A stretch of DNA of 64,000 nucleotides from Oscillospiraceae bacterium (GTDB lineage: Bacteria; Bacillota; Clostridia; Oscillospirales; Ruminococcaceae), in assembly GCA_015067025.1 (NCBI GenBank), contig SVNC01000010.1, positions 1-64,000 on the forward strand. Direction: 5' to 3'. Below, in pieces: positions 1-64,000 of the stretch (positions are counted from its first letter, which is position 1; each line of letters starts with the position of its first letter). Below the pieces are notes generated by a model that saw only the letters and a list, made by a program, of their open reading frames with translations, searched no databases and had not been told where the DNA came from. The translations under genes and the position numbers were made by a program.

Positions 1-21
1 GGGTAAGGGGGTTGGGGGCTA

Positions 22-215
22 CAATGCCTACGGCAACCCTATAAACAACAATTTGTCTTGCATTTAACACGTGAACTCCTGCCGTTCATCAATCTCTGCA
101 TACAACAACCATATTAAAAGGCAGGAAATGCCCGCGGGTGCAACCCGCAAACAACAATTTATCGCTCACAACGATATACCCTTGCCGTTTCACCTGCTAC
201 GGCAAAGCAGAGTAT
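22..215. repeat. diverged tandem repeat of about 105 bp at the left edge
   Basis: Two copies of a loosely conserved unit can be seen. The string AAACAACAATTTGTC at 43-57 recurs as AAACAACAATTTATC at 149-163, and GCCGTT motifs near 82 and 184 keep the same spacing. A short perfect hairpin (GCGGGT-GCA-ACCCGC, 134-148) lies in the second copy. The 255 bases before the first gene hold no convincing coding sequence, so this is probably decayed intergenic repeat DNA. Its true extent cannot be judged because the window starts here. Confidence 0.35.
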
Positions 216-255
216 TGTAAAAGTCAGGAATCGTCAGCGGTGGTAGCACTCGATC

Positions 256-1233
256 TTAGCAGAATTCGTGTAACGTACTATGAACCTTTTCTCCATTCTT
301 TTCGGCTAAGGCTCTTTCAATATTCCATCTTAAATGTTCTTTGATATCATCCCAGCCGTCAAAGGAAAGCCCGAAAACTCTTTCCATTTTTGAAACGTTG
401 TAATAATAATGCTCGCCCTCTTCGTCTGTAGCTATGATATTGCTCTTTGACAAAGGCATCATTTCCTTTGCCGCTAAAGCTATATCATACCATGAGATAA
501 AGTTTCTGCCAAGAGCAAAGAACACTTCTTCATTAAGATCGCTTTCCACAAGATTAACGTAAAGCTGAGCAATCTGTGCTGATGATAAGAACTGAGTACC
601 GTCATTTCTTGAGAAGGATAGATCCTTGTCGTTTACAATAGCCTCAGCGATGTTTTTAAATCTCGTATCAGACTGAGAAGCACCACTGGGTACGGCAGGA
701 TTTGAAAAAGTATATCCTGGACGGATGATATTGCGATGCATTTTTACCTTTTCACCATAACCGCCCTGCTTACTGTAATACTGACGGAAACCTAAGATAT
801 ACATTTCGCTTGACGCCTTTGTAGAGCCGTAAAGGTCTGTAGGTACACGAAGAGCAGTTTCCTCGTCCATTCCGTTTCTGAGATCACCCGTTGCCGCTGT
901 TGAGCTGGTGTAGATAAAATTCTTTACTCCCGCTTTTTCTGATACGTCAAGTAAGAATGCCGTTACCTTCGTATCGTTTTCCATCATAGAAACGGGATCG
1001 TTTCCCCAGCCCAGTGCTATATGAATTACCGCATCACAGCCCTTTACCGCTTCTTCAAGCACGTCAAAATCGAGAATATTTCCTTTTACAAGAGTTACGT
1101 TCTCCATATTCTTGTATGCGGGAATACGGTCGGGTGTACGGGTAAGAAGCTTTAAGCTATGTCCTTTTTCAAGTAACGCCTTTATTACGTACTGTCCGAT
1201 ATTGCCTGTGCCGCCTGTTAAAAAAATCTTCAT
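256..1233 (-). CDS. NAD(P)-dependent epimerase/dehydratase (extended SDR)
   Basis: A 325-residue extended short-chain dehydrogenase/reductase, the usual length for sugar epimerases and dehydratases. The Rossmann nucleotide-binding motif TGGTGNIG is at residues 6-13, a TSS active-site strand near 109-111, and the YxxxK catalytic pair (YGSTK) at 135-139. The substrate is unknown: the gene stands alone, far from the sugar-nucleotide genes of this window, and its C-terminus has no distinctive signature. The ATG is preceded by an AAAGGA ribosome site. UDP-hexose epimerase and hydroxysteroid or aldehyde reductase-like functions are all possible. Confidence 0.85.
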   Translation of the reverse strand: MKIFLTGGTGNIGQYVIKALLEKGHSLKLLTRTPDRIPAYKNMENVTLVKGNILDFDVLEEAVKGCDAVIHIALGWGNDPVSMMENDTKVTAFLLDVSEKAGVKNFIYTSSTAATGDLRNGMDEETALRVPTDLYGSTKASSEMYILGFRQYYSKQGGYGEKVKMHRNIIRPGYTFSNPAVPSGASQSDTRFKNIAEAIVNDKDLSFSRNDGTQFLSSAQIAQLYVNLVESDLNEEVFFALGRNFISWYDIALAAKEMMPLSKSNIIATDEEGEHYYYNVSKMERVFGLSFDGWDDIKEHLRWNIERALAEKNGEKVHSTLHEFC

Positions 1234-1394
1234 ACTAATTTGTCCTTTCAGAAAAATATAAATACGTTGTCAAAGTGTTTTCAGAATCTGTTTATAAAAA
1301 TATTTTGTCGTTGTTACAGTATTCTCTTTTTTCTGATTTTACCACAGAAAATGTAATAATTCAATAATCAGAACGAATTACGGCATTATAATCC

Positions 1395-1427
1395 TATAAA
1401 AAGAGAAGAGCCGTTAATGGCTCTTCT
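1395..1427 (-). terminator. intrinsic terminator of the exchanger gene
   Basis: A perfect 9-bp stem (AGAAGAGCC / GGCTCTTCT, 1404-1427, loop of six) lies just after the stop of the minus-strand exchanger gene. On the minus strand it is followed by a T-rich tail (TCTTTTTAT). Confidence 0.8.
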
Positions 1428-1443
1428 GAAATTACTATTCAAT

Positions 1444-2418
1444 TTACGCTACCGGAACTGCCTGACCTGAAAAACAGATAAGATATACCGTATATCCCAC
1501 GTATAATGCAAGGAAACTTACACCGACAACTCTGTTTATCTTCTTTGTAGTAACACAGACAATAAAAAGGTATATGGTTATTCCAAGCAGAATGAGCATA
1601 TCTATAATGCTGTTTGACGCAACGTTTATAGGCTTAATAATAGACGTTGCACCTAAGATGAGCAGAACGTTGAAGATGTTTGAGCCTACGATATTACCAA
1701 GTGCTATATCACTGCTACCTTTCTTTGCGGCAACAACTGAGGTTACCAGCTCAGGCAGTGACGTACCCAGAGCAACGACTGTAAGACCGATAATTGCCTC
1801 ACTTATACCGCAGGCTGCGGCAATCTTTTTTGCCGCTTCTACCGACAGATTACCACCAAGTACGATAACTGCCGCACCACCTATAGTATACAGAATGCTC
1901 TGCCACCAAGGAAGAATTTTTATCTTACTTTCACCTTCTGCCGCACCTGATTTTCTGTAAGCTATTGCCGCTCTTACCGTGAGGAACAGATAAAGTGCAA
2001 AAATAGCTATAAATATGAGTCCTGCGGCTAGTCCGATCTGATTATCGAAAACAATCGCAATAACGGGTAATAATACCGCCGTAAGCAAAAGTGCAGGGAA
2101 ATCTCTTTTAAACATACTCTTATCAACTATTATAGGAACGATAACTGCACTAAGACCGAGTATAACTAAGATATTTATAATATTAGAGCCTACCGCATTA
2201 CCCACGGCAATATCGCTTGACCCGCCAAGTGCCGCCGAAATACTTACCGCAAGCTCAGGGGCGCTCGTACCCATTGCAACAATAGTAAGTCCGACAATAA
2301 TATCAGGTATCTGTAGCTTTCTTGCTATAGAGCCGCTACCCTCAACAAAGAAATCTGCACCCTTTATAAGCAGTGCAAAGCCGACTACAAGAAGTAGTAC
2401 CTGTAATAAAATATCCAT
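1444..2418 (-). CDS. calcium/sodium antiporter of the CaCA family (YrbG-like)
   Basis: A 324-residue polytopic inner-membrane exchanger. The two inverted halves typical of the family are visible, each with an alpha-repeat: GTSAPELA plus VGSNIINILVILG in the first half, GTSLPELV plus VGSNIFNVLLILG in the second. The acidic residues in the two PEL motifs form the cation site. It is expected to exchange Ca2+ (or another cation) for Na+ or H+. It is monocistronic, with its own terminator, and divergent from the antiporter gene that follows. The start has a good AAGGAG ribosome site. Confidence 0.93.
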   Translation of the reverse strand: MDILLQVLLLVVGFALLIKGADFFVEGSGSIARKLQIPDIIVGLTIVAMGTSAPELAVSISAALGGSSDIAVGNAVGSNIINILVILGLSAVIVPIIVDKSMFKRDFPALLLTAVLLPVIAIVFDNQIGLAAGLIFIAIFALYLFLTVRAAIAYRKSGAAEGESKIKILPWWQSILYTIGGAAVIVLGGNLSVEAAKKIAAACGISEAIIGLTVVALGTSLPELVTSVVAAKKGSSDIALGNIVGSNIFNVLLILGATSIIKPINVASNSIIDMLILLGITIYLFIVCVTTKKINRVVGVSFLALYVGYTVYLICFSGQAVPVA

Positions 2419-2633
2419 GAAATTTCTCCTTTTTCGATTGTTATGAAATAAATTTCAAAATACATAGGATATTATAACACAGGAGAAAAATTTTTACAAG
2501 CACTTTATTCAGATTAGCAGAAAAATAAATAAACCCGGCACAATAAAAGTACACAAAAGATATCGCCTTATTTTGTTAAAATTGTTCACCCGAACAAATT
2601 TTTAAGATATCCCGTTTTTTGCCTCAATTCCGC

Positions 2634-2662
2634 TTGAAACGATGGTTTTTATATGCTAATAT
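2634..2662 (+). promoter_or_regulatory. sigma-A-type promoter of the antiporter gene
   Basis: TTGAAA at 2634-2639 and TAATAT at 2657-2662 are separated by exactly 17 bp. The predicted transcript starts near 2669. This places an in-frame TTG at 2619 upstream of the promoter and so fixes translation start at the ATG at 2697. Confidence 0.65.
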
Positions 2663-2696
2663 ATGTATTCGGAAAGAAATTAACGAAGGTGAAAAT

Positions 2697-4070
2697 ATGG
2701 AATTCAACGTAATGATAATATTATACGACTGTGCAGTGATACTCCTTATGACAAAGCTACTGGGTATGTTCACAAGAAAACTGGGACTTCCTCAGGTCGT
2801 TGGTATGATAATAGCAGGTATACTTATCGGTCCTGCAATATTCAGCCAGCTTGACTTAGGTGGCTTCAAGGGACTTATAAATCCCGGTGAAATTGAAAAA
2901 GAGGTGCTCCACAGCTTTTCGCAGATAGGTGTTATATTCATTCTCTTTTCAAGCGGTCTTGAAACAGATTTCAGAGAGCTTAAGAAAAGCGGTGCAGCGG
3001 CAACGGCAATAGCCGCGGCAGGTGTTATCGTTCCTATTGCGTTAGGTACATTAGGTGCTCTTATGTTTATGGGCGGTATCGGAGAAATAACAAACCCCGA
3101 CAAACTGATGAACGCTATTTTCGTTGGATGTATCCTTTCCGCTACAAGCGTTGGTATAACGGTAGAAACGCTCAGAGAGCTGGGCAAGCTCAATACAAGA
3201 ATAGGTACCGTTATTTTAAGTGCCGCAATCATTGATGACGTGCTTGGTATCATCGCACTCAGCGTTGTTACAGGTATTGGCGGCGGCGGAAACGTCGGTA
3301 TCACACTTTTAAAGGCTTTAGGTTTTTTCGTGTTCACGATAGGCGTAGGGCTTCTTATGAGAATACTGTTCAAGAACCTTGTAAAACATTACCCCCACAA
3401 GAGAAGAACGGGTATATTTGCTCTTGTTATGTGCTTTACCTTTGCCTTCTGTGCAGAGGAGTTGTTTGGTATCGCCGCAATCACAGGTGCATTTATGGCA
3501 GGTCTTATGCTGAGCGGTATGGATGAAGCTCCTATCCTTGACCGTAAGGTAGTAGTCAGCGGATATATGATATTCACCCCCATCTTCTTTGCTTATATAG
3601 GAATAAGTGCAGACTTCTCAAACTTCGACATAGCGGGACTTATGTTTGCTATAGCCTTTGTAGTGATAGGAATTATAGGAAAGATAGCAGGCTGCTCTCT
3701 TACTGCAAGAGCCTTTAAATATAAGGGTAAAGAAAGTCTTGCGGCAGGCTTTGGTATGATAGCAAGAGGCGAGGTCGCTTTAGCTGTCTATGCAGCAGGC
3801 AAGGGTCTTATATATTATGATGAAAGCGGAGCACTTGCAGGTATTGATCCTCTTGTAGCGACTATCTTCCTTATCATAATCACATCTATCCTCTGCCCTG
3901 TTTTCTTAAAGCTTACCTTCAAATCACATCACAGCGAGGAATTACCTCACACCCACCGACTTAAACCCAAAACCTTCTCTCTTGAAGCTATGGAAGCTCA
4001 CCTTGACGCCCATCAGCTTGTAACGGAAAACGAATGTAAAGGATGCGGAAAATGCTCAGAAGAAAAATAA
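2697..4070 (+). CDS. CPA2-type cation:proton antiporter with a cysteine-rich tail
   Basis: A 457-residue membrane protein of the monovalent cation:proton antiporter-2 (Kef/NapA-like) family, with about twelve hydrophobic segments. It has the family hallmarks: an early GLPQVVGMIIAGILIGP-type segment, LSATSVGITVETL, and an AIIDDVLGI motif whose paired aspartates are the expected proton/cation site. I chose the ATG at 2697 because it has a GAAGGTGAA ribosome site and lies below a promoter. Oddly, the cytoplasmic C-terminus ends in CKGCGKC (Cys447, 450, 453), a CxxCxxC pattern resembling half a ferredoxin cluster site. It overlaps the rhodanese gene by 19 bp, so the two are probably co-translated. 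Confidence 0.92.
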   Translation: MEFNVMIILYDCAVILLMTKLLGMFTRKLGLPQVVGMIIAGILIGPAIFSQLDLGGFKGLINPGEIEKEVLHSFSQIGVIFILFSSGLETDFRELKKSGAAATAIAAAGVIVPIALGTLGALMFMGGIGEITNPDKLMNAIFVGCILSATSVGITVETLRELGKLNTRIGTVILSAAIIDDVLGIIALSVVTGIGGGGNVGITLLKALGFFVFTIGVGLLMRILFKNLVKHYPHKRRTGIFALVMCFTFAFCAEELFGIAAITGAFMAGLMLSGMDEAPILDRKVVVSGYMIFTPIFFAYIGISADFSNFDIAGLMFAIAFVVIGIIGKIAGCSLTARAFKYKGKESLAAGFGMIARGEVALAVYAAGKGLIYYDESGALAGIDPLVATIFLIIITSILCPVFLKLTFKSHHSEELPHTHRLKPKTFSLEAMEAHLDAHQLVTENECKGCGKCSEEK

Positions 4071-4474
4071 CCGCAATACTGATAACAATTATATCTTTAT
4101 TTCTTCTTTGCTCCTGTGCAGAAACATGCTCTTCCTCTGAAACGGAGATAGGTAAATTTACCGACGGCTATTATCAGATCACTCAGATAAAAGCGAAGGA
4201 GCTTATGGACAGTGAAGAAAACTACGTCATCCTTGACGTAAGAACTGAGGAAGAATATAAGGAACAGCATATCAAAAATGCTATCCTTATCCCTCATACC
4301 GAAATAGAGCAAAGAGCCGAAAAAGAGCTTACCGATAAAAATCAACTCATTTTCGTCTACTGCCGCAGCGGTAACAGAAGTAAAACTGCTTCAAAAATAC
4401 TTGCTCAGCTTGGCTATACCAACGTAATGGAATTCGGCGGTATAAACAGTTGGGCATATGGAACGGTAAAATAA
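4052..4474 (+). CDS. rhodanese-domain lipoprotein
   Basis: A 140-residue predicted lipoprotein: a basic N-terminus, hydrophobic core and the lipobox L-C-S-C with lipidated Cys22, followed by one rhodanese domain. The active loop CRSGNRS with catalytic Cys104 is intact, so persulfide or sulfurtransferase chemistry outside the membrane is likely. An upstream ATG at 4043 is possible, but the AAAGGA at 4038-4043 is correctly spaced only for 4052. Translation overlaps the antiporter gene. The shared operon with a protein ending in a CxxCxxC tail suggests a thiol- or sulfur-linked role, but that is inference. Confidence 0.88.
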   Translation: MLRRKITAILITIISLFLLCSCAETCSSSETEIGKFTDGYYQITQIKAKELMDSEENYVILDVRTEEEYKEQHIKNAILIPHTEIEQRAEKELTDKNQLIFVYCRSGNRSKTASKILAQLGYTNVMEFGGINSWAYGTVK

Positions 4475-4515
4475 AAAAATCCCACATCCGAAAGCCGTGC
4501 AGTAATAAAGAAGCA

Positions 4516-4549
4516 TAACCCGTGAAGAAATTCTTCGCGGGTTATTTTA
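4516..4549 (+). terminator. terminator of the antiporter-rhodanese operon
   Basis: An inverted repeat TAACCCG...CGGGTTA with inner GAAGAA/TTCTTC pairing (4516-4544) is followed by TTTTAA. It lies about 40 nt after the rhodanese stop. Confidence 0.7.
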
Positions 4550-4605
4550 ATGTCTAACAGATAAATCGGAGTTTATTGACATCAAATTCTTTTGGGTCTT
4601 GAGTG

Positions 4606-5379
4606 TTATTTTTCAACTATAAAAAACAATCGTGGGAAATCAAAAATTACTTTACCATTTTTCTTCAAAGGATAACTTTTTTCAATCTCTTCCATAATAT
4701 CTTTCTTAAATTCATCTTTCATTGAATCATCAATTTGAGAAAGATAAGGTCTTAAGCCTGTTCCCTCGTACCAAGACCAAATCGCCTTATGTGATGGAAG
4801 CACATGATGGTAAGTAGTCGTCCAAATATCAAATTCATCAGACAAATCAGAAATAACATTAAAGTACTCTTCAGCGCTACTCATAATATAATTCCTTTGA
4901 TGTTTAATAACGGCTTTCCATTTCTCACTAGTAACCACTTTACTAATCAGATGATGAATCGGCTCATCAAAATTGCAAGGAATCTGAACAGCCATAATTC
5001 CATTGTCATTCAAGAGTTTATAAAGATTTACGATAGTCTTAAACTGATTAGGAAGCCACTGAAGACAAGCATTTGAAAAGATTAAATCAAATTTTTGACT
5101 AGTTTCCTCTGTAAACACATCTACATCCCACTGCTCAAATGTTATATCAGTATAATCCTTCTTTGCTCTTTCTATCATGTCAGCAGAAAAATCAATGCCT
5201 AGTATATCTGCATTTGGAAATATATTCTTTATTACAACAGTGCTGTTTCCAGGACCACATCCAACATCAAGAACTGATGACACATTTCGCCCTTCAACTC
5301 GTCTGACCAAATCAATCGCTGGCTGTGTTCTCTCTTTCTCAAACCTCAAATACTTTTCAGAATCCCACTTATTCTCCAT
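4606..5379 (-). CDS. SAM-dependent methyltransferase, trans-aconitate methyltransferase-like
   Basis: A 257-residue class I methyltransferase. The glycine-rich SAM-binding motif VLDVGCGPGNSTV is at about residues 36-48, an acidic ribose-binding motif DILGIDFSADMI follows, and then a post-I segment FSNACLQWLPN. The length, the WDSEKYLRFEKERTQPA start and this pattern resemble trans-aconitate 2-methyltransferase (Tam), but the substrate is uncertain. The start is supported by AGGAGGATT. The gene stands alone, looks more AT-rich than its neighbours and lies between inverted repeats, so horizontal acquisition is plausible. Confidence 0.85.
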   Translation of the reverse strand: MENKWDSEKYLRFEKERTQPAIDLVRRVEGRNVSSVLDVGCGPGNSTVVIKNIFPNADILGIDFSADMIERAKKDYTDITFEQWDVDVFTEETSQKFDLIFSNACLQWLPNQFKTIVNLYKLLNDNGIMAVQIPCNFDEPIHHLISKVVTSEKWKAVIKHQRNYIMSSAEEYFNVISDLSDEFDIWTTTYHHVLPSHKAIWSWYEGTGLRPYLSQIDDSMKDEFKKDIMEEIEKSYPLKKNGKVIFDFPRLFFIVEK

Positions 5380-5481
5380 CTACGAATCCTCCTATCCGAA
5401 TCTCATTTTGTTTTGCCAAATTATTATCGCTGAATTAATTATAACAAACATATCATAAATAGTCAACGTCATAAGCAACGC

Positions 5482-5518
5482 AAAGCCACTTTTGACATCA
5501 ACACCAAAAGTGGCTTTT
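5482..5518. terminator. bidirectional hairpin between flotillin and methyltransferase genes
   Basis: A perfect 12-bp stem AAAGCCACTTTT / AAAAGTGGCTTT (5482-5493 with 5506-5517) with a 12-nt loop lies after the flotillin stop on the minus strand. The T-tails are short in both directions, so its efficiency is uncertain. Confidence 0.6.
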
Positions 5519-5576
5519 AATACTTCTATACTACTATCGCACTAAAGGATGTGGGATATCTTTTTTCCTGTATAGA

Positions 5577-6959
5577 TTACTTATCAAGAGATGTGGGAGC
5601 GTCAATCTTTTCGCCTAAGAACTTAGGTAATTCCATGCCTGCCTGATTGAACATTTCCGCCATAGGAGGTACTGACTTCATCATGCCGCTGATAAAATCT
5701 GCTGTAGCAGTCTTACCTTCACCGTTGGAACCGCCGTCCCATACAGTAACCTTGTCGATCTTGATGTTCTTGATAGCTTCAACCTGAATACGCATAAGCT
5801 CTTCCATGTTGTTTGCAAGGATAAGCTTGATTGCACTGTCTGCGTTGCCGCCTGCAGCAGTAACGAGTTCTCTCATACCGTTTGCCTGCTTCATTAAGAT
5901 CTCCTGTGCACCGAGCGCCTGAGCTTCCATCTTTGCATATAAAGCGTCAGCTTCACCCTTTGCGGTACGACGTGCAACTTCTGCCTGTGCTTCCGCTTCA
6001 ATGACTGCCTGTTCCTTAGCGATGTTAGCCTTAACGATAACGTCAGCTTGCTGAGTTGCAGTTTCGAGCTGTGCACGGGTTTCTTCTGCCATTTTCTGAG
6101 CTATGTAAGCTTCTTCCTTAGCCTTTGCAGCCTGAACAGCTTCTGCGGCTGTAGCGATACGCATAGCTTCCGCTTCTTTTTCTCTTCTTAAAGCTTCTGA
6201 CTGAGCAACTTCGATCTTAGATTCGTTTTCACCACGGATAGCAAGAGCGTTTGCAGCAGCAACCTGGATACGCTGGTCACGCTGTGCGTTAGCCTGACCG
6301 ATTTCACCGTCTCTATCCTGTTCAGCAACGGATTTCTTCGCATCGTTGATAGCCTTAGCAGCAGCTTCCTTACCAAGAGCCTCGATATATCCTGATTCGT
6401 CGTTGATGTCGGTTACGTTTACGTTGATAAGTCTTAAACCGATCTTCTTAAGTTCGATTTCTACGTTGTTTGATACAGCGAGAAGGAACTTATCACGGTC
6501 GTTATTGATTTCTTCGATTTCCATTGTAGCAACTACAAGACGGAGCTGACCGAATACGATATCCTTAGCAAGTTCCTGGATCTCGTTCATACGAAGACCT
6601 AAAAGTCTTTCTGCAGCATTCTGCATTACACCGGGTTCTGTTGAGATACCTACTGTAAATCTTGAAGGTACGTCGATACGGATGTTCTGCTTTGAAAGTG
6701 CGTTCTTAAGGTCAACGTTGATTGACATAGGTGTAAGGTCCATAAACTGATAGGACTGGATGATAGGCATAATGAACGCCGCACCACCGTGGATACACTT
6801 AGCACTTCTTGCCTGACCGCTGGAATCGCTGCCAACCTTACCGTAGATAACGAGTATCTTATCGGAAGGACACTTGCGATAACGGGAAAGAATTCCCATA
6901 AATAATGCGAAGAGTATGATCACACCTACGCAAATTCCAACTAAAATTTCTGGTGCCAT
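5577..6959 (-). CDS. flotillin-family membrane scaffold protein (SPFH domain)
   Basis: A 460-residue flotillin/YqiK-type protein. It has an N-terminal membrane anchor (about residues 5-23), an SPFH domain to about 190 (ending near the ELKKIGLRLINVNVTDI segment), a long Ala/Glu/Lys-rich coiled coil from about 200 to 360, and a C-terminal segment with GMRELVTAAGG and a proline-rich end. Flotillins organise ordered membrane microdomains and oligomerise through the coiled coil. It directly follows an NfeD-like gene (30-nt gap), the classic partner pair (YuaF-YuaG in Bacillus). The ribosome site is AGGAGG. Confidence 0.93.
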   Translation of the reverse strand: MAPEILVGICVGVIILFALFMGILSRYRKCPSDKILVIYGKVGSDSSGQARSAKCIHGGAAFIMPIIQSYQFMDLTPMSINVDLKNALSKQNIRIDVPSRFTVGISTEPGVMQNAAERLLGLRMNEIQELAKDIVFGQLRLVVATMEIEEINNDRDKFLLAVSNNVEIELKKIGLRLINVNVTDINDESGYIEALGKEAAAKAINDAKKSVAEQDRDGEIGQANAQRDQRIQVAAANALAIRGENESKIEVAQSEALRREKEAEAMRIATAAEAVQAAKAKEEAYIAQKMAEETRAQLETATQQADVIVKANIAKEQAVIEAEAQAEVARRTAKGEADALYAKMEAQALGAQEILMKQANGMRELVTAAGGNADSAIKLILANNMEELMRIQVEAIKNIKIDKVTVWDGGSNGEGKTATADFISGMMKSVPPMAEMFNQAGMELPKFLGEKIDAPTSLDK

Positions 6960-6989
6960 TTGTTATTTCCTCCTGAATAAAAAAGTTTA

Positions 6990-7643
6990 TTAATCATCTA
7001 TTTCAACCACCACAGCATCGCCTCTGATGTCAATAATGCGTACAGAAGTATTTGTGGGGATTGTTTCTGCTTCGTCTGTTATTGCTGTAAATTCCTTGAA
7101 CATTTCTCCTACAGCAACGTTTACCTTACCTTGGCCCTTGCTCTTTGCAGGAACAGGAATATATACGGTAGCCTTTGCACCTAAAAGGTTTCTGATATCA
7201 ACAGTACCATTCTGTGCAAGCTTTCCTGTAAGCTGGATTATCTTTGCTACACCGACCATTGCGGCAAAACCGAGTACGATCGAGATAAGTATCGCAATCG
7301 CTATATGTAAGCCGAGAACCGTACATATAACGCCACTCCAGCCGAATACACAAAGGAAGGTCATAATTCCCTGCAACGTGAATATCTGCATTGCACCTAC
7401 GTCGTGAGCACAGCTACCATCCATCATTTCTGCGTGAGAAGCATCAGGAAGATCTGTTATGTCACCATCCACACCGGAAAGACCGCTTGTATCGCTGGGG
7501 TTCATATCTGCACCACCGCTGCAGTCATCACCCATACCTACCATAATAAGTATTGTCTGGATGATTATTACCAGTGTTGCAGGAATTGCTATACAGTAAA
7601 ATATCTGTAATACGAGTCCTAAAGAGTTCCACCATTCAAACAT
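6990..7643 (-). CDS. NfeD-like membrane protein (flotillin partner, YuaF type)
   Basis: A 217-residue protein with an N-terminal transmembrane helix (about 10-32), a loop rich in Asp/Gly/Ser and Cys, two further membrane helices (about 83-130), and a C-terminal beta-rich OB-fold domain (about 140-217) ending in a VRIIDIRGDAVVVEI-type strand. This is the short NfeD form lacking the ClpP-like protease. It normally accompanies flotillin and is thought to assist microdomain function. It sits between the lipoprotein gene and the flotillin gene in one operon. The start has an AAAGGG ribosome site. Confidence 0.88.
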   Translation of the reverse strand: MFEWWNSLGLVLQIFYCIAIPATLVIIIQTILIMVGMGDDCSGGADMNPSDTSGLSGVDGDITDLPDASHAEMMDGSCAHDVGAMQIFTLQGIMTFLCVFGWSGVICTVLGLHIAIAILISIVLGFAAMVGVAKIIQLTGKLAQNGTVDIRNLLGAKATVYIPVPAKSKGQGKVNVAVGEMFKEFTAITDEAETIPTNTSVRIIDIRGDAVVVEIDD

Positions 7644-7670
7644 AATAATTTCCCTTTCTTTTTTTAAAAC

Positions 7671-7688
7671 GTTTAACTGAAGTTAAAC
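7671..7688 (-). terminator. weak hairpin after the lipoprotein gene
   Basis: An 8-bp perfect inverted repeat GTTTAACT-GA-AGTTAAAC begins at the lipoprotein stop codon, with GTTTT following on the minus strand. It may partly terminate the transcript or stabilise the mRNA end before the NfeD and flotillin genes. Confidence 0.4.
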
Positions 7689-8284
7689 TATCTTGCATAA
7701 TAGCCCATTGTCAGCAGTATCAGGAAGTTTTCATCATCGATATTCCAGTTTTTATTCGTATATCTGAACTTTATCTCAAATCTGAAAGGTACCGATTTCA
7801 GATTTCCCTGTTCAATAACTGAGTCGATGTAGTCCATCTGCTTTGTGAAGTCATCCTTCAATTCGCTGTTGACTTTGTATTCAATCGTCTGATTGAGCTT
7901 TTCGAGATTTACTGACGTGAATATACCTGAAACTGTTGCAATTCTGTTTTCCTCGTCTACCTGCTCCTCTATGCTATCAAAGGTTACGTATTCTTTAAAG
8001 AGCTTGTAAAGAGTTTCAGAATATCTTTCTGTCCATTCCATCTGAAACTCAGTATCGGTTTCAGAAAAATATCTTTCTACACTATATGGTGCAAAGCTTC
8101 TGCAATATGAAGCGACCTCGGTATATTCCTTATCCTCGGTTAGCTCCATCACCTTATAGAAGATTTCCTTGGGGCTGAGCTTCTCTACAATTTCTTCTTC
8201 CTTATTACATCCACTGAATGTAAATACGGTAAGAAGTAAAGCAACCGATAATACTGTGCTTATTATTCTTTTTATAATAGTCAA
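7688..8284 (-). CDS. putative lipoprotein of unknown function
   Basis: A 198-residue predicted lipoprotein. After a basic start and a hydrophobic core, the lipobox FSGC places the lipidated cysteine at residue 26, followed by an acidic linker (NKEEEIVEK). The rest is mixed alpha/beta, and I recognise no domain. A longer reading starting with TTG at 8305 is open, but the GAAAGGAAAG ribosome site fits the TTG at 8284. It is first in an operon with NfeD-like and flotillin genes, so it may be a surface component of that microdomain system. The promoter has a palindrome at its start site (8349-8364). Confidence 0.75.
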   Translation of the reverse strand: MTIIKRIISTVLSVALLLTVFTFSGCNKEEEIVEKLSPKEIFYKVMELTEDKEYTEVASYCRSFAPYSVERYFSETDTEFQMEWTERYSETLYKLFKEYVTFDSIEEQVDEENRIATVSGIFTSVNLEKLNQTIEYKVNSELKDDFTKQMDYIDSVIEQGNLKSVPFRFEIKFRYTNKNWNIDDENFLILLTMGYYAR

Positions 8285-8348
8285 CGTGACTTTCCTTTCG
8301 ATCAAGGCTTGCTTAATATTTTCTGCAAACCTGTGTGAAATTTAGATT

Positions 8349-8364
8349 GTAAATTTAATTTACC
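8349..8364 (-). promoter_or_regulatory. palindromic candidate operator at the lipoprotein operon start
   Basis: GTAAATTTAATTTAC is a perfect 6-bp inverted repeat with a 3-bp centre. It lies 4 bp downstream of the -10 box of the minus-strand promoter, over the expected transcription start. It resembles the palindrome at 8556-8572 in front of the divergent regulator gene. Confidence 0.5.
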
Positions 8365-8367
8365 TTA

Positions 8368-8395
8368 ATTATACCACTTTTGAACGAAATGTCAA
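8368..8395 (-). promoter_or_regulatory. sigma-A promoter of the lipoprotein-NfeD-flotillin operon
   Basis: On the minus strand TTGACA (8395-8390) and TATAAT (8373-8368) are both perfect consensus boxes, separated by 16 bp. The leader to the TTG start is about 75 nt. The 372-bp gap between this operon and the regulator gene holds this promoter, the divergent promoter and two palindromes. I see no gene in it. Confidence 0.75.
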
Positions 8396-8514
8396 TACAT
8401 AAAACCATAAAAATGTAAATTCGTCATAATGCATAATTTTCATTATCGTTTTTGTGCATATGGTAGAAAACAAGGGTTTTTGTGGCATTTTTGCGTAATT
8501 TTTAAAAAAACATC

Positions 8515-8543
8515 TTGATTTTTAAATTACTTTCTGCTACACT
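8515..8543 (+). promoter_or_regulatory. sigma-A promoter of the XRE regulator gene
   Basis: TTGATT at 8515-8520 and TACACT at 8538-8543 are separated by 17 bp, giving a leader of about 130 nt before the ATG at 8678. Confidence 0.6.
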
Positions 8544-8555
8544 AAAATAACAAAA

Positions 8556-8572
8556 GGTAATTATTATTTACC
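8556..8572 (+). promoter_or_regulatory. palindromic candidate operator at the regulator gene start
   Basis: GGTAATTATTATTTACC (5-bp perfect outer arms GGTAA/TTACC) lies 12 bp below the -10 box, at or just after the transcription start. This is the expected place for repression of the regulator gene by its own product. Its arms resemble those of the site at 8349-8364. Confidence 0.45.
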
Positions 8573-8677
8573 GATATGTAATTAATCTTAACGGAATTTA
8601 AATTTACTATTTCAATAATATTGTAACTTACGTCCGCATGCAAAAAATCTGATATTTATAATGAAAGGAAGAGTTTA

Positions 8678-9196
8678 ATGAATTCAATCGAACTGGGAAA
8701 AAGAATTAAAGAAGCCAGAATTGCCCGCAAAATGACTCAGTCAGAGTTGGTAGGCGATTTCATAACGAGAAATATGCTCAGCCGTATAGAAAGCGGTAAC
8801 GCCTGCCCCTCTGTAAAAACACTTGAATATTTAGCTAATCGACTCGAACTTCCGCCCGGAAGCCTTATGGACAATATGGACGAAGCTCCGCAGATGGACG
8901 GCAAGGATTACGAAACACTTATTATATGTAAAAGAAAGTACGTAGAAAAGTCCTATAGCGAAGCGAGCGAGCTTGCAAAACAGCTTATCGACAGCGATTT
9001 TTCCGACGAAGGCTCGGCAATTCTTGCAAAATGCTTTATGAATATGGCAAAGACCGCAGCCGACAAAGGCGACAACTCAAATGCTGCGAAATATGCAAAA
9101 TCGGCAATGGAATTCTCAGATGACGGTATTTACAAGTCGAGAGAAATAAGTATGGAAGCTATGCTTCTTTTAAAGGAGCTTGCAGATAAAAATTAA
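8678..9196 (+). CDS. XRE-family transcriptional regulator with helical C-terminal domain
   Basis: A 172-residue protein with a Cro/C1-type helix-turn-helix at about residues 5-58 (KRIKEARIARKMTQSEL, then NMLSRIESGNACPS) and an all-helical C-terminal half with TPR-like periodicity. It probably binds DNA as a dimer and senses a peptide or protein through the helical domain, as RNPP-like regulators do; that part is inference. The ribosome site is GAAAGGAAG. It is divergent from the lipoprotein-NfeD-flotillin operon and precedes the unknown envelope genes. Palindromes downstream of both divergent promoters suggest it controls itself and the flotillin operon. Confidence 0.85.
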   Translation: MNSIELGKRIKEARIARKMTQSELVGDFITRNMLSRIESGNACPSVKTLEYLANRLELPPGSLMDNMDEAPQMDGKDYETLIICKRKYVEKSYSEASELAKQLIDSDFSDEGSAILAKCFMNMAKTAADKGDNSNAAKYAKSAMEFSDDGIYKSREISMEAMLLLKELADKN

Positions 9197-9242
9197 AAAA
9201 CGAAGCATTACAATCAACGTCTTAGCAAATAGGAGAAAAATT

Positions 9243-9932
9243 ATGACAAAAACGACAGACCTTATAGTAAATCTTATACTTATTTTTATTTCGGTACTTA
9301 TTTCCTTTATCCCCGGAGTAGCTTTCGGATACGTTTCTATGCTACTCATCATTTTTACACTCACTATTGCAGTTGCACAGAACAAAAGCCTGCTGTCTGT
9401 AATCACAGACTCAGTAGCTAAAGAAAATGAAGAACAGTCAGATTTCCTCTCTGACAGAGTAATCAGCAAAGCAGCACGCATGATAAAAGGCATATCCCCC
9501 GTGAGATTTATACTCGCGTCAGTCGTTTATCTGCTTATACAGTACGGATCGGTTATATTATGCAATATTCTTATTGCCTCCGTTTCAGGTATCGGACAGT
9601 TTATGATCGCCGTTTACGCCCTTATCGAAGCATTAAAGTGGCTTGCTATATTCTTTGTGATTTCATTCAAAGCAAAAAAGCATATTTCTGTTATGAGCTA
9701 TATCACTGCTTTTGTCACACCCGCAGTTATAAGTGTGATCTCAACCCTTCTGCGTGATGCAACAATGAAAAGTGCCCAGCTCGGTACAATAATCTCATAT
9801 ATGGATATGATGAAATACGGCGGTTTATCAACAAACCCTGCCATTTCAGCTATACTCAGCGGAATATTTGCTTTTATAATACCCACAGTAATTATTATTA
9901 CAACCCACATTTCAAGAAAAAATAAAATCTAA
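9243..9932 (+). CDS. polytopic membrane protein of unknown function
   Basis: A 229-residue protein with about six hydrophobic segments (roughly residues 7-24, 28-45, 88-108, 115-140, 147-166 and 203-223) and a charged cytoplasmic loop near 52-75. I recognise no family. The ATG at 9243 has an AGGAGA ribosome site and is preferred over an open TTG upstream. It lies 46 nt after the XRE gene and is probably co-transcribed with it. Its C-terminal 55 residues resemble the decayed fragment at 13259-13586, so the locus once had two copies. Many membrane proteins of this size act as immunity or stress proteins, but no evidence favours that here. Confidence 0.7.
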   Translation: MTKTTDLIVNLILIFISVLISFIPGVAFGYVSMLLIIFTLTIAVAQNKSLLSVITDSVAKENEEQSDFLSDRVISKAARMIKGISPVRFILASVVYLLIQYGSVILCNILIASVSGIGQFMIAVYALIEALKWLAIFFVISFKAKKHISVMSYITAFVTPAVISVISTLLRDATMKSAQLGTIISYMDMMKYGGLSTNPAISAILSGIFAFIIPTVIIITTHISRKNKI

Positions 9933-9990
9933 AAAAATTTTTAGAAAAATCGTAACGAAATGATTTTTTTGTTGTTATATATAGTGTAGG

Positions 9991-10016
9991 ACAGAGCTTT
10001 TTAAGGCTCTGTTTTT
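9991..10016 (+). terminator. terminator-like hairpin after the membrane protein gene / leader of the next gene
   Basis: A 7-bp stem (ACAGAGC / GCTCTGT, 9991-10012) is followed by TTTTT. It sits 58 nt after the membrane protein stop and 10 nt after a TATATA-rich block (9976-9983) that looks like a promoter -10 region. It may terminate upstream transcription or attenuate a new transcript. A related TATATA-TGTAG-hairpin arrangement recurs at 13631-13675. Confidence 0.55.
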
Positions 10017-10056
10017 AAAATACACTGATACTTAAATAAACAACAAAGGAGAAATT

Positions 10057-11309
10057 ATGAACAACATCATAACAAACGAAACAACAACGTTATCAGAAAA
10101 CAAGAAAAAATCACCCAAAACTAAAATCGCCGTTGTAGCAATAGCTTTAGCACTTGCTGCAACAGTCGCTACACTGCTTTTTGTGTTCTTAACGCCACCG
10201 CAGAAAACTGATGAGGAAAAGTATAATGAAGCAAAAACCTTCCTTGCAGAAGGAGATTACAATAATGCCTACCTTCTTTTCAGGGAAACCGTTGACTATG
10301 CTGATTCTGCCGATTACCTGAAGGATTTCAGGGTAGAAATCGGTGAAAAAACCACTGATAGCGAAACCGGCAAAACAACAGAAGTCTATAAACGCAATGA
10401 AGATGGTAAACTCATCGAAGTACAGCATATAAAAAACGGCAAGGAATCAAGTAATGAGCTTTACACATACGATGAAAAAGGCAATATGACCAGTCACATT
10501 GCAGGTTTAGCATCACACAAAACAGAATACATATATGACGAAAACGATAATATTACAAAGAAAACCGAATATTCTGATGACTCGTTTTTGTTTTCAACGG
10601 AATACATATATGACGACAATAACGAACTTATTAAAGAGATATACAGCGATGAGAACTCAACAATTACGTCTGAATATAGTAACGGTCTTGTAATAAAAAG
10701 AATATATAAAAGCCTTCTCGCTGAAGTACCAAATCATGAAAGCAAATACTTTTATGATAACTCAGGTAATATTCTGACAGTAACAGATAGAATAGAAGGC
10801 GGCACCGAATCTGTCCTGGAAAAACCACCTACAACGAAAATGGCAAAATTCTTACGTATCATTTCTACGATTTATACGGGAATGATACGATTTGCGATGA
10901 GTATAAGTATAGTGATGATGGCAAAATAAAGGAGAAACAGTCGACAGACAAAGAATTTAAAGCTTACGATGAAGGCTACGACATAAATAATAAAACTTTT
11001 TACTACGATGAAAAAGAAAGAATTATAAGAGAGTTAGACACTCGCAGTGATTCGCTCGGTGACTTCAAAATATACTGTGAGAAAGAATACACATATGACA
11101 ATGTAGGCAATATGATAAAACAGGTAGAAAAACATTGGTCCGATAACGAATCACCCGAGGATGCCGACATAAGTACAGCAACCTTCACCTACGACGGCTA
11201 TGGTAACAAACTAACCTATAAATTTAATAGCTATGACGGAGAAGTTCACTTTACCCGATACGAATATAACAAAATAAAGGTAATTTACGATCCAAAAACA
11301 GAGGTATAA
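10057..11309 (+). pseudogene. frameshifted membrane-anchored YD-repeat protein
   Basis: The first 290-residue reading frame (to 10929) has a cytoplasmic N-terminus, one membrane helix (about 23-44), a TPR-like segment (EKYNEAKTFLAEGDY) and repeats of the YD type (LYTYDEKGNM, YIYDENDNI, YIYDDNNEL). It then loses the repeat pattern. From about 10825 the -1 frame restores the pattern (TYNENGK, YKYSDDGK, YTYDNVGNM, FTYDGYGN) up to a stop at 11309. One extra A in the AAAAA run near 10817 would join both parts into about 417 residues, matching the intact paralogue at 11318. So this is a single-base loss, an assembly error, or an unusual -1 frameshift. The ribosome site is AAAGGAGAAATT. Confidence 0.8.
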
Positions 11310-11317
11310 AATCTATT

Positions 11318-12583
11318 ATGAAAAAGAAAATTATAATCATATCAGCAATAGTAATTGCTGTAATAGCCGTTATAATATCACTTGCTTTTTTGCTACCGCA
11401 GAAAACCGATGAGGAAAAGTATAATGAAGCAAAAACCTTCCTTGCAGAAGGAGATTACAATAATGCCTACCTTCTTTTCAGACAGATCAAGGGCTATGCC
11501 GACTCTTCCGATTTTCTTGAAGATTTTGAAGTAATCTGTGAAAAGAAAATTATCACTTCGGATAATTCAAAGATTACAAAAACCTTCAATAAGGATGGTA
11601 AGCCCCTTGAAACAATAAATGATAACGGAAGAAATATCCACAAAGAAATTTACACCTACGATGAAAACGGCAATCCAACCTCAAGCATTATGTCAAAGGA
11701 TGGCATTGAGCTTAGTAAATCAGAATGCAACTACGATGAAGACGGAAACCTTCTAAAAAAGACAGAACAACAAGAAGATATCTTACTTATCTGGGAAAAC
11801 ACATACGAAAATGGTTATCCTGTAAAGAAGGTTTACAAGTACTACCCTGTGAATAGTGATAAAAGTACATATGTCAGCACCTCAGAATTATTCTATGACA
11901 ATAATAATCAGCTTATTAAAGTCGTAGAGGTCACAGTTGACAGCATGGTTTCACAGACAATCACAAGCGAATATAATAACGGACTTGTAGCAAAAGAGTT
12001 TATTGAATGTAAAGAACTATCATACAATGCAGAAATTACATATACATATGATAATGCCGGTAATCTTCTGACCAAGCATTGCAAAAATTCAGATGGCCAC
12101 GATTATTACGAGCGAAAATGTACCTACAACGAAAAGGGCAAACTTCTTACAGAAATCAACCTCGACTCCGCAAACGTAGAAAGGTACAACCTGCAAAACG
12201 TATACAGTGCTGACGGAATTCTGAAAGAACGAATTGAAGTAGTCAGAACACTTTGGGATGAAAACGAATATCACACAGACAAAACCCACAGTTATTACGA
12301 TGATAAAGGCAACGTTGTTAAAGAAGAAACAGATTCAACCTATAATTTCGTTGTCAGGGACTACACCTATGACAATATGAATAATCTGATAAAAGAGGTT
12401 TATTCATCTTACGATAAAGAGAGTGATGGTTCGGTAAGTGATGAAGCGGATATCATCACCGAAACCTATACATACGACAGCTACGGCAATATGCTGTCAG
12501 AAACCTACGAATATTCGGATAAAAAAACAACGTCACGATACGAATATACAGGAATCACCGTTATATATAACCCCAAAATATAA
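11318..12583 (+). CDS. membrane-anchored TPR-like / YD-repeat surface protein
   Basis: A 421-residue protein. Residues 4-25 form an uncleaved signal anchor with no lipobox. Residues 30-65 form a TPR-like unit (EKYNEAKTFLAEGDYNN, then GYADSSDFL). The rest consists of about nine degenerate repeats with the core Y-x-YD-x-x-GN-x-(L/I), for example YTYDENGNP, CNYDEDGNL, YTYDNAGNL, YYDDKGNVV and YTYDSYGNM. This resembles the YD repeats of RHS and wall-associated proteins, which form beta structure and often bind carbohydrate or encapsulate toxins, but here there is no toxin domain. An 87-bp block is nearly identical to the preceding paralogue. The exposed part should face outward. Confidence 0.75.
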   Translation: MKKKIIIISAIVIAVIAVIISLAFLLPQKTDEEKYNEAKTFLAEGDYNNAYLLFRQIKGYADSSDFLEDFEVICEKKIITSDNSKITKTFNKDGKPLETINDNGRNIHKEIYTYDENGNPTSSIMSKDGIELSKSECNYDEDGNLLKKTEQQEDILLIWENTYENGYPVKKVYKYYPVNSDKSTYVSTSELFYDNNNQLIKVVEVTVDSMVSQTITSEYNNGLVAKEFIECKELSYNAEITYTYDNAGNLLTKHCKNSDGHDYYERKCTYNEKGKLLTEINLDSANVERYNLQNVYSADGILKERIEVVRTLWDENEYHTDKTHSYYDDKGNVVKEETDSTYNFVVRDYTYDNMNNLIKEVYSSYDKESDGSVSDEADIITETYTYDSYGNMLSETYEYSDKKTTSRYEYTGITVIYNPKI

Positions 12584-12606
12584 TCAATATCAAAGGAGAA
12601 ACAGAA

Positions 12607-13191
12607 ATGTCACAATACAATACATACGGAGTCAGAAATAAAGGATTCGGAGATATTCTCCTGTCAGCAAAGCACAAAAGAGCCCATTGCAGAAGCTCAC
12701 TTTTATGGTACTGGATATATATGATTATCCTTGGCGGACTTCTCATTCGTGCCATCGTGATGTTTACAGAATGGAATACCGTATCACAGCAGGCGTGGGA
12801 ATTAGCAAACACGTTTGGCGAAGGTAATATTTATTATGATACCATCATGGGCTTTCTTGTACCGACAGATGTGTTTATGTACACACAGCTTATAATTGCA
12901 ATCCTATCCTCATTATTATGCTTCTTATCACTGATAACATTAACCGAGCTTGGCTACAAGTACATACGCTTCTACCAGTATTTCTACCTCGGCTTTATAG
13001 TTATCGGACATTTAATTGAAGTAGTCCTCAAATCAAACCTGACAGGATTGCCTGTAGCATCAGTATTTGGTGCTTTACTTTTCGGAATTGTGGTGGACTG
13101 TGCTATAGCTATTGCTCTTCTGATATGGAACAAAAAATATTTTGAAGACAGAGAAACATTATTCGATGATGATGTAATGATCGTTCAGTAG
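12607..13191 (+). CDS. membrane protein of unknown function
   Basis: A 194-residue protein with about four hydrophobic segments (around residues 34-55, 92-112, 120-140 and 147-173) and an acidic C-terminal tail (EDRETLFDDDV). I recognise no family. Its ribosome site AAAGGAGAAACAG is almost the same as those of its neighbours. It starts 23 nt after the YD-repeat gene and is surely in the same transcript. It may be the membrane partner of the anchored YD-repeat proteins, but this rests on position only. Confidence 0.65.
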   Translation: MSQYNTYGVRNKGFGDILLSAKHKRAHCRSSLLWYWIYMIILGGLLIRAIVMFTEWNTVSQQAWELANTFGEGNIYYDTIMGFLVPTDVFMYTQLIIAILSSLLCFLSLITLTELGYKYIRFYQYFYLGFIVIGHLIEVVLKSNLTGLPVASVFGALLFGIVVDCAIAIALLIWNKKYFEDRETLFDDDVMIVQ

Positions 13192-13258
13192 GTGTGTTTA
13201 CCACAGATACGGATAGATACAGCATCTTCAACACAAAAAGCATCAAAGGAGAAAGGAA

Positions 13259-13586
13259 ATGTATAACGTAATTATCAATTTGGTGATAATTACATTATAC
13301 GAGAATACATGACGAAAAACCTATAAATAAAATCGGTATGATAATTGCGTTTGCCCTTCCCTTTATCATCGTTTTAACCGAAAACGCACTCACTTTACAT
13401 AACATTCATACAGCAATAAATAACGCCAACGGCATACTGTCATATCTTGATGCTCTTACAGGAGTTAAATATTCGCAGAATCACGTTATTTCCACGCTGT
13501 TACAGATTTGCTTTACAGCCGCTATGCCGACTGTTTACCTGTTAATCGGAAATTTTATGAGAAAAAACAAGCAAAAAAAATTATAA
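13259..13586 (+). pseudogene. decayed copy of the polytopic membrane gene
   Basis: A strong ribosome site (AAAGGAGAAAGG) leads into an ATG at 13259 that opens only a 17-codon frame, whose TGA overlaps a second ATG at 13309 (ATGA). That second frame opens like the 9243 gene (ATGACGAAAAAC against ATGACAAAAACG) but stops after five codons. Adding one A to its AAAAA run would join it to the 13338-13586 frame. The latter's 82 residues (SYLDALTGVKYSQNHVIS, then IGNFMRKNKQKK) match the pattern of the C-terminus of the 9243 product. The 13338 ATG has no ribosome site of its own. This is most likely an internally deleted, frameshifted paralogue. Confidence 0.55.
13268..13293 (+). promoter_or_regulatory. 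perfect palindrome / RNA hairpin inside the short leader frame
   Basis: GTAATTATCA (13268-13277) and TGATAATTAC (13284-13293) form a perfect 10-bp inverted repeat with a 6-nt loop. It overlaps the 17-codon frame. The half-site GTAATTAT also occurs in the palindrome at 8556-8572, so it may be a third regulator site, or an RNA hairpin that couples translation of the two short frames. Confidence 0.4.
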
Positions 13587-13603
13587 TATGATTTTTAAAA
13601 TTT

Positions 13604-13675
13604 CGGAACAAACCCAAAAATTTATTGTCATATATAATGTAGAATGTCAGAACTTTTATAAAATGGCTCTGATAT
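13604..13675 (+). promoter_or_regulatory. promoter-leader element resembling the one at 9951-10016
   Basis: CGGAAC at 13604-13609, TATATAATGTAG at 13631-13642 and an imperfect hairpin (TCAGA...TCTGA around a TTTTATAAAA core) follow the same order as CGTAAC, TATATAGTGTAG and the AGAGC hairpin upstream of 10057. Neither copy has a consensus -35. This suggests a shared promoter type or a duplicated leader ahead of two signal-anchored protein genes. Confidence 0.4.
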
Positions 13676-13720
13676 TCTAATATAACCATTAACCCTTGTA
13701 GCCTTAAAAGAGGAGAAAAA

Positions 13721-14653
13721 ATGAACGAAAACGAAATAATTTTAAACGAAGAGGAGCAGGCAACCTTGCCTGTACCCGCAAAATCAAGAAAAAAGATAAT
13801 ACTTATCATTCTTGCAAGTGTTACGGCACTTATATTACTCGGCATTCTATTCTGGTTTCAGGTACTTTCACCGAGAATAGAATTAAGCAACTACATAAAA
13901 GAAAACCTTACTGATATTAGCTCCAATGCAACCTATTACGACAAGCATAGCGTTACCTATACCTGCGATACAAAAGAAATCACAAACGGTCATATAATTA
14001 TGGAGCTGCCTTCTGATTTTAATAAGCAAAAAGAAGTTAACGTGTCCAATGGACCGACAGTTGTTTATGGTCCTGAAATTAATAAAACCTTCTATAAAAA
14101 AGACGGCTCGGCCGTTGAATTCAATACAGGCGATAATATCATTGTCATGTTTCCCGATGAATGGGGCGATACGATGAACCTTATCAAAAACCATAATAAC
14201 ATTGAATACCTCCCGACGACTTCAAAAATAAGCAAAGCACAACTTAAAAGGGGGTTTGAAATATTAGGCTACGGTCTGCCCGATTCATCCTTCAACACGT
14301 TTAAGTGCGCATTCCTGTTAGAAGGAAAGGATTACGGATTTTGGAATTTTGAAGCAAATCTCGCATATACAACAATCGCCCTTATAAGAGATAAGGCAAT
14401 CGGATATTACCGAGATAAATGCATTATCTTCGAAAACGACGAGGTTTGCGGATTTATTGGTGTGCAACAGGCAGATGAAGAAAACGTAGGATTCATAGAA
14501 TATGAAAGCACAGCAGGATATACAAAAAGATACTTTGTATTAGTTGAAATATACGACAAAAATGACCTTAACACGTCAACATCAATGCTCCTGGAGGTTG
14601 ATGACTTAGATATAGTCTATTCTCTTATAAACTCCGCAAGACCTGCGAAATAA
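13721..14653 (+). CDS. signal-anchored protein of unknown function
   Basis: A 310-residue protein with an acidic cytoplasmic N-terminus (about 1-20), a short basic stretch (KSRKK), one membrane helix (about 26-47) and an extracytoplasmic region of about 260 residues with mixed alpha/beta character. I recognise no domain. The topology mirrors that of the YD-repeat proteins, but YD repeats are absent. The ribosome site is AGAGGAGAAAAA. It is last in the XRE-linked accessory run and is probably transcribed from its own leader at about 13640. It is followed by a strong hairpin shared with the pyr operon. Confidence 0.7.
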   Translation: MNENEIILNEEEQATLPVPAKSRKKIILIILASVTALILLGILFWFQVLSPRIELSNYIKENLTDISSNATYYDKHSVTYTCDTKEITNGHIIMELPSDFNKQKEVNVSNGPTVVYGPEINKTFYKKDGSAVEFNTGDNIIVMFPDEWGDTMNLIKNHNNIEYLPTTSKISKAQLKRGFEILGYGLPDSSFNTFKCAFLLEGKDYGFWNFEANLAYTTIALIRDKAIGYYRDKCIIFENDEVCGFIGVQQADEENVGFIEYESTAGYTKRYFVLVEIYDKNDLNTSTSMLLEVDDLDIVYSLINSARPAK

Positions 14654-14686
14654 AAAAACGCCTCTGAACAAATGTTCAGAGGCGTT
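14653..14686 (-). terminator. strong terminator at the end of the pyrimidine operon
   Basis: A perfect 14-bp inverted repeat (AACGCCTCTGAACA / TGTTCAGAGGCGTT, 14657-14686) lies 8 nt after the pyrD stop, followed on the minus strand by a run of seven T. On the plus strand the tail is weaker (ACTGTTTT), so it may also act for the convergent 13721 gene. Confidence 0.9.
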
Positions 14687-14694
14687 ACTGTTTT

Positions 14695-15615
14695 CTACCA
14701 CGGTTTTACAGTTCCCACTATATCAGAAAGCTTTTCGATCTTGTTTTCAATAAGGAATTTTTCGATGCCCTCGCATACCTTGATAGGTGCGTAAGGATCA
14801 CCGAATATTGCAGTACCCATCTGAAGTGCAGATGCACCCGCCATCATCATTTCGATAGCGTCCTCAGCAGTTGCAATACCGCCCATACCGATTACGGGAA
14901 TTTTAACAGCATTTGATACCTGCCATACCATTCTTACCGCAACGGGGAAAATAGCAGGGCCGGAAAGACCGCCTACGTTGTTGTGAAGGATAGGTCTTCT
15001 TGTACGGATGTCAATTCTCATACCAAGAAGAGTATTAATTACCGATACACTGTCTGCACCCTCTGCTTCTACCGCTCTTGCTATTTCTGTTATATCTGTT
15101 ACGTTAGGAGTAAGCTTTACTATAACAGGCTTCTTTGTAGCATTTCTTACAGCCTTCGTTACAGAAGCCGCACCCTCGCAGGTAACACCCCAGGTAGCAC
15201 CGCCCTTCTTTACGTTAGGGCAGGAAATGTTAAGCTCTATCATATCAACGTCAGTAGCGTCAAGCTTTTCTGCTACCTCTCTGTAGTCATCTATAGAAGC
15301 ACCTGCAATATTAGCGATAACCACTGTATCCTGCTGTTTTAATCTCGGCAGATAGTAGTTTATAAATCTGTCAATGCCGGGGTTCTGAAGACCTACGGAA
15401 TTGAGTATACCGCTGGGAGTTTCTGCAATTCGAGGAGGGATATTACCGTCCTTGGGGTTAAGTGTTGTACCCTTACAGGAAATACCGCCAAGTGCAGATA
15501 AGGGATAGAGGTCTGTATAATCTTCACCAAAGCCATAAGCACCTGATGCGGCAATTATGGGGTTTTTAAAGGTCTGTCCGCAAACGTTTACCGAGATATC
15601 AGGTCTTACACTCAT
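14695..15615 (-). CDS. pyrD: dihydroorotate dehydrogenase B, catalytic subunit
   Basis: A 306-residue FMN enzyme that oxidises dihydroorotate to orotate. It has the class 1B layout: IIAASGAYGFGEDY near the N-terminus, the NISCPNV motif carrying the active-site cysteine (ELNISCPNVKKGG), VKLTPNVTDI, and C-terminal phosphate-binding loops (GMGGIATAEDA, GASALQMGTAIF). It overlaps pyrK by four bases (ATGA) and has a GAGGAGGT ribosome site, so the two subunits are translationally coupled. It pairs with PyrK, which passes electrons to NAD+. It is the last gene of the operon. Confidence 0.97.
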   Translation of the reverse strand: MSVRPDISVNVCGQTFKNPIIAASGAYGFGEDYTDLYPLSALGGISCKGTTLNPKDGNIPPRIAETPSGILNSVGLQNPGIDRFINYYLPRLKQQDTVVIANIAGASIDDYREVAEKLDATDVDMIELNISCPNVKKGGATWGVTCEGAASVTKAVRNATKKPVIVKLTPNVTDITEIARAVEAEGADSVSVINTLLGMRIDIRTRRPILHNNVGGLSGPAIFPVAVRMVWQVSNAVKIPVIGMGGIATAEDAIEMMMAGASALQMGTAIFGDPYAPIKVCEGIEKFLIENKIEKLSDIVGTVKPW

Positions 15616-16385
15616 AATACTACCTCCTCACCCTTGAATACTGGGCCATCCTTACATACTCTTAAAACAAATTCCTTGCCGCCTCTTACAACTGTGCAGG
15701 CACATACTACGCAAGCACCGACGCCGCAACCCATTCTCTGTTCAAGAGAAACCTCGCTGTCAACGCCGGCCGCCTTTGTTGCTTCTACAATAGCCTTTAA
15801 CATAGGAGTAGGTCCGCAGGCATAAACACATGCCACGTCACCCTTTGCAAGCTCTTGTGTAAGGGGAGCTATTACCGTACCTTTCACACCTACAGAGCCG
15901 TCATCTGTGCAGACGATCGTCTTTGCACCTGTAGCGGCATAATCCTTATCTAAAATCACTCTGTCAAAACTGCGGAAGCCTAAGATAGCCGTGCAGTTTT
16001 CTCCGTACTGCTTTGCAATATCCAGCATAGGAGGTGTACCGATACCGCCACCGATAACTATTACTCTACCATCCTTCTTTGAAGGAGTTGTAAAGCCCTT
16101 GCCAAGAGGAGCGATAACGTCCATAAGGTCTCCCTTATTAAGCTCGGTTATCTTATCTGTACCCTTACCTCTTACTTCAAACACAAGACGGATAGTTCCC
16201 TTTTCCTTATCCGTGCTACAGATAGAAATAGGGCGGCGGAGTGTGTAACCCTCAGCCTTTATCTGTACAAACTGACCGATACTTGCATTTTCGGCAACCT
16301 CAGGACACAGGATAGTGTAAGAATAAATATCCTCTGCCAGTGCTTTTTTTTCGATTATCGGGTATGAATTGCAAAAAAAGCTCAT
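15612..16385 (-). CDS. pyrK: dihydroorotate dehydrogenase B, electron transfer subunit
   Basis: A 257-residue ferredoxin-reductase-like subunit. An N-terminal FAD-binding barrel (YTLRRPISICST is the flavin motif) is followed by an NAD-binding domain (GGGIGTPPMLDIAKQ, YACGPTPML) and a C-terminal [2Fe-2S] site with Cys220, Cys225, Cys228 and Cys244. It transfers electrons from PyrD FMN to NAD+. The start has a GAAAGGAAAA ribosome site. Its order pyrK-pyrD and the overlap are standard for Gram-positive bacteria. Confidence 0.96.
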   Translation of the reverse strand: MSFFCNSYPIIEKKALAEDIYSYTILCPEVAENASIGQFVQIKAEGYTLRRPISICSTDKEKGTIRLVFEVRGKGTDKITELNKGDLMDVIAPLGKGFTTPSKKDGRVIVIGGGIGTPPMLDIAKQYGENCTAILGFRSFDRVILDKDYAATGAKTIVCTDDGSVGVKGTVIAPLTQELAKGDVACVYACGPTPMLKAIVEATKAAGVDSEVSLEQRMGCGVGACVVCACTVVRGGKEFVLRVCKDGPVFKGEEVVL

Positions 16386-16456
16386 TGTGATTTTCCTTTC
16401 ATTTAAAGCATAAGCTACCGTAAGTATTCCCTGCGGCAGCTCTGTTATTACAGGAC

Positions 16457-17083
16457 TCAGCCACGCATTATAACATCGTCGCTGTCTTCCTTTTTCTTTA
16501 TCTTTACTTTTCCCTCTTCCTTAGAAGAAGATTTTGTCTGCTTATCTGTATCCTCTGCCGTTCTTTCCTTTGCAAAGGCTTTTATACGGCAGTAAGTAAT
16601 ATATATCACCAGTCCTGCCACTAAAATATCAAGCAGAACCTGAAGACTGAACCAGGATGCACCCTGAAGCAGTATATTGTTCTGGCATATATAAGTAAGA
16701 TCCCATAAAGCAAGAAGTGCCAAAATACGAAGCAGACTATTTGTTATCATTATCGTATCGTAATATTTCTGTGCATTTTCCTCTGTGATAATAAATCTCT
16801 TAGGTTCTTTATGCTCTTTGAACATAAACCATATAGAGAAAATTATAACTCCGAGTGCTACTGCCGGAAAGGCAAAGCCCTGAATCCACACGTAAAACGG
16901 AATACCGTCTGCAAATATCATCTCGATTATTCGTTTAAGCGTAGGATTTGAAGGACTTATGAGATTTGACACAAAAGCAAAGGTCGTCTGATAGATGAGG
17001 TACGCCAAAAGCAACCCCATCACATCAATAAAACCCTTTAATATGCCGTAGTTTAATTTAACCTTAAAATTACCTATCTTCAA
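16457..17083 (-). CDS. membrane protein of unknown function inside the pyrimidine operon
   Basis: A 208-residue protein with about four membrane helices (roughly residues 16-40, 62-86, 108-128 and 138-163) and a highly charged C-terminal tail (KSSSKEEGKVKIKKKEDSDD). The hydrophobic part resembles DUF2975-like four-helix proteins in general form, but I cannot assign a family. Translation starts at a TTG with AAGGTGAT upstream, only 9 nt after the carB stop, and pyrK follows, so it is embedded in the operon. A role in pyrimidine or ammonium uptake could be imagined but nothing in the sequence shows it. Confidence 0.7.
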   Translation of the reverse strand: MKIGNFKVKLNYGILKGFIDVMGLLLAYLIYQTTFAFVSNLISPSNPTLKRIIEMIFADGIPFYVWIQGFAFPAVALGVIIFSIWFMFKEHKEPKRFIITEENAQKYYDTIMITNSLLRILALLALWDLTYICQNNILLQGASWFSLQVLLDILVAGLVIYITYCRIKAFAKERTAEDTDKQTKSSSKEEGKVKIKKKEDSDDVIMRG

Positions 17084-17092
17084 CTTATCACC

Positions 17093-20000
17093 TTAAATTT
17101 TTGTGATGTCTATCATTTCGATATCATCAACTGTCTTGTCCATAGCAATACACTTAACAAGAGCATTTGCTGTATCAACTGAAGTAAGGCAGGCAATGGA
17201 ACGTTCAACCGACTTACGACGGATCTTAACGCTGTCACGGGCAGGCTTTCTGCCTGTTTCAGAGGTTGAAATAACGTAGTTTATCTTTCCGCTTTCAAGC
17301 AGGCTGATTACGTTAGGTTCCTTATCTTCGTTTATACGATAGGTGAAGTTTGTAGCTATCATATTTCTGTTGAGCATTGAAGCTGTACCGCTGGTAGCAT
17401 AAAGCTCAAAGCCGAGCTTTTCAAACTTTTCGGCAAGAGGAATGATCTCAGGCTTGTCGCTGTTCTTTACAGAGAACATTACGCCGCCGTTTTTGAACAT
17501 CTTAAAGCCTGCCGCCATAAGTCCCTTGAATAACGCTTCTTCAAAGGTCTTTGCAATACCAAGTGCTTCACCTGTGGACTTCATTTCAGGACCGAGCTGT
17601 GTATCAACGTCGTGGAGCTTTTCAAAGCTGAATACAGGAACCTTTACTGCTACGTAGTCGCCTACGGGGTAAAGACCACTCTGATAACCCTGCTCCTTTA
17701 AGGTCTGACCGAACATTATCTTTGTTGCAATATCAACCATCTGTACGCCTGTAACCTTACTGATATAAGGAACAGTTCTTGAAGAACGAGGGTTTACTTC
17801 AATTACGTAAACCTCGTTATCGTATACAACGTACTGGATATTTACAAGACCGATAACGTTAAGTGACTTTGCAAGTCTTTCTGTATATGTGATGATCGTA
17901 TCCTTTATCTTGTCAGAAAGTGTCTGGCAGGGATATACTGAAATACTGTCACCTGAGTGAACGCCTGCACGCTCGATGTGTTCCATAATACCGGGGATGA
18001 GGAAATCTGTACCGTCGCAGATAGCGTCAACCTCAACCTCTGTACCCATAAGGTACTTATCTATAAGAACAGGATTTTCAAGCTCTGTTGCAGTGATGAT
18101 AGTCATATATTCATCAACGTCGCTGTCGCAGTGTGCAATGATCATATTCTGACCGCCAAGTACGTAGGAAGGACGGAGCAGAACAGGATAACCAAGCTCG
18201 TTTGCAACCTTAAGTGCTTCTTCAGTTGTAAATACTGTGTGACCTGCAGGTCTGGGGATACCGCACTTTTCAAGAAGCTCGTCAAACTTTTCTCTGTCTT
18301 CTGCATCGTCGATGCTCTGTGCAGAAGTACCTAAAATTCTTACACCTATTTCCTGAAGATGCTTTGTCAGCTTGATAGCTGTCTGACCGCCGAACTGAAC
18401 AACTACGCCGTAGGGCTGTTCTGTTGCAATAAGAGAGTCAACGTCTTCAAAAGTAAGAGGATCAAAATAAAGTCTGTCACCTGTATCAAAGTCAGTAGAA
18501 ACCGTTTCAGGGTTATTGTTGCAGATGATTGCTTCATAACCAAGCTCCTTAAGAGCCCATACACAGTGAACGGAGCAGTAGTCGAATTCGATACCCTGAC
18601 CGATACGGATAGGACCTGAACCGAATACTATTACCTTTTTCTTATCTGTGGGGTGCTGCTTAATAAATTCAGCCGCTTCGTTTTCATCATCATATGTGCT
18701 GTAGAAATAAGGAGTTTCTGCCGCAAATTCTGCCGCACAGGTATCAACCATCTTATAAACAGCGTGACGGGTCTTTATACCCTTATCAGAAAGACTCTGA
18801 CCTGAAAGCTTTTCGATGGACTTATCAAGGTAGCAGTACTTCTTTGCAAGGTCGTACTTTTCCTGAGTAAGCTCACCGTCAGCAAGCCACTTTTCAAGCT
18901 CTACAAGGTTTAAAAGCTTTGAAATAAACCACTTGTCTATCTGTGTGATCTCATTTATTTCATCAACGCTGACGCCTCTCTTGAGAGCTTCAAAAATACA
19001 GAAGCATCTGTCAACGTCAACATTGTGGAGGTTTGCTCTGATTTCTTCGTCAGAAAGCTCTGCAAAAGTCTTTTTGGAAAGTGTATCCATACCAAGCTCG
19101 ATTGAACGTACAGCCTTTATCATAGCCGCTTCAAAGCTGGGTGCAATGGACATAATTTCGCCTGTTGCCTTCATCTGTGTACCAAGTGTTTTCTTTGCGT
19201 AAACGAACTTATCAAAGGGCCACTTGGGGAACTTTACTACAATGTAGTCGATGGAAGGCTCGAAGCAAGCGTAAGTCTTGCCTGTTACCTGGTTTAAGAT
19301 TTCATCAAGGCAGTAACCGATAGCAATCTTTGCCGCTACCTTAGCGATAGGATAACCTGTAGCCTTTGATGCGAGTGCAGAAGAACGGGAAACTCTGGGG
19401 TTTACCTCGATTACCGCATATTCAAAGCTGTCGGGCTTTAATGCAAACTGACAGTTACAGCCGCCTTCTACATCAAGTGCCTGAACAATGTTGAGCGCTG
19501 CTGTACGAAGCATCTGATATTCTATGTCTGTAAGAGATACTGCAGGAGCAACTACTATACTGTCGCCTGTGTGTACGCCTACAGGGTCCATGTTTTCCAT
19601 TGAACATACTGTGATTGCATTTCCCTTAGCGTCACGGATAACCTCAAATTCGATTTCCTTCCAGCCGGAGATACACTTTTCAACAAGTATCTGTGTAATA
19701 GGAGATAAACGAAGACCGTTTGTAGCGATTTCGTGAAGCTCCTTCTCATCGTATGCAATACCGCCGCCTGTACCGCCAAGAGTGAAGGCAGGTCTTACGA
19801 TTACGGGGTAGTCGATAACCTTTGCGAAGTCCATTGCATCTTCAACTGTTTCTACAACCTTTGAAGGAATGCAGGGCTCACCGATAGCCTCCATTGTATC
19901 CTTGAATGCCTGTCTGTCCTCTGCCTTGTGGATAGTTTCAGGTTTAGAACCAAGCAGTTTTACGTTATTTTCTGCAAGGAAGCCTTCCTCTGCAAGCTGC

Positions 20001-20299
20001 ATTGAAAGAGTAAGGCCTGTCTGACCGCCAAGGTTTGACAGAATACTGTCGGGCTTTTCAATCTTTATAATCTTCTTGATTACGTCAAGTGTTAAAGGCT
20101 CGATGTAAATCTTATCAGCCATATGCTTGTCCGTCATAATTGTAGCAGGATTTGAGTTTACTAAAACTACTTCAAGTCCTTCCTGCTTTAAAGCACGGCA
20201 AGCCTGTGTGCCTGCATAGTCAAACTCAGCAGCCTGACCGATTACGATAGGTCCTGAACCGATTACGAGAACCTTTTTGATATCACTTCTTAATGGCAT
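17093..20299 (-). CDS. carB: carbamoyl phosphate synthase, large subunit
   Basis: A 1068-residue synthetase, the normal length. Two homologous ATP-grasp halves are present (PIVIGQAAEFDYAGTQA, RPAFTLGGTGGG and EVNPRVSRSSALASKATGYP in the first; PIRIGQGIEFDYCSVH, RPSYVLGGQNM and EVNPRSSRTVPYISKVTG in the second), followed by an allosteric MGS-like domain near the end. It makes carbamoyl phosphate from bicarbonate, ATP and ammonia. It starts 1 nt after carA. Because the neighbouring CarA lacks its catalytic cysteine, this subunit may depend on free ammonia. Confidence 0.97.
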   Translation of the reverse strand: MPLRSDIKKVLVIGSGPIVIGQAAEFDYAGTQACRALKQEGLEVVLVNSNPATIMTDKHMADKIYIEPLTLDVIKKIIKIEKPDSILSNLGGQTGLTLSMQLAEEGFLAENNVKLLGSKPETIHKAEDRQAFKDTMEAIGEPCIPSKVVETVEDAMDFAKVIDYPVIVRPAFTLGGTGGGIAYDEKELHEIATNGLRLSPITQILVEKCISGWKEIEFEVIRDAKGNAITVCSMENMDPVGVHTGDSIVVAPAVSLTDIEYQMLRTAALNIVQALDVEGGCNCQFALKPDSFEYAVIEVNPRVSRSSALASKATGYPIAKVAAKIAIGYCLDEILNQVTGKTYACFEPSIDYIVVKFPKWPFDKFVYAKKTLGTQMKATGEIMSIAPSFEAAMIKAVRSIELGMDTLSKKTFAELSDEEIRANLHNVDVDRCFCIFEALKRGVSVDEINEITQIDKWFISKLLNLVELEKWLADGELTQEKYDLAKKYCYLDKSIEKLSGQSLSDKGIKTRHAVYKMVDTCAAEFAAETPYFYSTYDDENEAAEFIKQHPTDKKKVIVFGSGPIRIGQGIEFDYCSVHCVWALKELGYEAIICNNNPETVSTDFDTGDRLYFDPLTFEDVDSLIATEQPYGVVVQFGGQTAIKLTKHLQEIGVRILGTSAQSIDDAEDREKFDELLEKCGIPRPAGHTVFTTEEALKVANELGYPVLLRPSYVLGGQNMIIAHCDSDVDEYMTIITATELENPVLIDKYLMGTEVEVDAICDGTDFLIPGIMEHIERAGVHSGDSISVYPCQTLSDKIKDTIITYTERLAKSLNVIGLVNIQYVVYDNEVYVIEVNPRSSRTVPYISKVTGVQMVDIATKIMFGQTLKEQGYQSGLYPVGDYVAVKVPVFSFEKLHDVDTQLGPEMKSTGEALGIAKTFEEALFKGLMAAGFKMFKNGGVMFSVKNSDKPEIIPLAEKFEKLGFELYATSGTASMLNRNMIATNFTYRINEDKEPNVISLLESGKINYVISTSETGRKPARDSVKIRRKSVERSIACLTSVDTANALVKCIAMDKTVDDIEMIDITKI

Positions 20300-20300
20300 A

Positions 20301-21407
20301 TTACTTATTTCCCTCCATCAGACCGATAAATTTATCATAAAGATAAGACGTAGTACTCTTCTGTTCTCCTGTTTCAGGGTGGAACTGTACTGAGAATGCG
20401 GGAGTATTCTTATACTCAATACCCTCGCAAGTCTTATCGTTGGCATTCACGTGGCTTACTTCAGCCTTTGCGGCATCAACGCTGTCGTTTACAACTGCAT
20501 AGCCGTGATTTTGTGAAGTTACGTAAGTTGTACCGAAGTTCTTGTCTGTAACGGGCTGGCTTGCACCTCTGTGTCCGTATGTCAGCTTTTCTGTATCAAA
20601 GCCATTAGCAAGAGCTAAAAGCTGATGTCCCAGTCTGATGCCGAAAGTAGGGATATTCTCTGCAATCAGTTCCTTTAATGTGTTTACAGCATCTGCATTA
20701 TCCTTAGGATCTCCGGGGCCGTTTGAAAGAACTATACCATCGGGAGCAAATTCCTTTATCTCTTCCGCTGATACATTGTAAGGGAATACTGTAACGTCGC
20801 ACCCTCTCTTTGTAAGAGAGTTTACTATATTCTTTGTAAAGCCGTAGTCGATAAGTGCAACCTTGTACTTGCCGTTTTCTGCTGTAAAGGTCTTCTTTTC
20901 ACCGCTTACCTTTTCTACTGCGTTTACTACCTTGTATTCTTTGATTTCAGGCATTGCCTTTGCAAGAAATTCCTCAGTAGGCTCTTCGGTTGTGATCATA
21001 CCGTTCATAACGCCCTTTTCACGAAGTATTCTTGTAAGTCTTCTTGTATCTATATCGAAAAGACCGATAATGCCGTGCTTTTTAAGAAAGCTGTCTATAT
21101 CTCCCTTGCAACGGAAGTTTGAAGGTGCTTCACAATATTCACGAACGATATATCCGCTTATTGCAATTTTTTCTGAGGAATAGTCCTCGTCGTTCACACC
21201 GTAGTTACCGATAAGAGGGAAGGTCTGCACCATAATCTGTCCGCAGTAGGAAGGATCTGTTATTGCTTCCTGATAACCAACCATAGATGTGCTGAACACG
21301 ACCTCGCCGATCACCTTGCCTTCACTACCGAAGCTCTTTCCCTTGAAAACTGTGCCATCCGCTAAAATGAGATATGCGGTCTTTGCTTTAATCAGGTTTA
21401 AAGTCAT
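20301..21407 (-). CDS. carA: carbamoyl phosphate synthase small subunit with Arg replacing the catalytic Cys
   Basis: A 368-residue CarA homologue. The N-terminal small-subunit domain is followed by a class I glutamine amidotransferase domain (SNGPGDP near 228-234, QNHG near 299-302, His343 and Glu345 of HPE). The nucleophile elbow, normally FGICLGHQ, reads FGIRLGHQ: residue 258 is Arg (AGA codon at 20634-20636). The conserved GHRGANHPV is GHRGASQPV (Ser283, Gln284). Without the cysteine the glutaminase should be inactive, so the subunit may only be structural. It is otherwise intact, follows pyrF by 44 nt and precedes carB, so it is under operon selection. Confidence 0.93.
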   Translation of the reverse strand: MTLNLIKAKTAYLILADGTVFKGKSFGSEGKVIGEVVFSTSMVGYQEAITDPSYCGQIMVQTFPLIGNYGVNDEDYSSEKIAISGYIVREYCEAPSNFRCKGDIDSFLKKHGIIGLFDIDTRRLTRILREKGVMNGMITTEEPTEEFLAKAMPEIKEYKVVNAVEKVSGEKKTFTAENGKYKVALIDYGFTKNIVNSLTKRGCDVTVFPYNVSAEEIKEFAPDGIVLSNGPGDPKDNADAVNTLKELIAENIPTFGIRLGHQLLALANGFDTEKLTYGHRGASQPVTDKNFGTTYVTSQNHGYAVVNDSVDAAKAEVSHVNANDKTCEGIEYKNTPAFSVQFHPETGEQKSTTSYLYDKFIGLMEGNK

Positions 21408-21451
21408 TTAAGTTTGTTCCTTTCGAATAAAATATATAGAAAAGCTTTTTA

Positions 21452-22384
21452 TCAGGAGAGCTTGATCTCTCCTACAAAGCCCATTATTTCATCTCTCATA
21501 CGCATTGCTTCTCTGAATGCCGCACCTGCGTAATCACGCTCGTCACAGCCTTCCTTCTTGTATGCGCACATAATTCCTCTTGAGCTGTTTACGATACCGC
21601 CGAGACCGTTCTTATCAAACGCCGCCGCAATATCCTTTGCAGAAGCACCCTGAGCACCGTAACCCGGGATGAGGAAGAAAGTGTGGGGAAGCTTTTCACG
21701 AAGCTCTGCGATCTGTTCGGGGTATGTCGCACCTACTACAGCGCCCACGCCTGAATAGCCGTACTTGCCCATAAGCTCCTGTCCCCACTTTTCGCACATA
21801 TTACCCATATGTTCGTATACTGTGACGTCGCCTATCTTAAGATCCTGAAGCTCACCGCTTGAGGGATTTGACGTCTTTACTAAAACGAAGATGCCCTTGT
21901 CGTTTTCCTTACATACCTTAAGTAAGGGATTGATACCGTCACTGCCGAGGTAGCCGTTTACTGTAAGAGCGTCGCCCATAAAAGGAGTGTATTCTTCCTT
22001 GCCGACCTTGATCTTACCCAAGTGAGCAGCCGCATAAGCTTCCATCGTTGTACCGATATCGTTTCTCTTACCATCTGTAATTACGTACATACCTCTGCTT
22101 CTTGCATATTCCTGTGTCTTGTACAGAGTCTTCATACCTGCTGTACCATACATTTCGTAGTAAGCCGCCTGAGGCTTTACTGCAGGAACTATCTCGTGCA
22201 GAGCGTCAATAAGCCCCTTATTGTATTCGAGTATTGCCTTTGCCGCACCCTTAAGAGTTTCACCGTACTTGTTGAACGCCTTCTCCTTGATGTATTCAGG
22301 CACGAAGTCAAGCTTGGGGTCAAGACCTGCGACTGTAGGGTTCTGTGTACGCTCTATAGCCTCCATAAGTAAATCAAGTGACAT
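21452..22384 (-). CDS. pyrF: orotidine 5'-phosphate decarboxylase (type 2)
   Basis: A 310-residue OMP decarboxylase of the long bacterial type 2 class. The N-terminal NPTVAGLDPKLDFVP, the catalytic segment VITDGKRNDIG (the Asp/Lys charge network), and late FLIPGYGAQGAS and VNSSRGIM phosphate-binding motifs are all present. It makes UMP from OMP. It follows pyrC by 35 nt with a GAAAGGAAAGG ribosome site. The OMP-forming gene pyrE is not in this window. Confidence 0.96.
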   Translation of the reverse strand: MSLDLLMEAIERTQNPTVAGLDPKLDFVPEYIKEKAFNKYGETLKGAAKAILEYNKGLIDALHEIVPAVKPQAAYYEMYGTAGMKTLYKTQEYARSRGMYVITDGKRNDIGTTMEAYAAAHLGKIKVGKEEYTPFMGDALTVNGYLGSDGINPLLKVCKENDKGIFVLVKTSNPSSGELQDLKIGDVTVYEHMGNMCEKWGQELMGKYGYSGVGAVVGATYPEQIAELREKLPHTFFLIPGYGAQGASAKDIAAAFDKNGLGGIVNSSRGIMCAYKKEGCDERDYAGAAFREAMRMRDEIMGFVGEIKLS

Positions 22385-22419
22385 AAATTTTACCTTTCCT
22401 TTCTTTTTGTGCTTTATAT

Positions 22420-23691
22420 TTAATTATCTTTATATACAACCTGTCCATTAACTAAAGTGTATTTTACTCTGCCTTTAAGCTTCATACCCTTGAAGCAGGT
22501 GTTCTTTGATTTTGAGTGGAGCTTTTCAGGTTCTACCACCCAGGCTTCATTCGGGTCGAATATCGCGATATCGGCAACGTCGCCCACACCTAATGAACCG
22601 CCCTCTATACCGAGTATTCTTCTGGGATTTATACACATAAGTCTTACTATCTGTGCAAGATCTATCGTATCCGTATGATAAAACTCTGTAAGTGTTGCTG
22701 CAAGGGAGGTCTCCATTCCGACTACGCCGTTGGGAGCTTTTTCAAAGTCAGCCTTTTCTTCTGCTGTGTGAGGTGCGTGGTCTGTTACGATACAGTCGAT
22801 AGTACCGTCTGTTATCGCCGCTCTTACCGCCATAACATCGTCATCCTCACGAAGAGGAGGATTCATTCTGTAATCAGCGTCACGGGAAAGCAGTGCCTTA
22901 TCTGTAAGCATAAAGTAGTGGGGTGCAGTTTCGCAGGTGCACATTACACCGATGTGGGTATTACCTCTGATTATGTTGATACTGCCCTTTGTGCTTACGT
23001 GAGCAATGTGGATAGGCATCTGGCTTGCCTGAGCGATCGCAAGCTCTCTTGCTGTTATAGTGTCCTCGCTGAGTCGGCTCATACCCTTTACACCAAGTTC
23101 TCTTGAAACCTTACCCTTATTTATGATGCCGCCGTCTATAACGTCAAGGTCTTCACAGTGGGAAATTACCTTAAGTCCCGCATAATGAGCCTTAACCATA
23201 GCCTGAGCCATCATAGTAGTGGACTTTACAGGTCGTCCGTCATCGGATACCGCTACGCAACCCGCCTTACGGAGTGCCTCATAATCACACAACTCATTAC
23301 CTTCAAGGCCTTTCGTTATACAGCCTACAGGATAGACCTTAGCCTTGGCGTGCTTTGCTTTTTCTAAAATGTAGGAGATGACTTCGGGACAGTCTGCCGC
23401 AGGAGTGGTGTTGGGCATACATGCAACTGCTGTGATACCACCTGCTACCGCCGCTTCGCAACCTGTAAGGATATCCTCCTTATGTGTCTGACCCGGGTCT
23501 CTCAGATGCACGTGCATATCGCAAAGTCCCGGGAACACTGTAAGTCCTTCGCAATCGATGACTTCCGCTCCTTCACAGCTTAAGTTTTCACCAAGCTCGG
23601 AAATATAACCGTCCTTTACAAGTATGTCCGTCTTTCCCTGAAATCTATTCATCGGGTCTACGACGAAGCCGTTTTTCAGTAAAATCGCCAT
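22420..23691 (-). CDS. pyrC: dihydroorotase (class I, PyrC)
   Basis: A 423-residue amidohydrolase that cyclises carbamoyl aspartate. Metal-site motifs are visible: DMHVHLRDPGQ (HxH plus substrate Arg), the SHCEDLD and HIAHVS histidines, and the catalytic IVTDHAPHT. It is the first gene of the operon and has a GGAGGTG ribosome site 4 nt before the ATG. Transcription is likely governed by the leader hairpin upstream. Aspartate transcarbamoylase (pyrB) is absent from this operon and must be elsewhere. Confidence 0.96.
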   Translation of the reverse strand: MAILLKNGFVVDPMNRFQGKTDILVKDGYISELGENLSCEGAEVIDCEGLTVFPGLCDMHVHLRDPGQTHKEDILTGCEAAVAGGITAVACMPNTTPAADCPEVISYILEKAKHAKAKVYPVGCITKGLEGNELCDYEALRKAGCVAVSDDGRPVKSTTMMAQAMVKAHYAGLKVISHCEDLDVIDGGIINKGKVSRELGVKGMSRLSEDTITARELAIAQASQMPIHIAHVSTKGSINIIRGNTHIGVMCTCETAPHYFMLTDKALLSRDADYRMNPPLREDDDVMAVRAAITDGTIDCIVTDHAPHTAEEKADFEKAPNGVVGMETSLAATLTEFYHTDTIDLAQIVRLMCINPRRILGIEGGSLGVGDVADIAIFDPNEAWVVEPEKLHSKSKNTCFKGMKLKGRVKYTLVNGQVVYKDN

Positions 23692-23717
23692 TTTACACCT
23701 CCAACTTATATTGCTGC

Positions 23718-23761
23718 AAAAAAAACCACGATTTTCTCATTTGACAAGGAAAAAATCATGG
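23718..23761 (-). promoter_or_regulatory. attenuator-like terminator in the pyrC leader
   Basis: On the minus strand CCATGATTTT and AAAATCGTGG (23761-23752 with 23735-23726) pair with one G-U, and eight T follow at once. It lies between the predicted promoter and pyrC, 27 nt before the ATG, so transcripts must read through it. Upstream leader segments (ATTTGTA/TACAAAT, AGGAA/TTCCT) can fold in alternative ways. I do not recognise a PyrR-binding motif. Confidence 0.65.
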
Positions 23762-23857
23762 TAAATGGGGATTTTTAAAATTCAAGGAAAACAGAATTTG
23801 TATTCCTAATTTTTACAAATCCTCCGTGTTTATTCAGCGTATTTCCATAGTCATTTT

Positions 23858-23886
23858 ATTATACAATATTTTTTTCAATTTGTCTA
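23858..23886 (-). promoter_or_regulatory. promoter of the pyrimidine operon
   Basis: On the minus strand TAGACA (23886-23881) and TATAAT (23863-23858) are separated by 17 bp. Transcription should start near 23851, giving a leader of about 160 nt before pyrC. Confidence 0.65.
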
Positions 23887-23907
23887 TAAAAATCACGAAA
23901 AAAGTTA

Positions 23908-23930
23908 CTTATTTTTTTCACAAAAATAAG
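23908..23930 (-). terminator. possible AT-rich terminator of feoA
   Basis: On the minus strand CTTATTTTT-GTG-AAAAAAATAAG can fold into an AT-only stem, followed within a few bases by TTTTTT. It lies about 20 nt after the feoA stop and just before the pyr promoter. Confidence 0.35.
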
Positions 23931-23950
23931 TCCAAAAAACTGCAGATTTT

Positions 23951-24202
23951 TTATTCCTTTATTTTTACCACAAAAATTTCTCTGACGTCTTCGCACCGTA
24001 TCGCTATTACAGCACCTCTTATAAGATATGCAGAGATATCACCCTTCGAAGATTTTAAAATGCAGGTTACCTTTGTATCAGCAATAAGTCCCATATCCAT
24101 AAAACGCCTTCTCATATCACCTTTTGTATATATTGCCGTTATTCTGCCCGACTCTCCCGCTTCAAGCTGACAGAGTGTGCAGACGGTTAAATTTTCATCC
24201 AT
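23951..24202 (-). CDS. FeoA-type small ferrous-iron transport protein
   Basis: An 83-residue SH3-like beta-barrel protein. The family pattern is clear: L-x-x-L-x-x-G-E-x-G-R-I at the start, RRRFMDMGLIADTKV in the middle, and AYLIRGAVIAIRCEDVREIFV at the end. FeoA proteins assist the FeoB Fe2+ transporter at the cytoplasmic face. No feoB is adjacent, so it may be an orphan FeoA. The start codon has GGAAGGTG eight bases upstream. The gene sits alone between the transketolase terminator and the pyr promoter. Confidence 0.85.
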   Translation of the reverse strand: MDENLTVCTLCQLEAGESGRITAIYTKGDMRRRFMDMGLIADTKVTCILKSSKGDISAYLIRGAVIAIRCEDVREIFVVKIKE

Positions 24203-24262
24203 TATAAAGCACCTTCCGATTTAAAGTTTCTCTATAATTTATGAAAATTCCCCATATCCGTG

Positions 24263-24288
24263 AAAAAGCCACCGCAAAAGCGGTGGCT
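24263..24288 (-). terminator. terminator of the transketolase operon
   Basis: A perfect stem AGCCACCGC / GCGGTGGCT with an AAAA loop (24267-24288) lies 6 nt after the stop of the second transketolase gene, followed on the minus strand by TTTTTC. Confidence 0.9.
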
Positions 24289-24293
24289 AAAAA

Positions 24294-25229
24294 TTATTTA
24301 CCTAAAAACTTTTCTGTAACAGCAACAATATTAGAAGCACAAAGGCCAAATTCCTTAAGAAGGTCAACAGCGGGACCTGAATGACCAAATGTATCATTAA
24401 CACCGATCTTCTTAACGGGAACGGGGCAAAGCTCGCTTACAACGTCGCAGACAGCACTGCCAAGACCACCGATAACACTGTGTTCTTCAACAGTAACGAT
24501 CTTACCTGTTTCCTTTGCAGCCTTTAAGATAATATCCCTGTCAATAGGCTTGATTGTGTGGATATTGATAACACGGGCATTGATACCCTTTGCCTTAAGC
24601 TCATCGTGAGCCTGAAGAGCCTCTGCTACCATAAGACCTGTAGCGATGATTGTAACGTCGTCGCCATCACGAAGCTGGATACCCTTACCAAGTTCGAACT
24701 TATAGGTATCCTTATCGTTGAATATAGGAGCAGCAAGTCTGCCAAATCTCATATAGGTAGGACCATCAAAATCAGCCATAGCAAGTACAGCCGCCTTTGC
24801 TTCAACGTCATCGGCAGGGTTTATTACAGTCATACCGGGAATTGTGCACATAAGAGCTATATCCTCATTGCACTGGTGTGTAGCACCGTCTTCACCTACA
24901 GAGATACCTGCATGAGTTGCACCTATCTTTACATTGAGGTGGGGATAACCGATGCTGTTTCTGATTATTTCGTAAGCTCTGCCTGCGGCAAACATAGCAA
25001 AGGTGCTTGCAAATACAAGCTTGCCTGTTGTTGCGATACCTGCGGCAACGCCCATCATATTAGCTTCTGCAATACCGCAATCGAAAAAGCGGTCAGGATA
25101 AGCCTTCTTGAAAGTGCCTGTCTTTGTTGCCGCCGCTAAGTCAGCATCAAGCACTACTAAATCGTTTCTCTTCTGGGCAAGCTCTACAAGAGCTTCGCCA
25201 TAGCTTTCACGGGTTGCTTTCTTTTCCAT
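24294..25229 (-). CDS. transketolase, C-terminal subunit
   Basis: The pyrimidine-binding and C-terminal domains of a split transketolase, about 311 residues. Visible features are the catalytic-cavity segment (ADLAAATKTGTFKKAYPDRF), GIAEANMMGVAAGIA, GATHAGISVGEDGATHQ and the C-terminal domain that begins near IIATGLMVAEAL. With the N-terminal subunit it moves two-carbon ketol units in the non-oxidative pentose phosphate pathway. An ATG at 25238 is open, but the AAAGGA site is properly spaced for 25229. It follows the N-terminal subunit gene by about 18 nt. Confidence 0.93.
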   Translation of the reverse strand: MEKKATRESYGEALVELAQKRNDLVVLDADLAAATKTGTFKKAYPDRFFDCGIAEANMMGVAAGIATTGKLVFASTFAMFAAGRAYEIIRNSIGYPHLNVKIGATHAGISVGEDGATHQCNEDIALMCTIPGMTVINPADDVEAKAAVLAMADFDGPTYMRFGRLAAPIFNDKDTYKFELGKGIQLRDGDDVTIIATGLMVAEALQAHDELKAKGINARVINIHTIKPIDRDIILKAAKETGKIVTVEEHSVIGGLGSAVCDVVSELCPVPVKKIGVNDTFGHSGPAVDLLKEFGLCASNIVAVTEKFLGK

Positions 25230-25247
25230 CAGTTCCATTCCTTTCGA

Positions 25248-26090
25248 TTACTTTTCGAGTTCTTCAAGGTGAGCCTTAAGCTCTTCCATAGCCTTGTTGT
25301 ACTGCTCTTCGTTAGGAGCCGCACCGTGCCAGGATACGTTATCCTCCATAAAGGAAACGCCCTTACCCTTGATACTCTTCTGAATGATAACAACAGGCTG
25401 ATTTACAACTCTTTCAGCCTCTTCAAAAGCCTTTTCGATCTGGTTGAAATCATGTGCATCGATTGTGATTACATACCAACCGAAAGCTCTGAACTTTTCA
25501 TCTATAGGATAGGGTGACATAACTTCACTTACTCTGCCGTCGATCTGAAGACCGTTGTTATCAACGATTGCAATGAGGTTGTCAAGCTGGTAGTGAGCCG
25601 CAAACATAGCAGCCTCCCACACCTGACCTTCCTGAATTTCGCCGTCACCGAGAACAGCGTATACCTTGTAATAATCATCAGATATCTTACCTGACAGAGC
25701 CATACCGCAAGCGGCAGAAATGCCCTGACCGAGTGAACCTGTGCTCATATCAACACCGGGGACCTTCTTATAAACGGGATGTCCCTGAAGTCTTGAACCT
25801 ATATGACGAAGTGTTTTAAGCTCGTCGGGTGAGAAAAATCCACGCTGTGCAAGTACGGAGTAAAGTGCAGGAGCTGTGTGTCCCTTTGAAAGCACTAATC
25901 TGTCTCTTTCTGCCATAAGAGGATTTTTGGGGTCTACATTCATCTTCGCGAAATAAAGATATGTCAGCATATCAGCTACTGAAAGTGAGCCGCCGGGATG
26001 TCCCGATTTAGCATTATAAACGCCTTCGATAATACCCATTCTGACCTTAGTCGCAGTTATTTCCATCTGCTTTTTTAAAGTTGCATCCAT
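25248..26090 (-). CDS. transketolase, N-terminal (thiamine diphosphate-binding) subunit
   Basis: A 280-residue PP-domain subunit of a split transketolase. It has GHPGGSLSVADML near the start, the thiamine/Mg2+ motif GDGEIQEGQVWEAAMFA ending with the NNG segment (IVDNNGLQIDG), and a C-terminal KGKGVSFMED stretch. The two-gene form is common in Clostridia and archaea. The ribosome site is AGAAAGGATA. It is the first gene after a strong promoter, and the C-terminal partner follows directly. Confidence 0.94.
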   Translation of the reverse strand: MDATLKKQMEITATKVRMGIIEGVYNAKSGHPGGSLSVADMLTYLYFAKMNVDPKNPLMAERDRLVLSKGHTAPALYSVLAQRGFFSPDELKTLRHIGSRLQGHPVYKKVPGVDMSTGSLGQGISAACGMALSGKISDDYYKVYAVLGDGEIQEGQVWEAAMFAAHYQLDNLIAIVDNNGLQIDGRVSEVMSPYPIDEKFRAFGWYVITIDAHDFNQIEKAFEEAERVVNQPVVIIQKSIKGKGVSFMEDNVSWHGAAPNEEQYNKAMEELKAHLEELEK

Positions 26091-26137
26091 TTTTAAAATA
26101 TCCTTTCTGTGATATTTCTGTTAAATTCGCCTTTAAT

Positions 26138-26166
26138 ATTATATTACATTACCGCCGATAAGTCAA
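26138..26166 (-). promoter_or_regulatory. sigma-A promoter of the transketolase operon
   Basis: On the minus strand TTGACT (26166-26161) and TATAAT (26143-26138) are separated by 17 bp. The start point should be near 26131, about 40 nt before the ATG. The -35 box lies 3 bp beyond the stop codon of the upstream HAD gene. Confidence 0.75.
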
Positions 26167-26169
26167 GAG

Positions 26170-26973
26170 TTAAAGTGAAGCAATATGTTTAATTATCTGA
26201 GTCATCGGATCTTCATTATTGCTGCCGATAATAAGCTTTGCTACCTTCTTTACATCCTCGTGGGCGTTTGATACTGCAACGCCTAAATCAGCATAGGCGA
26301 CCATTTCAGCATCGTTGGGATAATCGCCTGACGCTACTGTAAATCTGCCTTCGTTTCCCGTAACCTCCAAAAGCTTCTGATAGCCGTAAGCCTTACTTAC
26401 TCCCGTAGGAAGCAGTTCGTAGAAAATAGGTGCTGATAAAACGCAGTTTGTATCCTCACAGCAATGCTCATCCACAAATTTTCTGAGTGCATCCATCTTT
26501 TCAGGCCAGTAGGCAAAAAGCACTTTAAGCCAGCCATCATCAGGGATGTCCTCTAACCTGCATTCCTCCACCTTTGTATTTTCAAGAGACATATGAAAAC
26601 GCTCCACGTCATTCATCGCAGGAACGTATACAGTTTGGCTGTGCAGCACTTCAATACCGATATCAGGAAATGCCTCCATAACCTTTTTTATATATCCTCT
26701 TGCCTTTTTTGTAACTGAGCTTTGCCACAGAAATTTATCTGCCTTGAAATCGTAAACCGCCGCTCCGTTAAAAATAACGGCAGGAATACGCAGTCCTATC
26801 TTTTCCGCCACAGGTTTCGCCATAGAATAGCCTCTGCCTGTTGCTATTGTAAAAAGTCCGCCCTTATCGCAGAAATCGTTTATCGACTCCATATCTCTTT
26901 CAGAAATATTCTTTTCGTCATTTAAAAGAGTTCCGTCAAGGTCGGTCATTATAATCGCATTTTTAAAATCCAA
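26170..26973 (-). CDS. Cof-type HAD-IIB phosphatase
   Basis: A 267-residue HAD hydrolase. Motif I (DLDGTLLN, with the nucleophile Asp), motif II (FTIATGRG), a IIB cap and late motifs with a lysine and ASGDYPNDAEMVAYADLGVAV (motif IV acidic pair) are all present. Such enzymes dephosphorylate sugar phosphates, FMN or PLP; the substrate cannot be told. An open frame extends upstream into the pseudouridine synthase gene, but AAAGGGA before the TTG at about 26973 gives the family's normal length. It is probably co-transcribed with rluD-like and lspA genes. Confidence 0.88.
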   Translation of the reverse strand: MDFKNAIIMTDLDGTLLNDEKNISERDMESINDFCDKGGLFTIATGRGYSMAKPVAEKIGLRIPAVIFNGAAVYDFKADKFLWQSSVTKKARGYIKKVMEAFPDIGIEVLHSQTVYVPAMNDVERFHMSLENTKVEECRLEDIPDDGWLKVLFAYWPEKMDALRKFVDEHCCEDTNCVLSAPIFYELLPTGVSKAYGYQKLLEVTGNEGRFTVASGDYPNDAEMVAYADLGVAVSNAHEDVKKVAKLIIGSNNEDPMTQIIKHIASL

Positions 26974-26989
26974 AGTTCTGTCCCTTTCT

Positions 26990-27919
26990 TTATTCTGTCC
27001 TTTGTGTTTCAAGATTACGCAGCAGCCTTGTAAAATACTCAGGCAGCTCACTGTCAAATTCAAGATATCTGCCGTCAGGATGAACAAAGCCTATCTTCTT
27101 TGCGTGCAGGCATTGTCCGCATAGCCATTTGGGGCTACCGTTACCATAGACCTCGTCACCGACTACAGAATGACCAATGTACGCCATATGCACCCTTATC
27201 TGATGAGTTCTGCCGGTTTCAAGCCTTAGTCGCAGTAAGGTGTTCTGTCTGTATCTCTGTTCTACAAAATAATGTGTTACCGCTTCTCTTGAATTTTCCA
27301 TCGTAACACACATTTTCTTACGATCAAATTTATGTCTTCCTATTGGGGCGTCAACCGTGCCGTTTTCTTTTATTACGCCCTGCACTACCGCCATATATTC
27401 TCTTGTAAAACTATGCTCCTTTATCTGCTCACTTAAGATATTGTGGGCATTATCATTCTTTGCAACGATAAGCAGTCCGCTGGTATCCCTGTCAATTCTG
27501 TGTACTATTCCGGGTCTTATTACTCCGTTTATCCCTGACAAACTGTCACCGCAGTGGAACATCAGTGCGTTGACAAGTGTACCGCTGTAATGTCCCGGTG
27601 CCGGATGCACCACCATCCCTTTAGGCTTATTTACTACTAACAGATCGTTATCCTCATAAATGATATCAAGAGGAATGTTTTCAGGCAGTATATCAGCTTC
27701 TTTAGGCTCAGGAATTTCCAGCTCTACACTGTCTCCGCTTTTAAGCTTTGCGTTCTTCTTTGCCGCTTTCCCGTTTACAAGACAATCGCCCTGCTCTATC
27801 AGCAAGGCGGCGGCAGAACGGGATAAGCCCGTTTCACTATCAGCTATGAACTTGTCAAGTCTTATATCATTTTCTTCACAGATTAAGCTGTAATGCGTAA
27901 TATCAGTCCTTTCGGTCAT
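26990..27919 (-). CDS. RluA/RluD-family 23S rRNA pseudouridine synthase
   Basis: A 309-residue enzyme with an N-terminal S4 RNA-binding domain (about residues 15-75, IRLDKFIADSETGLSRSAA) and a catalytic domain with the motif HRIDRDTSGLL, whose Asp attacks the uridine. Further motifs are NKPKGMVVHPAPGH and LETGRTHQIRVH. The layout is that of RluD, which modifies helix 69 of 23S rRNA, but RluA-type paralogues cannot be excluded. The ATG overlaps the lspA stop (ATGA), so the two are translationally coupled, as in many Firmicutes. Confidence 0.92.
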   Translation of the reverse strand: MTERTDITHYSLICEENDIRLDKFIADSETGLSRSAAALLIEQGDCLVNGKAAKKNAKLKSGDSVELEIPEPKEADILPENIPLDIIYEDNDLLVVNKPKGMVVHPAPGHYSGTLVNALMFHCGDSLSGINGVIRPGIVHRIDRDTSGLLIVAKNDNAHNILSEQIKEHSFTREYMAVVQGVIKENGTVDAPIGRHKFDRKKMCVTMENSREAVTHYFVEQRYRQNTLLRLRLETGRTHQIRVHMAYIGHSVVGDEVYGNGSPKWLCGQCLHAKKIGFVHPDGRYLEFDSELPEYFTRLLRNLETQRTE

Positions 27920-28437
27920 TCTGCCGTTTTGCTTTCAGTCATTTCTGACTTTTTCTTTTCCTTTTCTTTTTTTGCGTCTTTTATTTCGTCTATCATCACA
28001 AAGATAAACAGTCCTATCGCACCGACCACCGCACAGATGTCCGCCACGTTGAACACTGCAAAGTTTATTATCTTAAGGTCAATAAAATCTACCACAAAAC
28101 CTCTTAATATTCTGTCTATAAGGTTTCCTATACCGCCTGACAGAATAAGAGACATACACCACAAATAAGGTGTTTTCTTCACTCTCTTTGAGAGCATCAG
28201 ATAGAGAATTCCAAGCATTATAAGTGACGTTATAATGATGAGGAATATCTGCTTGCCTTCAAGTATGCTGAATGCGGCACCTGTATTACGCTCATAGGTG
28301 ATATTCAGTATCTGCGTATCGCCAAAGGCAATTACAGAAAATGAATCATGCAGCTGCATATTGGTATCTACTATTATTTTTGTTATCTGATCTATTGCAA
28401 GTAGTACCACCGCTACCACAAGAGTAATATAAAGCAT
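27916..28437 (-). CDS. lspA: lipoprotein signal peptidase (signal peptidase II)
   Basis: A 173-residue four-helix aspartyl protease that cleaves prolipoproteins after lipid attachment. The family blocks are visible: AIDQITKIIV, NTGAAFSIL, then LILSGGIGNLIDRILRGFVVDFIDL with the two catalytic aspartates (GNLIDR and VVDFI). I chose the ATG at 28437 because AAAGG precedes it and the longer reading adds only a basic stretch. An unusual charged tail of about 20 residues (KDAKKEKEKKKSE...) follows the last helix. The substrates include the lipoproteins predicted in this window. Confidence 0.95.
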   Translation of the reverse strand: MLYITLVVAVVLLAIDQITKIIVDTNMQLHDSFSVIAFGDTQILNITYERNTGAAFSILEGKQIFLIIITSLIMLGILYLMLSKRVKKTPYLWCMSLILSGGIGNLIDRILRGFVVDFIDLKIINFAVFNVADICAVVGAIGLFIFVMIDEIKDAKKEKEKKKSEMTESKTAE

Positions 28438-28490
28438 GGTTATACCTTTCTTTTTTCTACACTTTTTAAAACTTAATATAAACAACTCAG

Positions 28491-28515
28491 CACCGCTGAA
28501 TTTTCATCAGCGGTG
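28491..28515 (-). terminator. hairpin between divIVA and lspA
   Basis: A perfect 9-bp stem CACCGCTGA / TCAGCGGTG with a 7-nt loop lies 11 nt after the divIVA stop. The T-tail on the minus strand is poor, so it may only partly terminate. Confidence 0.55.
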
Positions 28516-28526
28516 GTAAAGAGTTT

Positions 28527-29579
28527 TTAATTTTTCTGACCGAATTCGAGATTCTCGTGAGAATCGTCCTTCTTTTCATTCTTTCCTCCGCCTAACTTAA
28601 AGAGGATAGAATCACCGAGAGATTTCTTAGGCTCAGCAGGCTTTGCTTCTTCCTTCTGAGGTTCAGCAGGCTTTGCTTCTTCCTTCTGAGGTTCAGCAGG
28701 CTTTGCCTCTTCCTTCTGAGGTTCAGCAGGCTTTGCCTCTTCCTTCTGAGGTTCAACAGGCTTTACCTCTTCCTTCTGAGGTTCAGCAGGCTTTGCCTCT
28801 TCCTTCTGAGGTTCAACAGGCTTTGCCTCTTCCTTCTTAGGTTCAACAGGCTTTGCCTCTTCCTTTTTAGGCTCAGCGGACTTTGCCTCTTCCTTTTTGG
28901 GTTCAGCAGGCTTTGCTTCTTCCTTCTTAGGTTCAGCCTTCTTTGCAAAAGCACTGTCCTCAGGCTTTCTCTTTTCTACTTCCTTTACAGTATTGATAAC
29001 AAATTCGTTTTCACACTGTGCAGGAATTCCCTTGATGTATTCAATATGTGCATTGTACGCCGCAAGAATTTTATTTGTATAATCAGTAACTTCCTGCTTC
29101 GTTCTCTGTAATACTATCTGTTCTCTTTCTGTACGCTGCTGCATAATAAGATGAATTTCATCAGACTTAGCGTTAGCGTCAGCAATTATTCCCTTTGCCT
29201 TTTCCTGAGCTGCAGCTACGTCCTTGTCAGACTGTTCCTTTTTCTTTGCAGCATCTTCTTTAGCATCATTTACAAGCTTTTCTGCCTTTTCCTTAGCTTC
29301 TTTAAGGAGCTTTTCGGCTTCTGCCTTTGCTTCATTTACAACGGCAATACCCTGCTTCTTTGCGATAAGGAGAGCGTCACGCAGAGCGTCCTCGTCATTA
29401 CGGTATTCCTTGATCTTTTCAGCTAATATTTCAAGCTTCTTTTCAAGCTCTTCATTTTCGTTCTGAAGACCAAGAAATTCAACAGATACATCTCTTAAAA
29501 ATCTGTCTACCTCTTCTACACTGTAGCCGCCCTTCTTGACGGTATCAAAACTTTTTCCGACAATATCATTTGCGTTCAC
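28527..29579 (-). CDS. DivIVA-domain protein with a long Pro/Glu/Lys repeat
   Basis: A 350-residue protein starting at GTG with an AGGAGGG site. The DivIVA N-terminal domain (about residues 3-40, KSFDTVKKGGYSVEEVDRFL) is followed by a coiled coil to about 170, then a low-complexity tail of ten decapeptides of the form AEPKKEEAKP / VEPQKEEAKP (about 215-319) and a short basic/acidic end. DivIVA proteins bind negatively curved membrane at septa and poles and recruit division or wall-growth proteins. The neighbours ylmH, sepF and yggS are the classical division cluster. The repeat is unusual and encoded by a 30-bp minisatellite. Confidence 0.92.
   Translation of the reverse strand: MNANDIVGKSFDTVKKGGYSVEEVDRFLRDVSVEFLGLQNENEELEKKLEILAEKIKEYRNDEDALRDALLIAKKQGIAVVNEAKAEAEKLLKEAKEKAEKLVNDAKEDAAKKKEQSDKDVAAAQEKAKGIIADANAKSDEIHLIMQQRTEREQIVLQRTKQEVTDYTNKILAAYNAHIEYIKGIPAQCENEFVINTVKEVEKRKPEDSAFAKKAEPKKEEAKPAEPKKEEAKSAEPKKEEAKPVEPKKEEAKPVEPQKEEAKPAEPQKEEVKPVEPQKEEAKPAEPQKEEAKPAEPQKEEAKPAEPQKEEAKPAEPKKSLGDSILFKLGGGKNEKKDDSHENLEFGQKN
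28623..28937. repeat. 30-bp minisatellite within divIVA
   Basis: About ten and a half head-to-tail 30-bp units, with core TCTTCCTTCTGAGGTTCAGC on the plus strand, encode the decapeptide repeat. The 3'-most units in the gene (low coordinates) are almost identical and the others differ by a few bases, consistent with recent slippage or unequal exchange. It stays in frame throughout, so it is a protein-length polymorphism, not a CRISPR. Confidence 0.95.
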
Positions 29580-29602
29580 GGATTAACCCTCCTGGATATC
29601 TT

Positions 29603-30364
29603 TTATTTATATTTTTTTACTATTATATGTGTGTTGCCTTTTCTGCCCACGTCTCCGATTTCGGACAGCAGAAACTTTCCTTTACCCCTTATGGTGATGA
29701 CCTCTCCCTGCTTTATAATTCTTGAGGGATTGTCGCACACCTCTCCACCTACCTGGACCAGCTGTGGCTTTAAATATCTGTCACAGGCTACCGTTCTTGA
29801 GCAGGACGCCATATTCTTGACAAGGTTATCAAGACGCAACGATGCCACCGAGAAACTAAGCTCTTCATACTGCTGCTTCGGCAGTTCAAAATCTACTCCG
29901 TAGGAACAGCTTACTCCTACCTTGCCGATCTTAAGCACCGAATCCATAATAAGCTCGGCAGGCTTTTCTGTAACGAAGACCGCCGTCTTACCTTCAGTTA
30001 TAAAGATATCTCCCACAGTATCCCTTTCTATACCGAGTCCCATAAGGGTGCCCAGCACCTCTCTGTGAGTTATCTCGTCACACTTCCGATAGGTAAAAGT
30101 GATAGCCTTTACAGGAAAAAGCATATCAAAGCTACCCTCATCCGTTACGTAGAATGACGGCACTATACCAAAGCACCTTCTCACCGCATCGCTGTTACCC
30201 TCTCCTCCGTAAAAGCCTGTTACAAGCTCGTCGGAGAATTTAAGTGCAGATATCCTCATCTGCTCTGATTCGGTAAGAAATCTCGTGAAATAGGGGCGTG
30301 ATTTATTTATAGCATCCCTCGCCGCACTTTGTATGCGGGAGATAAGCTGATCATTCGCTGTCAT
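29603..30364 (-). CDS. YlmH-like S4-domain RNA-binding protein
   Basis: A 253-residue protein. The N-terminal two thirds form the YlmH/photosystem II S4-like domain, and the last 75 residues an S4 RNA-binding domain (LRLDNLVKNMASCSRTVA then PSRIIKQGEVITIRGKGKF). YlmH is linked to ribosome quality control and large-subunit binding in Bacillus. It lies between sepF and divIVA, the conserved ylm order. The gene starts 1 nt after the sepF stop with no close ribosome site, so translation is probably coupled. Confidence 0.88.
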   Translation of the reverse strand: MTANDQLISRIQSAARDAINKSRPYFTRFLTESEQMRISALKFSDELVTGFYGGEGNSDAVRRCFGIVPSFYVTDEGSFDMLFPVKAITFTYRKCDEITHREVLGTLMGLGIERDTVGDIFITEGKTAVFVTEKPAELIMDSVLKIGKVGVSCSYGVDFELPKQQYEELSFSVASLRLDNLVKNMASCSRTVACDRYLKPQLVQVGGEVCDNPSRIIKQGEVITIRGKGKFLLSEIGDVGRKGNTHIIVKKYK

Positions 30365-30365
30365 A

Positions 30366-30803
30366 TCAGTCTAAGGAATCGAAAATATCCTCGCTGCCTG
30401 AAATGTTGTTGATCTCTTCGATGAAGTCACCGGAAATATCAACGTTATAGGGAGCAAGAACGTAGGTCGTGTCGCCTATTCTCTTAAGCTCACCGTCTGT
30501 AATATAGCTTACGCCGCCTAAAAAGTCGATAAGGCGGTTTGCAATATCCTTGTTTGTGTTGTTAAACATAAGGATGACTGTTGTTTTATTCTTGTAAAGC
30601 TCTGCAATTTCTGCAGCATCGCTGTACTTCTTAGGTCTGTTTACAACAAGGTGGAGTGTTGTGCTTGCATTGAAGGTAAACACCTTTGAACCCGCATTTG
30701 CACCCTTTGAATCAGCTCTTGCAGTTGCTACGTCAGCTTCATCGTATGTGTCGTATTCTTCGTCCTCGTTGTTTTTATTAAGAAATATGTCCTTAAATCC
30801 CAT
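30366..30803 (-). CDS. sepF: cell division protein SepF
   Basis: A 145-residue SepF: an N-terminal membrane-binding helix (MGFKDIFLNKNNEDEEYDTY), an acidic linker, and a C-terminal alpha/beta core (about 55-135; RPKKYSDAAEIAELYKN, TVILMFNN, IANRLIDFLGGVSY). SepF anchors FtsZ to the membrane and forms rings in the septum. The ribosome site is GGAGGAAAAAA. Its neighbours yggS, ylmH and divIVA support the assignment. Confidence 0.96.
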   Translation of the reverse strand: MGFKDIFLNKNNEDEEYDTYDEADVATARADSKGANAGSKVFTFNASTTLHLVVNRPKKYSDAAEIAELYKNKTTVILMFNNTNKDIANRLIDFLGGVSYITDGELKRIGDTTYVLAPYNVDISGDFIEEINNISGSEDIFDSLD

Positions 30804-30822
30804 TGCTTTTTTCCTCCAAAAA

Positions 30823-31551
30823 TTATTTTGTATAATTTCTATAGCCGAAAAGTCCGCTGCCTATTCTGACTATATTCGATCCGTATTTTACCGCCAGGGC
30901 ATAGTCCCCTGACATTCCCATAGAAAGCGTGTCCATACCGTTTAAAAAGCTTTCCTTTGCCCGAAGCTCTTCATAAAGCTCCTGCATACGGGGAAAATAC
31001 TTTTCCCCCTCAAAGGGTGGCGGTATAGTCATAAGACCTCTTATTCTTACGCTCTCAAGTTCCGATATCATCTTTGCCGTTTCAAGCAACTGCTCTGCGG
31101 CAAGTCCGCCCTTTGAAAGCTCCCCACCTATATTTACTTCAAGCAGTATATCCATGGAAAGATTTTTCGATAAGGCTCTGCGACTGATCTCCTCGGCAAG
31201 CTTTAAGCTGTCCACCGAATGAATCATACTCACCTTATCAATTATATACTTAACTTTGTTATTTTGCAAGCCCCCGATAAAGTGAATTTCCGATTTTTCC
31301 GAATAATTTTCGTATTTTTCGAGAAATTCCTGCACTCTGTTTTCACCAAGCAGATCAATTCCTAAAGACTCCGCATAATTTATCTTTTCGCAGTCAACCG
31401 TTTTTGTGACCGCCATTATGCGTACCTCGTCCTTTCTGCCTGCCGAATACTTTGCCTCATCCACCTGCTCTTTTATAAACTCATAATTTGCTTTTATATC
31501 CTGCAGTGCTGTATCCGCCGCAGATTTAATATCAGGTGCTGCTTTGTCCAT
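30823..31551 (-). CDS. YggS-family PLP homeostasis protein
   Basis: A 242-residue PLP-binding single-domain TIM-barrel protein of the YggS/YlmE/PROSC family. The PLP lysine lies in RIMAVTKTVDCEKI, and GENRVQEFLEKYE, HFIGGLQNNKVKYI, HSVDSLKLAEEI and the C-terminal LSMGMSGDYALAVKYGSNIVRIGSGLFG are canonical. It buffers pyridoxal phosphate and has no known catalytic role. I chose the ATG at 31551 because of its AGGAGGAGA site; the frame overlaps the upstream gene end by 20 bp, suggesting coupling. It sits next to sepF as in most Firmicutes. Confidence 0.94.
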   Translation of the reverse strand: MDKAAPDIKSAADTALQDIKANYEFIKEQVDEAKYSAGRKDEVRIMAVTKTVDCEKINYAESLGIDLLGENRVQEFLEKYENYSEKSEIHFIGGLQNNKVKYIIDKVSMIHSVDSLKLAEEISRRALSKNLSMDILLEVNIGGELSKGGLAAEQLLETAKMISELESVRIRGLMTIPPPFEGEKYFPRMQELYEELRAKESFLNGMDTLSMGMSGDYALAVKYGSNIVRIGSGLFGYRNYTK

Positions 31552-32782
31552 CACGGCTCTCCTCCTGCGGTTTATAAATTTCAAATTTACCCTCAACTAT
31601 CACGTTATCGTACAGATCAAGATAGTTCGTCTGGTTATTCGGGATATGCTTTATAATAACGAAATCCTCGCCTGAATAAAGCTCCTCGATGGTTCTGAAA
31701 TAGCCAAGATTACCATAAAGGATGTATACACCCTTTTCACCTTTTTCGTTAAATCGGATGGCACTTGACGGTAATCTGATACCGCTGTATCTGCTTACCA
31801 CAAGCTCAAATCTGCCCGTACGGGAAGAAGCAAGCTCTGCACTAAGAGTATCACCTGCAAACACTACTACGGTTCCTTCGCCGTCGTAATTCTGTATATA
31901 CTCTACAGTAACCTCAATGGTTGAATTATCAGCGTTGAAAAGTAATCTTACCGTTTCGCCCGTTGATAAGAGTGACGCTCTGTGGTCATCCAGTACAGCC
32001 GCTAACTTCCACTTGTAGTTATCTATCATCTTTCCGATAACTGTTCCGCCGCCATCTGATTTTTTCGGTGCTTTTACTATCGCTTCGATATCAGACGGAG
32101 TAAGGCTGTGGGATGCAGAAACAGAAAGCTCGCTTTCGTAGCCGTCTGTATTACTTACAAAGTATCCTGTCTCACCCGAAATAAGCGTTTGCGGTGTACT
32201 GCTTATTCTTGCAGAAAGACTGTTCACTTCATTTTTAAGCTCGTTTATAACCGACTCGTAATCCTCTGCTCTGCCCTTTGCTATATCTCTCTTGCTCTGA
32301 AGACCAAGCAACTCATACTTAAGACTTTCAGCCTTTTTATAGTCCTTATCATTAAGAGCGGTTACTATTTCATTGTGCTTTTCCGTGATAAGCTTACCAA
32401 AGGCCTCAGCCTGAGAACCGTCTGTGCCGGCAAGCTTCTGTGCCTCTTCGAGAGTTTTTATTCTTTCATTCAGCTTATCTATTTTCTGACACACATCTAT
32501 ATCGGAGGAGGATGCATAAACGCTGGCTATTACGCTGTTTTTAGCAAGTCGTGAGCCGTCCTCATGCTCATACTGTAAAACTCCGTTATAGGAACGTTCT
32601 ACCGTGTGCTCATCCCTTATAAGAACTCCGTCAAACTTTATCGTGTCAGTAAGCTCGTACAGTCTTGCAACTTCTGTTTTGCAGGCATTCTGCGGTATCA
32701 CTATTATCTGTCCGATAATGGTAGCCACGAGAAAGACTGCAAGTATTATCGCAAGTACCGTTGTGGTTTTTGATTTATCCAT
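31532..32782 (-). CDS. HlyD-like membrane-fusion-type protein of the division cluster
   Basis: A 416-residue protein with one N-terminal membrane helix (about 8-28), a half barrel-sandwich motif (FDGVLIRDEHTVERSYNGVL), a coiled-coil hairpin (about 95-190), the second half (ISGETGYFVSNTDGYES) and a beta-barrel region to the end. Proteins of this kind are regularly found beside sepF in Clostridia without a transporter partner. Its role is not known to me; linking the membrane to the wall or septum is a guess. It lies 10 nt after hfq. Confidence 0.8.
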   Translation of the reverse strand: MDKSKTTTVLAIILAVFLVATIIGQIIVIPQNACKTEVARLYELTDTIKFDGVLIRDEHTVERSYNGVLQYEHEDGSRLAKNSVIASVYASSSDIDVCQKIDKLNERIKTLEEAQKLAGTDGSQAEAFGKLITEKHNEIVTALNDKDYKKAESLKYELLGLQSKRDIAKGRAEDYESVINELKNEVNSLSARISSTPQTLISGETGYFVSNTDGYESELSVSASHSLTPSDIEAIVKAPKKSDGGGTVIGKMIDNYKWKLAAVLDDHRASLLSTGETVRLLFNADNSTIEVTVEYIQNYDGEGTVVVFAGDTLSAELASSRTGRFELVVSRYSGIRLPSSAIRFNEKGEKGVYILYGNLGYFRTIEELYSGEDFVIIKHIPNNQTNYLDLYDNVIVEGKFEIYKPQEESRDGQSST

Positions 32783-32792
32783 TCAGTTTATT

Positions 32793-33038
32793 TTAATTTT
32801 CCTCGTTCTTTTCAAATGCGTCAAGGATAGAAATTGTACGAAGAGGCGAAATAGTAGAAATTGCATGCTTGTAGATAAGATTTTGCTTGCCGTCTGTATC
32901 AAGTATAACGGTGTAGTTGTCAAAGCCTCTTACCATACCCTTGAACTGAAATCCGTTGGTGATATAAATTGTTACCGGTATTTTCTCTTTTCTCGCCTGA
33001 TTTAAAAATACATCCTGTAAATTAAGTTCCTTAGCCAT
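32793..33038 (-). CDS. hfq: RNA chaperone Hfq
   Basis: An 81-residue Sm-like protein. Sm1 ([25 protein letters not shown]) and Sm2 ([11 protein letters not shown]) are complete: the YKHA motif is the uridine-binding lysine/histidine site, and [12 protein letters not shown] forms the N-terminal helix with the proximal-face Gln. It has a short C-terminal tail, as in Gram-positive Hfq. It forms a hexamer that pairs small RNAs with mRNA. The gene follows miaA, the same neighbour as in many bacteria. Confidence 0.97.
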
Positions 33039-33172
33039 AAAAAAGTTCCTTTCTTTTGAGGGTGATAAGCTTCCCCCATAAATAAAATGATGTAATTTAA
33101 AGGCCGTGACAATATATCTGTCTGCGTTCTGTAACGGAGCGTGCCACGCCTATTTATATATTGTAACACATT

Positions 33173-34114
33173 TTAACGGAAATTTCCACATATTTTTATA
33201 TATTTTTTTGCTTTTTCAAAAATTTCCCTTAAAGATACTGTATCATCTGCCTTGATCCAGTGAATACGCTCATCCTTTCTGAACCAGGTAAGCTGTCTTT
33301 TGGCGTACTTTCTCGTTTCCTGCTTCAGATGCTCCACACACTCTGACAGCTCCTTTTCTCCCTTGAGATAGGGCAACAGCTCCTTATAGCCTATTGCCTG
33401 TGCCGCTGTGGGTAAGTCCCCTTTTGAAAAAAAGTTCTTTGCTTCCTCTATAAGACCCATATCGAGCATTATATCAACTCTTTTATTTATTCTGTCGTAA
33501 AGTTGCTCCCTGTCATAATCAAGAGCTATCATGCAAGGCTCATAAGGAGAAGGCTCTGTGCGGCTTTCTTCCTGAGTCTGCGACATTGTCTTTCCCGTAG
33601 TCCTATACACTTCAAGAGCTCTTATGACACGAGCCTGGTTATTTTCATGAAGGGTAGCGGCAGTAGCAGGGTCTATCTCCCTTAACATATCTAAAAGATA
33701 GCTATTGCCCTTTTCCTGTGCCAGTAATCTAAGTTCCTCACGATAAGCGTAGTCACATTCGCTTTCTTCAAAGCGGATATTGTTTATAAGCGAGCTTATA
33801 TAAAGCCCCGTACCGCCTACTATCATCGGGATTTTTCCACGGGATGCTATATCCTTTATCTTTTCGTGGGCAAGCTTTACGTAATCCGCCACAGAAAAGC
33901 TTTCTGCAGGGTCAAGAAAGTCCATTATATGATGAGGGATTCCCTGCCTTTCTTCTATAGAAGGCTTTGCAGTTGCAATATCCATACCCTTATATATCTG
34001 CATGGAGTCTGCCGAGATTATCTCAGCGTCAAATTCCTTTGCAAGCTCTACCGAAAGAGCGGTCTTGCCGCTGGCGGTAGGTCCGCATATAACTATTACA
34101 AACTGCTTTTCCAT
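33173..34114 (-). CDS. miaA: tRNA dimethylallyltransferase
   Basis: A 313-residue enzyme that prenylates A37 of tRNAs reading UNN codons. Walker A GPTASGKTALS is at the N-terminus, followed by DSMQIYKGMDIATAKPS, the conserved PHHIMDFLDP and GGTGLYISSL, and the C-terminal QETRKYAKRQLTWFRKD. The product is the substrate of MiaB, encoded about 5 kb away. It has an AAAGGAAAGGG ribosome site and follows mutL by 23 nt. Confidence 0.97.
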   Translation of the reverse strand: MEKQFVIVICGPTASGKTALSVELAKEFDAEIISADSMQIYKGMDIATAKPSIEERQGIPHHIMDFLDPAESFSVADYVKLAHEKIKDIASRGKIPMIVGGTGLYISSLINNIRFEESECDYAYREELRLLAQEKGNSYLLDMLREIDPATAATLHENNQARVIRALEVYRTTGKTMSQTQEESRTEPSPYEPCMIALDYDREQLYDRINKRVDIMLDMGLIEEAKNFFSKGDLPTAAQAIGYKELLPYLKGEKELSECVEHLKQETRKYAKRQLTWFRKDERIHWIKADDTVSLREIFEKAKKYIKICGNFR

Positions 34115-34137
34115 AGTATCCCCCTTTCCTTTTACTA

Positions 34138-36177
34138 TCAGCTTCTGCCGAAGAAATGCTCAAGTTTTGCTCTTGATAATTCTATCATAACCGGTCTGCC
34201 GTGAGGGCAGAATCTTATCTTTTCGTCATTGTATACTCTTCTTGCCAGTGCGTCAAGCTGAGCTATATCGGTACGATCGTTTGCCTTTATAGCAGACTTG
34301 CACGCCATAGAATGAAGTATATCGTCGTACATCGCACCGCTTTGCTCGGTGTTGCCCTGCATCAGTCTTTCTGCTATAAGCGACACCAACTCCTGAGGTG
34401 TACATCTTACCACCGTCGGCATTGCTGTAACCGATACCGTAAGATCGTCCTCAAACATAAGCTCAAGTCCCGTCTGCTCCACAAAGCTGTAATATTCCTG
34501 CAAAGCATTATACTCCTCGGCGGAAAGTCTTATCTCCGTTCTGTCGATAAGTAGCTGTGAACTGTCGAAGAATTCTTCTTTAAGCTTTTCAAAGCGTATT
34601 CTTTCGTGAGCGGCGTGCTTATCAATAAGGATAAGTTTTTCTTCCGCTTCACATATAATATAGGTTGCAGAAAATTCTCCTATCACCCTTATTTCCTTTT
34701 CAGGTTCGGGCTCTTCGGTTTTAATTACCGTGTGTGGAGTATATTTCGGAGTGCTGTCAGAATTTATTGCAGCATTTATGTATTTAAAGCCGCTCTGCTC
34801 CTCTGATTTTTCTTCTACGGCAGGCTGTGAAAGCGGGATGACTTCTTCAGCCTTATTTTCAGGAATTTTGGATGTGGTTTTCTGTTCCTGAACGGAAATT
34901 TCAATAGTTTCCTTTATTTCTTCCTTTACATTCTGCAAGGAGTTTTTCACGTTATACTCTGCCCTTGTACTGTGAAAAGCAGGTGTTACGGGAATGTTTT
35001 TCGGATACACCGTTTGTACGTTTACTTCTTCTGTTTTTATTTCTGTAACAGGTGCTGTAATTTTTTCTGTAAGCGTCTGCTGAATGGCAGGCTTTATCTC
35101 AGGATTTTTTGCAAAATAATCTGCTCTGCTTTCATACTTTGGTTTTGCAGGCTCGGCGGGCTTCAATTCTATCTGCTTTTTATCGTTTGCGCAGTTTACG
35201 AGTGCATTCTTAGTTGCAAGGTAGACCGCATCAAAGACCGGCTTTTCATAAGCAAAACGAATTTCCGTCTTTGCGGGATGTACGTTTACGTCCACAGTTT
35301 CAGGTCTTATCTTTATAAAAATCACACAGGCAGGAAATTTTCCGACCATAATACTGTTGCGGTAGGCTTCTTCAAGTGCCGCCATACAGGTGGTACTTTT
35401 TATATATCTGTTATTTACGAAAAAGGTTTGCATACTGCGGCTTGCTCTGCAAAAAAGCGGAGATGACACAAAGCCCGTTACCTCTATATCGTTGATAGAA
35501 AAGTCAACCGGTACAAAGCTTTCTGCGAGCTGTCTGCCAAAGACTGCCTTTATAGTGCTGATAAGTGAGCCGTCACCAAAGGTCAGCCTTACGCTTTTAT
35601 TATCTCTTATAAAGCGGAAGCTGATGTCAGGGTGTGCAAGAGCAAGCTTATCTACGACTGACGCTATAAAGTTACCCTCGGATACGTCCTTTTTTAAGAA
35701 TTTAAGTCTCGCGGGAGTGTTGTAGAATAGATCTCTTATAATTACCGTTGTACCATTGGGACAGCCGCAGGATTCGTATTCCGTCTGCTCGCCGCCCTCG
35801 ATCTTATATCTACCGCCAAGCTCGTCACATTCTCTTTTTGTCATCATTTCGACTCTGGCAACCGCCGCAACTGACGCTAAAGCTTCGCCACGGAAACCCA
35901 TAGTTCCGATACAGTCAAGGTCATCCGCTTTTCTTATCTTGCTTGTGGCATGACGAAGGAAAGCCGTCGGTATTTCAGAAAAAGCTATACCACAGCCATC
36001 ATCGGTGATACGCATATAGCTTATACCACCGCTTTTTATTTCAATTGTAATGTGCTTTGCACCTGCGTCAACGGAATTTTCGATAAGCTCCTTTATAACG
36101 GACGAGGGTCTTTCGATGACCTCGCCTGCCGCTATAAGCTCCGCTACGCTCTTATCAAGTAACTGTATTGTCGGCAT
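34138..36177 (-). CDS. mutL: DNA mismatch repair protein MutL with endonuclease motif
   Basis: A 679-residue MutL. The N-terminal GHKL ATPase has IAAGEVIERPSSVIKELIENS, TDDGCGI, HATSKI and GFRGEALASVA. A variable Pro/Glu-rich linker (about 335-490) leads to the C-terminal dimer domain, which contains the metal-endonuclease motif DKHAAHERIRFE and the zinc-site motif CPHGRP. This is therefore the nicking type of MutL found in bacteria lacking MutH. It lies 13 nt after mutS in one operon. Confidence 0.97.
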   Translation of the reverse strand: MPTIQLLDKSVAELIAAGEVIERPSSVIKELIENSVDAGAKHITIEIKSGGISYMRITDDGCGIAFSEIPTAFLRHATSKIRKADDLDCIGTMGFRGEALASVAAVARVEMMTKRECDELGGRYKIEGGEQTEYESCGCPNGTTVIIRDLFYNTPARLKFLKKDVSEGNFIASVVDKLALAHPDISFRFIRDNKSVRLTFGDGSLISTIKAVFGRQLAESFVPVDFSINDIEVTGFVSSPLFCRASRSMQTFFVNNRYIKSTTCMAALEEAYRNSIMVGKFPACVIFIKIRPETVDVNVHPAKTEIRFAYEKPVFDAVYLATKNALVNCANDKKQIELKPAEPAKPKYESRADYFAKNPEIKPAIQQTLTEKITAPVTEIKTEEVNVQTVYPKNIPVTPAFHSTRAEYNVKNSLQNVKEEIKETIEISVQEQKTTSKIPENKAEEVIPLSQPAVEEKSEEQSGFKYINAAINSDSTPKYTPHTVIKTEEPEPEKEIRVIGEFSATYIICEAEEKLILIDKHAAHERIRFEKLKEEFFDSSQLLIDRTEIRLSAEEYNALQEYYSFVEQTGLELMFEDDLTVSVTAMPTVVRCTPQELVSLIAERLMQGNTEQSGAMYDDILHSMACKSAIKANDRTDIAQLDALARRVYNDEKIRFCPHGRPVMIELSRAKLEHFFGRS

Positions 36178-36190
36178 TGGTTTTCCTTTT

Positions 36191-38800
36191 TTATCCTAAC
36201 ATATCCTTTAATTCTTCAAGCTTTGCATAGGCTTCTCTCGGTGTCATATCATCAAGGTCAAGGGACTTTATTTCGTTTATAACATTCTGTCTGCCGATAG
36301 CTTCAAAGTCTATCTGCGTTTCTTCCTCTTCCTTGGCTCTCAGCTCCAGCTCTCTCTGAATTTTCGGTGCTTTTTCCATTCCCGACAGAAGCACCTTTGC
36401 TCTGTCTATCACCTTCTGAGGCAGTCCTGCAAGCTTTGCTACCTGAATACCGTAGCTTTCGTCCGTACCGCCTTCTACTATCTTGTGAAGGAATTTTATA
36501 TCATCGCCGTTACGCTTTACCTTTACGCTGAAGTTACGGACGCCGCTCTGCTCATTTTCGAGAGAGATAAGCTCGTGGTAGTGGGTTGCAAACAAGGTCT
36601 TACAGCCGATAGCCTTTGAATTAATATGCTCCGCTACTGCCTTTGCTATAGAAATACCGTCAAAGGTGGACGTACCTCTGCCTATCTCGTCTAAAATTAC
36701 AAGGCTCTTTGACGTAGCTTCATTCAGTATTTCTGCAACCTCGGTCATTTCCACCATAAAGGTTGACTGGCCTGCACTGAGGTCATCGCTTGCACCTACT
36801 CGTGTGAATATCTTATCCACAACGCCAAGCTTTGCATAGGATGCGGGTACAAAGCAGCCAATCTGCGCCATAAGTACGATTACCGCCACCTGACGCATAA
36901 AGGTGGATTTACCCGACATATTAGGTCCTGTTATGATCATCAGTCGGTTCTGCTTTAAATCGAGGTAAACGTCGTTAGGAGTAAAGAGTACGTCGTTCAC
37001 CATCTTTTCAACTACCGGATGTCTGCCGTCCTTTATGTCAATTATACTATCCTGTGCCATAAAGGGTCTTGTGTAGTTATTTTCTATTGATGTATCGGCA
37101 AAGCTGCAAAGGACGTCCAGTGCCGCTACCGATTCAGCAGTCTGCTGTATCTCGTCAAGGTGAGATGTGATAAACTCTCTTATCTCGGAGAATATCTCCG
37201 CTTCAAGAGCGAGTATCTTATCATTTGCACCAAGTATTTCCGTTTCAATCTTTTTAAGCTCGTCGGTTATGTAGCGTTCGCCGTTAGTGAGAGTCTGACG
37301 TCTTACGTATCTATCGGGTACGAGGGAGATATTCCCCTTTGACACCTCGATATAATAGCCGAATACTCTGTTATAGCCCACCCGGAGGTTTTTGATACCG
37401 GTAAGCTCCTTTTCCTTACTTTCAATTTCGGCAAGCAGTTCCTTACCGCCGCCTGTTATATTACGGAGTCTGTCAAGCTCCTCGTTAAAGCCGTCAGCAA
37501 TATAACCGCCGTCCTTTGTGAGTGCGGGAGGATTTTCCGTAATCGCACGAAGGACTAAATCCGCTATATCCTGAAGGGGACTAATTTTCTTATTCAAACT
37601 GTTTGTAAGCTGTGTGCTTATCTGTTCTAAATCAGCTTTAAGCTGAGGTAATGCCGCACAGGTAACACCAAGGGCGTATACGTCCTTTGGGTTTGCGGTC
37701 TTATATACGATCCTTGTCATAAGTCGTTCAAGGTCGTATATTCTGTCAAGGTCTGATTTTAAATCGTAAAGCACCGCAGAATTATTTATAAGTGCCTCTA
37801 CTGCATCGTGTCTGCGGATAATTCCTGCGGTATCCGTAAGAGGCTGTTCTATCGTCTGTCGGAGTTTTCTTCTGCCCATTGAGGTAGAAGTCTTATCAAG
37901 CACCCATAAAAGAGAACCCTTTTTCTCACCGTTTCTCATAGTTTCGGTAAGCTCTAAGTTTCTTCTCGCGGTAAGACCAAGCTCCATATATTCTCTTCCT
38001 GAATGTACGCTGAGCTTTACAAAGCGTTTTGCACCGCTTCTCTGGGCACGATAAAGATAACGCAGTAAGGCACATAATGCCCTGAAAGCATTTTCTTTTC
38101 CCAAAAGCCCGATATCTTCGGCATTTTTACCGCCGAACTGGGTAGTGATCTCACTTGTATCACTATCGGAGAATTCTTCGTCCGATAAAAGCTCTGCTGA
38201 GCATTTTGCAAATCTTGTCTTTATGAATTTATGTACCTGTTCCAGTTCCAAAAAATCCTCGTTGAACAAAAGCTCAACGGGTGTGTATCGTGAAAATTCG
38301 CTTATAATTTCATCGTTTGTCTTTTTTCCCTTTGCTATTTCAAAGGCGTGCACTTCACCCGTGGAAATATCCGCAAAGACAAGACCGTAGCCTGTCTTTC
38401 CTGCATAGATGCAGGAAATGTAGTTGTTTACACCCTCTTCAAGCATTGAAGCTTCAATAACGGTTCCTGCACTGACAAGGCGGACTATGTCTCTTTCAAC
38501 AAGTCCCTTCGATAATGCAGGGTCGGTGGTCTGTTCACAGATAGCTACCTTAAAGCCCTTGTCAATAAGCTTTTTGATATAACCCTCGCAGGAATGATGA
38601 GGTACGCCGCACATGGGAGTACCCGCCCTTGCCGTAAGAGTAAGCTCCAGCTCCTTTGACGCCACAAGAGCATCCTCATTGAACATCTCGTAAAAATCTC
38701 CGAGACGATAAAAAAGGATGTAATCCTTGTAATTTTTCTTGATGTCAACGTACTGCTGCATCATAGGGGTAAGCTTTTCTCCCTTTTTTTCTTCTGACAA
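36191..38800 (-). CDS. mutS: DNA mismatch repair protein MutS
   Basis: An 869-residue MutS. The mismatch-reading Phe-x-Glu motif is in FYRLGDFYEMF, and the connector, lever and clamp domains follow. The ABC ATPase has Walker A GPNMSGKST, the signature region and Walker B (SLVILDEIGRGTSTFDG), ending with an ATHYHEL segment. Translation starts at TTG with GAAAGGAATGAG upstream. It is first in a mutS-mutL-miaA-hfq run. The 235-bp gap upstream carries a pair of palindromic elements. Confidence 0.97.
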   Translation of the reverse strand: MSEEKKGEKLTPMMQQYVDIKKNYKDYILFYRLGDFYEMFNEDALVASKELELTLTARAGTPMCGVPHHSCEGYIKKLIDKGFKVAICEQTTDPALSKGLVERDIVRLVSAGTVIEASMLEEGVNNYISCIYAGKTGYGLVFADISTGEVHAFEIAKGKKTNDEIISEFSRYTPVELLFNEDFLELEQVHKFIKTRFAKCSAELLSDEEFSDSDTSEITTQFGGKNAEDIGLLGKENAFRALCALLRYLYRAQRSGAKRFVKLSVHSGREYMELGLTARRNLELTETMRNGEKKGSLLWVLDKTSTSMGRRKLRQTIEQPLTDTAGIIRRHDAVEALINNSAVLYDLKSDLDRIYDLERLMTRIVYKTANPKDVYALGVTCAALPQLKADLEQISTQLTNSLNKKISPLQDIADLVLRAITENPPALTKDGGYIADGFNEELDRLRNITGGGKELLAEIESKEKELTGIKNLRVGYNRVFGYYIEVSKGNISLVPDRYVRRQTLTNGERYITDELKKIETEILGANDKILALEAEIFSEIREFITSHLDEIQQTAESVAALDVLCSFADTSIENNYTRPFMAQDSIIDIKDGRHPVVEKMVNDVLFTPNDVYLDLKQNRLMIITGPNMSGKSTFMRQVAVIVLMAQIGCFVPASYAKLGVVDKIFTRVGASDDLSAGQSTFMVEMTEVAEILNEATSKSLVILDEIGRGTSTFDGISIAKAVAEHINSKAIGCKTLFATHYHELISLENEQSGVRNFSVKVKRNGDDIKFLHKIVEGGTDESYGIQVAKLAGLPQKVIDRAKVLLSGMEKAPKIQRELELRAKEEEETQIDFEAIGRQNVINEIKSLDLDDMTPREAYAKLEELKDMLG

Positions 38801-38842
38801 GTTATCTCATTCCTTTCGGGTAAGTTTAAAATCATATTTTAT

Positions 38843-38910
38843 CCGTAGCAGTTTGCAAAGCAAACTGCGTAGATTTAAACAAAACTAAAAGTTTTCAGTT
38901 TTGTGTTTGT
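38843..38910. repeat. palindromic element, copy A, between mutS and ylbF
   Basis: CCGTAGCAG opens a perfect hairpin (GCAGTTTGC-AAA-GCAAACTGC, 38848-38868), followed by GTAGATT and a second AT-rich hairpin region containing ACAAAACTAAAAGTTTT. The order of parts matches copy B 110 bp downstream. Confidence 0.7.
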
Positions 38911-38956
38911 TTTTAAAAACCTAAAATAAATCGTTGATTTAAAACAAGCATCAAGC

Positions 38957-39037
38957 CCGTAGCAGTTTTTCAGAAAATCTTCGATTTTCTGAAAAATCTG
39001 CGTAGATTCAGACAAAACTAAAAGTTTTGTCTGAATT
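38957..39037. repeat. palindromic element, copy B, adjoining the ylbF-like gene end
   Basis: CCCGTAGCAG opens a long hairpin (38962-39001, arms meeting at AAAATC-TTC-GATTTT), followed by GTAGATT and a perfect 13-bp inverted repeat TTCAGACAAAACT / AGTTTTGTCTGAA (39007-39035). The last arm touches the ylbF-like stop codon, so on the minus strand it may also end that transcript. Confidence 0.75.
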
Positions 39038-39443
39038 AGTGGCAACCTCCACAGGTTGCACATGAACCTGAGCAAGCGCTGATCTCGCAAGTGTCGGGAT
39101 CTTCACCGTCACAGCACATACCGATGATCATATTGATATCGCCTACAAGCTTGTCCATACCCTGCTTCGCCATTGTGAAGTCAGCCATGTGTTCGTTCTG
39201 CATAATAAGAGTGTAGAGCTTCTGCATTTCCTTATTAGCTTCTTCGATCTTTGCTTCGTCCTTTTCTTCAGCACTCTTGCTCATTTCAAGACCTAACTGC
39301 TGTCTCTTTAAGTTGAATTCGCCGATGAGCTTCTGAAGTTCTTCATCGTTGTCGTTGGCAATCTTTGCTTCGTTGTATGCAATATAACGCTCGTCTGCCT
39401 GAATTGCCTTACCAAGTTCTCTTGCTGCTTTAATTGCGTCCAT
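39036..39443 (-). CDS. YlbF/RicF-family regulator with a cysteine-rich C-terminus
   Basis: A 135-residue all-helical protein of the YlbF/YmcA family: AARELGKAIQADERYIAYNEAK at the start, then heptad-like helices to about residue 105. The last 27 residues hold seven cysteines (MCCDGEDPDTC, then CSGSCATCGGCH). In Bacillus the YlbF-YmcA-YaaT complex carries iron-sulfur clusters and controls RNase Y-dependent mRNA maturation, sporulation and competence. Here the cysteines could bind such a cluster. It is placed between miaB and mutS; the ribosome site is AAGGAGAACAG. Confidence 0.85.
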   Translation of the reverse strand: MDAIKAARELGKAIQADERYIAYNEAKIANDNDEELQKLIGEFNLKRQQLGLEMSKSAEEKDEAKIEEANKEMQKLYTLIMQNEHMADFTMAKQGMDKLVGDINMIIGMCCDGEDPDTCEISACSGSCATCGGCH

Positions 39444-39491
39444 TTTTTCTGTTCTCCTTTAAATTAAATTTGATTTGAATAATTTATACAA

Positions 39492-40901
39492 TCAATCGGT
39501 TTCTCCGACTAATTCTCCTACAATTGCCCAGGGACACGATTTTGTAATCTTAACGTTTACGTACTGTCCTATCATATCCTTTGTACCGTTGAAATCAACG
39601 ATAACGCCGTGTCTTGAGTGACCCGTCATAAGTCCGTCTGCGGTCCTGCCTATACCCTCGCAGAGCACTCTCACCGTCTGACCTATAAAGCGTTCATAAG
39701 CTTTTTCGCCTACGGCGTTCTGTACTTCAAGCAGTTCTCTGAACCATACACCCTTTTCTTCGTCAGAAATGGGGTCGGGCATCTCAGCCGCCTTTGTCCC
39801 CTCACGCTTACTGTAGATAAAGGTGAAGGCACTGTCGTACTTTACAGTTTTCATAAGCTCTAAGGTTTCTTTAAAATCCTCGTAGGTCTCACCGGGGAAG
39901 CCTACTATGATATCGGTGGTAAGTGCAACATCGGGTATACGCTTTTTAGCATAATCAACAAGCTTTAAATAATGCTCCTTGTTATAGTGCCTGTTCATTT
40001 CCTTTAATATTCTGTCACTACCTGACTGTACCGGTAAATGCAGATGATAAGAAATGTGCTTGCTATCAGCTATCGTATCTATAAGCTCATAGGTGCAGTC
40101 CTTAGGGTGAGAGGTCATAAAGCTTATCTTGAAATCTCCCTCTATACTGTCAAGTCTTCTTAAAAGCTCAGAAAAGCTGACATCATATTCTTTACCATAG
40201 GAATTGACGTTCTGACCTAAAAGGAGTATTTCCTTATAGCCGTCCTTTACAAGTCCCGCTACTTCATTAAATACATCTTCGGGCTTTCTCGAACGTTCTC
40301 TTCCTCTTACGTAAGGCACTATGCAGTAGGTACAGAAATTATTACAGCCATACATTATAGGCACGCTTGCCTTTACCTTGCTCTCACGAAGTACCGGCAG
40401 TCCTTCGGCGATAACTCCGTCGCAATCGGGTATAGATAAGGTCCTTTTTTTATCGGATAATTTTTCGTATATCATCTGAGGGAGCGTATGCATTACGTGT
40501 GTGCCGAAGATGATATCTACCTGAGGAAAGGACTTTCTCATTTTTGCCGCAATATGCTCCTGCTGTACCATACAGCCGCCTACTGCTATTATAAGATCAC
40601 GGTTATTTTCCTTAAGCTTTTTTAAAGCTCCCACGTTGCCGAATACTCTGTCCTCTGCATTTTCTCTAACTGCACAGGTATTGAATAAGATAAGATCAGC
40701 ATTATCCGTTTCTCTTGTAAAGCCGTAGCCCATAAGAGCAAGCATTCCCTTTATCTTTTCGCCGTCGCTGACGTTCTGCTGACAGCCGAAGCTGTGAACG
40801 TGGGCTAAGGGTATTTCAGGAAGTTTACCGTTTATTTCTTTTATTTTTGCTATATATTCACGCTGGAGCATAAGCTCCTTTTCGCTGACTTCTGTTATCA
40901 T
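39492..40901 (-). CDS. miaB: tRNA-2-methylthio-N6-dimethylallyladenosine synthase
   Basis: A 469-residue radical-SAM methylthiotransferase. The N-terminal UPF0004 domain has its three cysteines (SFGCQQNVSD, FNTCAVRENAEDR, VGGCMVQQEH), the radical-SAM cluster motif is CNNFCTYCIVPYVRGRERSR, and a C-terminal TRAM domain follows (QTVRVLCEGIG...). It adds the methylthio group to i6A37, the product of MiaA. It has its own promoter and a GGCGGAGAAAA site before the ATG. Confidence 0.97.
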   Translation of the reverse strand: MITEVSEKELMLQREYIAKIKEINGKLPEIPLAHVHSFGCQQNVSDGEKIKGMLALMGYGFTRETDNADLILFNTCAVRENAEDRVFGNVGALKKLKENNRDLIIAVGGCMVQQEHIAAKMRKSFPQVDIIFGTHVMHTLPQMIYEKLSDKKRTLSIPDCDGVIAEGLPVLRESKVKASVPIMYGCNNFCTYCIVPYVRGRERSRKPEDVFNEVAGLVKDGYKEILLLGQNVNSYGKEYDVSFSELLRRLDSIEGDFKISFMTSHPKDCTYELIDTIADSKHISYHLHLPVQSGSDRILKEMNRHYNKEHYLKLVDYAKKRIPDVALTTDIIVGFPGETYEDFKETLELMKTVKYDSAFTFIYSKREGTKAAEMPDPISDEEKGVWFRELLEVQNAVGEKAYERFIGQTVRVLCEGIGRTADGLMTGHSRHGVIVDFNGTKDMIGQYVNVKITKSCPWAIVGELVGETD

Positions 40902-40956
40902 TTTTCTCCGCCTTTTAGCATTTGATTTCTTTTTTCTGCATAGTATACCAAATTAT

Positions 40957-40985
40957 ATTTTATCATATTCCGAGGATTTTATCAA
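40957..40985 (-). promoter_or_regulatory. promoter of miaB
   Basis: On the minus strand TTGATA (40985-40980) and TAAAAT (40962-40957) are separated by 17 bp, starting transcription about 50 nt before miaB. Confidence 0.6.
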
Positions 40986-40998
40986 GCGGTTTCTTGAC

Positions 40999-41026
40999 AA
41001 AAAATGTCCCGATTTTCATCGGGACA
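40999..41026 (-). terminator. terminator of the ketoisomerase gene
   Basis: A perfect 9-bp stem TGTCCCGAT / ATCGGGACA with a 4-nt loop (41005-41026) follows the ketoisomerase stop by 26 nt, with TTTTTT on the minus-strand 3' side. Confidence 0.85.
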
Positions 41027-41052
41027 AAAAATTTAATATACATATATGACGT

Positions 41053-41448
41053 TCACTTGGTCGACGCGACAAAGTCTTCATAATTTCTGATATAGTCGTC
41101 CTCGCTGTAATGCTCGGATGCCGCAACAAGAAGTACCGCATCGGGAGAGAAATCGAAAATCTTTCTCCATACTCCGTGACCTATATAAAGTCCCTCAGCA
41201 GGATCGTCAAGAGTTACCGTTTTACTTTCTGTACCGTCATCAAGGGTAACCTTCATACTGCCGTGAATGGCAATGTACACCTGCTGAAGATTTTTGTGGG
41301 AATGAAAACCTCTTTCTATACCCTCTCCGACTCCGTAGATATAATAAAGTCTCTTTATCTCGAAAGGGATCTCTGCCATAGTTTCTGCTACTACAAGCTG
41401 TCCTCTGCTATCACCGTGAAGCTGAAATTTCATCATTTTTGTATCCAT
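41053..41448 (-). CDS. dTDP-6-deoxy-hexulose 3,4-ketoisomerase (FdtA/QdtA-like)
   Basis: A 131-residue cupin of the FdtA/QdtA/WxcM family. The motifs RGQLVVAE near the start, GVGEGIERGFHSHKNLQQV (catalytic histidines) and LYIGHGVWRKIFDFS are characteristic. It moves the keto group of dTDP-4-keto-6-deoxyglucose from C4 to C3, giving the substrate for a C3 aminotransferase. The matching rfbA, rfbB, aminotransferase and acetyltransferase genes lie 10 kb away on the other strand. FdtA and QdtA differ in C4 stereochemistry, which I cannot decide. The ATG at 41448 has AAAGGAAAAAG upstream. Confidence 0.87.
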   Translation of the reverse strand: MDTKMMKFQLHGDSRGQLVVAETMAEIPFEIKRLYYIYGVGEGIERGFHSHKNLQQVYIAIHGSMKVTLDDGTESKTVTLDDPAEGLYIGHGVWRKIFDFSPDAVLLVAASEHYSEDDYIRNYEDFVASTK

Positions 41449-41472
41449 TTTTCTTTTTCCTTTCAAGTGCGT

Positions 41473-42399
41473 TTATTTTTTTATGAGCTTTCTTACAAAC
41501 ATTACGGGATGAGTAACGTAGTAGGAAATCTTTATCAGTGCTGTTTTAAAGGGCTTATCCTTGTTTTTAAGAAGCTTTAAGGAATATTTGTACTGCTTTA
41601 TCGAAGTAAGCTTATCTTTTTTAAATTCCTCGTATTTTCTTTTTGCTTCTTCCACGTCGTCAACGTAAGGATACACCTCGTATTCCTGGACCCTGTCCGC
41701 ATCCTCTTCAAAAGCTTTATTGAGCTTTTTATAGGAGCTTATACCGCCTGTGTTGTATCTTACGACGATCCTGTCAAAGAAACGTATCTTCTCTCCCATT
41801 CTGAGAAGACGTAAATTCATCGAGTGATCCTCAATGTATTTTATTTTTTTATTAAAATAACCGTATTTTTCTATACACTCTCTTGAGCGTGCCGTACAGC
41901 AACCGAATATATAATTCACGGTAGACAAAGACGTAAAAAGCTCCTTTGGCGTAAGCTCGGTTATATTCTTTATCTGCTCCTCGGTGGGCTGTATTCCGAC
42001 AAATTCATTTTCCGTATACACAGCCATTTTCGCCGTGGAAACCAGTGCCCCAGTCCTGTCAAAAAACTCTACCCAATCGGTAATAACGTTGCTGTCATAG
42101 AAAAAATCGTCACATCCAAGACAGAAAATATATTTTCCCGTTGATTCCTTTATTGCACGGTTGATAGAATAAACCGTACCTTTATTCTCGCTGTTGCAAA
42201 GGATTTTTACAGTTTTGAAATTTTCCTTCTTGTTTTGATTTATATAATCAGATACTTTATTTTCTTCAAAGTTTTCAGAGCCGTCGTCTATAACTATATA
42301 TTCCACCTCGGGATAGTTCTGACTGAGTACTGAATCTATTGATTCAAACAATACGTCCGAGTTATATGACATTGATATAATACTGATCATTTTCCTCAT
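41473..42399 (-). CDS. family 2 glycosyltransferase
   Basis: A 308-residue GT-A fold glycosyltransferase. The N-terminus has the usual nucleotide-sugar strand (MISIISMSYNSDVLFESIDSVL, DDGSE), NKGTVYSINRAI and a GCDDFF metal-binding motif. The C-terminal part is basic and may lie on the membrane. The donor and acceptor are unknown. A longer reading to 42507 begins with a hydrophobic stretch upstream of the promoter and is rejected. It precedes the ketoisomerase gene in one short operon, so it may add the deoxyamino sugar. Confidence 0.87.
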   Translation of the reverse strand: MRKMISIISMSYNSDVLFESIDSVLSQNYPEVEYIVIDDGSENFEENKVSDYINQNKKENFKTVKILCNSENKGTVYSINRAIKESTGKYIFCLGCDDFFYDSNVITDWVEFFDRTGALVSTAKMAVYTENEFVGIQPTEEQIKNITELTPKELFTSLSTVNYIFGCCTARSRECIEKYGYFNKKIKYIEDHSMNLRLLRMGEKIRFFDRIVVRYNTGGISSYKKLNKAFEEDADRVQEYEVYPYVDDVEEAKRKYEEFKKDKLTSIKQYKYSLKLLKNKDKPFKTALIKISYYVTHPVMFVRKLIKK

Positions 42400-42446
42400 T
42401 TCACCACTACAGATAAGTATAGCAATCTTTAATTTATATACTAAGA

Positions 42447-42476
42447 AGTATAGCACAATTATTGCACACTTGTCAA
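42447..42476 (-). promoter_or_regulatory. promoter of the glycosyltransferase-ketoisomerase operon
   Basis: On the minus strand TTGACA (42476-42471) and TATACT (42452-42447) are separated by 18 bp. The decamer AAGTATAGCA occurs twice here (about 42415 and 42446). Confidence 0.65.
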
Positions 42477-42509
42477 CAAGGTAGGTTTTACATTTGTCTG
42501 TTATCAAGG

Positions 42510-42538
42510 TTGAAAATAAGCTTTATTTATGGTATAAT
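42510..42538 (+). promoter_or_regulatory. promoter of the GlfT2-like gene
   Basis: TTGAAA (42510-42515) and TATAAT (42533-42538) are separated by 17 bp, 40 nt before the ATG. It is back to back with the minus-strand promoter. Confidence 0.7.
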
Positions 42539-42578
42539 TATTTAGAAATCAACTTTACTTTTTACCGGCGGTGAAAAA

Positions 42579-44186
42579 ATGGAATTTTTCTTTGATATGG
42601 CTTTTTCCCACGATATAGAAAATTCGGAAAAGCTTTTTTTCAGATCTGAGACCTTCTTTACAGAAGACGATATACTTATGACCGATACAGTGGGAGAAGT
42701 GTCCTTTGACACCTTCTTCAATATCATTCCTGTGGACAAAATAATACGTTATACTGCTATCAGAAAGCTTTTCTTTGATATTGACGCAATCGGTGAATAT
42801 TCCTGCTCAGTATGGCAAAACGACGGCAAGAAAAGCAGAATGATAAGCGATAATAGCTCTGTCTGCATAGATGACCTTAAAGAAAAAACAGGCTTTATCT
42901 ATCTTAAAATAAACGCAGAGTCAAAGCTCGTCGTAAGAAGAATTTCCGTTTTATGTGAAAGTGAAGTTACAAGAAAGGCAGAGCTTTGCGTGGTTATGTG
43001 CACCTACAAAAGAGAGGATTTTGCAGTAAGAAACGCAAATAATATAGCAAAAAGCGGACTATTTGACGTTATAGTTACAGACAATGGAAAAACCCTTACA
43101 AAAGAAATGCTCCCTTACGATAATATCCATCTCGTTCCCAACGAAAACACAGGCGGCAGCGGTGGGTTCGGAAAGGGAATGATGACTGTTGCTGAAAAAA
43201 ACAAATACACCCACTTCGTTCTTATGGACGACGACGTGGAAATCAGCATCAACTCACTGAAAAAAGCGGCAGGCTTTCTCAGATTTACTAAAGAAGAATA
43301 TAAAGACGTAAGCATAAGCGGTACTATGTTCTTTTTGGACACGCCTTGCATAGTGTATGAGTCAGGCGGAAAATTCAGCAGTGACGGAGTACAGACGGGA
43401 TGTAATCACCTTACGGATACATCTACAACCGAGGGCTTACTTGACGTGGAGCAACCGAAGGATATAAATTACGGTGGCTGGTGGCTTATGTGCATACCTG
43501 TAAAATACGTAAAAGAAGGCAACCTGCCCCTTCCCTTTTTCATCAAATACGATGACGTAGAATATGCTTTACGCTGCAAACTGAAAGTAATAACCATAAG
43601 CGGGTTTTGCGTATGGCATGAAAGATTTGAAAATAAATATAACTCCGCTGTAGAATATTACAACATAAGAAACTATTTTCATTTAAGAAAAATCACTGAC
43701 AGCTCATTTACAAAAAAACAGGCAAAAAAAATCGCTATGATCCGTGTGATAGCAAAGTGCTGTCGCCAGCAATACAATATGGCAACAGCTGTCATAAAAG
43801 GATACAAGGACTATCTGAAAGGCATAGACTACCTTTATCAGCTTGACGGAGCGAAAAACAATCAGGATGTCAGCAGTCTTAATTACAAAATGCTGAGTGA
43901 AGATGAGCTTTTGAAAAGCTATGGTATTTCGTACAGTGAGAAAAAAGAAGAACAGGCACTCAACGCAAAGGATAATCTTCTCAAAAAGCTTACTCTTTAC
44001 GGACATCTGTTGCCTCCCTTTTTACGCTCTGACGATTATGCTGTGACCGACTGTTTTTTGGATAAGAAGGAAATGTATTTCAGAAAGAAAAGAGCACTGC
44101 ATTATAACAAGTACACTAAAACGGGATACGTTACAAAGGCGAGTCTTATTAAATTTATAAAATGTCTTTTATTCAAAACGGAATAA
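42579..44186 (+). CDS. GlfT2-like galactofuranosyltransferase-type glycosyltransferase
   Basis: A 535-residue enzyme. An N-terminal beta-rich domain (about 1-130) precedes a GT-A domain with CVVMCTYKREDF, NENTGGSGGFGKGM, the metal motif LMDDDVEI, INYGGWWLMCIP and FFIKYDDVEYALRCK, ending with a catalytic-type VWHE. The order and lengths resemble GlfT2, which polymerises galactofuranose from UDP-Galf in mycobacteria. No UDP-galactopyranose mutase is in the window, so the donor may differ. It is monocistronic, with a promoter and a shared terminator. Confidence 0.85.
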   Translation: MEFFFDMAFSHDIENSEKLFFRSETFFTEDDILMTDTVGEVSFDTFFNIIPVDKIIRYTAIRKLFFDIDAIGEYSCSVWQNDGKKSRMISDNSSVCIDDLKEKTGFIYLKINAESKLVVRRISVLCESEVTRKAELCVVMCTYKREDFAVRNANNIAKSGLFDVIVTDNGKTLTKEMLPYDNIHLVPNENTGGSGGFGKGMMTVAEKNKYTHFVLMDDDVEISINSLKKAAGFLRFTKEEYKDVSISGTMFFLDTPCIVYESGGKFSSDGVQTGCNHLTDTSTTEGLLDVEQPKDINYGGWWLMCIPVKYVKEGNLPLPFFIKYDDVEYALRCKLKVITISGFCVWHERFENKYNSAVEYYNIRNYFHLRKITDSSFTKKQAKKIAMIRVIAKCCRQQYNMATAVIKGYKDYLKGIDYLYQLDGAKNNQDVSSLNYKMLSEDELLKSYGISYSEKKEEQALNAKDNLLKKLTLYGHLLPPFLRSDDYAVTDCFLDKKEMYFRKKRALHYNKYTKTGYVTKASLIKFIKCLLFKTE

Positions 44187-44191
44187 TATAA

Positions 44192-44220
44192 AAAAAGCAC
44201 CGTGTCAATCGGTGCTTTTT
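44192..44220. terminator. bidirectional terminator between convergent genes
   Basis: AAAAGCACCG / CGGTGCTTTT with a TGTCAAT loop forms a perfect 10-bp stem flanked by A and T runs on both sides. It serves the GlfT2-like gene and the convergent HAD gene, whose stop codon lies in the loop. Confidence 0.9.
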
Positions 44221-45662
44221 AATTCTTTTACGTACTTTTCATTTTCAAAAGCGGATTTAAAAGGCGCATATGCATCTGACGGCTGTAGTTCTTTCAGCAC
44301 ATCAAATTTTCTGCACATTATATCATAATCGCTTATAAAGGCTTCAATCCCCTGCAAAACTCCATCATTACCGCAAAGCATTTCTAAAACAAATTCTGAA
44401 ATTTCGTCGATATTATCAGCCTCTATGTAATTTTTATGAGTTGAAGTTTTACCGAACAAAGACAGAGTATCTGCATCCTCTGTTTCACGAAGAGAGACCT
44501 TAAGCAAAGCTTTTTCACAGTTTTCTTCCTCGCTATTGCCACAGCCTGAAAAAAATCTATCGTATATATTTTTAAGTATCTCACTTTTTTCGCCACAGAA
44601 AACTACCTTGCTCCTGCTATCTGCTGATAATCTCTCAACATAGCTTAAAAATCCGAAAAGGAGTAAACCAAGATAATTATAGCCTGAACAGAAATGTTTA
44701 TCGTACTGTACGACTTCTCCGTACATTTTTTTATTAACAAGACCTGCCCAGACACTCTGAACAAGCGGCGACATATCTTTTGTACGATATACGTTTCCTC
44801 TGCTGTCAGGGTTTTCACATCTGAAAGCGGTTATCTGTGCTTTTTGTGCATTCCCGATATCTGAATACTCGTTATCTCCGACGTGAGCAAAGGTTGTGCA
44901 GTCCTTTTTAAGCTTTTTAAGCAGCTTGTACACTTTACCGTCATACTTGGACTTTTGTATATCACAGGAAACGATGATCTCAGTATCTGTTACGTTGTAA
45001 CCGCAGGAATTGAGCAACTTACGTATTCTTTCTTCTCCGAGATACATATCGCTTAAGATCATCGGCCTCTTTCCGTTTTCAAGCAGGATATCCCATACTC
45101 TTTTCATATATGGAGAAGCAAAGCAGAATTTCTTTTCCGTTTCAAATTCGCTTTGTACAAGCACTTCTTTGTCTATCCCAGAAGTTTTTTCAAGCATTTC
45201 CGCTATTTCTTCAAGAGTTACCTCCGTACTGCCGCTGAGTCTTTTCTTTTCTATTCTCGCCATACTTTCAGCTTCTGTTCTTTGTTTTCTGAAATTTACA
45301 CGGTCAGCTACGTCCTGAGAAAAATAAAACACATCCGTAGGTCTTGCTACATATCTGTATATCAGAGTGTCAAAGACGTCAAAGGTAACGAGGTCATATT
45401 CCATTAACTCTTTAGCAAATTCTTCGGGCGTCTGTGACGGAATACGGCTTTCATTAACAGGGATGACATCGGGAATATATGCACCGCAGGTGCTTCTGTC
45501 CCCCATTACGTAATAGGAGAAATTGAGTTTTAAAAGGCGTGAGAATTTTCCTGCCGTACCCGACTTCTGTCCTTTTTCACTACCGAGATAATTTTCAAAT
45601 TTCTGTTTTATCTGAGGCTTTCTGTTGGCAAGAACATTATACGCCTTTTGCTTTATTCCCAT
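44205..45662 (-). CDS. HAD-superfamily protein of the glycosyltransferase-associated type (COG5610-like)
   Basis: A 485-residue protein. Motif I FDVFDTLIYR (about 94-103) with the nucleophile Asp, a helical cap, RPMILSDMYL (motif II) and FAHVGDNEYSDIG (motif IV acidic residues) identify a HAD domain ending near 290. The C-terminal 190 residues are unassigned. Similar proteins are often found beside surface-polysaccharide glycosyltransferases, as here. Its phosphatase substrate is not known. The stop lies inside the terminator loop. Confidence 0.8.
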   Translation of the reverse strand: MGIKQKAYNVLANRKPQIKQKFENYLGSEKGQKSGTAGKFSRLLKLNFSYYVMGDRSTCGAYIPDVIPVNESRIPSQTPEEFAKELMEYDLVTFDVFDTLIYRYVARPTDVFYFSQDVADRVNFRKQRTEAESMARIEKKRLSGSTEVTLEEIAEMLEKTSGIDKEVLVQSEFETEKKFCFASPYMKRVWDILLENGKRPMILSDMYLGEERIRKLLNSCGYNVTDTEIIVSCDIQKSKYDGKVYKLLKKLKKDCTTFAHVGDNEYSDIGNAQKAQITAFRCENPDSRGNVYRTKDMSPLVQSVWAGLVNKKMYGEVVQYDKHFCSGYNYLGLLLFGFLSYVERLSADSRSKVVFCGEKSEILKNIYDRFFSGCGNSEEENCEKALLKVSLRETEDADTLSLFGKTSTHKNYIEADNIDEISEFVLEMLCGNDGVLQGIEAFISDYDIMCRKFDVLKELQPSDAYAPFKSAFENEKYVKELKSTD

Positions 45663-45755
45663 TATTACACCTCCCGGTTCACGTTCTGCCTTTTATTATA
45701 TCATTTTATTTTTAAAAACTCAATACGTAAAGAAGTAAAACCAACAGGAGTAATT

Positions 45756-48038
45756 CTATTTTCCAAGTCTCATAGCAATTACCGATATATCATCATTCAT
45801 TTTATTACCGCTGTAGAACTTTGCAGTTTCTGCCACGTTCTTTACAAGCTCCTTTAAATCGGTATCGGATTTTGACATTTCTCTGAAAAGCCATTTGTCG
45901 TTTAGCTCTGCTCCGTCACTGGTCATTATTATCATATCTTTTTGAGATAAGGTAAAGCTTTGCTTTTCATAGCTTGGCTGATCGTTTATGCCTATCGGCA
46001 ATCCCTTGCAGGAAAGCTTACTGTTTACGTTTCCGCACTTTATATAGGTGCTTGCACCTCCCGCCTTGTAGATAGTCACCTTGCCGCTGTATAGATCCAC
46101 CTTGCAAAGCTCTAAGGTAGCAAAGCTTTCATCGGCACTTTTTAGCATCACTGAGGCATTTACTATTTCAATGGCGGATTCTTCGCCCGTACCGGCAGAT
46201 AAAAGCTTTATAAGCATATCACACACAAAGACGGAATCTATCCTTGCTCTTGCTCCGCTTCCCATTCCGTCAGACAGTACGATATAGGCGTTGCCCTTGT
46301 TATCAATAAAGCTGTCGTAATAGTCGCCGCAGGGGGCATCTTCATTCTTACTTATCTGATATATCTCCACGTCAAGATAATAGGTGGTCTTTGTGAACAT
46401 ACTGAGCTTGTAGCTGTCCCCCACCCTCGCAACTACCGGCAGGTCAAATTTTTTGTGAAAGGCAAGGGACATTGCTCCTGCCATATCCTGCTTTGACGTA
46501 CCAAAAGCTTTGTCCGAATAGGCTTCAAGAAACATTCTGCCGTTATCTCCGACCTTGACGTTTACAGCTTTTGCACCTTCACATCCAAGACCCTTTAATG
46601 CCCCTTTTGCAATGCGGTTGTATTCGCTTTTTATATCCTCGTCTGAGGTAGTTTCTTCCGATAATCTTGTAAGTAATTTTTCCGTAGCTGACAGCTGAGC
46701 AGTCAGCACACTTCGCATCTGGGCAATTCTTCTTTTATTCGAAAGAGATGAAACAAAGGAATTATAGAGTCTTGTCATCTCCCCGCAAAGCTCTGACTTT
46801 TTACTACACCTGTCACTTATGGGAGCTTTGAACATTTCTTCACTTATAGCATCACCGTTTTTAAGCCTTTTCGTAAGCTCGGCAAACTGCTTTACACTGT
46901 CGCCGTATTCGTTACCCCAGCACTGCATATTGTATCTGCATTTGCGACAAAGCTTATCGCAGGCGGTATTATAGACAAAGCTGATATCTCTTTTACTGTC
47001 GCTTTCAAGCTTTTCAGCGGTCATATCTATAGTAGTTCTGACTTCATTTATTGCATTTTTAGCAAATAGCAGGCGATGACCGAAAAGCTCTTTTATATTA
47101 TTGTCGCTGTTATCTCTTGTTCTTATTTTTTCACCGCTGATAAGATATTTTTCAGGCACTGTCATAAAAAGAGCACAACCCATAAATATATTAGCCACAA
47201 GAGAAATATTACTGTTATCCATAGTAAAAAGTATCGTGCAAAGGGTCGAAGTAAGTAAAAGCACCGATACGGCGTTTATCTTTCTGCCGTCCTTTATAAG
47301 TCCCGTAACCGCCGCCGAAACCGACAGAACCGCCGCTAAATGAGGATAGCCGCCTGCACCCATAAATACACCTATAGCTGTTATACTTCCTGCAATTGCT
47401 CCTGCACCGCTACCGTATCTTAAAGCCACAAAGCAGGATGACGCCACAGAAAAAATGATGCCGATATTAAAGATATTTATACTGTAGGCTGATAATATAC
47501 TTATCGCAATAACCCCACCTGTCATAACCGATAACAGTCCTACGGGGTTATTCTTTATCGTGACTTCAGACAGCTCTTTCGCCTTCCATAGCTTTTTAAG
47601 GTGCATAAATACAGGTGCCGCTCCGCCTGATAACAGACCTAAGGCAAAACAGCTCATAAGCTCGCTTACACTACCCGAGGTTACGGCGTTTGCGGTAAAT
47701 ACCGCTCCTGCACAGGTTATCGCCATAACTATTCCTTCACTTCTGCCGCTTTCTTTTTTTAGCATAAGCCTTACCGCCATCACCGATAAAAGCGAAGAGC
47801 AGATTATGACTGCATTGCCGTAATCTCCGCTTAAGAAAAAGCCTATCACACTACCTACGAAAGCTGACACCGAATGTATACCCGTAAGAGTCGCCACAAA
47901 GGACGCCGAAAAGGGAGATGGTCTTCCGAGTATGGTACTCATTGAAATGACCGCTGACGCTATTATAACTATAGCGTTTGTTACCGCTAAATAACCGCTA
48001 ACGCTGATTTTTCGTTTACCTGCCGCATATTTTTGCAT
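45756..48038 (-). CDS. spoIIE: stage II sporulation protein E (PP2C phosphatase)
   Basis: A 760-residue SpoIIE. The N-terminal 320 residues form about ten membrane helices, a central cytoplasmic region follows, and the C-terminal PP2C-type phosphatase (about 555-760) has DGMGSGARAR and the late MTSDGAELND metal motif. In Bacillus it dephosphorylates SpoIIAA to activate sigma-F and helps polar septation. Its presence argues that this lineage has, or had, endospore formation. The ribosome site is GAAAGGAAAGG. The promoter has a 21-bp spacer (48104-48136). Confidence 0.95.
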   Translation of the reverse strand: MQKYAAGKRKISVSGYLAVTNAIVIIASAVISMSTILGRPSPFSASFVATLTGIHSVSAFVGSVIGFFLSGDYGNAVIICSSLLSVMAVRLMLKKESGRSEGIVMAITCAGAVFTANAVTSGSVSELMSCFALGLLSGGAAPVFMHLKKLWKAKELSEVTIKNNPVGLLSVMTGGVIAISILSAYSINIFNIGIIFSVASSCFVALRYGSGAGAIAGSITAIGVFMGAGGYPHLAAVLSVSAAVTGLIKDGRKINAVSVLLLTSTLCTILFTMDNSNISLVANIFMGCALFMTVPEKYLISGEKIRTRDNSDNNIKELFGHRLLFAKNAINEVRTTIDMTAEKLESDSKRDISFVYNTACDKLCRKCRYNMQCWGNEYGDSVKQFAELTKRLKNGDAISEEMFKAPISDRCSKKSELCGEMTRLYNSFVSSLSNKRRIAQMRSVLTAQLSATEKLLTRLSEETTSDEDIKSEYNRIAKGALKGLGCEGAKAVNVKVGDNGRMFLEAYSDKAFGTSKQDMAGAMSLAFHKKFDLPVVARVGDSYKLSMFTKTTYYLDVEIYQISKNEDAPCGDYYDSFIDNKGNAYIVLSDGMGSGARARIDSVFVCDMLIKLLSAGTGEESAIEIVNASVMLKSADESFATLELCKVDLYSGKVTIYKAGGASTYIKCGNVNSKLSCKGLPIGINDQPSYEKQSFTLSQKDMIIMTSDGAELNDKWLFREMSKSDTDLKELVKNVAETAKFYSGNKMNDDISVIAMRLGK

Positions 48039-48060
48039 TTTTAACCTTTCCTTTCAACAT

Positions 48061-48101
48061 AAAAAGACACAAGCGGTTATTTTTACGTAACCGTTTGTGT
48101 C
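48061..48101 (-). terminator. terminator of the radA-rsmA transcript
   Basis: GACACAAGCGGTTA / TAACCGTTTGTGTC (48066-48101, one G-T pair) is a 14-bp stem followed by TTTTT on the minus strand. It lies 66 nt after the rsmA stop and 27 nt before spoIIE. It overlaps the predicted spoIIE start point. Confidence 0.85.
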
Positions 48102-48103
48102 CT

Positions 48104-48136
48104 ATTCTACACTATCCATTGTGTGAATTTTGTCAA
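48104..48136 (-). promoter_or_regulatory. candidate Spo0A-dependent promoter of spoIIE
   Basis: On the minus strand a perfect TTGACA (48136-48131) is separated from TAGAAT (48109-48104) by exactly 21 bp. The Bacillus spoIIE and spoIIG promoters are known for consensus boxes with overlong (21-22 bp) spacers, which makes them depend on Spo0A. The TTTTGACAAAATT around the -35 box loosely resembles a Spo0A box (TGTCGAA). Confidence 0.55.
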
Positions 48137-48166
48137 AAGAAAGAAGCGGAAAAACCGATTTCGTCA

Positions 48167-49027
48167 TCAGCCTTTAAGTTTTTCTATAATACGATAAAGA
48201 GATACAAAATCATCCATAGAAAGCTCTTCTGCTCTTGTGGTAGGCTTTAGACCTGCCTGCTCCATTCCCTCAGAAAGCTCTGCTTTAGAAACTTTGAAAT
48301 ACGATGACACGGGATTTATAAGTTGTTTTCTTCTCTGAGAAAAGCTCTGCTTTATCACTTCAAAGAACAGCTTTTCATTATCCACCTTATAGGGCGGTTC
48401 CTTATGAAGCTTTATGCTTATTACCGCACTATCTACGTTGGGAGCAGGCATAAAGGAGCCTCTGTTTACTCTGAATAGCTTTTCGGGCTTTGCATAATAA
48501 TTAACCGCCGCTGTGATAGCACCGCACTCACGACTGCCCACCTTAGCACAAATTCTGTCAGCGGCTTCAAGCTGTACCATAACCGTCACAGCCTTTATCG
48601 GAAGCTTTTCTTCAAGCAGCTTCATAATAACGGGTGAAGTTATATAGTAAGGCAGATTTGCACAGACGATAACCTCCATATCCGGGAATTTCTCTGCAAT
48701 TAGAGCATTGAGGTCAGTTTCCAGTACGTCGGCAAAGACCACCTCTACGTTATCGTAATCGGCAAGAGTCTCCTCAAGGATAGGCTTTAAGGAGGTATCT
48801 ATTTCTACCGCAACTACCTTTTTGCATCTTTCGGCAAGCTCTCTTGTAAGAACACCTATACCTGTACCTATCTCTATCGCACCGACCTCTTTACCTGCAC
48901 CGCCCATTTCTGCAATTTTAGGGCATACGGAAGGATTTATCAGAAAGTTCTGACCCAGCGACTTTGTAAAGGAAAAGCCGTGCTTTTCAAAAAGATTTTT
49001 TATTGTTCCTATATCAGTTAATTTCAT
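48167..49027 (-). CDS. rsmA: 16S rRNA (A1518/A1519) dimethyltransferase RsmA/KsgA
   Basis: A 286-residue methyltransferase. The KSLGQNFLINP start, SAM motif IEIGTGIGVLTRELAE, the catalytic NLPYYITSP and the C-terminal helical domain (FSQRRKQLIN) are all present. It dimethylates two adjacent adenines in helix 45 of 16S rRNA; loss confers kasugamycin resistance. It lies 3 nt after radA and is co-transcribed. Confidence 0.97.
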   Translation of the reverse strand: MKLTDIGTIKNLFEKHGFSFTKSLGQNFLINPSVCPKIAEMGGAGKEVGAIEIGTGIGVLTRELAERCKKVVAVEIDTSLKPILEETLADYDNVEVVFADVLETDLNALIAEKFPDMEVIVCANLPYYITSPVIMKLLEEKLPIKAVTVMVQLEAADRICAKVGSRECGAITAAVNYYAKPEKLFRVNRGSFMPAPNVDSAVISIKLHKEPPYKVDNEKLFFEVIKQSFSQRRKQLINPVSSYFKVSKAELSEGMEQAGLKPTTRAEELSMDDFVSLYRIIEKLKG

Positions 49028-49030
49028 TTA

Positions 49031-50419
49031 TTATTCCTTTTTCTCATCTACTTTTGAGATAGCTTCTATCACGCTGAAAGCTTGCTTTATATTAGCCGCA
49101 CCGTAAATGCTTATGCCGTAGTTTTCACTTTTATCAAGATCCTTTAAGGAGGATTTGGGTACTATGCACTTTTCAAAGCCCATTCTTGCCGCTTCTCTTA
49201 CTCTTTGTCTTATATGGGATACCGCTCTTATCTCACCGCCGAGTCCAAGTTCTCCGAATACCGCCACGTCATCACCGATGTCCTTATCCTGAAGTCCTGA
49301 GTATAGGGCAAGAGCAATCGCTAAATCACTTGCCGGCTCGTCGATTTTAAGTCCGCCGATGATATTTATATACACGTCGTACGCACCGAATAAAAGCCCT
49401 GCTCTTTTTTCAAGCACCGCCAAAAGTACGCAGAGTCGGTTATAATCAAAGCCTGCGGAAACTCTTCTTGGTGCTGAAAATCCCGTCTTGCTGACAAGTG
49501 CCTGAACCTCTGCTAAAATAGGACGACTGCCCTCCATTGTGCAAAGGACGGTAATTCCGCTAACGCCTGCAGGTCTGCCTGATAAAAGCATAGCGGAGGG
49601 GTTTTCCACTTCAAAAAGTCCCCTGTCACGCATTTCAAATACGCCTATTTCGTTCGTTGAACCGAAGCGGTTCTTGACGGCTCTTAATATACGATAGCTG
49701 AGCTGTTTGTCACCCTCAAAATAAAGCACTGTATCTACAATATGCTCCAGTACCTTAGGACCTGCAATACCGCCGTCCTTATTGACGTGACCTACTAAGA
49801 ATACTGATATATCAAGGCTTTTTGCCATCTGCATAAAGGCGTTTGTGCATTCTCTTACCTGGACAAGACTGCCGGGTACTGACTGTATTTCCGTCATCTG
49901 CATTGTCTGTATAGAGTCTATGATAACTACGTCAGGCTTTTCTGCCCTGACGCCCTCGATTATCGTATCGCAATCGGTGCAGGCACTGATGTAGAGTCCG
50001 TCTGCTGAAACGCCAAGTCTGTCGGCTCTGAGCTTTATCTGTCTTTCGCTTTCCTCGCCCGAAATATAAAGCACCTTTTTACCATCGGCAAGACAACTGC
50101 ATATCTGAAGTAACAGGGTGGATTTACCGATACCGGGGTCGCCGCTGAGCAGTACCAAAGAGCCTTTTACAAGGCCACCGCCAAGCACTCTGTCAAGCTC
50201 TCCCATACCTGTGGGATATCTTGTTTCATCCTTAAAGCTCATAGAGTTTATACTGCTGAGCTTTAAATTGCCCACCTTTACGGAAGAAGTGCCGCTTTTC
50301 TTTACAACTACCTCTTCTTCGAGAGTGTTCCACGCTCCGCAGGCGTTACAGCGTCCAGCCCATTTTGGATACTGCTGTCCGCACTCGCTACAGATATATA
50401 CAGTTTTTGCCTTTGCCAT
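49031..50419 (-). CDS. radA: DNA repair protein RadA
   Basis: A 462-residue RecA-like branch-migration helicase. It has a C4 zinc finger at the N-terminus (CSECGQQYPKWAGRCNACG), Walker A GDPGIGKST, the RadA-specific KNRFGSTNE motif, and a Lon-protease-like C-terminal domain (about 300-455) in which the serine/lysine dyad pattern is not catalytic in RadA. It processes recombination intermediates. It is first in the radA-rsmA pair and follows the amidase gene by 15 nt. Confidence 0.97.
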   Translation of the reverse strand: MAKAKTVYICSECGQQYPKWAGRCNACGAWNTLEEEVVVKKSGTSSVKVGNLKLSSINSMSFKDETRYPTGMGELDRVLGGGLVKGSLVLLSGDPGIGKSTLLLQICSCLADGKKVLYISGEESERQIKLRADRLGVSADGLYISACTDCDTIIEGVRAEKPDVVIIDSIQTMQMTEIQSVPGSLVQVRECTNAFMQMAKSLDISVFLVGHVNKDGGIAGPKVLEHIVDTVLYFEGDKQLSYRILRAVKNRFGSTNEIGVFEMRDRGLFEVENPSAMLLSGRPAGVSGITVLCTMEGSRPILAEVQALVSKTGFSAPRRVSAGFDYNRLCVLLAVLEKRAGLLFGAYDVYINIIGGLKIDEPASDLAIALALYSGLQDKDIGDDVAVFGELGLGGEIRAVSHIRQRVREAARMGFEKCIVPKSSLKDLDKSENYGISIYGAANIKQAFSVIEAISKVDEKKE

Positions 50420-50434
50420 TTTTATCAGTCCTTT

Positions 50435-51241
50435 TTATTTCAACGTATCGTATATTTTAAGAGAATTATCGTAATTCATTACACCGATATCATCGGTGTT
50501 TTCATTTTCCGTTCTTCCGTTTATCGTCTGCAGGTATCGTATAATGCCGTTATACACCATAAAAGCTACCTTGCGCTGATATTCTTCACTGCTTAAATTT
50601 GCGGCGTCCTGTGCATTGGATAAAAAGCCGCATTCGATAAGCACCGCAGGAGTCATAGTGTCCTTGAAAAGATAAAGCTCATCTCCTGATAGCTTTATTT
50701 CTCTGTTGTTATTCGGTTGTATCACCTTGAAGTTATCCTGCATTATCTGTGCTAAAAGCATATTATCGGGGTTGTTTTCGTTATAGAAAATCTGTGCTCC
50801 GAAGTATTCAGGGTCGGTGAATTTATTCTGATGAATGGATAAAAAAATACAGTCCTTATAGCTTTTTATTATTTCAAGGCGGTTTTCCATATCCGATATC
50901 TTCTGATTTCTTATCCCTGTTACTCCGCTGTCGTGGATGGATTTATCCGCATTTCTTGTCAGAACCACGTTAAAGCCTGAAATTGTCAGCATATCCCTTA
51001 AATCTCTTACAATCTCAAGGTTTATATTCTTTTCAAGCTCTCCGTTTATGCCCACTGCACCGCTGTCAAGTCCTCCATGGCCTGCGTCAAGCACAATGGT
51101 CTTCTTTTCTGTTATCCTGCCGCCTGACGTCCTTACAGAAAGCTCCGAAAAATCCGCACTCACGGCTATTACTGTAAAGCATCCGAGTAGTAAAAGCACG
51201 GCAGGAATACGGCTTTTAAGCTTTTTTATGTACTTGTTCAT
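50435..51241 (-). CDS. N-acetylmuramoyl-L-alanine amidase (CwlD-like, Amidase_3)
   Basis: A 268-residue zinc amidase. A signal anchor (about 12-32) is followed by an Amidase_3 domain with IVLDAGHGGLDSGAVG (zinc His), LSIHQN (second zinc His), and LIECGFLSN (catalytic Glu). The size and domain resemble CwlD, which makes muramic-lactam in spore cortex, and the nearby spoIIE fits a sporulation role. A vegetative amidase is also possible. I chose the ATG at 51241 because GAAAGGACAAAT precedes it and the longer reading crosses the promoter region. Confidence 0.87.
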   Translation of the reverse strand: MNKYIKKLKSRIPAVLLLLGCFTVIAVSADFSELSVRTSGGRITEKKTIVLDAGHGGLDSGAVGINGELEKNINLEIVRDLRDMLTISGFNVVLTRNADKSIHDSGVTGIRNQKISDMENRLEIIKSYKDCIFLSIHQNKFTDPEYFGAQIFYNENNPDNMLLAQIMQDNFKVIQPNNNREIKLSGDELYLFKDTMTPAVLIECGFLSNAQDAANLSSEEYQRKVAFMVYNGIIRYLQTINGRTENENTDDIGVMNYDNSLKIYDTLK

Positions 51242-51313
51242 AACATTTGTCCTTTCGGTTTTTGTACAATATATGAAACAAGCAGTCGTATTATGCACCC
51301 CTCTGATAAAATA

Positions 51314-51342
51314 AGTATAACACATTTGACACTATTTAGCAA
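51314..51342 (-). promoter_or_regulatory. promoter of the amidase-radA-rsmA operon
   Basis: On the minus strand TTGCTA (51342-51337) and TATACT (51319-51314) are separated by 17 bp, about 65 nt before the amidase start. The 354-bp gap between divergent genes holds this promoter, the strong plus-strand promoter and a long leader. Confidence 0.6.
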
Positions 51343-51387
51343 GCGTACTTTCTGCTCTTAAAAGCGTAAAAAAATAACATTTTTTCT

Positions 51388-51416
51388 TGACAAACACATA
51401 TAACTGTTATATAATT
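51388..51416 (+). promoter_or_regulatory. perfect consensus promoter of the surface-glycan operon
   Basis: TTGACA (51388-51393) and TATAAT (51411-51416) are separated by exactly 17 bp, a full sigma-A consensus. Transcription should begin near 51423, leaving a 5' leader of about 170 nt before rfbA. The leader contains an inverted repeat ATATCAGA / TCTGATAT. Confidence 0.9.
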
Positions 51417-51595
51417 AATAATGTGTGATTTTCGTTGTTTTTTTGCAAAAAGTGAATTTTACATATAAAATATCAGACCTTACGACAATGATGCTAATAC
51501 CATCCGTTCATCCGAAATCTGATATCTGATTTTGTCAAGTGTGCAAAACTAAATTTGTACTTTGATTTATTTTTTTGAAAGAGGTGTAGTTTTAA

Positions 51596-52474
51596 ATGAA
51601 AGGCATTATATTAGCCGGTGGCAAAGGAACTCGTTTATACCCCAACACAATAGCTGTTTCAAAACAATTATTACCAATATATGACAAACCACTTATCTAC
51701 TATCCTTTATCTGTCTTACTTTTAGCCGGCATAAAGGATGTTTTATTGATATCCACCCCTGAGGATACCCCAAACTACGAAAAGCTTCTCGGTGACGGAA
51801 GCAGAATAGGCATTAACATACAGTACGCTGTTCAGGACAAACCAAGAGGTCTCGCTGACGCTTTTATACTCGGTGCAGATTTTATCGGCAATGACAGCGT
51901 TTGTCTTGTTCTCGGAGATAACGTTTTCTACGGAAAAGGCTTCAGTGCTATTCTGAAAAACGCACAGGAAACTATTGCAAACGGCGGTGCCGCGGTATTC
52001 GGCTATCCTGTAAAAAATCCCAAGGAATTCGGTGTGGTAGAATTTGATGAAAACCATAAGGTTATTTCTATCGAAGAAAAACCTGAAAAACCCAAGTCGA
52101 ATTACGCCGTTCCCGGTTTATATTTCTATGACAATCAGGTTGTAGATATTGCCAAAAACGTAAAGCCCTCCGCTCGCGGAGAAATTGAAATCACTTCTAT
52201 CAACAACTACTATCTGGCGCAGGGAAATCTCAGCGTAACCCTTATGGGAAGAGGTATGTCATGGCTTGATACAGGCTCTCCCAAGGGCATGCACAAAGCC
52301 AGCGGCTTTGTAAAGACCGTACAGGAAATGCAGGGCTTCTACATATCCTGCATAGAGGAAATTGCATGGAGACGCGGTTTCATTTCAACTGAACAGCTTC
52401 ACAAGCTTGGCGAAGAACTTTCAATGACGGAATACGGAAAATACTTACTTTCATTATCGGAGGAATTACTATGA
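51596..52474 (+). CDS. rfbA: glucose-1-phosphate thymidylyltransferase
   Basis: A 292-residue RmlA. The nucleotidyltransferase signature [20 protein letters not shown] is at residues 8-27, with [23 protein letters not shown] and SWLDTGSP downstream. It makes dTDP-glucose from dTTP and glucose 1-phosphate. It is first in the plus-strand glycan operon and overlaps rfbB by four bases (ATGA). The ribosome site is GAAAGAGGTG. Confidence 0.97.
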
Positions 52475-53490
52475 CAATTATCGTAACAGGCGGTGCCGGA
52501 TTTATCGGTGGTAACTTTGTACACTATATGCTTAAGGCTCATCCCGAATATCGTATCGTATGTCTTGACTGCCTTACTTACGCAGGAAATATGGAAACTC
52601 TTGCTCCTGTAATGGACAACCCCAACTTCCGTTTCTGCAAGGTAGATATCACAGACAGAGAAGCTGTAAACAAGGTGTTTGAAGAGGAGCATCCTGATAT
52701 CGTTGTAAACTTTGCGGCAGAAAGCCACGTTGACCGTTCCATCGAAAACCCCGGTGTGTTCCTCAACACAAATATTATGGGTACTCAGGTAATGATGGAC
52801 GCTTGCCGTAAGTACGGCATACAGCGTTATCACCAGGTTTCTACTGACGAGGTTTACGGAGATCTTCCCCTGGACAGACCTGACCTTTTCTTTACAGAAG
52901 AAACACCTATCCATACGTCAAGCCCCTACTCTGCTTCTAAGGCAAGTGCGGACTTACTTGTTCAGGCTTACCACAGAACCTTTGGTCTGCCTGTGACTAT
53001 TTCACGTTGCTCAAACAACTACGGACCCTATCACTTCCCTGAAAAGCTTATCCCCTTAATGATCGCCAATGCACTGAACGACAAGCCTCTCCCTGTATAC
53101 GGCGAAGGACTTAACGTACGTGACTGGCTTTACGTAGAGGATCACTGCAGAGCAATAGATCTTATAATCCACAAGGGTACTGTCGGTGAAGTATATAACA
53201 TCGGCGGTCACAACGAAATGAAGAACATTGATATCGTTAAAATAATCTGCAAGGCTCTTGATAAGCCCGAAAGCCTTATCACCTACGTAGCTGACCGCAA
53301 GGGACACGATATGCGTTACGCAATTGATCCTACAAAGATACACAACGAACTTGGTTGGTTACCTGAAACAAAATTTGCAGACGGCATACAGAAAACGATC
53401 GACTGGTATCTGAATAACCGTGAATGGTGGGAACACATCATCAACGGCGAATATCAGGAATACTACGAAAGAATGTATAGTAACAGATAA
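52471..53490 (+). CDS. rfbB: dTDP-glucose 4,6-dehydratase
   Basis: A 339-residue extended SDR. It has the [12 protein letters not shown] nucleotide site, [21 protein letters not shown] (the Asp-Glu dehydration pair) and the YSASKASAD catalytic Tyr-Lys. It converts dTDP-glucose to dTDP-4-keto-6-deoxyglucose. No rmlC or rmlD follows, so the pathway does not lead to rhamnose; an aminotransferase and acetyltransferase come next instead. Confidence 0.97.
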
Positions 53491-53525
53491 AAGAATATAA
53501 AACACGAACTAAGGAGACAAAAACA

Positions 53526-54629
53526 ATGAACATCCCATATTGCTCATTTGAGACTATGCATAACGAGCTGAACGCACAGCTTCACGAATGCTTTGACAGA
53601 GTTCTTTCAAGCAATTACTTCATCACAGGTCCTGAGCTTTCTGCCTTTGAAAAGGAATTTGCAGAATATTGCGGAGTTAAGCACGCTATCGGCTGTGGTA
53701 CAGGTCTCGACGCATTATACCTTGTGCTCAAAGCACTCGGCGTAGGTGCAGGCGATGAAGTCATCGTACCCTCAAATACATTTATTGCTACAGCACTTGC
53801 AGTTTCTTATGCAGGTGCAACACCTGTATTTGTAGAACCTGATATGCAGTCCTACAACATCGACACAAACAGAATAGAAGAAAAGATAAACGAAAAGACA
53901 AAGGCGATCATTGCGGTACATCTTTACGGTCGAGCAAGCGATATGGACGTAATCTGTGAGCTTGCAAAAAAGCACAACCTTTATCTGCTTGAAGATGCTG
54001 CTCAGGCACACGGTGCACAGTTTAAGGGCAAGCGTGTAGGCGGCTTTGGTATAGCGGCAGGCTTCAGCTTCTATCCCGGTAAGAACCTCGGTGCTTTAGG
54101 CGACAGCGGTGCAGTAGTCACAAACGACGACCAGCTTGCTGAAAAGGTAAGAATGCTCCGTAACTACGGTTCAAGCCGCAAATATCATCACGATTATCTC
54201 GGAACAAACTCAAGACTTGACGAATTACAGGCTTCATTCCTAAGAGTAAAGCTTACTCAGCTCGACAAGTGGAACGCAGAAAGAAATCGTATCGCTGATA
54301 TATATATCGAGAAAATAAACAACCCTCTTATCAAGATGCCGCTACCTTCAGATGATGACCACTATACTGTATGGCACATCTTCCCTGTTCTTTGTGAGCA
54401 GAGAGACAAGCTTCAGGCGTATCTCAGCGAAAAGGGCATCGGAACACTTTCTCACTATCCCGTTCCTATGCATATGCAGAAGGCTTATGCATCTCTTGGC
54501 ATTGCTGAGGGTGAATTACCTAACGCAGAAAAAATATCTTCCTGCGAGCTTAGTATTCCGCTTTACTACGGACTGAGCGACGAGGAGATCGAATATATTG
54601 TTGAAGCTTTAAACAGCTTCAAGGGTTAA
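53526..54629 (+). CDS. DegT/DnrJ-family sugar aminotransferase (FdtB/QdtB-like)
   Basis: A 367-residue PLP-dependent aminotransferase. The PLP lysine lies in [19 protein letters not shown], with [28 protein letters not shown] and EDAAQAHGA upstream and the [28 protein letters not shown] segment later. By context it aminates C3 of the dTDP-3-keto-6-deoxyhexose supplied by RfbB and the ketoisomerase. FdtB (Fuc3N) and QdtB (Qui3N) cannot be separated by eye. The ribosome site is AAGGAGAC. Confidence 0.92.
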
Positions 54630-54643
54630 TTACGGAGGGAAAT

Positions 54644-55075
54644 ATGATACATCAATTATCAGATGTTCAAAGCAAAAACATAGGTGAAGGCACAAATATC
54701 TGGCAGTTTGTCGTCGTGCTTCCCGGTGCTGTTATCGGAAAGGGCTGCAACATCTGTGCTCAGTGTTTTATAGAAAATGACGTTATCGTGGGCGACAACG
54801 TTACTGTAAAATGCGGCGTTCAGCTCTGGGACGGCGTTGTCCTTGAAAACAACGTTTTTGTCGGACCAAACGCCACTTTCTGCAACGATAAATTTCCTCG
54901 TTCAAAAAACAAGGAGTTCAACGTTCTCAAAACAGTCGTTAAAGAGGGTGCGTCGATCGGTGCAAATGCTACTATCCTTCCCGGTGTCACCATCGGTAAG
55001 AACGCAATGGTAGGTGCAGGTGCAATCGTCACAAAGGATGTTCCTGACGGAGCAATAGTAAAAGGTAAGTTTTGA
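54644..55075 (+). CDS. hexapeptide-repeat sugar N-acetyltransferase (FdtC/QdtC-like)
   Basis: A 143-residue left-handed beta-helix acyltransferase. Isoleucine-rich hexapeptide turns ([33 protein letters not shown]) and the segment CVx[23 protein letters not shown] match sugar N-acetyltransferases of the WlbB/FdtC/QdtC type. It would acetylate the 3-amino group to give dTDP-3-acetamido-3,6-dideoxyhexose. The C-terminus ([11 protein letters not shown]) ends several residues before the usual GNPA motif. The ribosome site is CGGAGGGAA. Confidence 0.86.
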
Positions 55076-55101
55076 TAACAAAAAGCTTGAAAGGATAAAA
55101 A

Positions 55102-55881
55102 ATGAGCAAGATCAGTGTAGTAAAATTAAAGAAAAAAAAGAGTCAGAACGCAGTCATTGATGAAGTTTTCTCGACAGATGAAGCTATCGAGATCGAAAAA
55201 AACGAAACAGAAGAAGCTGAAAAAAAATGTGTGCTTATTATCGCTTTTACAAACGACAATCATCTGAGCAATGTAAAAATGATACAAAGTATTTTTAAAC
55301 AGGATTACGAAAATATAACTCTTGCTATTTGCAATGACAACACAGGCAATTTTCAGGAAGAAAGATTTTTCTACAATCTCGCTCCAAACAGACCTGATGG
55401 TGTAAGAAAAATATACTTTAACTGCAACAAGTATACGATCGGAGAGATAAATTCCTTTAAAAATCTTGTTAATAAATTCGAATCTGAATATGTTTTTGTT
55501 ATTCATTCAGGCGAATACTTCACAGAAAACAGTTCTATAAAAAAATGTGTAGAAATTTTTGAAGAGAACGAAAATTCAGTTGCAATATCGGCCCGTGCGG
55601 AAATATGGACTGACGATATGAAGAAATGCAGTGAAACAATCACCTACTCTGTTGATAGCTTCCTGTTTGACAAGCTTATCGGCGGCAATACAAAGAAAAT
55701 GAGTGACTGTATGTTTATGTATCGTACCAGCTTATTTGACGATATCCAGATAACGAATGACTACAAAAAGATTTATCTTAACATAATCTCTGAAATAGAA
55801 AAAAATAAAAGCGATATAACCGTCAGCGAATACAGCATATGCAAATTTTCTCCTCAAAGCATCAGCAATGTAAATGCATAA
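55102..55881 (+). CDS. GT-A-like protein, possibly a degenerate glycosyltransferase
   Basis: A 259-residue protein. A charged N-terminus (residues 1-40) precedes a GT-A-like fold: CVLIIAFTNDNHLSNVKMIQSIF, then ICNDNTGNFQEE and YVFVIHSGEYFTE. In active family 2 enzymes the last segment carries a DxD metal site; here it reads HSGEYF, so catalysis is doubtful. It lies between the acetyltransferase and the fused polymerase. It may be an accessory subunit or a relic. Confidence 0.6.
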   Translation: MSKISVVKLKKKKSQNAVIDEVFSTDEAIEIEKNETEEAEKKCVLIIAFTNDNHLSNVKMIQSIFKQDYENITLAICNDNTGNFQEERFFYNLAPNRPDGVRKIYFNCNKYTIGEINSFKNLVNKFESEYVFVIHSGEYFTENSSIKKCVEIFEENENSVAISARAEIWTDDMKKCSETITYSVDSFLFDKLIGGNTKKMSDCMFMYRTSLFDDIQITNDYKKIYLNIISEIEKNKSDITVSEYSICKFSPQSISNVNA

Positions 55882-55965
55882 AATCTGACAATTAAACAAC
55901 AATCAAAAATTTAAAAGTCAGCGAAAAGCTGATTATATTGTTAAGAAAGGTAATGAACTTAGAAA

Positions 55966-58680
55966 ATGGAGAATGTTTTTTTAAATTATACACACGGTTC
56001 GTATCTGACGAATATCTGTAACGAAATAATTAAAGTTAAAACCGCACAAAACAGCACAGGCTCAATCAAATTTATAATTGAGCAAGAAAAATGCAATATA
56101 CACAAAGATAAGTCAAGTGAATGGGGATATACAAACAGTGCTTTCGTTTATTTCGACTACTTGAATAAAATTTCTCTAATGGTAGATGAGGATGCCGATG
56201 AGGAAGGCTATAAGGATCTTATAGCCGAGATATCTGCTATAACAAGAAGAAAGATACACGCTCTCTTTCTTACACAGGAGCCTGCCTGCTGGCCTTCATT
56301 AGAAACAGTTGTCGAAGCGGCACAAAATGATCCTGATTATAACGCGACCGTTGTTTACACTCCTTACTTCCACGAAAACTACACTGAACAAACAGATTAC
56401 ACAAATACGTACATTGATGAAATGAACGTACCTGTTACAAAATATGACGAGTACGATCTGACTGCGGACTCACCCGACGTTGTCTTTATGATCAAACCCT
56501 ATGGCAACGTGCCTGCAGCTTATGAAATAAAACAACTGGAAAAGGTTATCCCTCGTGTTGTCTATATCCCTTACGGTATGGAAATAACAAAGGATTTAAT
56601 TAAATTTGGATTCAGATTCTATGCACATTATAAAGCATGGCGTCATTGTGCCTACGGTGATGTAGTTAAAGAATACGGCACCGAATACGGCTTTAAAAAC
56701 GGTGAAAATATCGCTGTATGGGGTCATCCGAAGGCCGATCACTATCGTGATATGGAAAAAAACCGCGAAAACATTCCTCAGGAATGGAAGGATTTTATAG
56801 GCGGCAGAAAGACTATATTATGGACTCCTCACCACCTTATTGATTTAGAAAGCGACGGAACGGGAACATGGCTTATATGGGGTACAAAAATACTTCAGCT
56901 TGCTCTCGAAAATCCTGATATAGCATTTATTATGCGTCCTCATCCTCTGATGTTTGGTGCTCTGGTCAACAACGGCGTGCTCACCGAAGAAGAGCTTGAG
57001 CTTATGATCGATCGTATCAAAAACAGCGGAAATATTCTGCTTGATGATGGTGCGTCATATCACAATGCATTCAATGCAGCGGATGCGATCATTACTGACG
57101 GTACTACTTTCTCTATTGAGTTCCTTTATACCAAAAAGCCCATCATGCTTACACCCAGAAACATGGAAGGTTTCTATCTGTACGAGCAGATGATGGAAAG
57201 CTATTATATAGCTACAGATACGGAAAGCGTATCAAATTACATCAATATGATCAGAAACGATGAAGACCCTCTTTGCGAAAAGAGAATCGATCTGTATAAT
57301 AAAACTTTCTATATTCCCGAAGATATAACCGTCGGCGAAAACATTATCAATAACGTTAAAAAAGAGCTCGCTGACGAATGCTGTGCTCCTATAGATCTAA
57401 GCTTATATGAGTCCTGTGAGATTTCAGATATTGAAATTGTTGATCGACTGGAAGCTGATGAGTTTTATAATGCAGCAGAAAACAACGATAGTAATAATTT
57501 TGAAGATTTACCTTTATTATCAGTGCTCGTGCTGTGCTATAAAAACAAAAATTTGTTATTCGGTATGCTTGACACTATTTTCAGACAGGTTTATCCTCAT
57601 ATCCAGCTTATAGTATCAGACGACTGCAGCGATGACTTTAGTGTAGATGAAATTACCAACTATATCAACAAACACAAGTGTCAAAATATACAGTCTTTCA
57701 TCGTAAGAAAGAACGAAGAAAACATAGGTACTGTTAAACACATAGCTAAAGCATACGAATACGTTGAAAGCGACTACTTTATATTTACTGCGGCTGATGA
57801 CAGATTTACCTATAACACGGTATTCTATGACTATATTAAAGCATTTCTTAGCAACAAGGATGCTCTTTGGCTTGTTGCAAGAGCAAATCTTGTTAATTCT
57901 GAATACAAAAATCTAAACCAAACACTTCCTTCATCTAGTGATAAAGAGTATCTGCAATCAGGAGACCCTATCAAATTATACAGCCGATGGAGCAGAAGAG
58001 GTATAGCTATACCTTGCAGCATGGCGTTCAGAAAAACAGGTATTGATCTCGTCGGAGGATTTGATCTTAGCTATGGCTATATAGAAGACTGGCCGCTGGA
58101 ATTAAAGCTTTTACGTTCAAAGCATATGCCTATATTCCTTGATAAGATTACAGCTTTACATAGTAAAGGCGGTATCACAAATTCTAATCAGGCATATGGA
58201 ATTGAAATCAGAAAACGTTTCTTTGATGATAAGAAGCATGTCTTAGAAACTGAAGTTGATCCATATGCAAAGCTTATGACTTCCGAAGATAAAAAGGCGT
58301 ATAAGCAATATAAAAGAGAAATTATGGCTCGTCACTATTTCTTCTTTATCGACTTGCCTCAGGCAAAAACCAAAGGACAGAAATTAAAACTTATTCTGAA
58401 AAAACCTATCCGTGCATGGTGGTGGTTTGAAATGAAATATGATAAAATGAAGGAAAAAATTCACAGAAAGAAGCTTTTCGCGGCAAGTCATATTATGATA
58501 CTTTTAAGCCTTTTATTCTTCGCATTTAATCTTACAGGTTGGCAGGATGTTGTTGCAGATGTAATGGCAATATTTGACCTTGTTATCGGCTTTGCATTGC
58601 TTGCCGTAAGCATAATCACATTCCCGCTTGATAGATATTTCAAATATAAGGCAGCACTACGACAAAAATTGACCAGCTAA
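55966..58680 (+). CDS. fusion of a TagF-like glycerophosphotransferase domain with a family 2 glycosyltransferase and membrane helices
   Basis: A 904-residue multidomain protein. Residues about 90-470 resemble CDP-glycerol:poly(glycerophosphate) glycerophosphotransferase (TPHHLIDLESDGTGTW, FIMRPHPLMFGALVNNG, DAIITDGTTFSIEFLYTKKP). Residues about 515-750 form a GT-A domain (LLSVLVLCYKNKN, VSDDCSDD, NEENIGTVKHIAKAY, FTAADDRF). Two membrane helices lie near 838-858 and 866-888. It could extend a polyol-phosphate chain and add a sugar. The start has a rather distant AAGAAAGG site, so it could be off by some codons. Confidence 0.82.
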   Translation: MENVFLNYTHGSYLTNICNEIIKVKTAQNSTGSIKFIIEQEKCNIHKDKSSEWGYTNSAFVYFDYLNKISLMVDEDADEEGYKDLIAEISAITRRKIHALFLTQEPACWPSLETVVEAAQNDPDYNATVVYTPYFHENYTEQTDYTNTYIDEMNVPVTKYDEYDLTADSPDVVFMIKPYGNVPAAYEIKQLEKVIPRVVYIPYGMEITKDLIKFGFRFYAHYKAWRHCAYGDVVKEYGTEYGFKNGENIAVWGHPKADHYRDMEKNRENIPQEWKDFIGGRKTILWTPHHLIDLESDGTGTWLIWGTKILQLALENPDIAFIMRPHPLMFGALVNNGVLTEEELELMIDRIKNSGNILLDDGASYHNAFNAADAIITDGTTFSIEFLYTKKPIMLTPRNMEGFYLYEQMMESYYIATDTESVSNYINMIRNDEDPLCEKRIDLYNKTFYIPEDITVGENIINNVKKELADECCAPIDLSLYESCEISDIEIVDRLEADEFYNAAENNDSNNFEDLPLLSVLVLCYKNKNLLFGMLDTIFRQVYPHIQLIVSDDCSDDFSVDEITNYINKHKCQNIQSFIVRKNEENIGTVKHIAKAYEYVESDYFIFTAADDRFTYNTVFYDYIKAFLSNKDALWLVARANLVNSEYKNLNQTLPSSSDKEYLQSGDPIKLYSRWSRRGIAIPCSMAFRKTGIDLVGGFDLSYGYIEDWPLELKLLRSKHMPIFLDKITALHSKGGITNSNQAYGIEIRKRFFDDKKHVLETEVDPYAKLMTSEDKKAYKQYKREIMARHYFFFIDLPQAKTKGQKLKLILKKPIRAWWWFEMKYDKMKEKIHRKKLFAASHIMILLSLLFFAFNLTGWQDVVADVMAIFDLVIGFALLAVSIITFPLDRYFKYKAALRQKLTS

Positions 58681-58716
58681 TAATTTACGCAGATATATCA
58701 TAAGGGAGGGTTTGAA

Positions 58717-60678
58717 TTGAAAAATAAATTTGTTTATTTCACACAGACAGACGCTCCCCTGATGGGCATACAAAGAAGTTATCTGAATATTTTGTGTTAC
58801 ATGGCTGACAAGCTCAGATGTACAGCATATTATATCAATAACAGCTTTTCGGATGAAACAGAGTATTATAAAAACTCAAAGGCGAAATTTCTGAGCATAG
58901 AAGAAGGTAACGCAATAGATTTTAAAGATGCTGTCATTCTTGTACAGCCAAATTATCTGTTCTTTATGCTGAGTGTATTATCAATACCTGATAATACAAA
59001 AATATGTCTGTTAAGCGGTGACCCGTACTCTGAAAAGAGATTACTTGATATTCTGAGTACTACAAGTTCCGATCGTGATAGCGTGCTACAAATGATATCA
59101 GAGCATAATTGCAGAGTCTTTTCTGACGTATCAACTGACATGCATCAGAAAATCAATATAACACTGACAGACGGCAAGTCTGTACCCGTGCTTTCGGATA
59201 TGCTTACAGCATCCGCATCGGCAACTACTCTTACGGTCGGCATGATAAAGGACTGTGCCGGAATAAAGCATCATCTTGATGCATATAAAGCATACTGTAA
59301 AAAAACACCTGACTGTGATTACTCTGATTTCTTCACATTCCTTAAAAATCGAAGATCGGATGAAGCACCGAAAACGGTCAGCATCTCTGCTAGCGGCAAA
59401 CGGTTAATTAAATCAGCTATAAAAAAAGTCGTTCCGAACAGCATAATATATCGTAAATATTACCTGGTTCAGCGGGAATACAAGAAAAAGCAGGAATATG
59501 TAAAAAGGGTTTTAAAGAAAAACGGAAAGATAAAGGTTGGCTTTATACTTGTTTTTAACAGCGTTTTTCCTTGCAGAACAGTATTTGAACATATGCTGAA
59601 AAGCGATACCTTTGACCCTTATATCATAGTAGCTCCTAATATAAGTCGTTCGATGAAATTCCAGGTCGACACGCTAAACGAGACATATGATAGCCTGTCA
59701 ACACAATATCCCGGTCGTGTAATAGCGGGTTACGATATCAGAAATGACCGTTATCTTGAACTGGGTGAGGAATACAGCGTTATATTCTTCTGTAATCCCT
59801 ATAAAAATCTTGTTCATCCTTTTCACGAGATCGAATATTTTCTTAATAAGAATGTTCTTACAGCTTATGTAAATTATGGACTTGCAACACTTAGTTTCTG
59901 GAAAAATATTCTTGCTACTGATTTCTATAATTACCTGTGGAAGGTCACGGTAGAAACGAAGGACAATTACAAATTCCAGAAAAAGCATCATAAGATCAGA
60001 GCAAAAAATACATTTATAGCAGGTTATCCCAAAATGGACAAGCTTGCTGATTATACACGAAATAAAAAAACAAAGAAAACTATTATAATATGCCCACACC
60101 ACACGGTATGGGGCTGGAATGAACTGAACATCTCCAATTTTCTAACTTATAACGAATTCTTTCTCAGATTACCAAAGATCTATCCTGATATAGATTTTAT
60201 TTTCCGACCGCATCCGTTGCTTTTTTCTCACCTGAAATCACACGGTATATGGTCAGAAGAACAAATACAGGAATATCTCAATAAGCTGAAAAAAAATAAA
60301 AACGTGGTCTATGACACTTCCGGTGACTATTTAGAGCAATTTGCATACAGTGATGCGATGATTCACGATTGCGGGTCATTTATAGGCGAATATCTGTATA
60401 CTGAAAAACCGTGTTGCTATATGATGAAGTCAAAGGAGCACACTACAGATAATCTGACACCGCTCGGAAAAAAATGTATGGCTCAGCACTATCACGCGTT
60501 TAACGAGCAGGAAATATGCAGGTTTATAGAAGATGTAGTAATAAACGAAAATGATCCTATGGCAAAAGACAGAATAAACTTTGTTGATAAAGAATTGAAG
60601 GTAAAATTCCCACACTCAGCACAGTATATTACTGAAACCATAAAAAAATCAATTATAAAGACGGAGGACAAAAAATGA
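58717..60678 (+). CDS. TagF-like polymerase domain protein
   Basis: A 653-residue protein whose C-terminal 390 residues resemble the CDP-glycerol glycerophosphotransferase family: IICPHHTVWGWNELNISNF, DIDFIFRPHPLLFSHL and SDAMIHDCGSFIGEYLYTEKPCCYM. The N-terminal 270 residues are unassigned. Translation begins at TTG with AAGGGAGGG upstream. It pairs with the preceding 904-residue TagF-like protein, so two such polymerases work in one pathway. The stop overlaps the next gene by four bases. Confidence 0.8.
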   Translation: MKNKFVYFTQTDAPLMGIQRSYLNILCYMADKLRCTAYYINNSFSDETEYYKNSKAKFLSIEEGNAIDFKDAVILVQPNYLFFMLSVLSIPDNTKICLLSGDPYSEKRLLDILSTTSSDRDSVLQMISEHNCRVFSDVSTDMHQKINITLTDGKSVPVLSDMLTASASATTLTVGMIKDCAGIKHHLDAYKAYCKKTPDCDYSDFFTFLKNRRSDEAPKTVSISASGKRLIKSAIKKVVPNSIIYRKYYLVQREYKKKQEYVKRVLKKNGKIKVGFILVFNSVFPCRTVFEHMLKSDTFDPYIIVAPNISRSMKFQVDTLNETYDSLSTQYPGRVIAGYDIRNDRYLELGEEYSVIFFCNPYKNLVHPFHEIEYFLNKNVLTAYVNYGLATLSFWKNILATDFYNYLWKVTVETKDNYKFQKKHHKIRAKNTFIAGYPKMDKLADYTRNKKTKKTIIICPHHTVWGWNELNISNFLTYNEFFLRLPKIYPDIDFIFRPHPLLFSHLKSHGIWSEEQIQEYLNKLKKNKNVVYDTSGDYLEQFAYSDAMIHDCGSFIGEYLYTEKPCCYMMKSKEHTTDNLTPLGKKCMAQHYHAFNEQEICRFIEDVVINENDPMAKDRINFVDKELKVKFPHSAQYITETIKKSIIKTEDKK

Positions 60679-61385
60679 ACATTGGTGTAATTATCGCAGG
60701 CGGAAGCGGCAGAAGAATGCAGCAGGAAATCCCCAAGCAGTTTATCAATATAAACGATAAACCCGTTCTTATATATACTCTTGAGGCTTTCCAGAACCAT
60801 CCTCTTATTTCTGCAATAGAGGTAGTATGTATTGACGGCTGGCACGACGTTGTATGGTCTTATGCGAAACAGTACAATATCACTAAATTAAAATGGATAG
60901 TTTCAGGCGGTAGCACCGGTCAGGAATCTATCAGAAACGGTGTTTATAATCTTGAAGACAAATGCAGTCCTGATGATGTTATAATTATTCACGATGGTAT
61001 TCGTCCTTTAGTTGATCAGGAAGTACTTACCGATATTATCGTTAAGTGCGAACAGTACGGCAATGCTGTTACATCACTGCCTTACAATGAGCAGATATTC
61101 GTAATTGACGATGAAATCTCTACAACAAAGTATATCCCCCGTGAAACTCTCAGAAGAGTATCTACACCACAGGCTTATAAATTCGGTAAACTCGACTGGG
61201 CATATCATGAGGCCTTTGAAAAGGAAATCGGAATTTACGGTTCTTCTTATACCAATACAATGATGGTAGAACTTGGAGAAAGACTGTATTTTGCCGCAGG
61301 TTCAGATAAAAACATCAAGCTTACAACACCTGACGACCTTGCTATGTTTAAGGCACTGATCTCACAAAAAAAGACGGAGAGATAA
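60675..61385 (+). CDS. IspD/TarI-family cytidylyltransferase
   Basis: A 236-residue nucleotidyltransferase. The CTP site IIAGGSGRRMQQEIPKQF is at residues 6-23, and GSTGQESIRNGV, VIIHDGIRPLV and the late RVSTPQAY and KLTTPDDL motifs follow IspD/TarI. In this context TarI-like activity (CDP-ribitol or another CDP-polyol) is more likely than the MEP-pathway IspD. It overlaps the TagF-like gene by four bases and the SDR starts 1 nt after it. A fused pair of this type (Bcs1/Acs1) makes CDP-ribitol in other bacteria. Confidence 0.85.
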   Translation: MNIGVIIAGGSGRRMQQEIPKQFININDKPVLIYTLEAFQNHPLISAIEVVCIDGWHDVVWSYAKQYNITKLKWIVSGGSTGQESIRNGVYNLEDKCSPDDVIIIHDGIRPLVDQEVLTDIIVKCEQYGNAVTSLPYNEQIFVIDDEISTTKYIPRETLRRVSTPQAYKFGKLDWAYHEAFEKEIGIYGSSYTNTMMVELGERLYFAAGSDKNIKLTTPDDLAMFKALISQKKTER

Positions 61386-61386
61386 A

Positions 61387-62439
61387 ATGATAAAGAATAA
61401 CTTGTATTTTAGTGACATAAAAGAAGCGTCAGCTATATCAAATGTATCTTCTCTTTACAAAAAAAGTATACTGGTTACAGGTGCTACAGGAATGATAGGC
61501 TCGTGTATTATAGATATACTGATGTATCTCAACAAATACTCTGACGCAAACATAAAGATCTATGCATCAGGAAGAAACACAGATAAATTGAAAGAAAAAT
61601 TTAAGGCGTATTCTGATGATGACAGATTGGTATTTGTAAAATATGACGTATGTGAAGATATTGATTTTGATTTCGAAGTAGATTATATTATACACGCTGC
61701 AAGCAACGCCGACCCTGCTAATATGGCAAAATATCCCGTTGAAACACTTAAGGCAAATATTACAGGCGTTGACAATCTTCTGAATTACGGGAAAAACCAC
61801 AATGTAACCAGGGTTTTATATGTTTCATCCAGCGAAATGTACGGACAGCCTGATGAAACTGTTGCTGATGGTTTTACAGAAGATTACTGCGGACCTCTTG
61901 ATTACTCCAATCCAAGATCCTGTTATCCTTCCGGCAAACGTGCAGCGGAAGTTATGTGTCAAAGTTACATCAGCCAGTATGGTATGAATGTTGTTATTGC
62001 AAGACCTTGTCATATCTATGGCCCTACAATGCTGAAATCAGACCCGAGAGCAATCTCCGCCTTTATAATGAACGGTGTAAAGGGTGAAGATATCGTTATG
62101 AACAGTACAGGTGAGCTTGTTCGTTCGCATTGCTATGTGGTAGATGCTGCTACAGGTATTCTTCATATCCTTATAAATGGTGAAAGTGGACAGGCATACA
62201 ATGTATCAGATAGTGAATCTGTATGCTCAATTGCACAGCTTGCTCAGTATATTGCTAAAATAGCAGGAACTAATGCGGTGTTTAAACAGCAGACAGAAGA
62301 GGAAAAGAAAAGCTATCTTGTGAAAAAACATGCTATTCTTAACGCATCCAAGCTGAGAGCAACCGGATGGTGTCCTCGTACACATATTGAAGATGGTTTA
62401 GCTAAAACCATAAAAATATTATCAGAAACAAATGCATAA
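61387..62439 (+). CDS. extended SDR (NAD-dependent epimerase/dehydratase family)
   Basis: A 350-residue extended SDR. ILVTGATGMIGSCII is the nucleotide site, with HAASNADPANM, YVSSSEMYGQ and the catalytic pair in SCYPSGKRAAEVM. The substrate is unknown: it may reduce or epimerise a sugar or polyol phosphate for the adjacent cytidylyltransferase. The classical SDR reductase of Bcs1 is shorter and lacks this extended fold, so it is not a simple orthologue. It is the last gene of the operon, followed by a strong terminator. Confidence 0.83.
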   Translation: MIKNNLYFSDIKEASAISNVSSLYKKSILVTGATGMIGSCIIDILMYLNKYSDANIKIYASGRNTDKLKEKFKAYSDDDRLVFVKYDVCEDIDFDFEVDYIIHAASNADPANMAKYPVETLKANITGVDNLLNYGKNHNVTRVLYVSSSEMYGQPDETVADGFTEDYCGPLDYSNPRSCYPSGKRAAEVMCQSYISQYGMNVVIARPCHIYGPTMLKSDPRAISAFIMNGVKGEDIVMNSTGELVRSHCYVVDAATGILHILINGESGQAYNVSDSESVCSIAQLAQYIAKIAGTNAVFKQQTEEEKKSYLVKKHAILNASKLRATGWCPRTHIEDGLAKTIKILSETNA

Positions 62440-62444
62440 AAATT

Positions 62445-62474
62445 CCCCGACATTATTAAAAATGTCGGGGTTTT
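62445..62474 (+). terminator. terminator of the surface-glycan operon
   Basis: A perfect 10-bp stem CCCCGACATT / AATGTCGGGG with a 6-nt loop is followed by TTTT. It may also serve the convergent Nudix gene, whose stop lies 6 nt away. Confidence 0.93.
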
Positions 62475-62475
62475 G

Positions 62476-62889
62476 TTATCGTAATTTATCCTTATTAAGC
62501 TTCACATGCTCCAAAATATGCCCTATATTTCCTTCTCCTGCATACTTTGACATATCGAAGAAATTATCCTCCATATCAGTCTGCCAGAAGAGTGCGTTTT
62601 CATCTCCGTTTATTGTGACGTCCTCTTTAAGTCTGCCAACGTAAACCTCGACGTAGCATGGGTCAAGAGGATAGGAAAAGTCCATAAGATGAAGAAGATC
62701 TATGCTTTTTCTTTCGATTGCGGTTTCTTCGTAAAGCTCACGGTATGCGGCGTCTATTCCGCTTTCTCCCTGCTCTATCTTACCGCCCACAAAATTCATA
62801 AGTCCGAGATAAGGCTCTTTTAAACGCTTGCACATCAGCATTCTCGAAAAGCTCTTATCAAAGACAACAATAAGATTATAGCCCTGCAT
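62476..62889 (-). CDS. Nudix hydrolase (MutT-like)
   Basis: A 137-residue Nudix protein. The Nudix box GKIEQGESGIDAAYRELYEE (about 37-56, with TAI after it) matches GX5EX7REUXEEX. It hydrolyses a nucleoside-diphosphate-linked substrate; the size and NFVGGKIEQGE context fit an 8-oxo-dGTPase-like or dNTP-sanitising enzyme, but the substrate is open. The ATG overlaps the aroB stop by one base and AAAGGA lies upstream, so it is coupled to aroB. Confidence 0.9.
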   Translation of the reverse strand: MQGYNLIVVFDKSFSRMLMCKRLKEPYLGLMNFVGGKIEQGESGIDAAYRELYEETAIERKSIDLLHLMDFSYPLDPCYVEVYVGRLKEDVTINGDENALFWQTDMEDNFFDMSKYAGEGNIGHILEHVKLNKDKLR

Positions 62890-63998
62890 TACATTTCCTT
62901 TATAATTTCAGCAATCTCTTCTTCGGTAATCTCCTTGCCGTAGCTATTGTCACCAAAGCACATCATTTCGCCTATTTCCTTCTGGAATACAAAACGGAGC
63001 TTTCCGTCCCTTACCTTTTTATCGGTATAGAGCTTTTTAACGAGTGCAGTCTTGTCAATATAATCGGGGATTGATGTGGGGAGGTTTGCTCTTTTATAAA
63101 GCTCTGTTACTCTCTTTACGTTGTCGCTGCTGATAAAGCCCAGCTTTTCGCCAAGCTTTGCCTGAGCTATCATACCTATTGCCAATGCTTCACCGTGGAG
63201 CAATTCGTAACCGCTGACTGTTTCTATTGCTCTGCCGACGGTGTGACCGAGGTTTAAAACCTCTCTCAGTCCCGATTCCTTTTCGTCCTTCATAACTACC
63301 TTGTATTTAACAGCACAGTTATGCTCAGCTATGTATTCGCAGGAAGGAACATCAAGCGCCATAACCTTTTCGATATTTTCTTCAAGAAAGGTAAAAAGCT
63401 CATAATCGCCAAGGCAGGCGTGCTTTATTGTTTCGGAAAGTCCGCTTGAAATCTGTCTTGCGGGCAGAGTCTTCCAGGTGTCAATATCAATATATACTTT
63501 TAAAGGCTGGTTGAATAGACCTATAAGGTTTGTCGCAAGAGGAGTATCTACAGCAGTCTTTCCACCAACAGAAGCGTCAGCCGCAGAAAGAAGTGTGGTA
63601 GAATAATTGATAAAGGGTACGCCTCTGCCAAAGGTTCCTGCCACAAAGCCTGCAAGGTCACTTACAACACCGCCGCCTACTGCGATTACACAGCAGTCTC
63701 TTCTGTACTGTTTTTCAAGCATTGAGTCTTCAACATATTCCTTCATTGCTCTGGTCTTTGACTTTTCACCTTCGGGGATAACAAACATATCCGCAGTATA
63801 TCCCTTTGCGATAAGCTTTTCTGTTATCTTATCAGCGTAAAGCTTGTCTACTATGGAATCAGTAACTACGGCAAACTTTTTACACTTGCCGCACAGTCCC
63901 TTTTCTATGTCTGATATTAACGTATCGGAAAGGTCGTGACCTATTTCAATATCGTAGGAGTCGTCCACTACCTTTTTAAGCTCGCAATAAAATTTCAT
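62889..63998 (-). CDS. aroB: 3-dehydroquinate synthase
   Basis: A 369-residue enzyme of the shikimate pathway. It has PEGEKSKTRAMKEYVED, GGGVVSDLAGFVAGTFGRGV (NAD site), STTLLSAADASVGGKTAVD, and the metal-binding histidines in LNLGHTVGRAIE and HGEALAIGM. The whole coding region fits the window, ending two bases from its edge, but the ribosome site and promoter lie outside it. It is followed by the overlapping Nudix gene. Confidence 0.96.
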   Translation of the reverse strand: MKFYCELKKVVDDSYDIEIGHDLSDTLISDIEKGLCGKCKKFAVVTDSIVDKLYADKITEKLIAKGYTADMFVIPEGEKSKTRAMKEYVEDSMLEKQYRRDCCVIAVGGGVVSDLAGFVAGTFGRGVPFINYSTTLLSAADASVGGKTAVDTPLATNLIGLFNQPLKVYIDIDTWKTLPARQISSGLSETIKHACLGDYELFTFLEENIEKVMALDVPSCEYIAEHNCAVKYKVVMKDEKESGLREVLNLGHTVGRAIETVSGYELLHGEALAIGMIAQAKLGEKLGFISSDNVKRVTELYKRANLPTSIPDYIDKTALVKKLYTDKKVRDGKLRFVFQKEIGEMMCFGDNSYGKEITEEEIAEIIKEM

Positions 63999-64000
63999 TT

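Follow-up and report, generated by a model that had tools for sequence, protein, structure and literature searches.

The closest described relatives of the system reported here are the CPS of E. coli and the animal CPS1. According to PMC6245113, a review, E. coli CPS takes glutamine as its physiologically relevant donor, and Cys269 and His353 are both essential for glutamine hydrolysis. The same review holds a point against any reliance of such an enzyme on ammonia, namely that E. coli CPS requires very high, likely unphysiological ammonia. As stated in PMC4655335, all CPS types but CPS1 use glutamine, and CPS1 has Ser294 at the Cys position and a tunnel blocked by the Gln that it carries for Gly293. 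E. coli variants with the tunnel blocked or perforated are also described there, in which glutamine use was lost and the activity with external ammonia was normal. The CarA described below is very probably unable to hydrolyse glutamine and kept as a non-catalytic scaffold, and the unchanged CarB would use bicarbonate, ATP and free ammonia, much as carbamoyl phosphate is formed in animal liver.

The window is the whole stretch of DNA that was analysed, 64,000 nucleotides from an Oscillospiraceae bacterium, and its pyr operon is presented in Table 1. The carA and carB genes were assigned by family profile and PyrK by weaker matches, and pyrC, pyrF and pyrD were named by look and are presumably these genes. 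ORFs and gene order bore out the claim of the earlier note that the frame of carA is intact and the operon complete, and the same gene order was found in the sibling loci L057 and L058.

Table 1. Coordinates of the pyr operon and of the altered sites of CarA in the window
Feature	Position	Strand	Basis
pyr operon (pyrC, pyrF, carA, carB, ORF 16460-17020, pyrK, pyrD)	14698..23691	-	ORFs, gene order
carB, large synthase subunit, 1068 aa	17093..20299	-	TIGR01369, 1448.3 bits (cut-off 1027)
carA, small subunit, glutaminase nucleophile lost	20301..21407	-	Intact 368-aa ORF; TIGR01368, 443.6 bits (cut-off 307.35)
Codons 349-352, Gln Lys Ser Thr replacing Gly-Pro-x-Asp	20352..20363	-	Alignment with sisters
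Codon 283, Ser replacing conserved Asn	20559..20561	-	Asn conserved (95% or more) among 132 Cys-type rows
Codon 258, AGA (Arg), aligned with E. coli Cys269	20634..20636	-	Alignment

For membership of TIGR01368, the bit score of the window CarA lies above the curated cut-off and both Pfam domains, CPSase_sm_chain (13-138) and GATase (185-361), are present. The His and Glu of the Cys-His-Glu triad are in place as His343 and Glu345, and the catalytic Cys is absent, with residues 255-262 reading FGIRLGHQ and not the usual FGICLGHQ. The replacement by Arg258, reported in the earlier note, was confirmed when the ORF and the codon were read again. That note had also judged a base-call error unlikely; two substitutions separate AGA from TGT or TGC, and two siblings (L003 and L004) share the AGA codon, and such an error is thereby excluded. 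A second complete CarA, the presence of which would have spoken against the reading, was searched for by TIGR01368, and a single match was obtained in the window's genome (98.54% complete, 29 contigs).

A CarA match was found in 70 of the 71 genomes of the genus that were searched. Three of these CarA were 90-93% identical to that of the window over the full length and the next reached at most 70%, and the window's genome (G000) and these three siblings (G033, G023 and G025) are referred to as the clade. Residue 258 in the four species was R, R, R and G (codons AGA, AGA, AGA and GGT, respectively), so that the Cys, retained as FGICLGHQ in the sisters at about 70% identity, was gone throughout the clade, as an alignment with related genomes had been proposed to reveal. 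No close relative of this CarA above 60% identity was found on plasmids. A sequencing or binning error at the Arg codon might be thought of in view of the three siblings being MAGs and the window's genome lying in 29 contigs; it was refuted by the siblings and has a negligible probability, since four genomes agree on the loss, the surrounding codons differ and several more changes are present. The sibling MAGs were recorded as Ruminiclostridium sp. from the colon of water deer, goat and roe deer; of the ammonia-rich gut or rumen habitat suggested before, the hindgut thus fits better than the rumen, and an ammonia-rich hindgut would be the likely setting.

The further losses were estimated over 82 positions, defined as those conserved in at least 95% of the 132 Cys-type CarA rows. 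Nine of these were lost in the window CarA: two lie in the N-terminal part, and seven (K191, C258, N283, G349, P350, D352 and F357) are among the 46 of the glutaminase part. The Cys-type rows lost on average 0.70 and 0.74 conserved positions per part, with up to 15 and 11 in single rows, and the count of changes alone is therefore not diagnostic. N283S, G349Q, P350K and D352T occurred in all four clade CarA, an Ala stood for G232 in three of them and for G256 in two, and H343 was Arg in one (G025). Two additional changes had been noted in GHRGASQPV; the one from Asn283 to Ser is indeed unusual, and Gln284 and Ala282 proved to be common in Cys-bearing relatives. His343 and Glu345 are kept in the window CarA as stated, though not His343 in the sibling G025, and the statement that all structural motifs are kept was wrong, the GGPHD that follows HPE in the sisters being EQKST here.

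Residue 349 (Gln) of the window CarA falls in the alignment on Gly359 of E. coli, a position occupied by Phe in PDB 1m6v. The AlphaFold model of the protein gave a confident fold (mean pLDDT 90.0, pTM 0.90), with confidence below 50 at residues 1-4 and 348-350. An engineered blockage of the ammonia tunnel reportedly prevents the use of glutamine and not that of ammonia, as the title of one study has it, and this blockage was reportedly placed at Gly359. Gln349 and Lys350 may narrow the internal ammonia tunnel, and ammonia would enter by a route other than the old glutaminase. The loss of the loop 349-352, and that of His343 in one sibling, strengthen the reading put forward in the earlier note. 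We infer that the clade CarA has no glutaminase activity and that ammonia is the physiological donor.

The rate of change in the operon was estimated from mean identities between clade and sisters and within the sisters (from four loci of each group, or fewer where a locus ends). These were 67.3% and 86.8% for CarA, 90.2 and 94.4 for CarB, 86.1 and 86.3 for PyrF, 79.4 and 80.3 for PyrC, 88.4 and 85.8 for PyrD, and 81.9 and 79.2 for PyrK, respectively. CarA alone in the operon is accelerated, and was so before the clade radiated, in both of its parts (clade to sisters versus within sisters, 70.3 vs 83.7 for the N-terminal part and 65.4 vs 90.2 for the glutaminase part). The acceleration, together with the absence of CTP synthase, which suggests some dependence on salvage, would be expected if CarA were a decaying leftover and carbamoyl phosphate came from carbamate kinase or citrulline breakdown, or pyrimidines were salvaged. 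This is very improbable, because dN/dS within the clade was 0.062 for CarA and 0.034 for CarB (counting method; sister dS above 1, near saturation), the frames are intact in all four species and conservation elsewhere in the operon is normal. The clade CarA is under purifying selection (dN/dS 0.035 in the N-terminal part and 0.079 in the glutaminase part), and the subunit is retained, as had been supposed from the window. CarA would be kept as a scaffold for a structural, perhaps regulatory, partnership with CarB, for which free ammonia, together with bicarbonate and ATP, would be the substrate of carbamoyl phosphate synthesis.

In the three clade members with a full-length CarB, 278 of the 280 conserved positions were kept (the fourth CarB is cut by a contig end and lies outside this count); among 40 CarB rows that accompany a Cys CarA, the mean was 1.8 and the maximum 7 of 280 changed. 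No adaptation of the clade CarB to ammonia was visible. This is counted against ammonia as the donor, and so are the glutamine synthetase and the other intact glutaminases of the clade. Between carB and pyrK lies the ORF 16460-17020 (187 aa, minus strand), with 78-80% identity to its counterparts in two siblings and 37-48% to those of four sisters, for which no Pfam or NCBIfam match was obtained.

The same glutamine enzymes lend some credit to another explanation, that the ammonia is still derived from glutamine, by another glutaminase acting in trans or docked on the old CarA surface, which is kept under purifying selection. It is nevertheless judged improbable, as PF00117 matched nothing besides CarA and HisH in any of the four clade genomes (4 to 5 matches in each of four sisters), and the operon shows no partner gene beyond the ORF 16460-17020, which the sisters with Cys CarA have too.

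In the clade, GuaA is encoded by an open frame of 330-340 aa that comprises the ATPPase and C-terminal parts and no glutaminase domain; it is 53.7% identical over 311 aa to the 530-aa enzyme of the sister G001 (loci L169, 1498-2493 on the minus strand of contig C18 in G000, and L166, L167 and L168 in the siblings). A separate glutaminase subunit of GMP synthetase was not seen by PF00117 in the four clade genomes. According to PMC10526850, GMP synthetases of bacteria are chains of two domains, and external ammonia can serve in vitro both two-domain enzymes and ATPPase subunits. The catalytic Cys was kept in HisH, PurL, GlmS and AsnB of the clade (HisH, GlmS, AsnB and PurF being named by look or Pfam query and not by family scan), and the loss of glutaminases is therefore selective. 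PF00120 (glutamine synthetase) gave two matches in each clade genome and one in G001; with at least four enzymes having an intact glutaminase Cys, the clade makes and uses glutamine, and a total switch away from it was ruled out. A search for the glutaminase domain gave a PurF-like match in the sister G001 (C1:1884183-1884581, L175) and none in the four clade genomes. The missing TrpG was dropped as a part of the pattern, since G001, which has a Cys CarA, also lacks a TrpG-sized match.

Beyond the clade, residue 258 was recorded in 162 distinct CarA (six short sequences dropped), a non-random sample of the best matches to the window CarA and of loci sought as Cys-less. It was Cys in 132, Gly in 24, Arg in three, Ser in two and Asp in one, and 30 of the 162 were thus Cys-less. 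His343 was often gone together with the Cys (Tyr, Asp, Val and others). Across 398 genomes of the phylum, a pattern survey that could not register T-initial codons or altered motifs gave nine matches, seven of which were CarA, six besides that of the window; the matches in G731 and G544 were not CarA. A CarB tree of 97 rows, 23 of them Cys-less, was built by a quick method, with several long branches and a program warning on one join; on it the CarA state needs 11 changes, at least six of them on well-supported branches. From these sequences the loss of the Cys is recurrent and separate in several relatives, and the window clade is not unique. Among 80 loci with records, 14 were Cys-less, and 10 of these came from ruminant colon, cecum or rectum, as did 2 of the 66 with Cys, in a count uncorrected for relatedness and with many records giving no host. 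A Cys CarA alongside the Cys-less one was found in G004, G009, G759, G766, G607, G397, G692 and G733, and probably in G601, where the second hit is of CarA length; in others the Cys-less CarA is the sole one. The loci L218-L221 (G733, G692, G526 and G601) contain a family-wide Cys-less CarA adjoining carB, in which Gly takes the position of the Cys and Asp that of the catalytic His; of these genomes G692 and G733 have the additional Cys CarA and G526 shows the Cys-less CarA only.

CTP synthase (PyrG) was searched for with PF06418 in 80 genome entries representing 79 distinct genomes (G004 and G764 had the same coordinates and scores and were counted once). It was unmatched in 14 of 21 genomes with a Cys-less CarA only, in 1 of 9 with two CarA and in 2 of 49 with a Cys CarA only. 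None was found by PF06418 in the four clade genomes (G000, G033, G023 and G025), nor in G028, G012, G760-G763, G765, G767-G769, G766, G047 and G062. Since completeness is 61-88% for some genomes and not given for those represented by named loci, single absences may be gaps. The Fisher p for 14/21 versus 2/49 was 5.6e-8, ignoring relatedness. A tree-aware test of 55 genomes (10 more had no usable CarB) gave four independent well-supported pairs differing in CarA state, in which PyrG followed the CarA state in an average of 3.7 and never ran against it (median p 0.125, weak). Against a tight link, G014, G045, G011, G010, G046, G015 and G526 have a Cys-less CarA only and yet PyrG, and G047 and G062 lack PyrG and yet have a Cys CarA. 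The link between the Cys-less CarA and the missing PyrG is a correlation.

In spite of the missing PyrG match, the clade retains its pyrimidine operon, and cytidylyltransferase-like genes are present (window 60675-61382). Among the named ORFs of the pyr operon neighbourhoods inspected, no shared candidate for an alternative CTP synthase was seen. Among eight other PyrG-less genomes with a Cys-less CarA only (G028 and G012 excluded), one (G768) had a PF00117 match of GuaA length, and no PF00117 match besides CarA was found in G760, G761 and G762. The simplest reading of the link would be an ammonia- and nucleoside-rich habitat with cytidine salvage. It is unlikely that core nucleotide synthesis switched to free ammonia in place of glutamine in several hindgut lineages, each independently, with the CarA glutaminase dead, GMP synthetase deprived of its glutaminase domain and PyrG replaced by an ammonia-using enzyme making a cytidine nucleotide.

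No report of a natural Cys-less bacterial CarA, or of PyrG loss in such gut bacteria, was found among the titles and abstracts listed by searches of open-access literature. If the reading holds, these CarA would be a natural bacterial counter-case to the glutamine-using CPS, arisen several times, and with several independent origins the order of glutaminase loss could be compared across the events and with animal CPS1. The association with the missing CTP synthase makes the source of CTP in such bacteria a testable question.

Compared with the known systems, the window enzyme shares with E. coli CarAB (TIGR01368 and TIGR01369) the two separate subunits, the domains and the gene order carA-carB, and differs from it in that CarA is without the catalytic Cys, the conserved Asn and the Gly359-equivalent loop. 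The E. coli mutants Ser269 (1c30) and Phe359 (1m6v) are engineered single changes at two positions, as seen from the chain sequences, that are both altered in the window CarA, which is natural and carries other residues there and further losses. Animal CPS1 (PDB 5dot and 6uel) is a sequence relative, and in both the glutaminase-like part is kept without the Cys. CPS1 is one long chain whereas the window system consists of separate carA and carB ORFs, the Cys position is Ser in CPS1 and Arg or Gly in the clade, and the tunnel is changed at Gly293 in CPS1 and would be changed at the Gly359 equivalent in the window CarA, in which the Gly293 position is Ala282, an Ala also found in Cys-type relatives. 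The clade enzyme most likely works like CPS1, yet by its two chains, its other residues and its nesting among Cys-type bacterial CarA it is not a CPS1.
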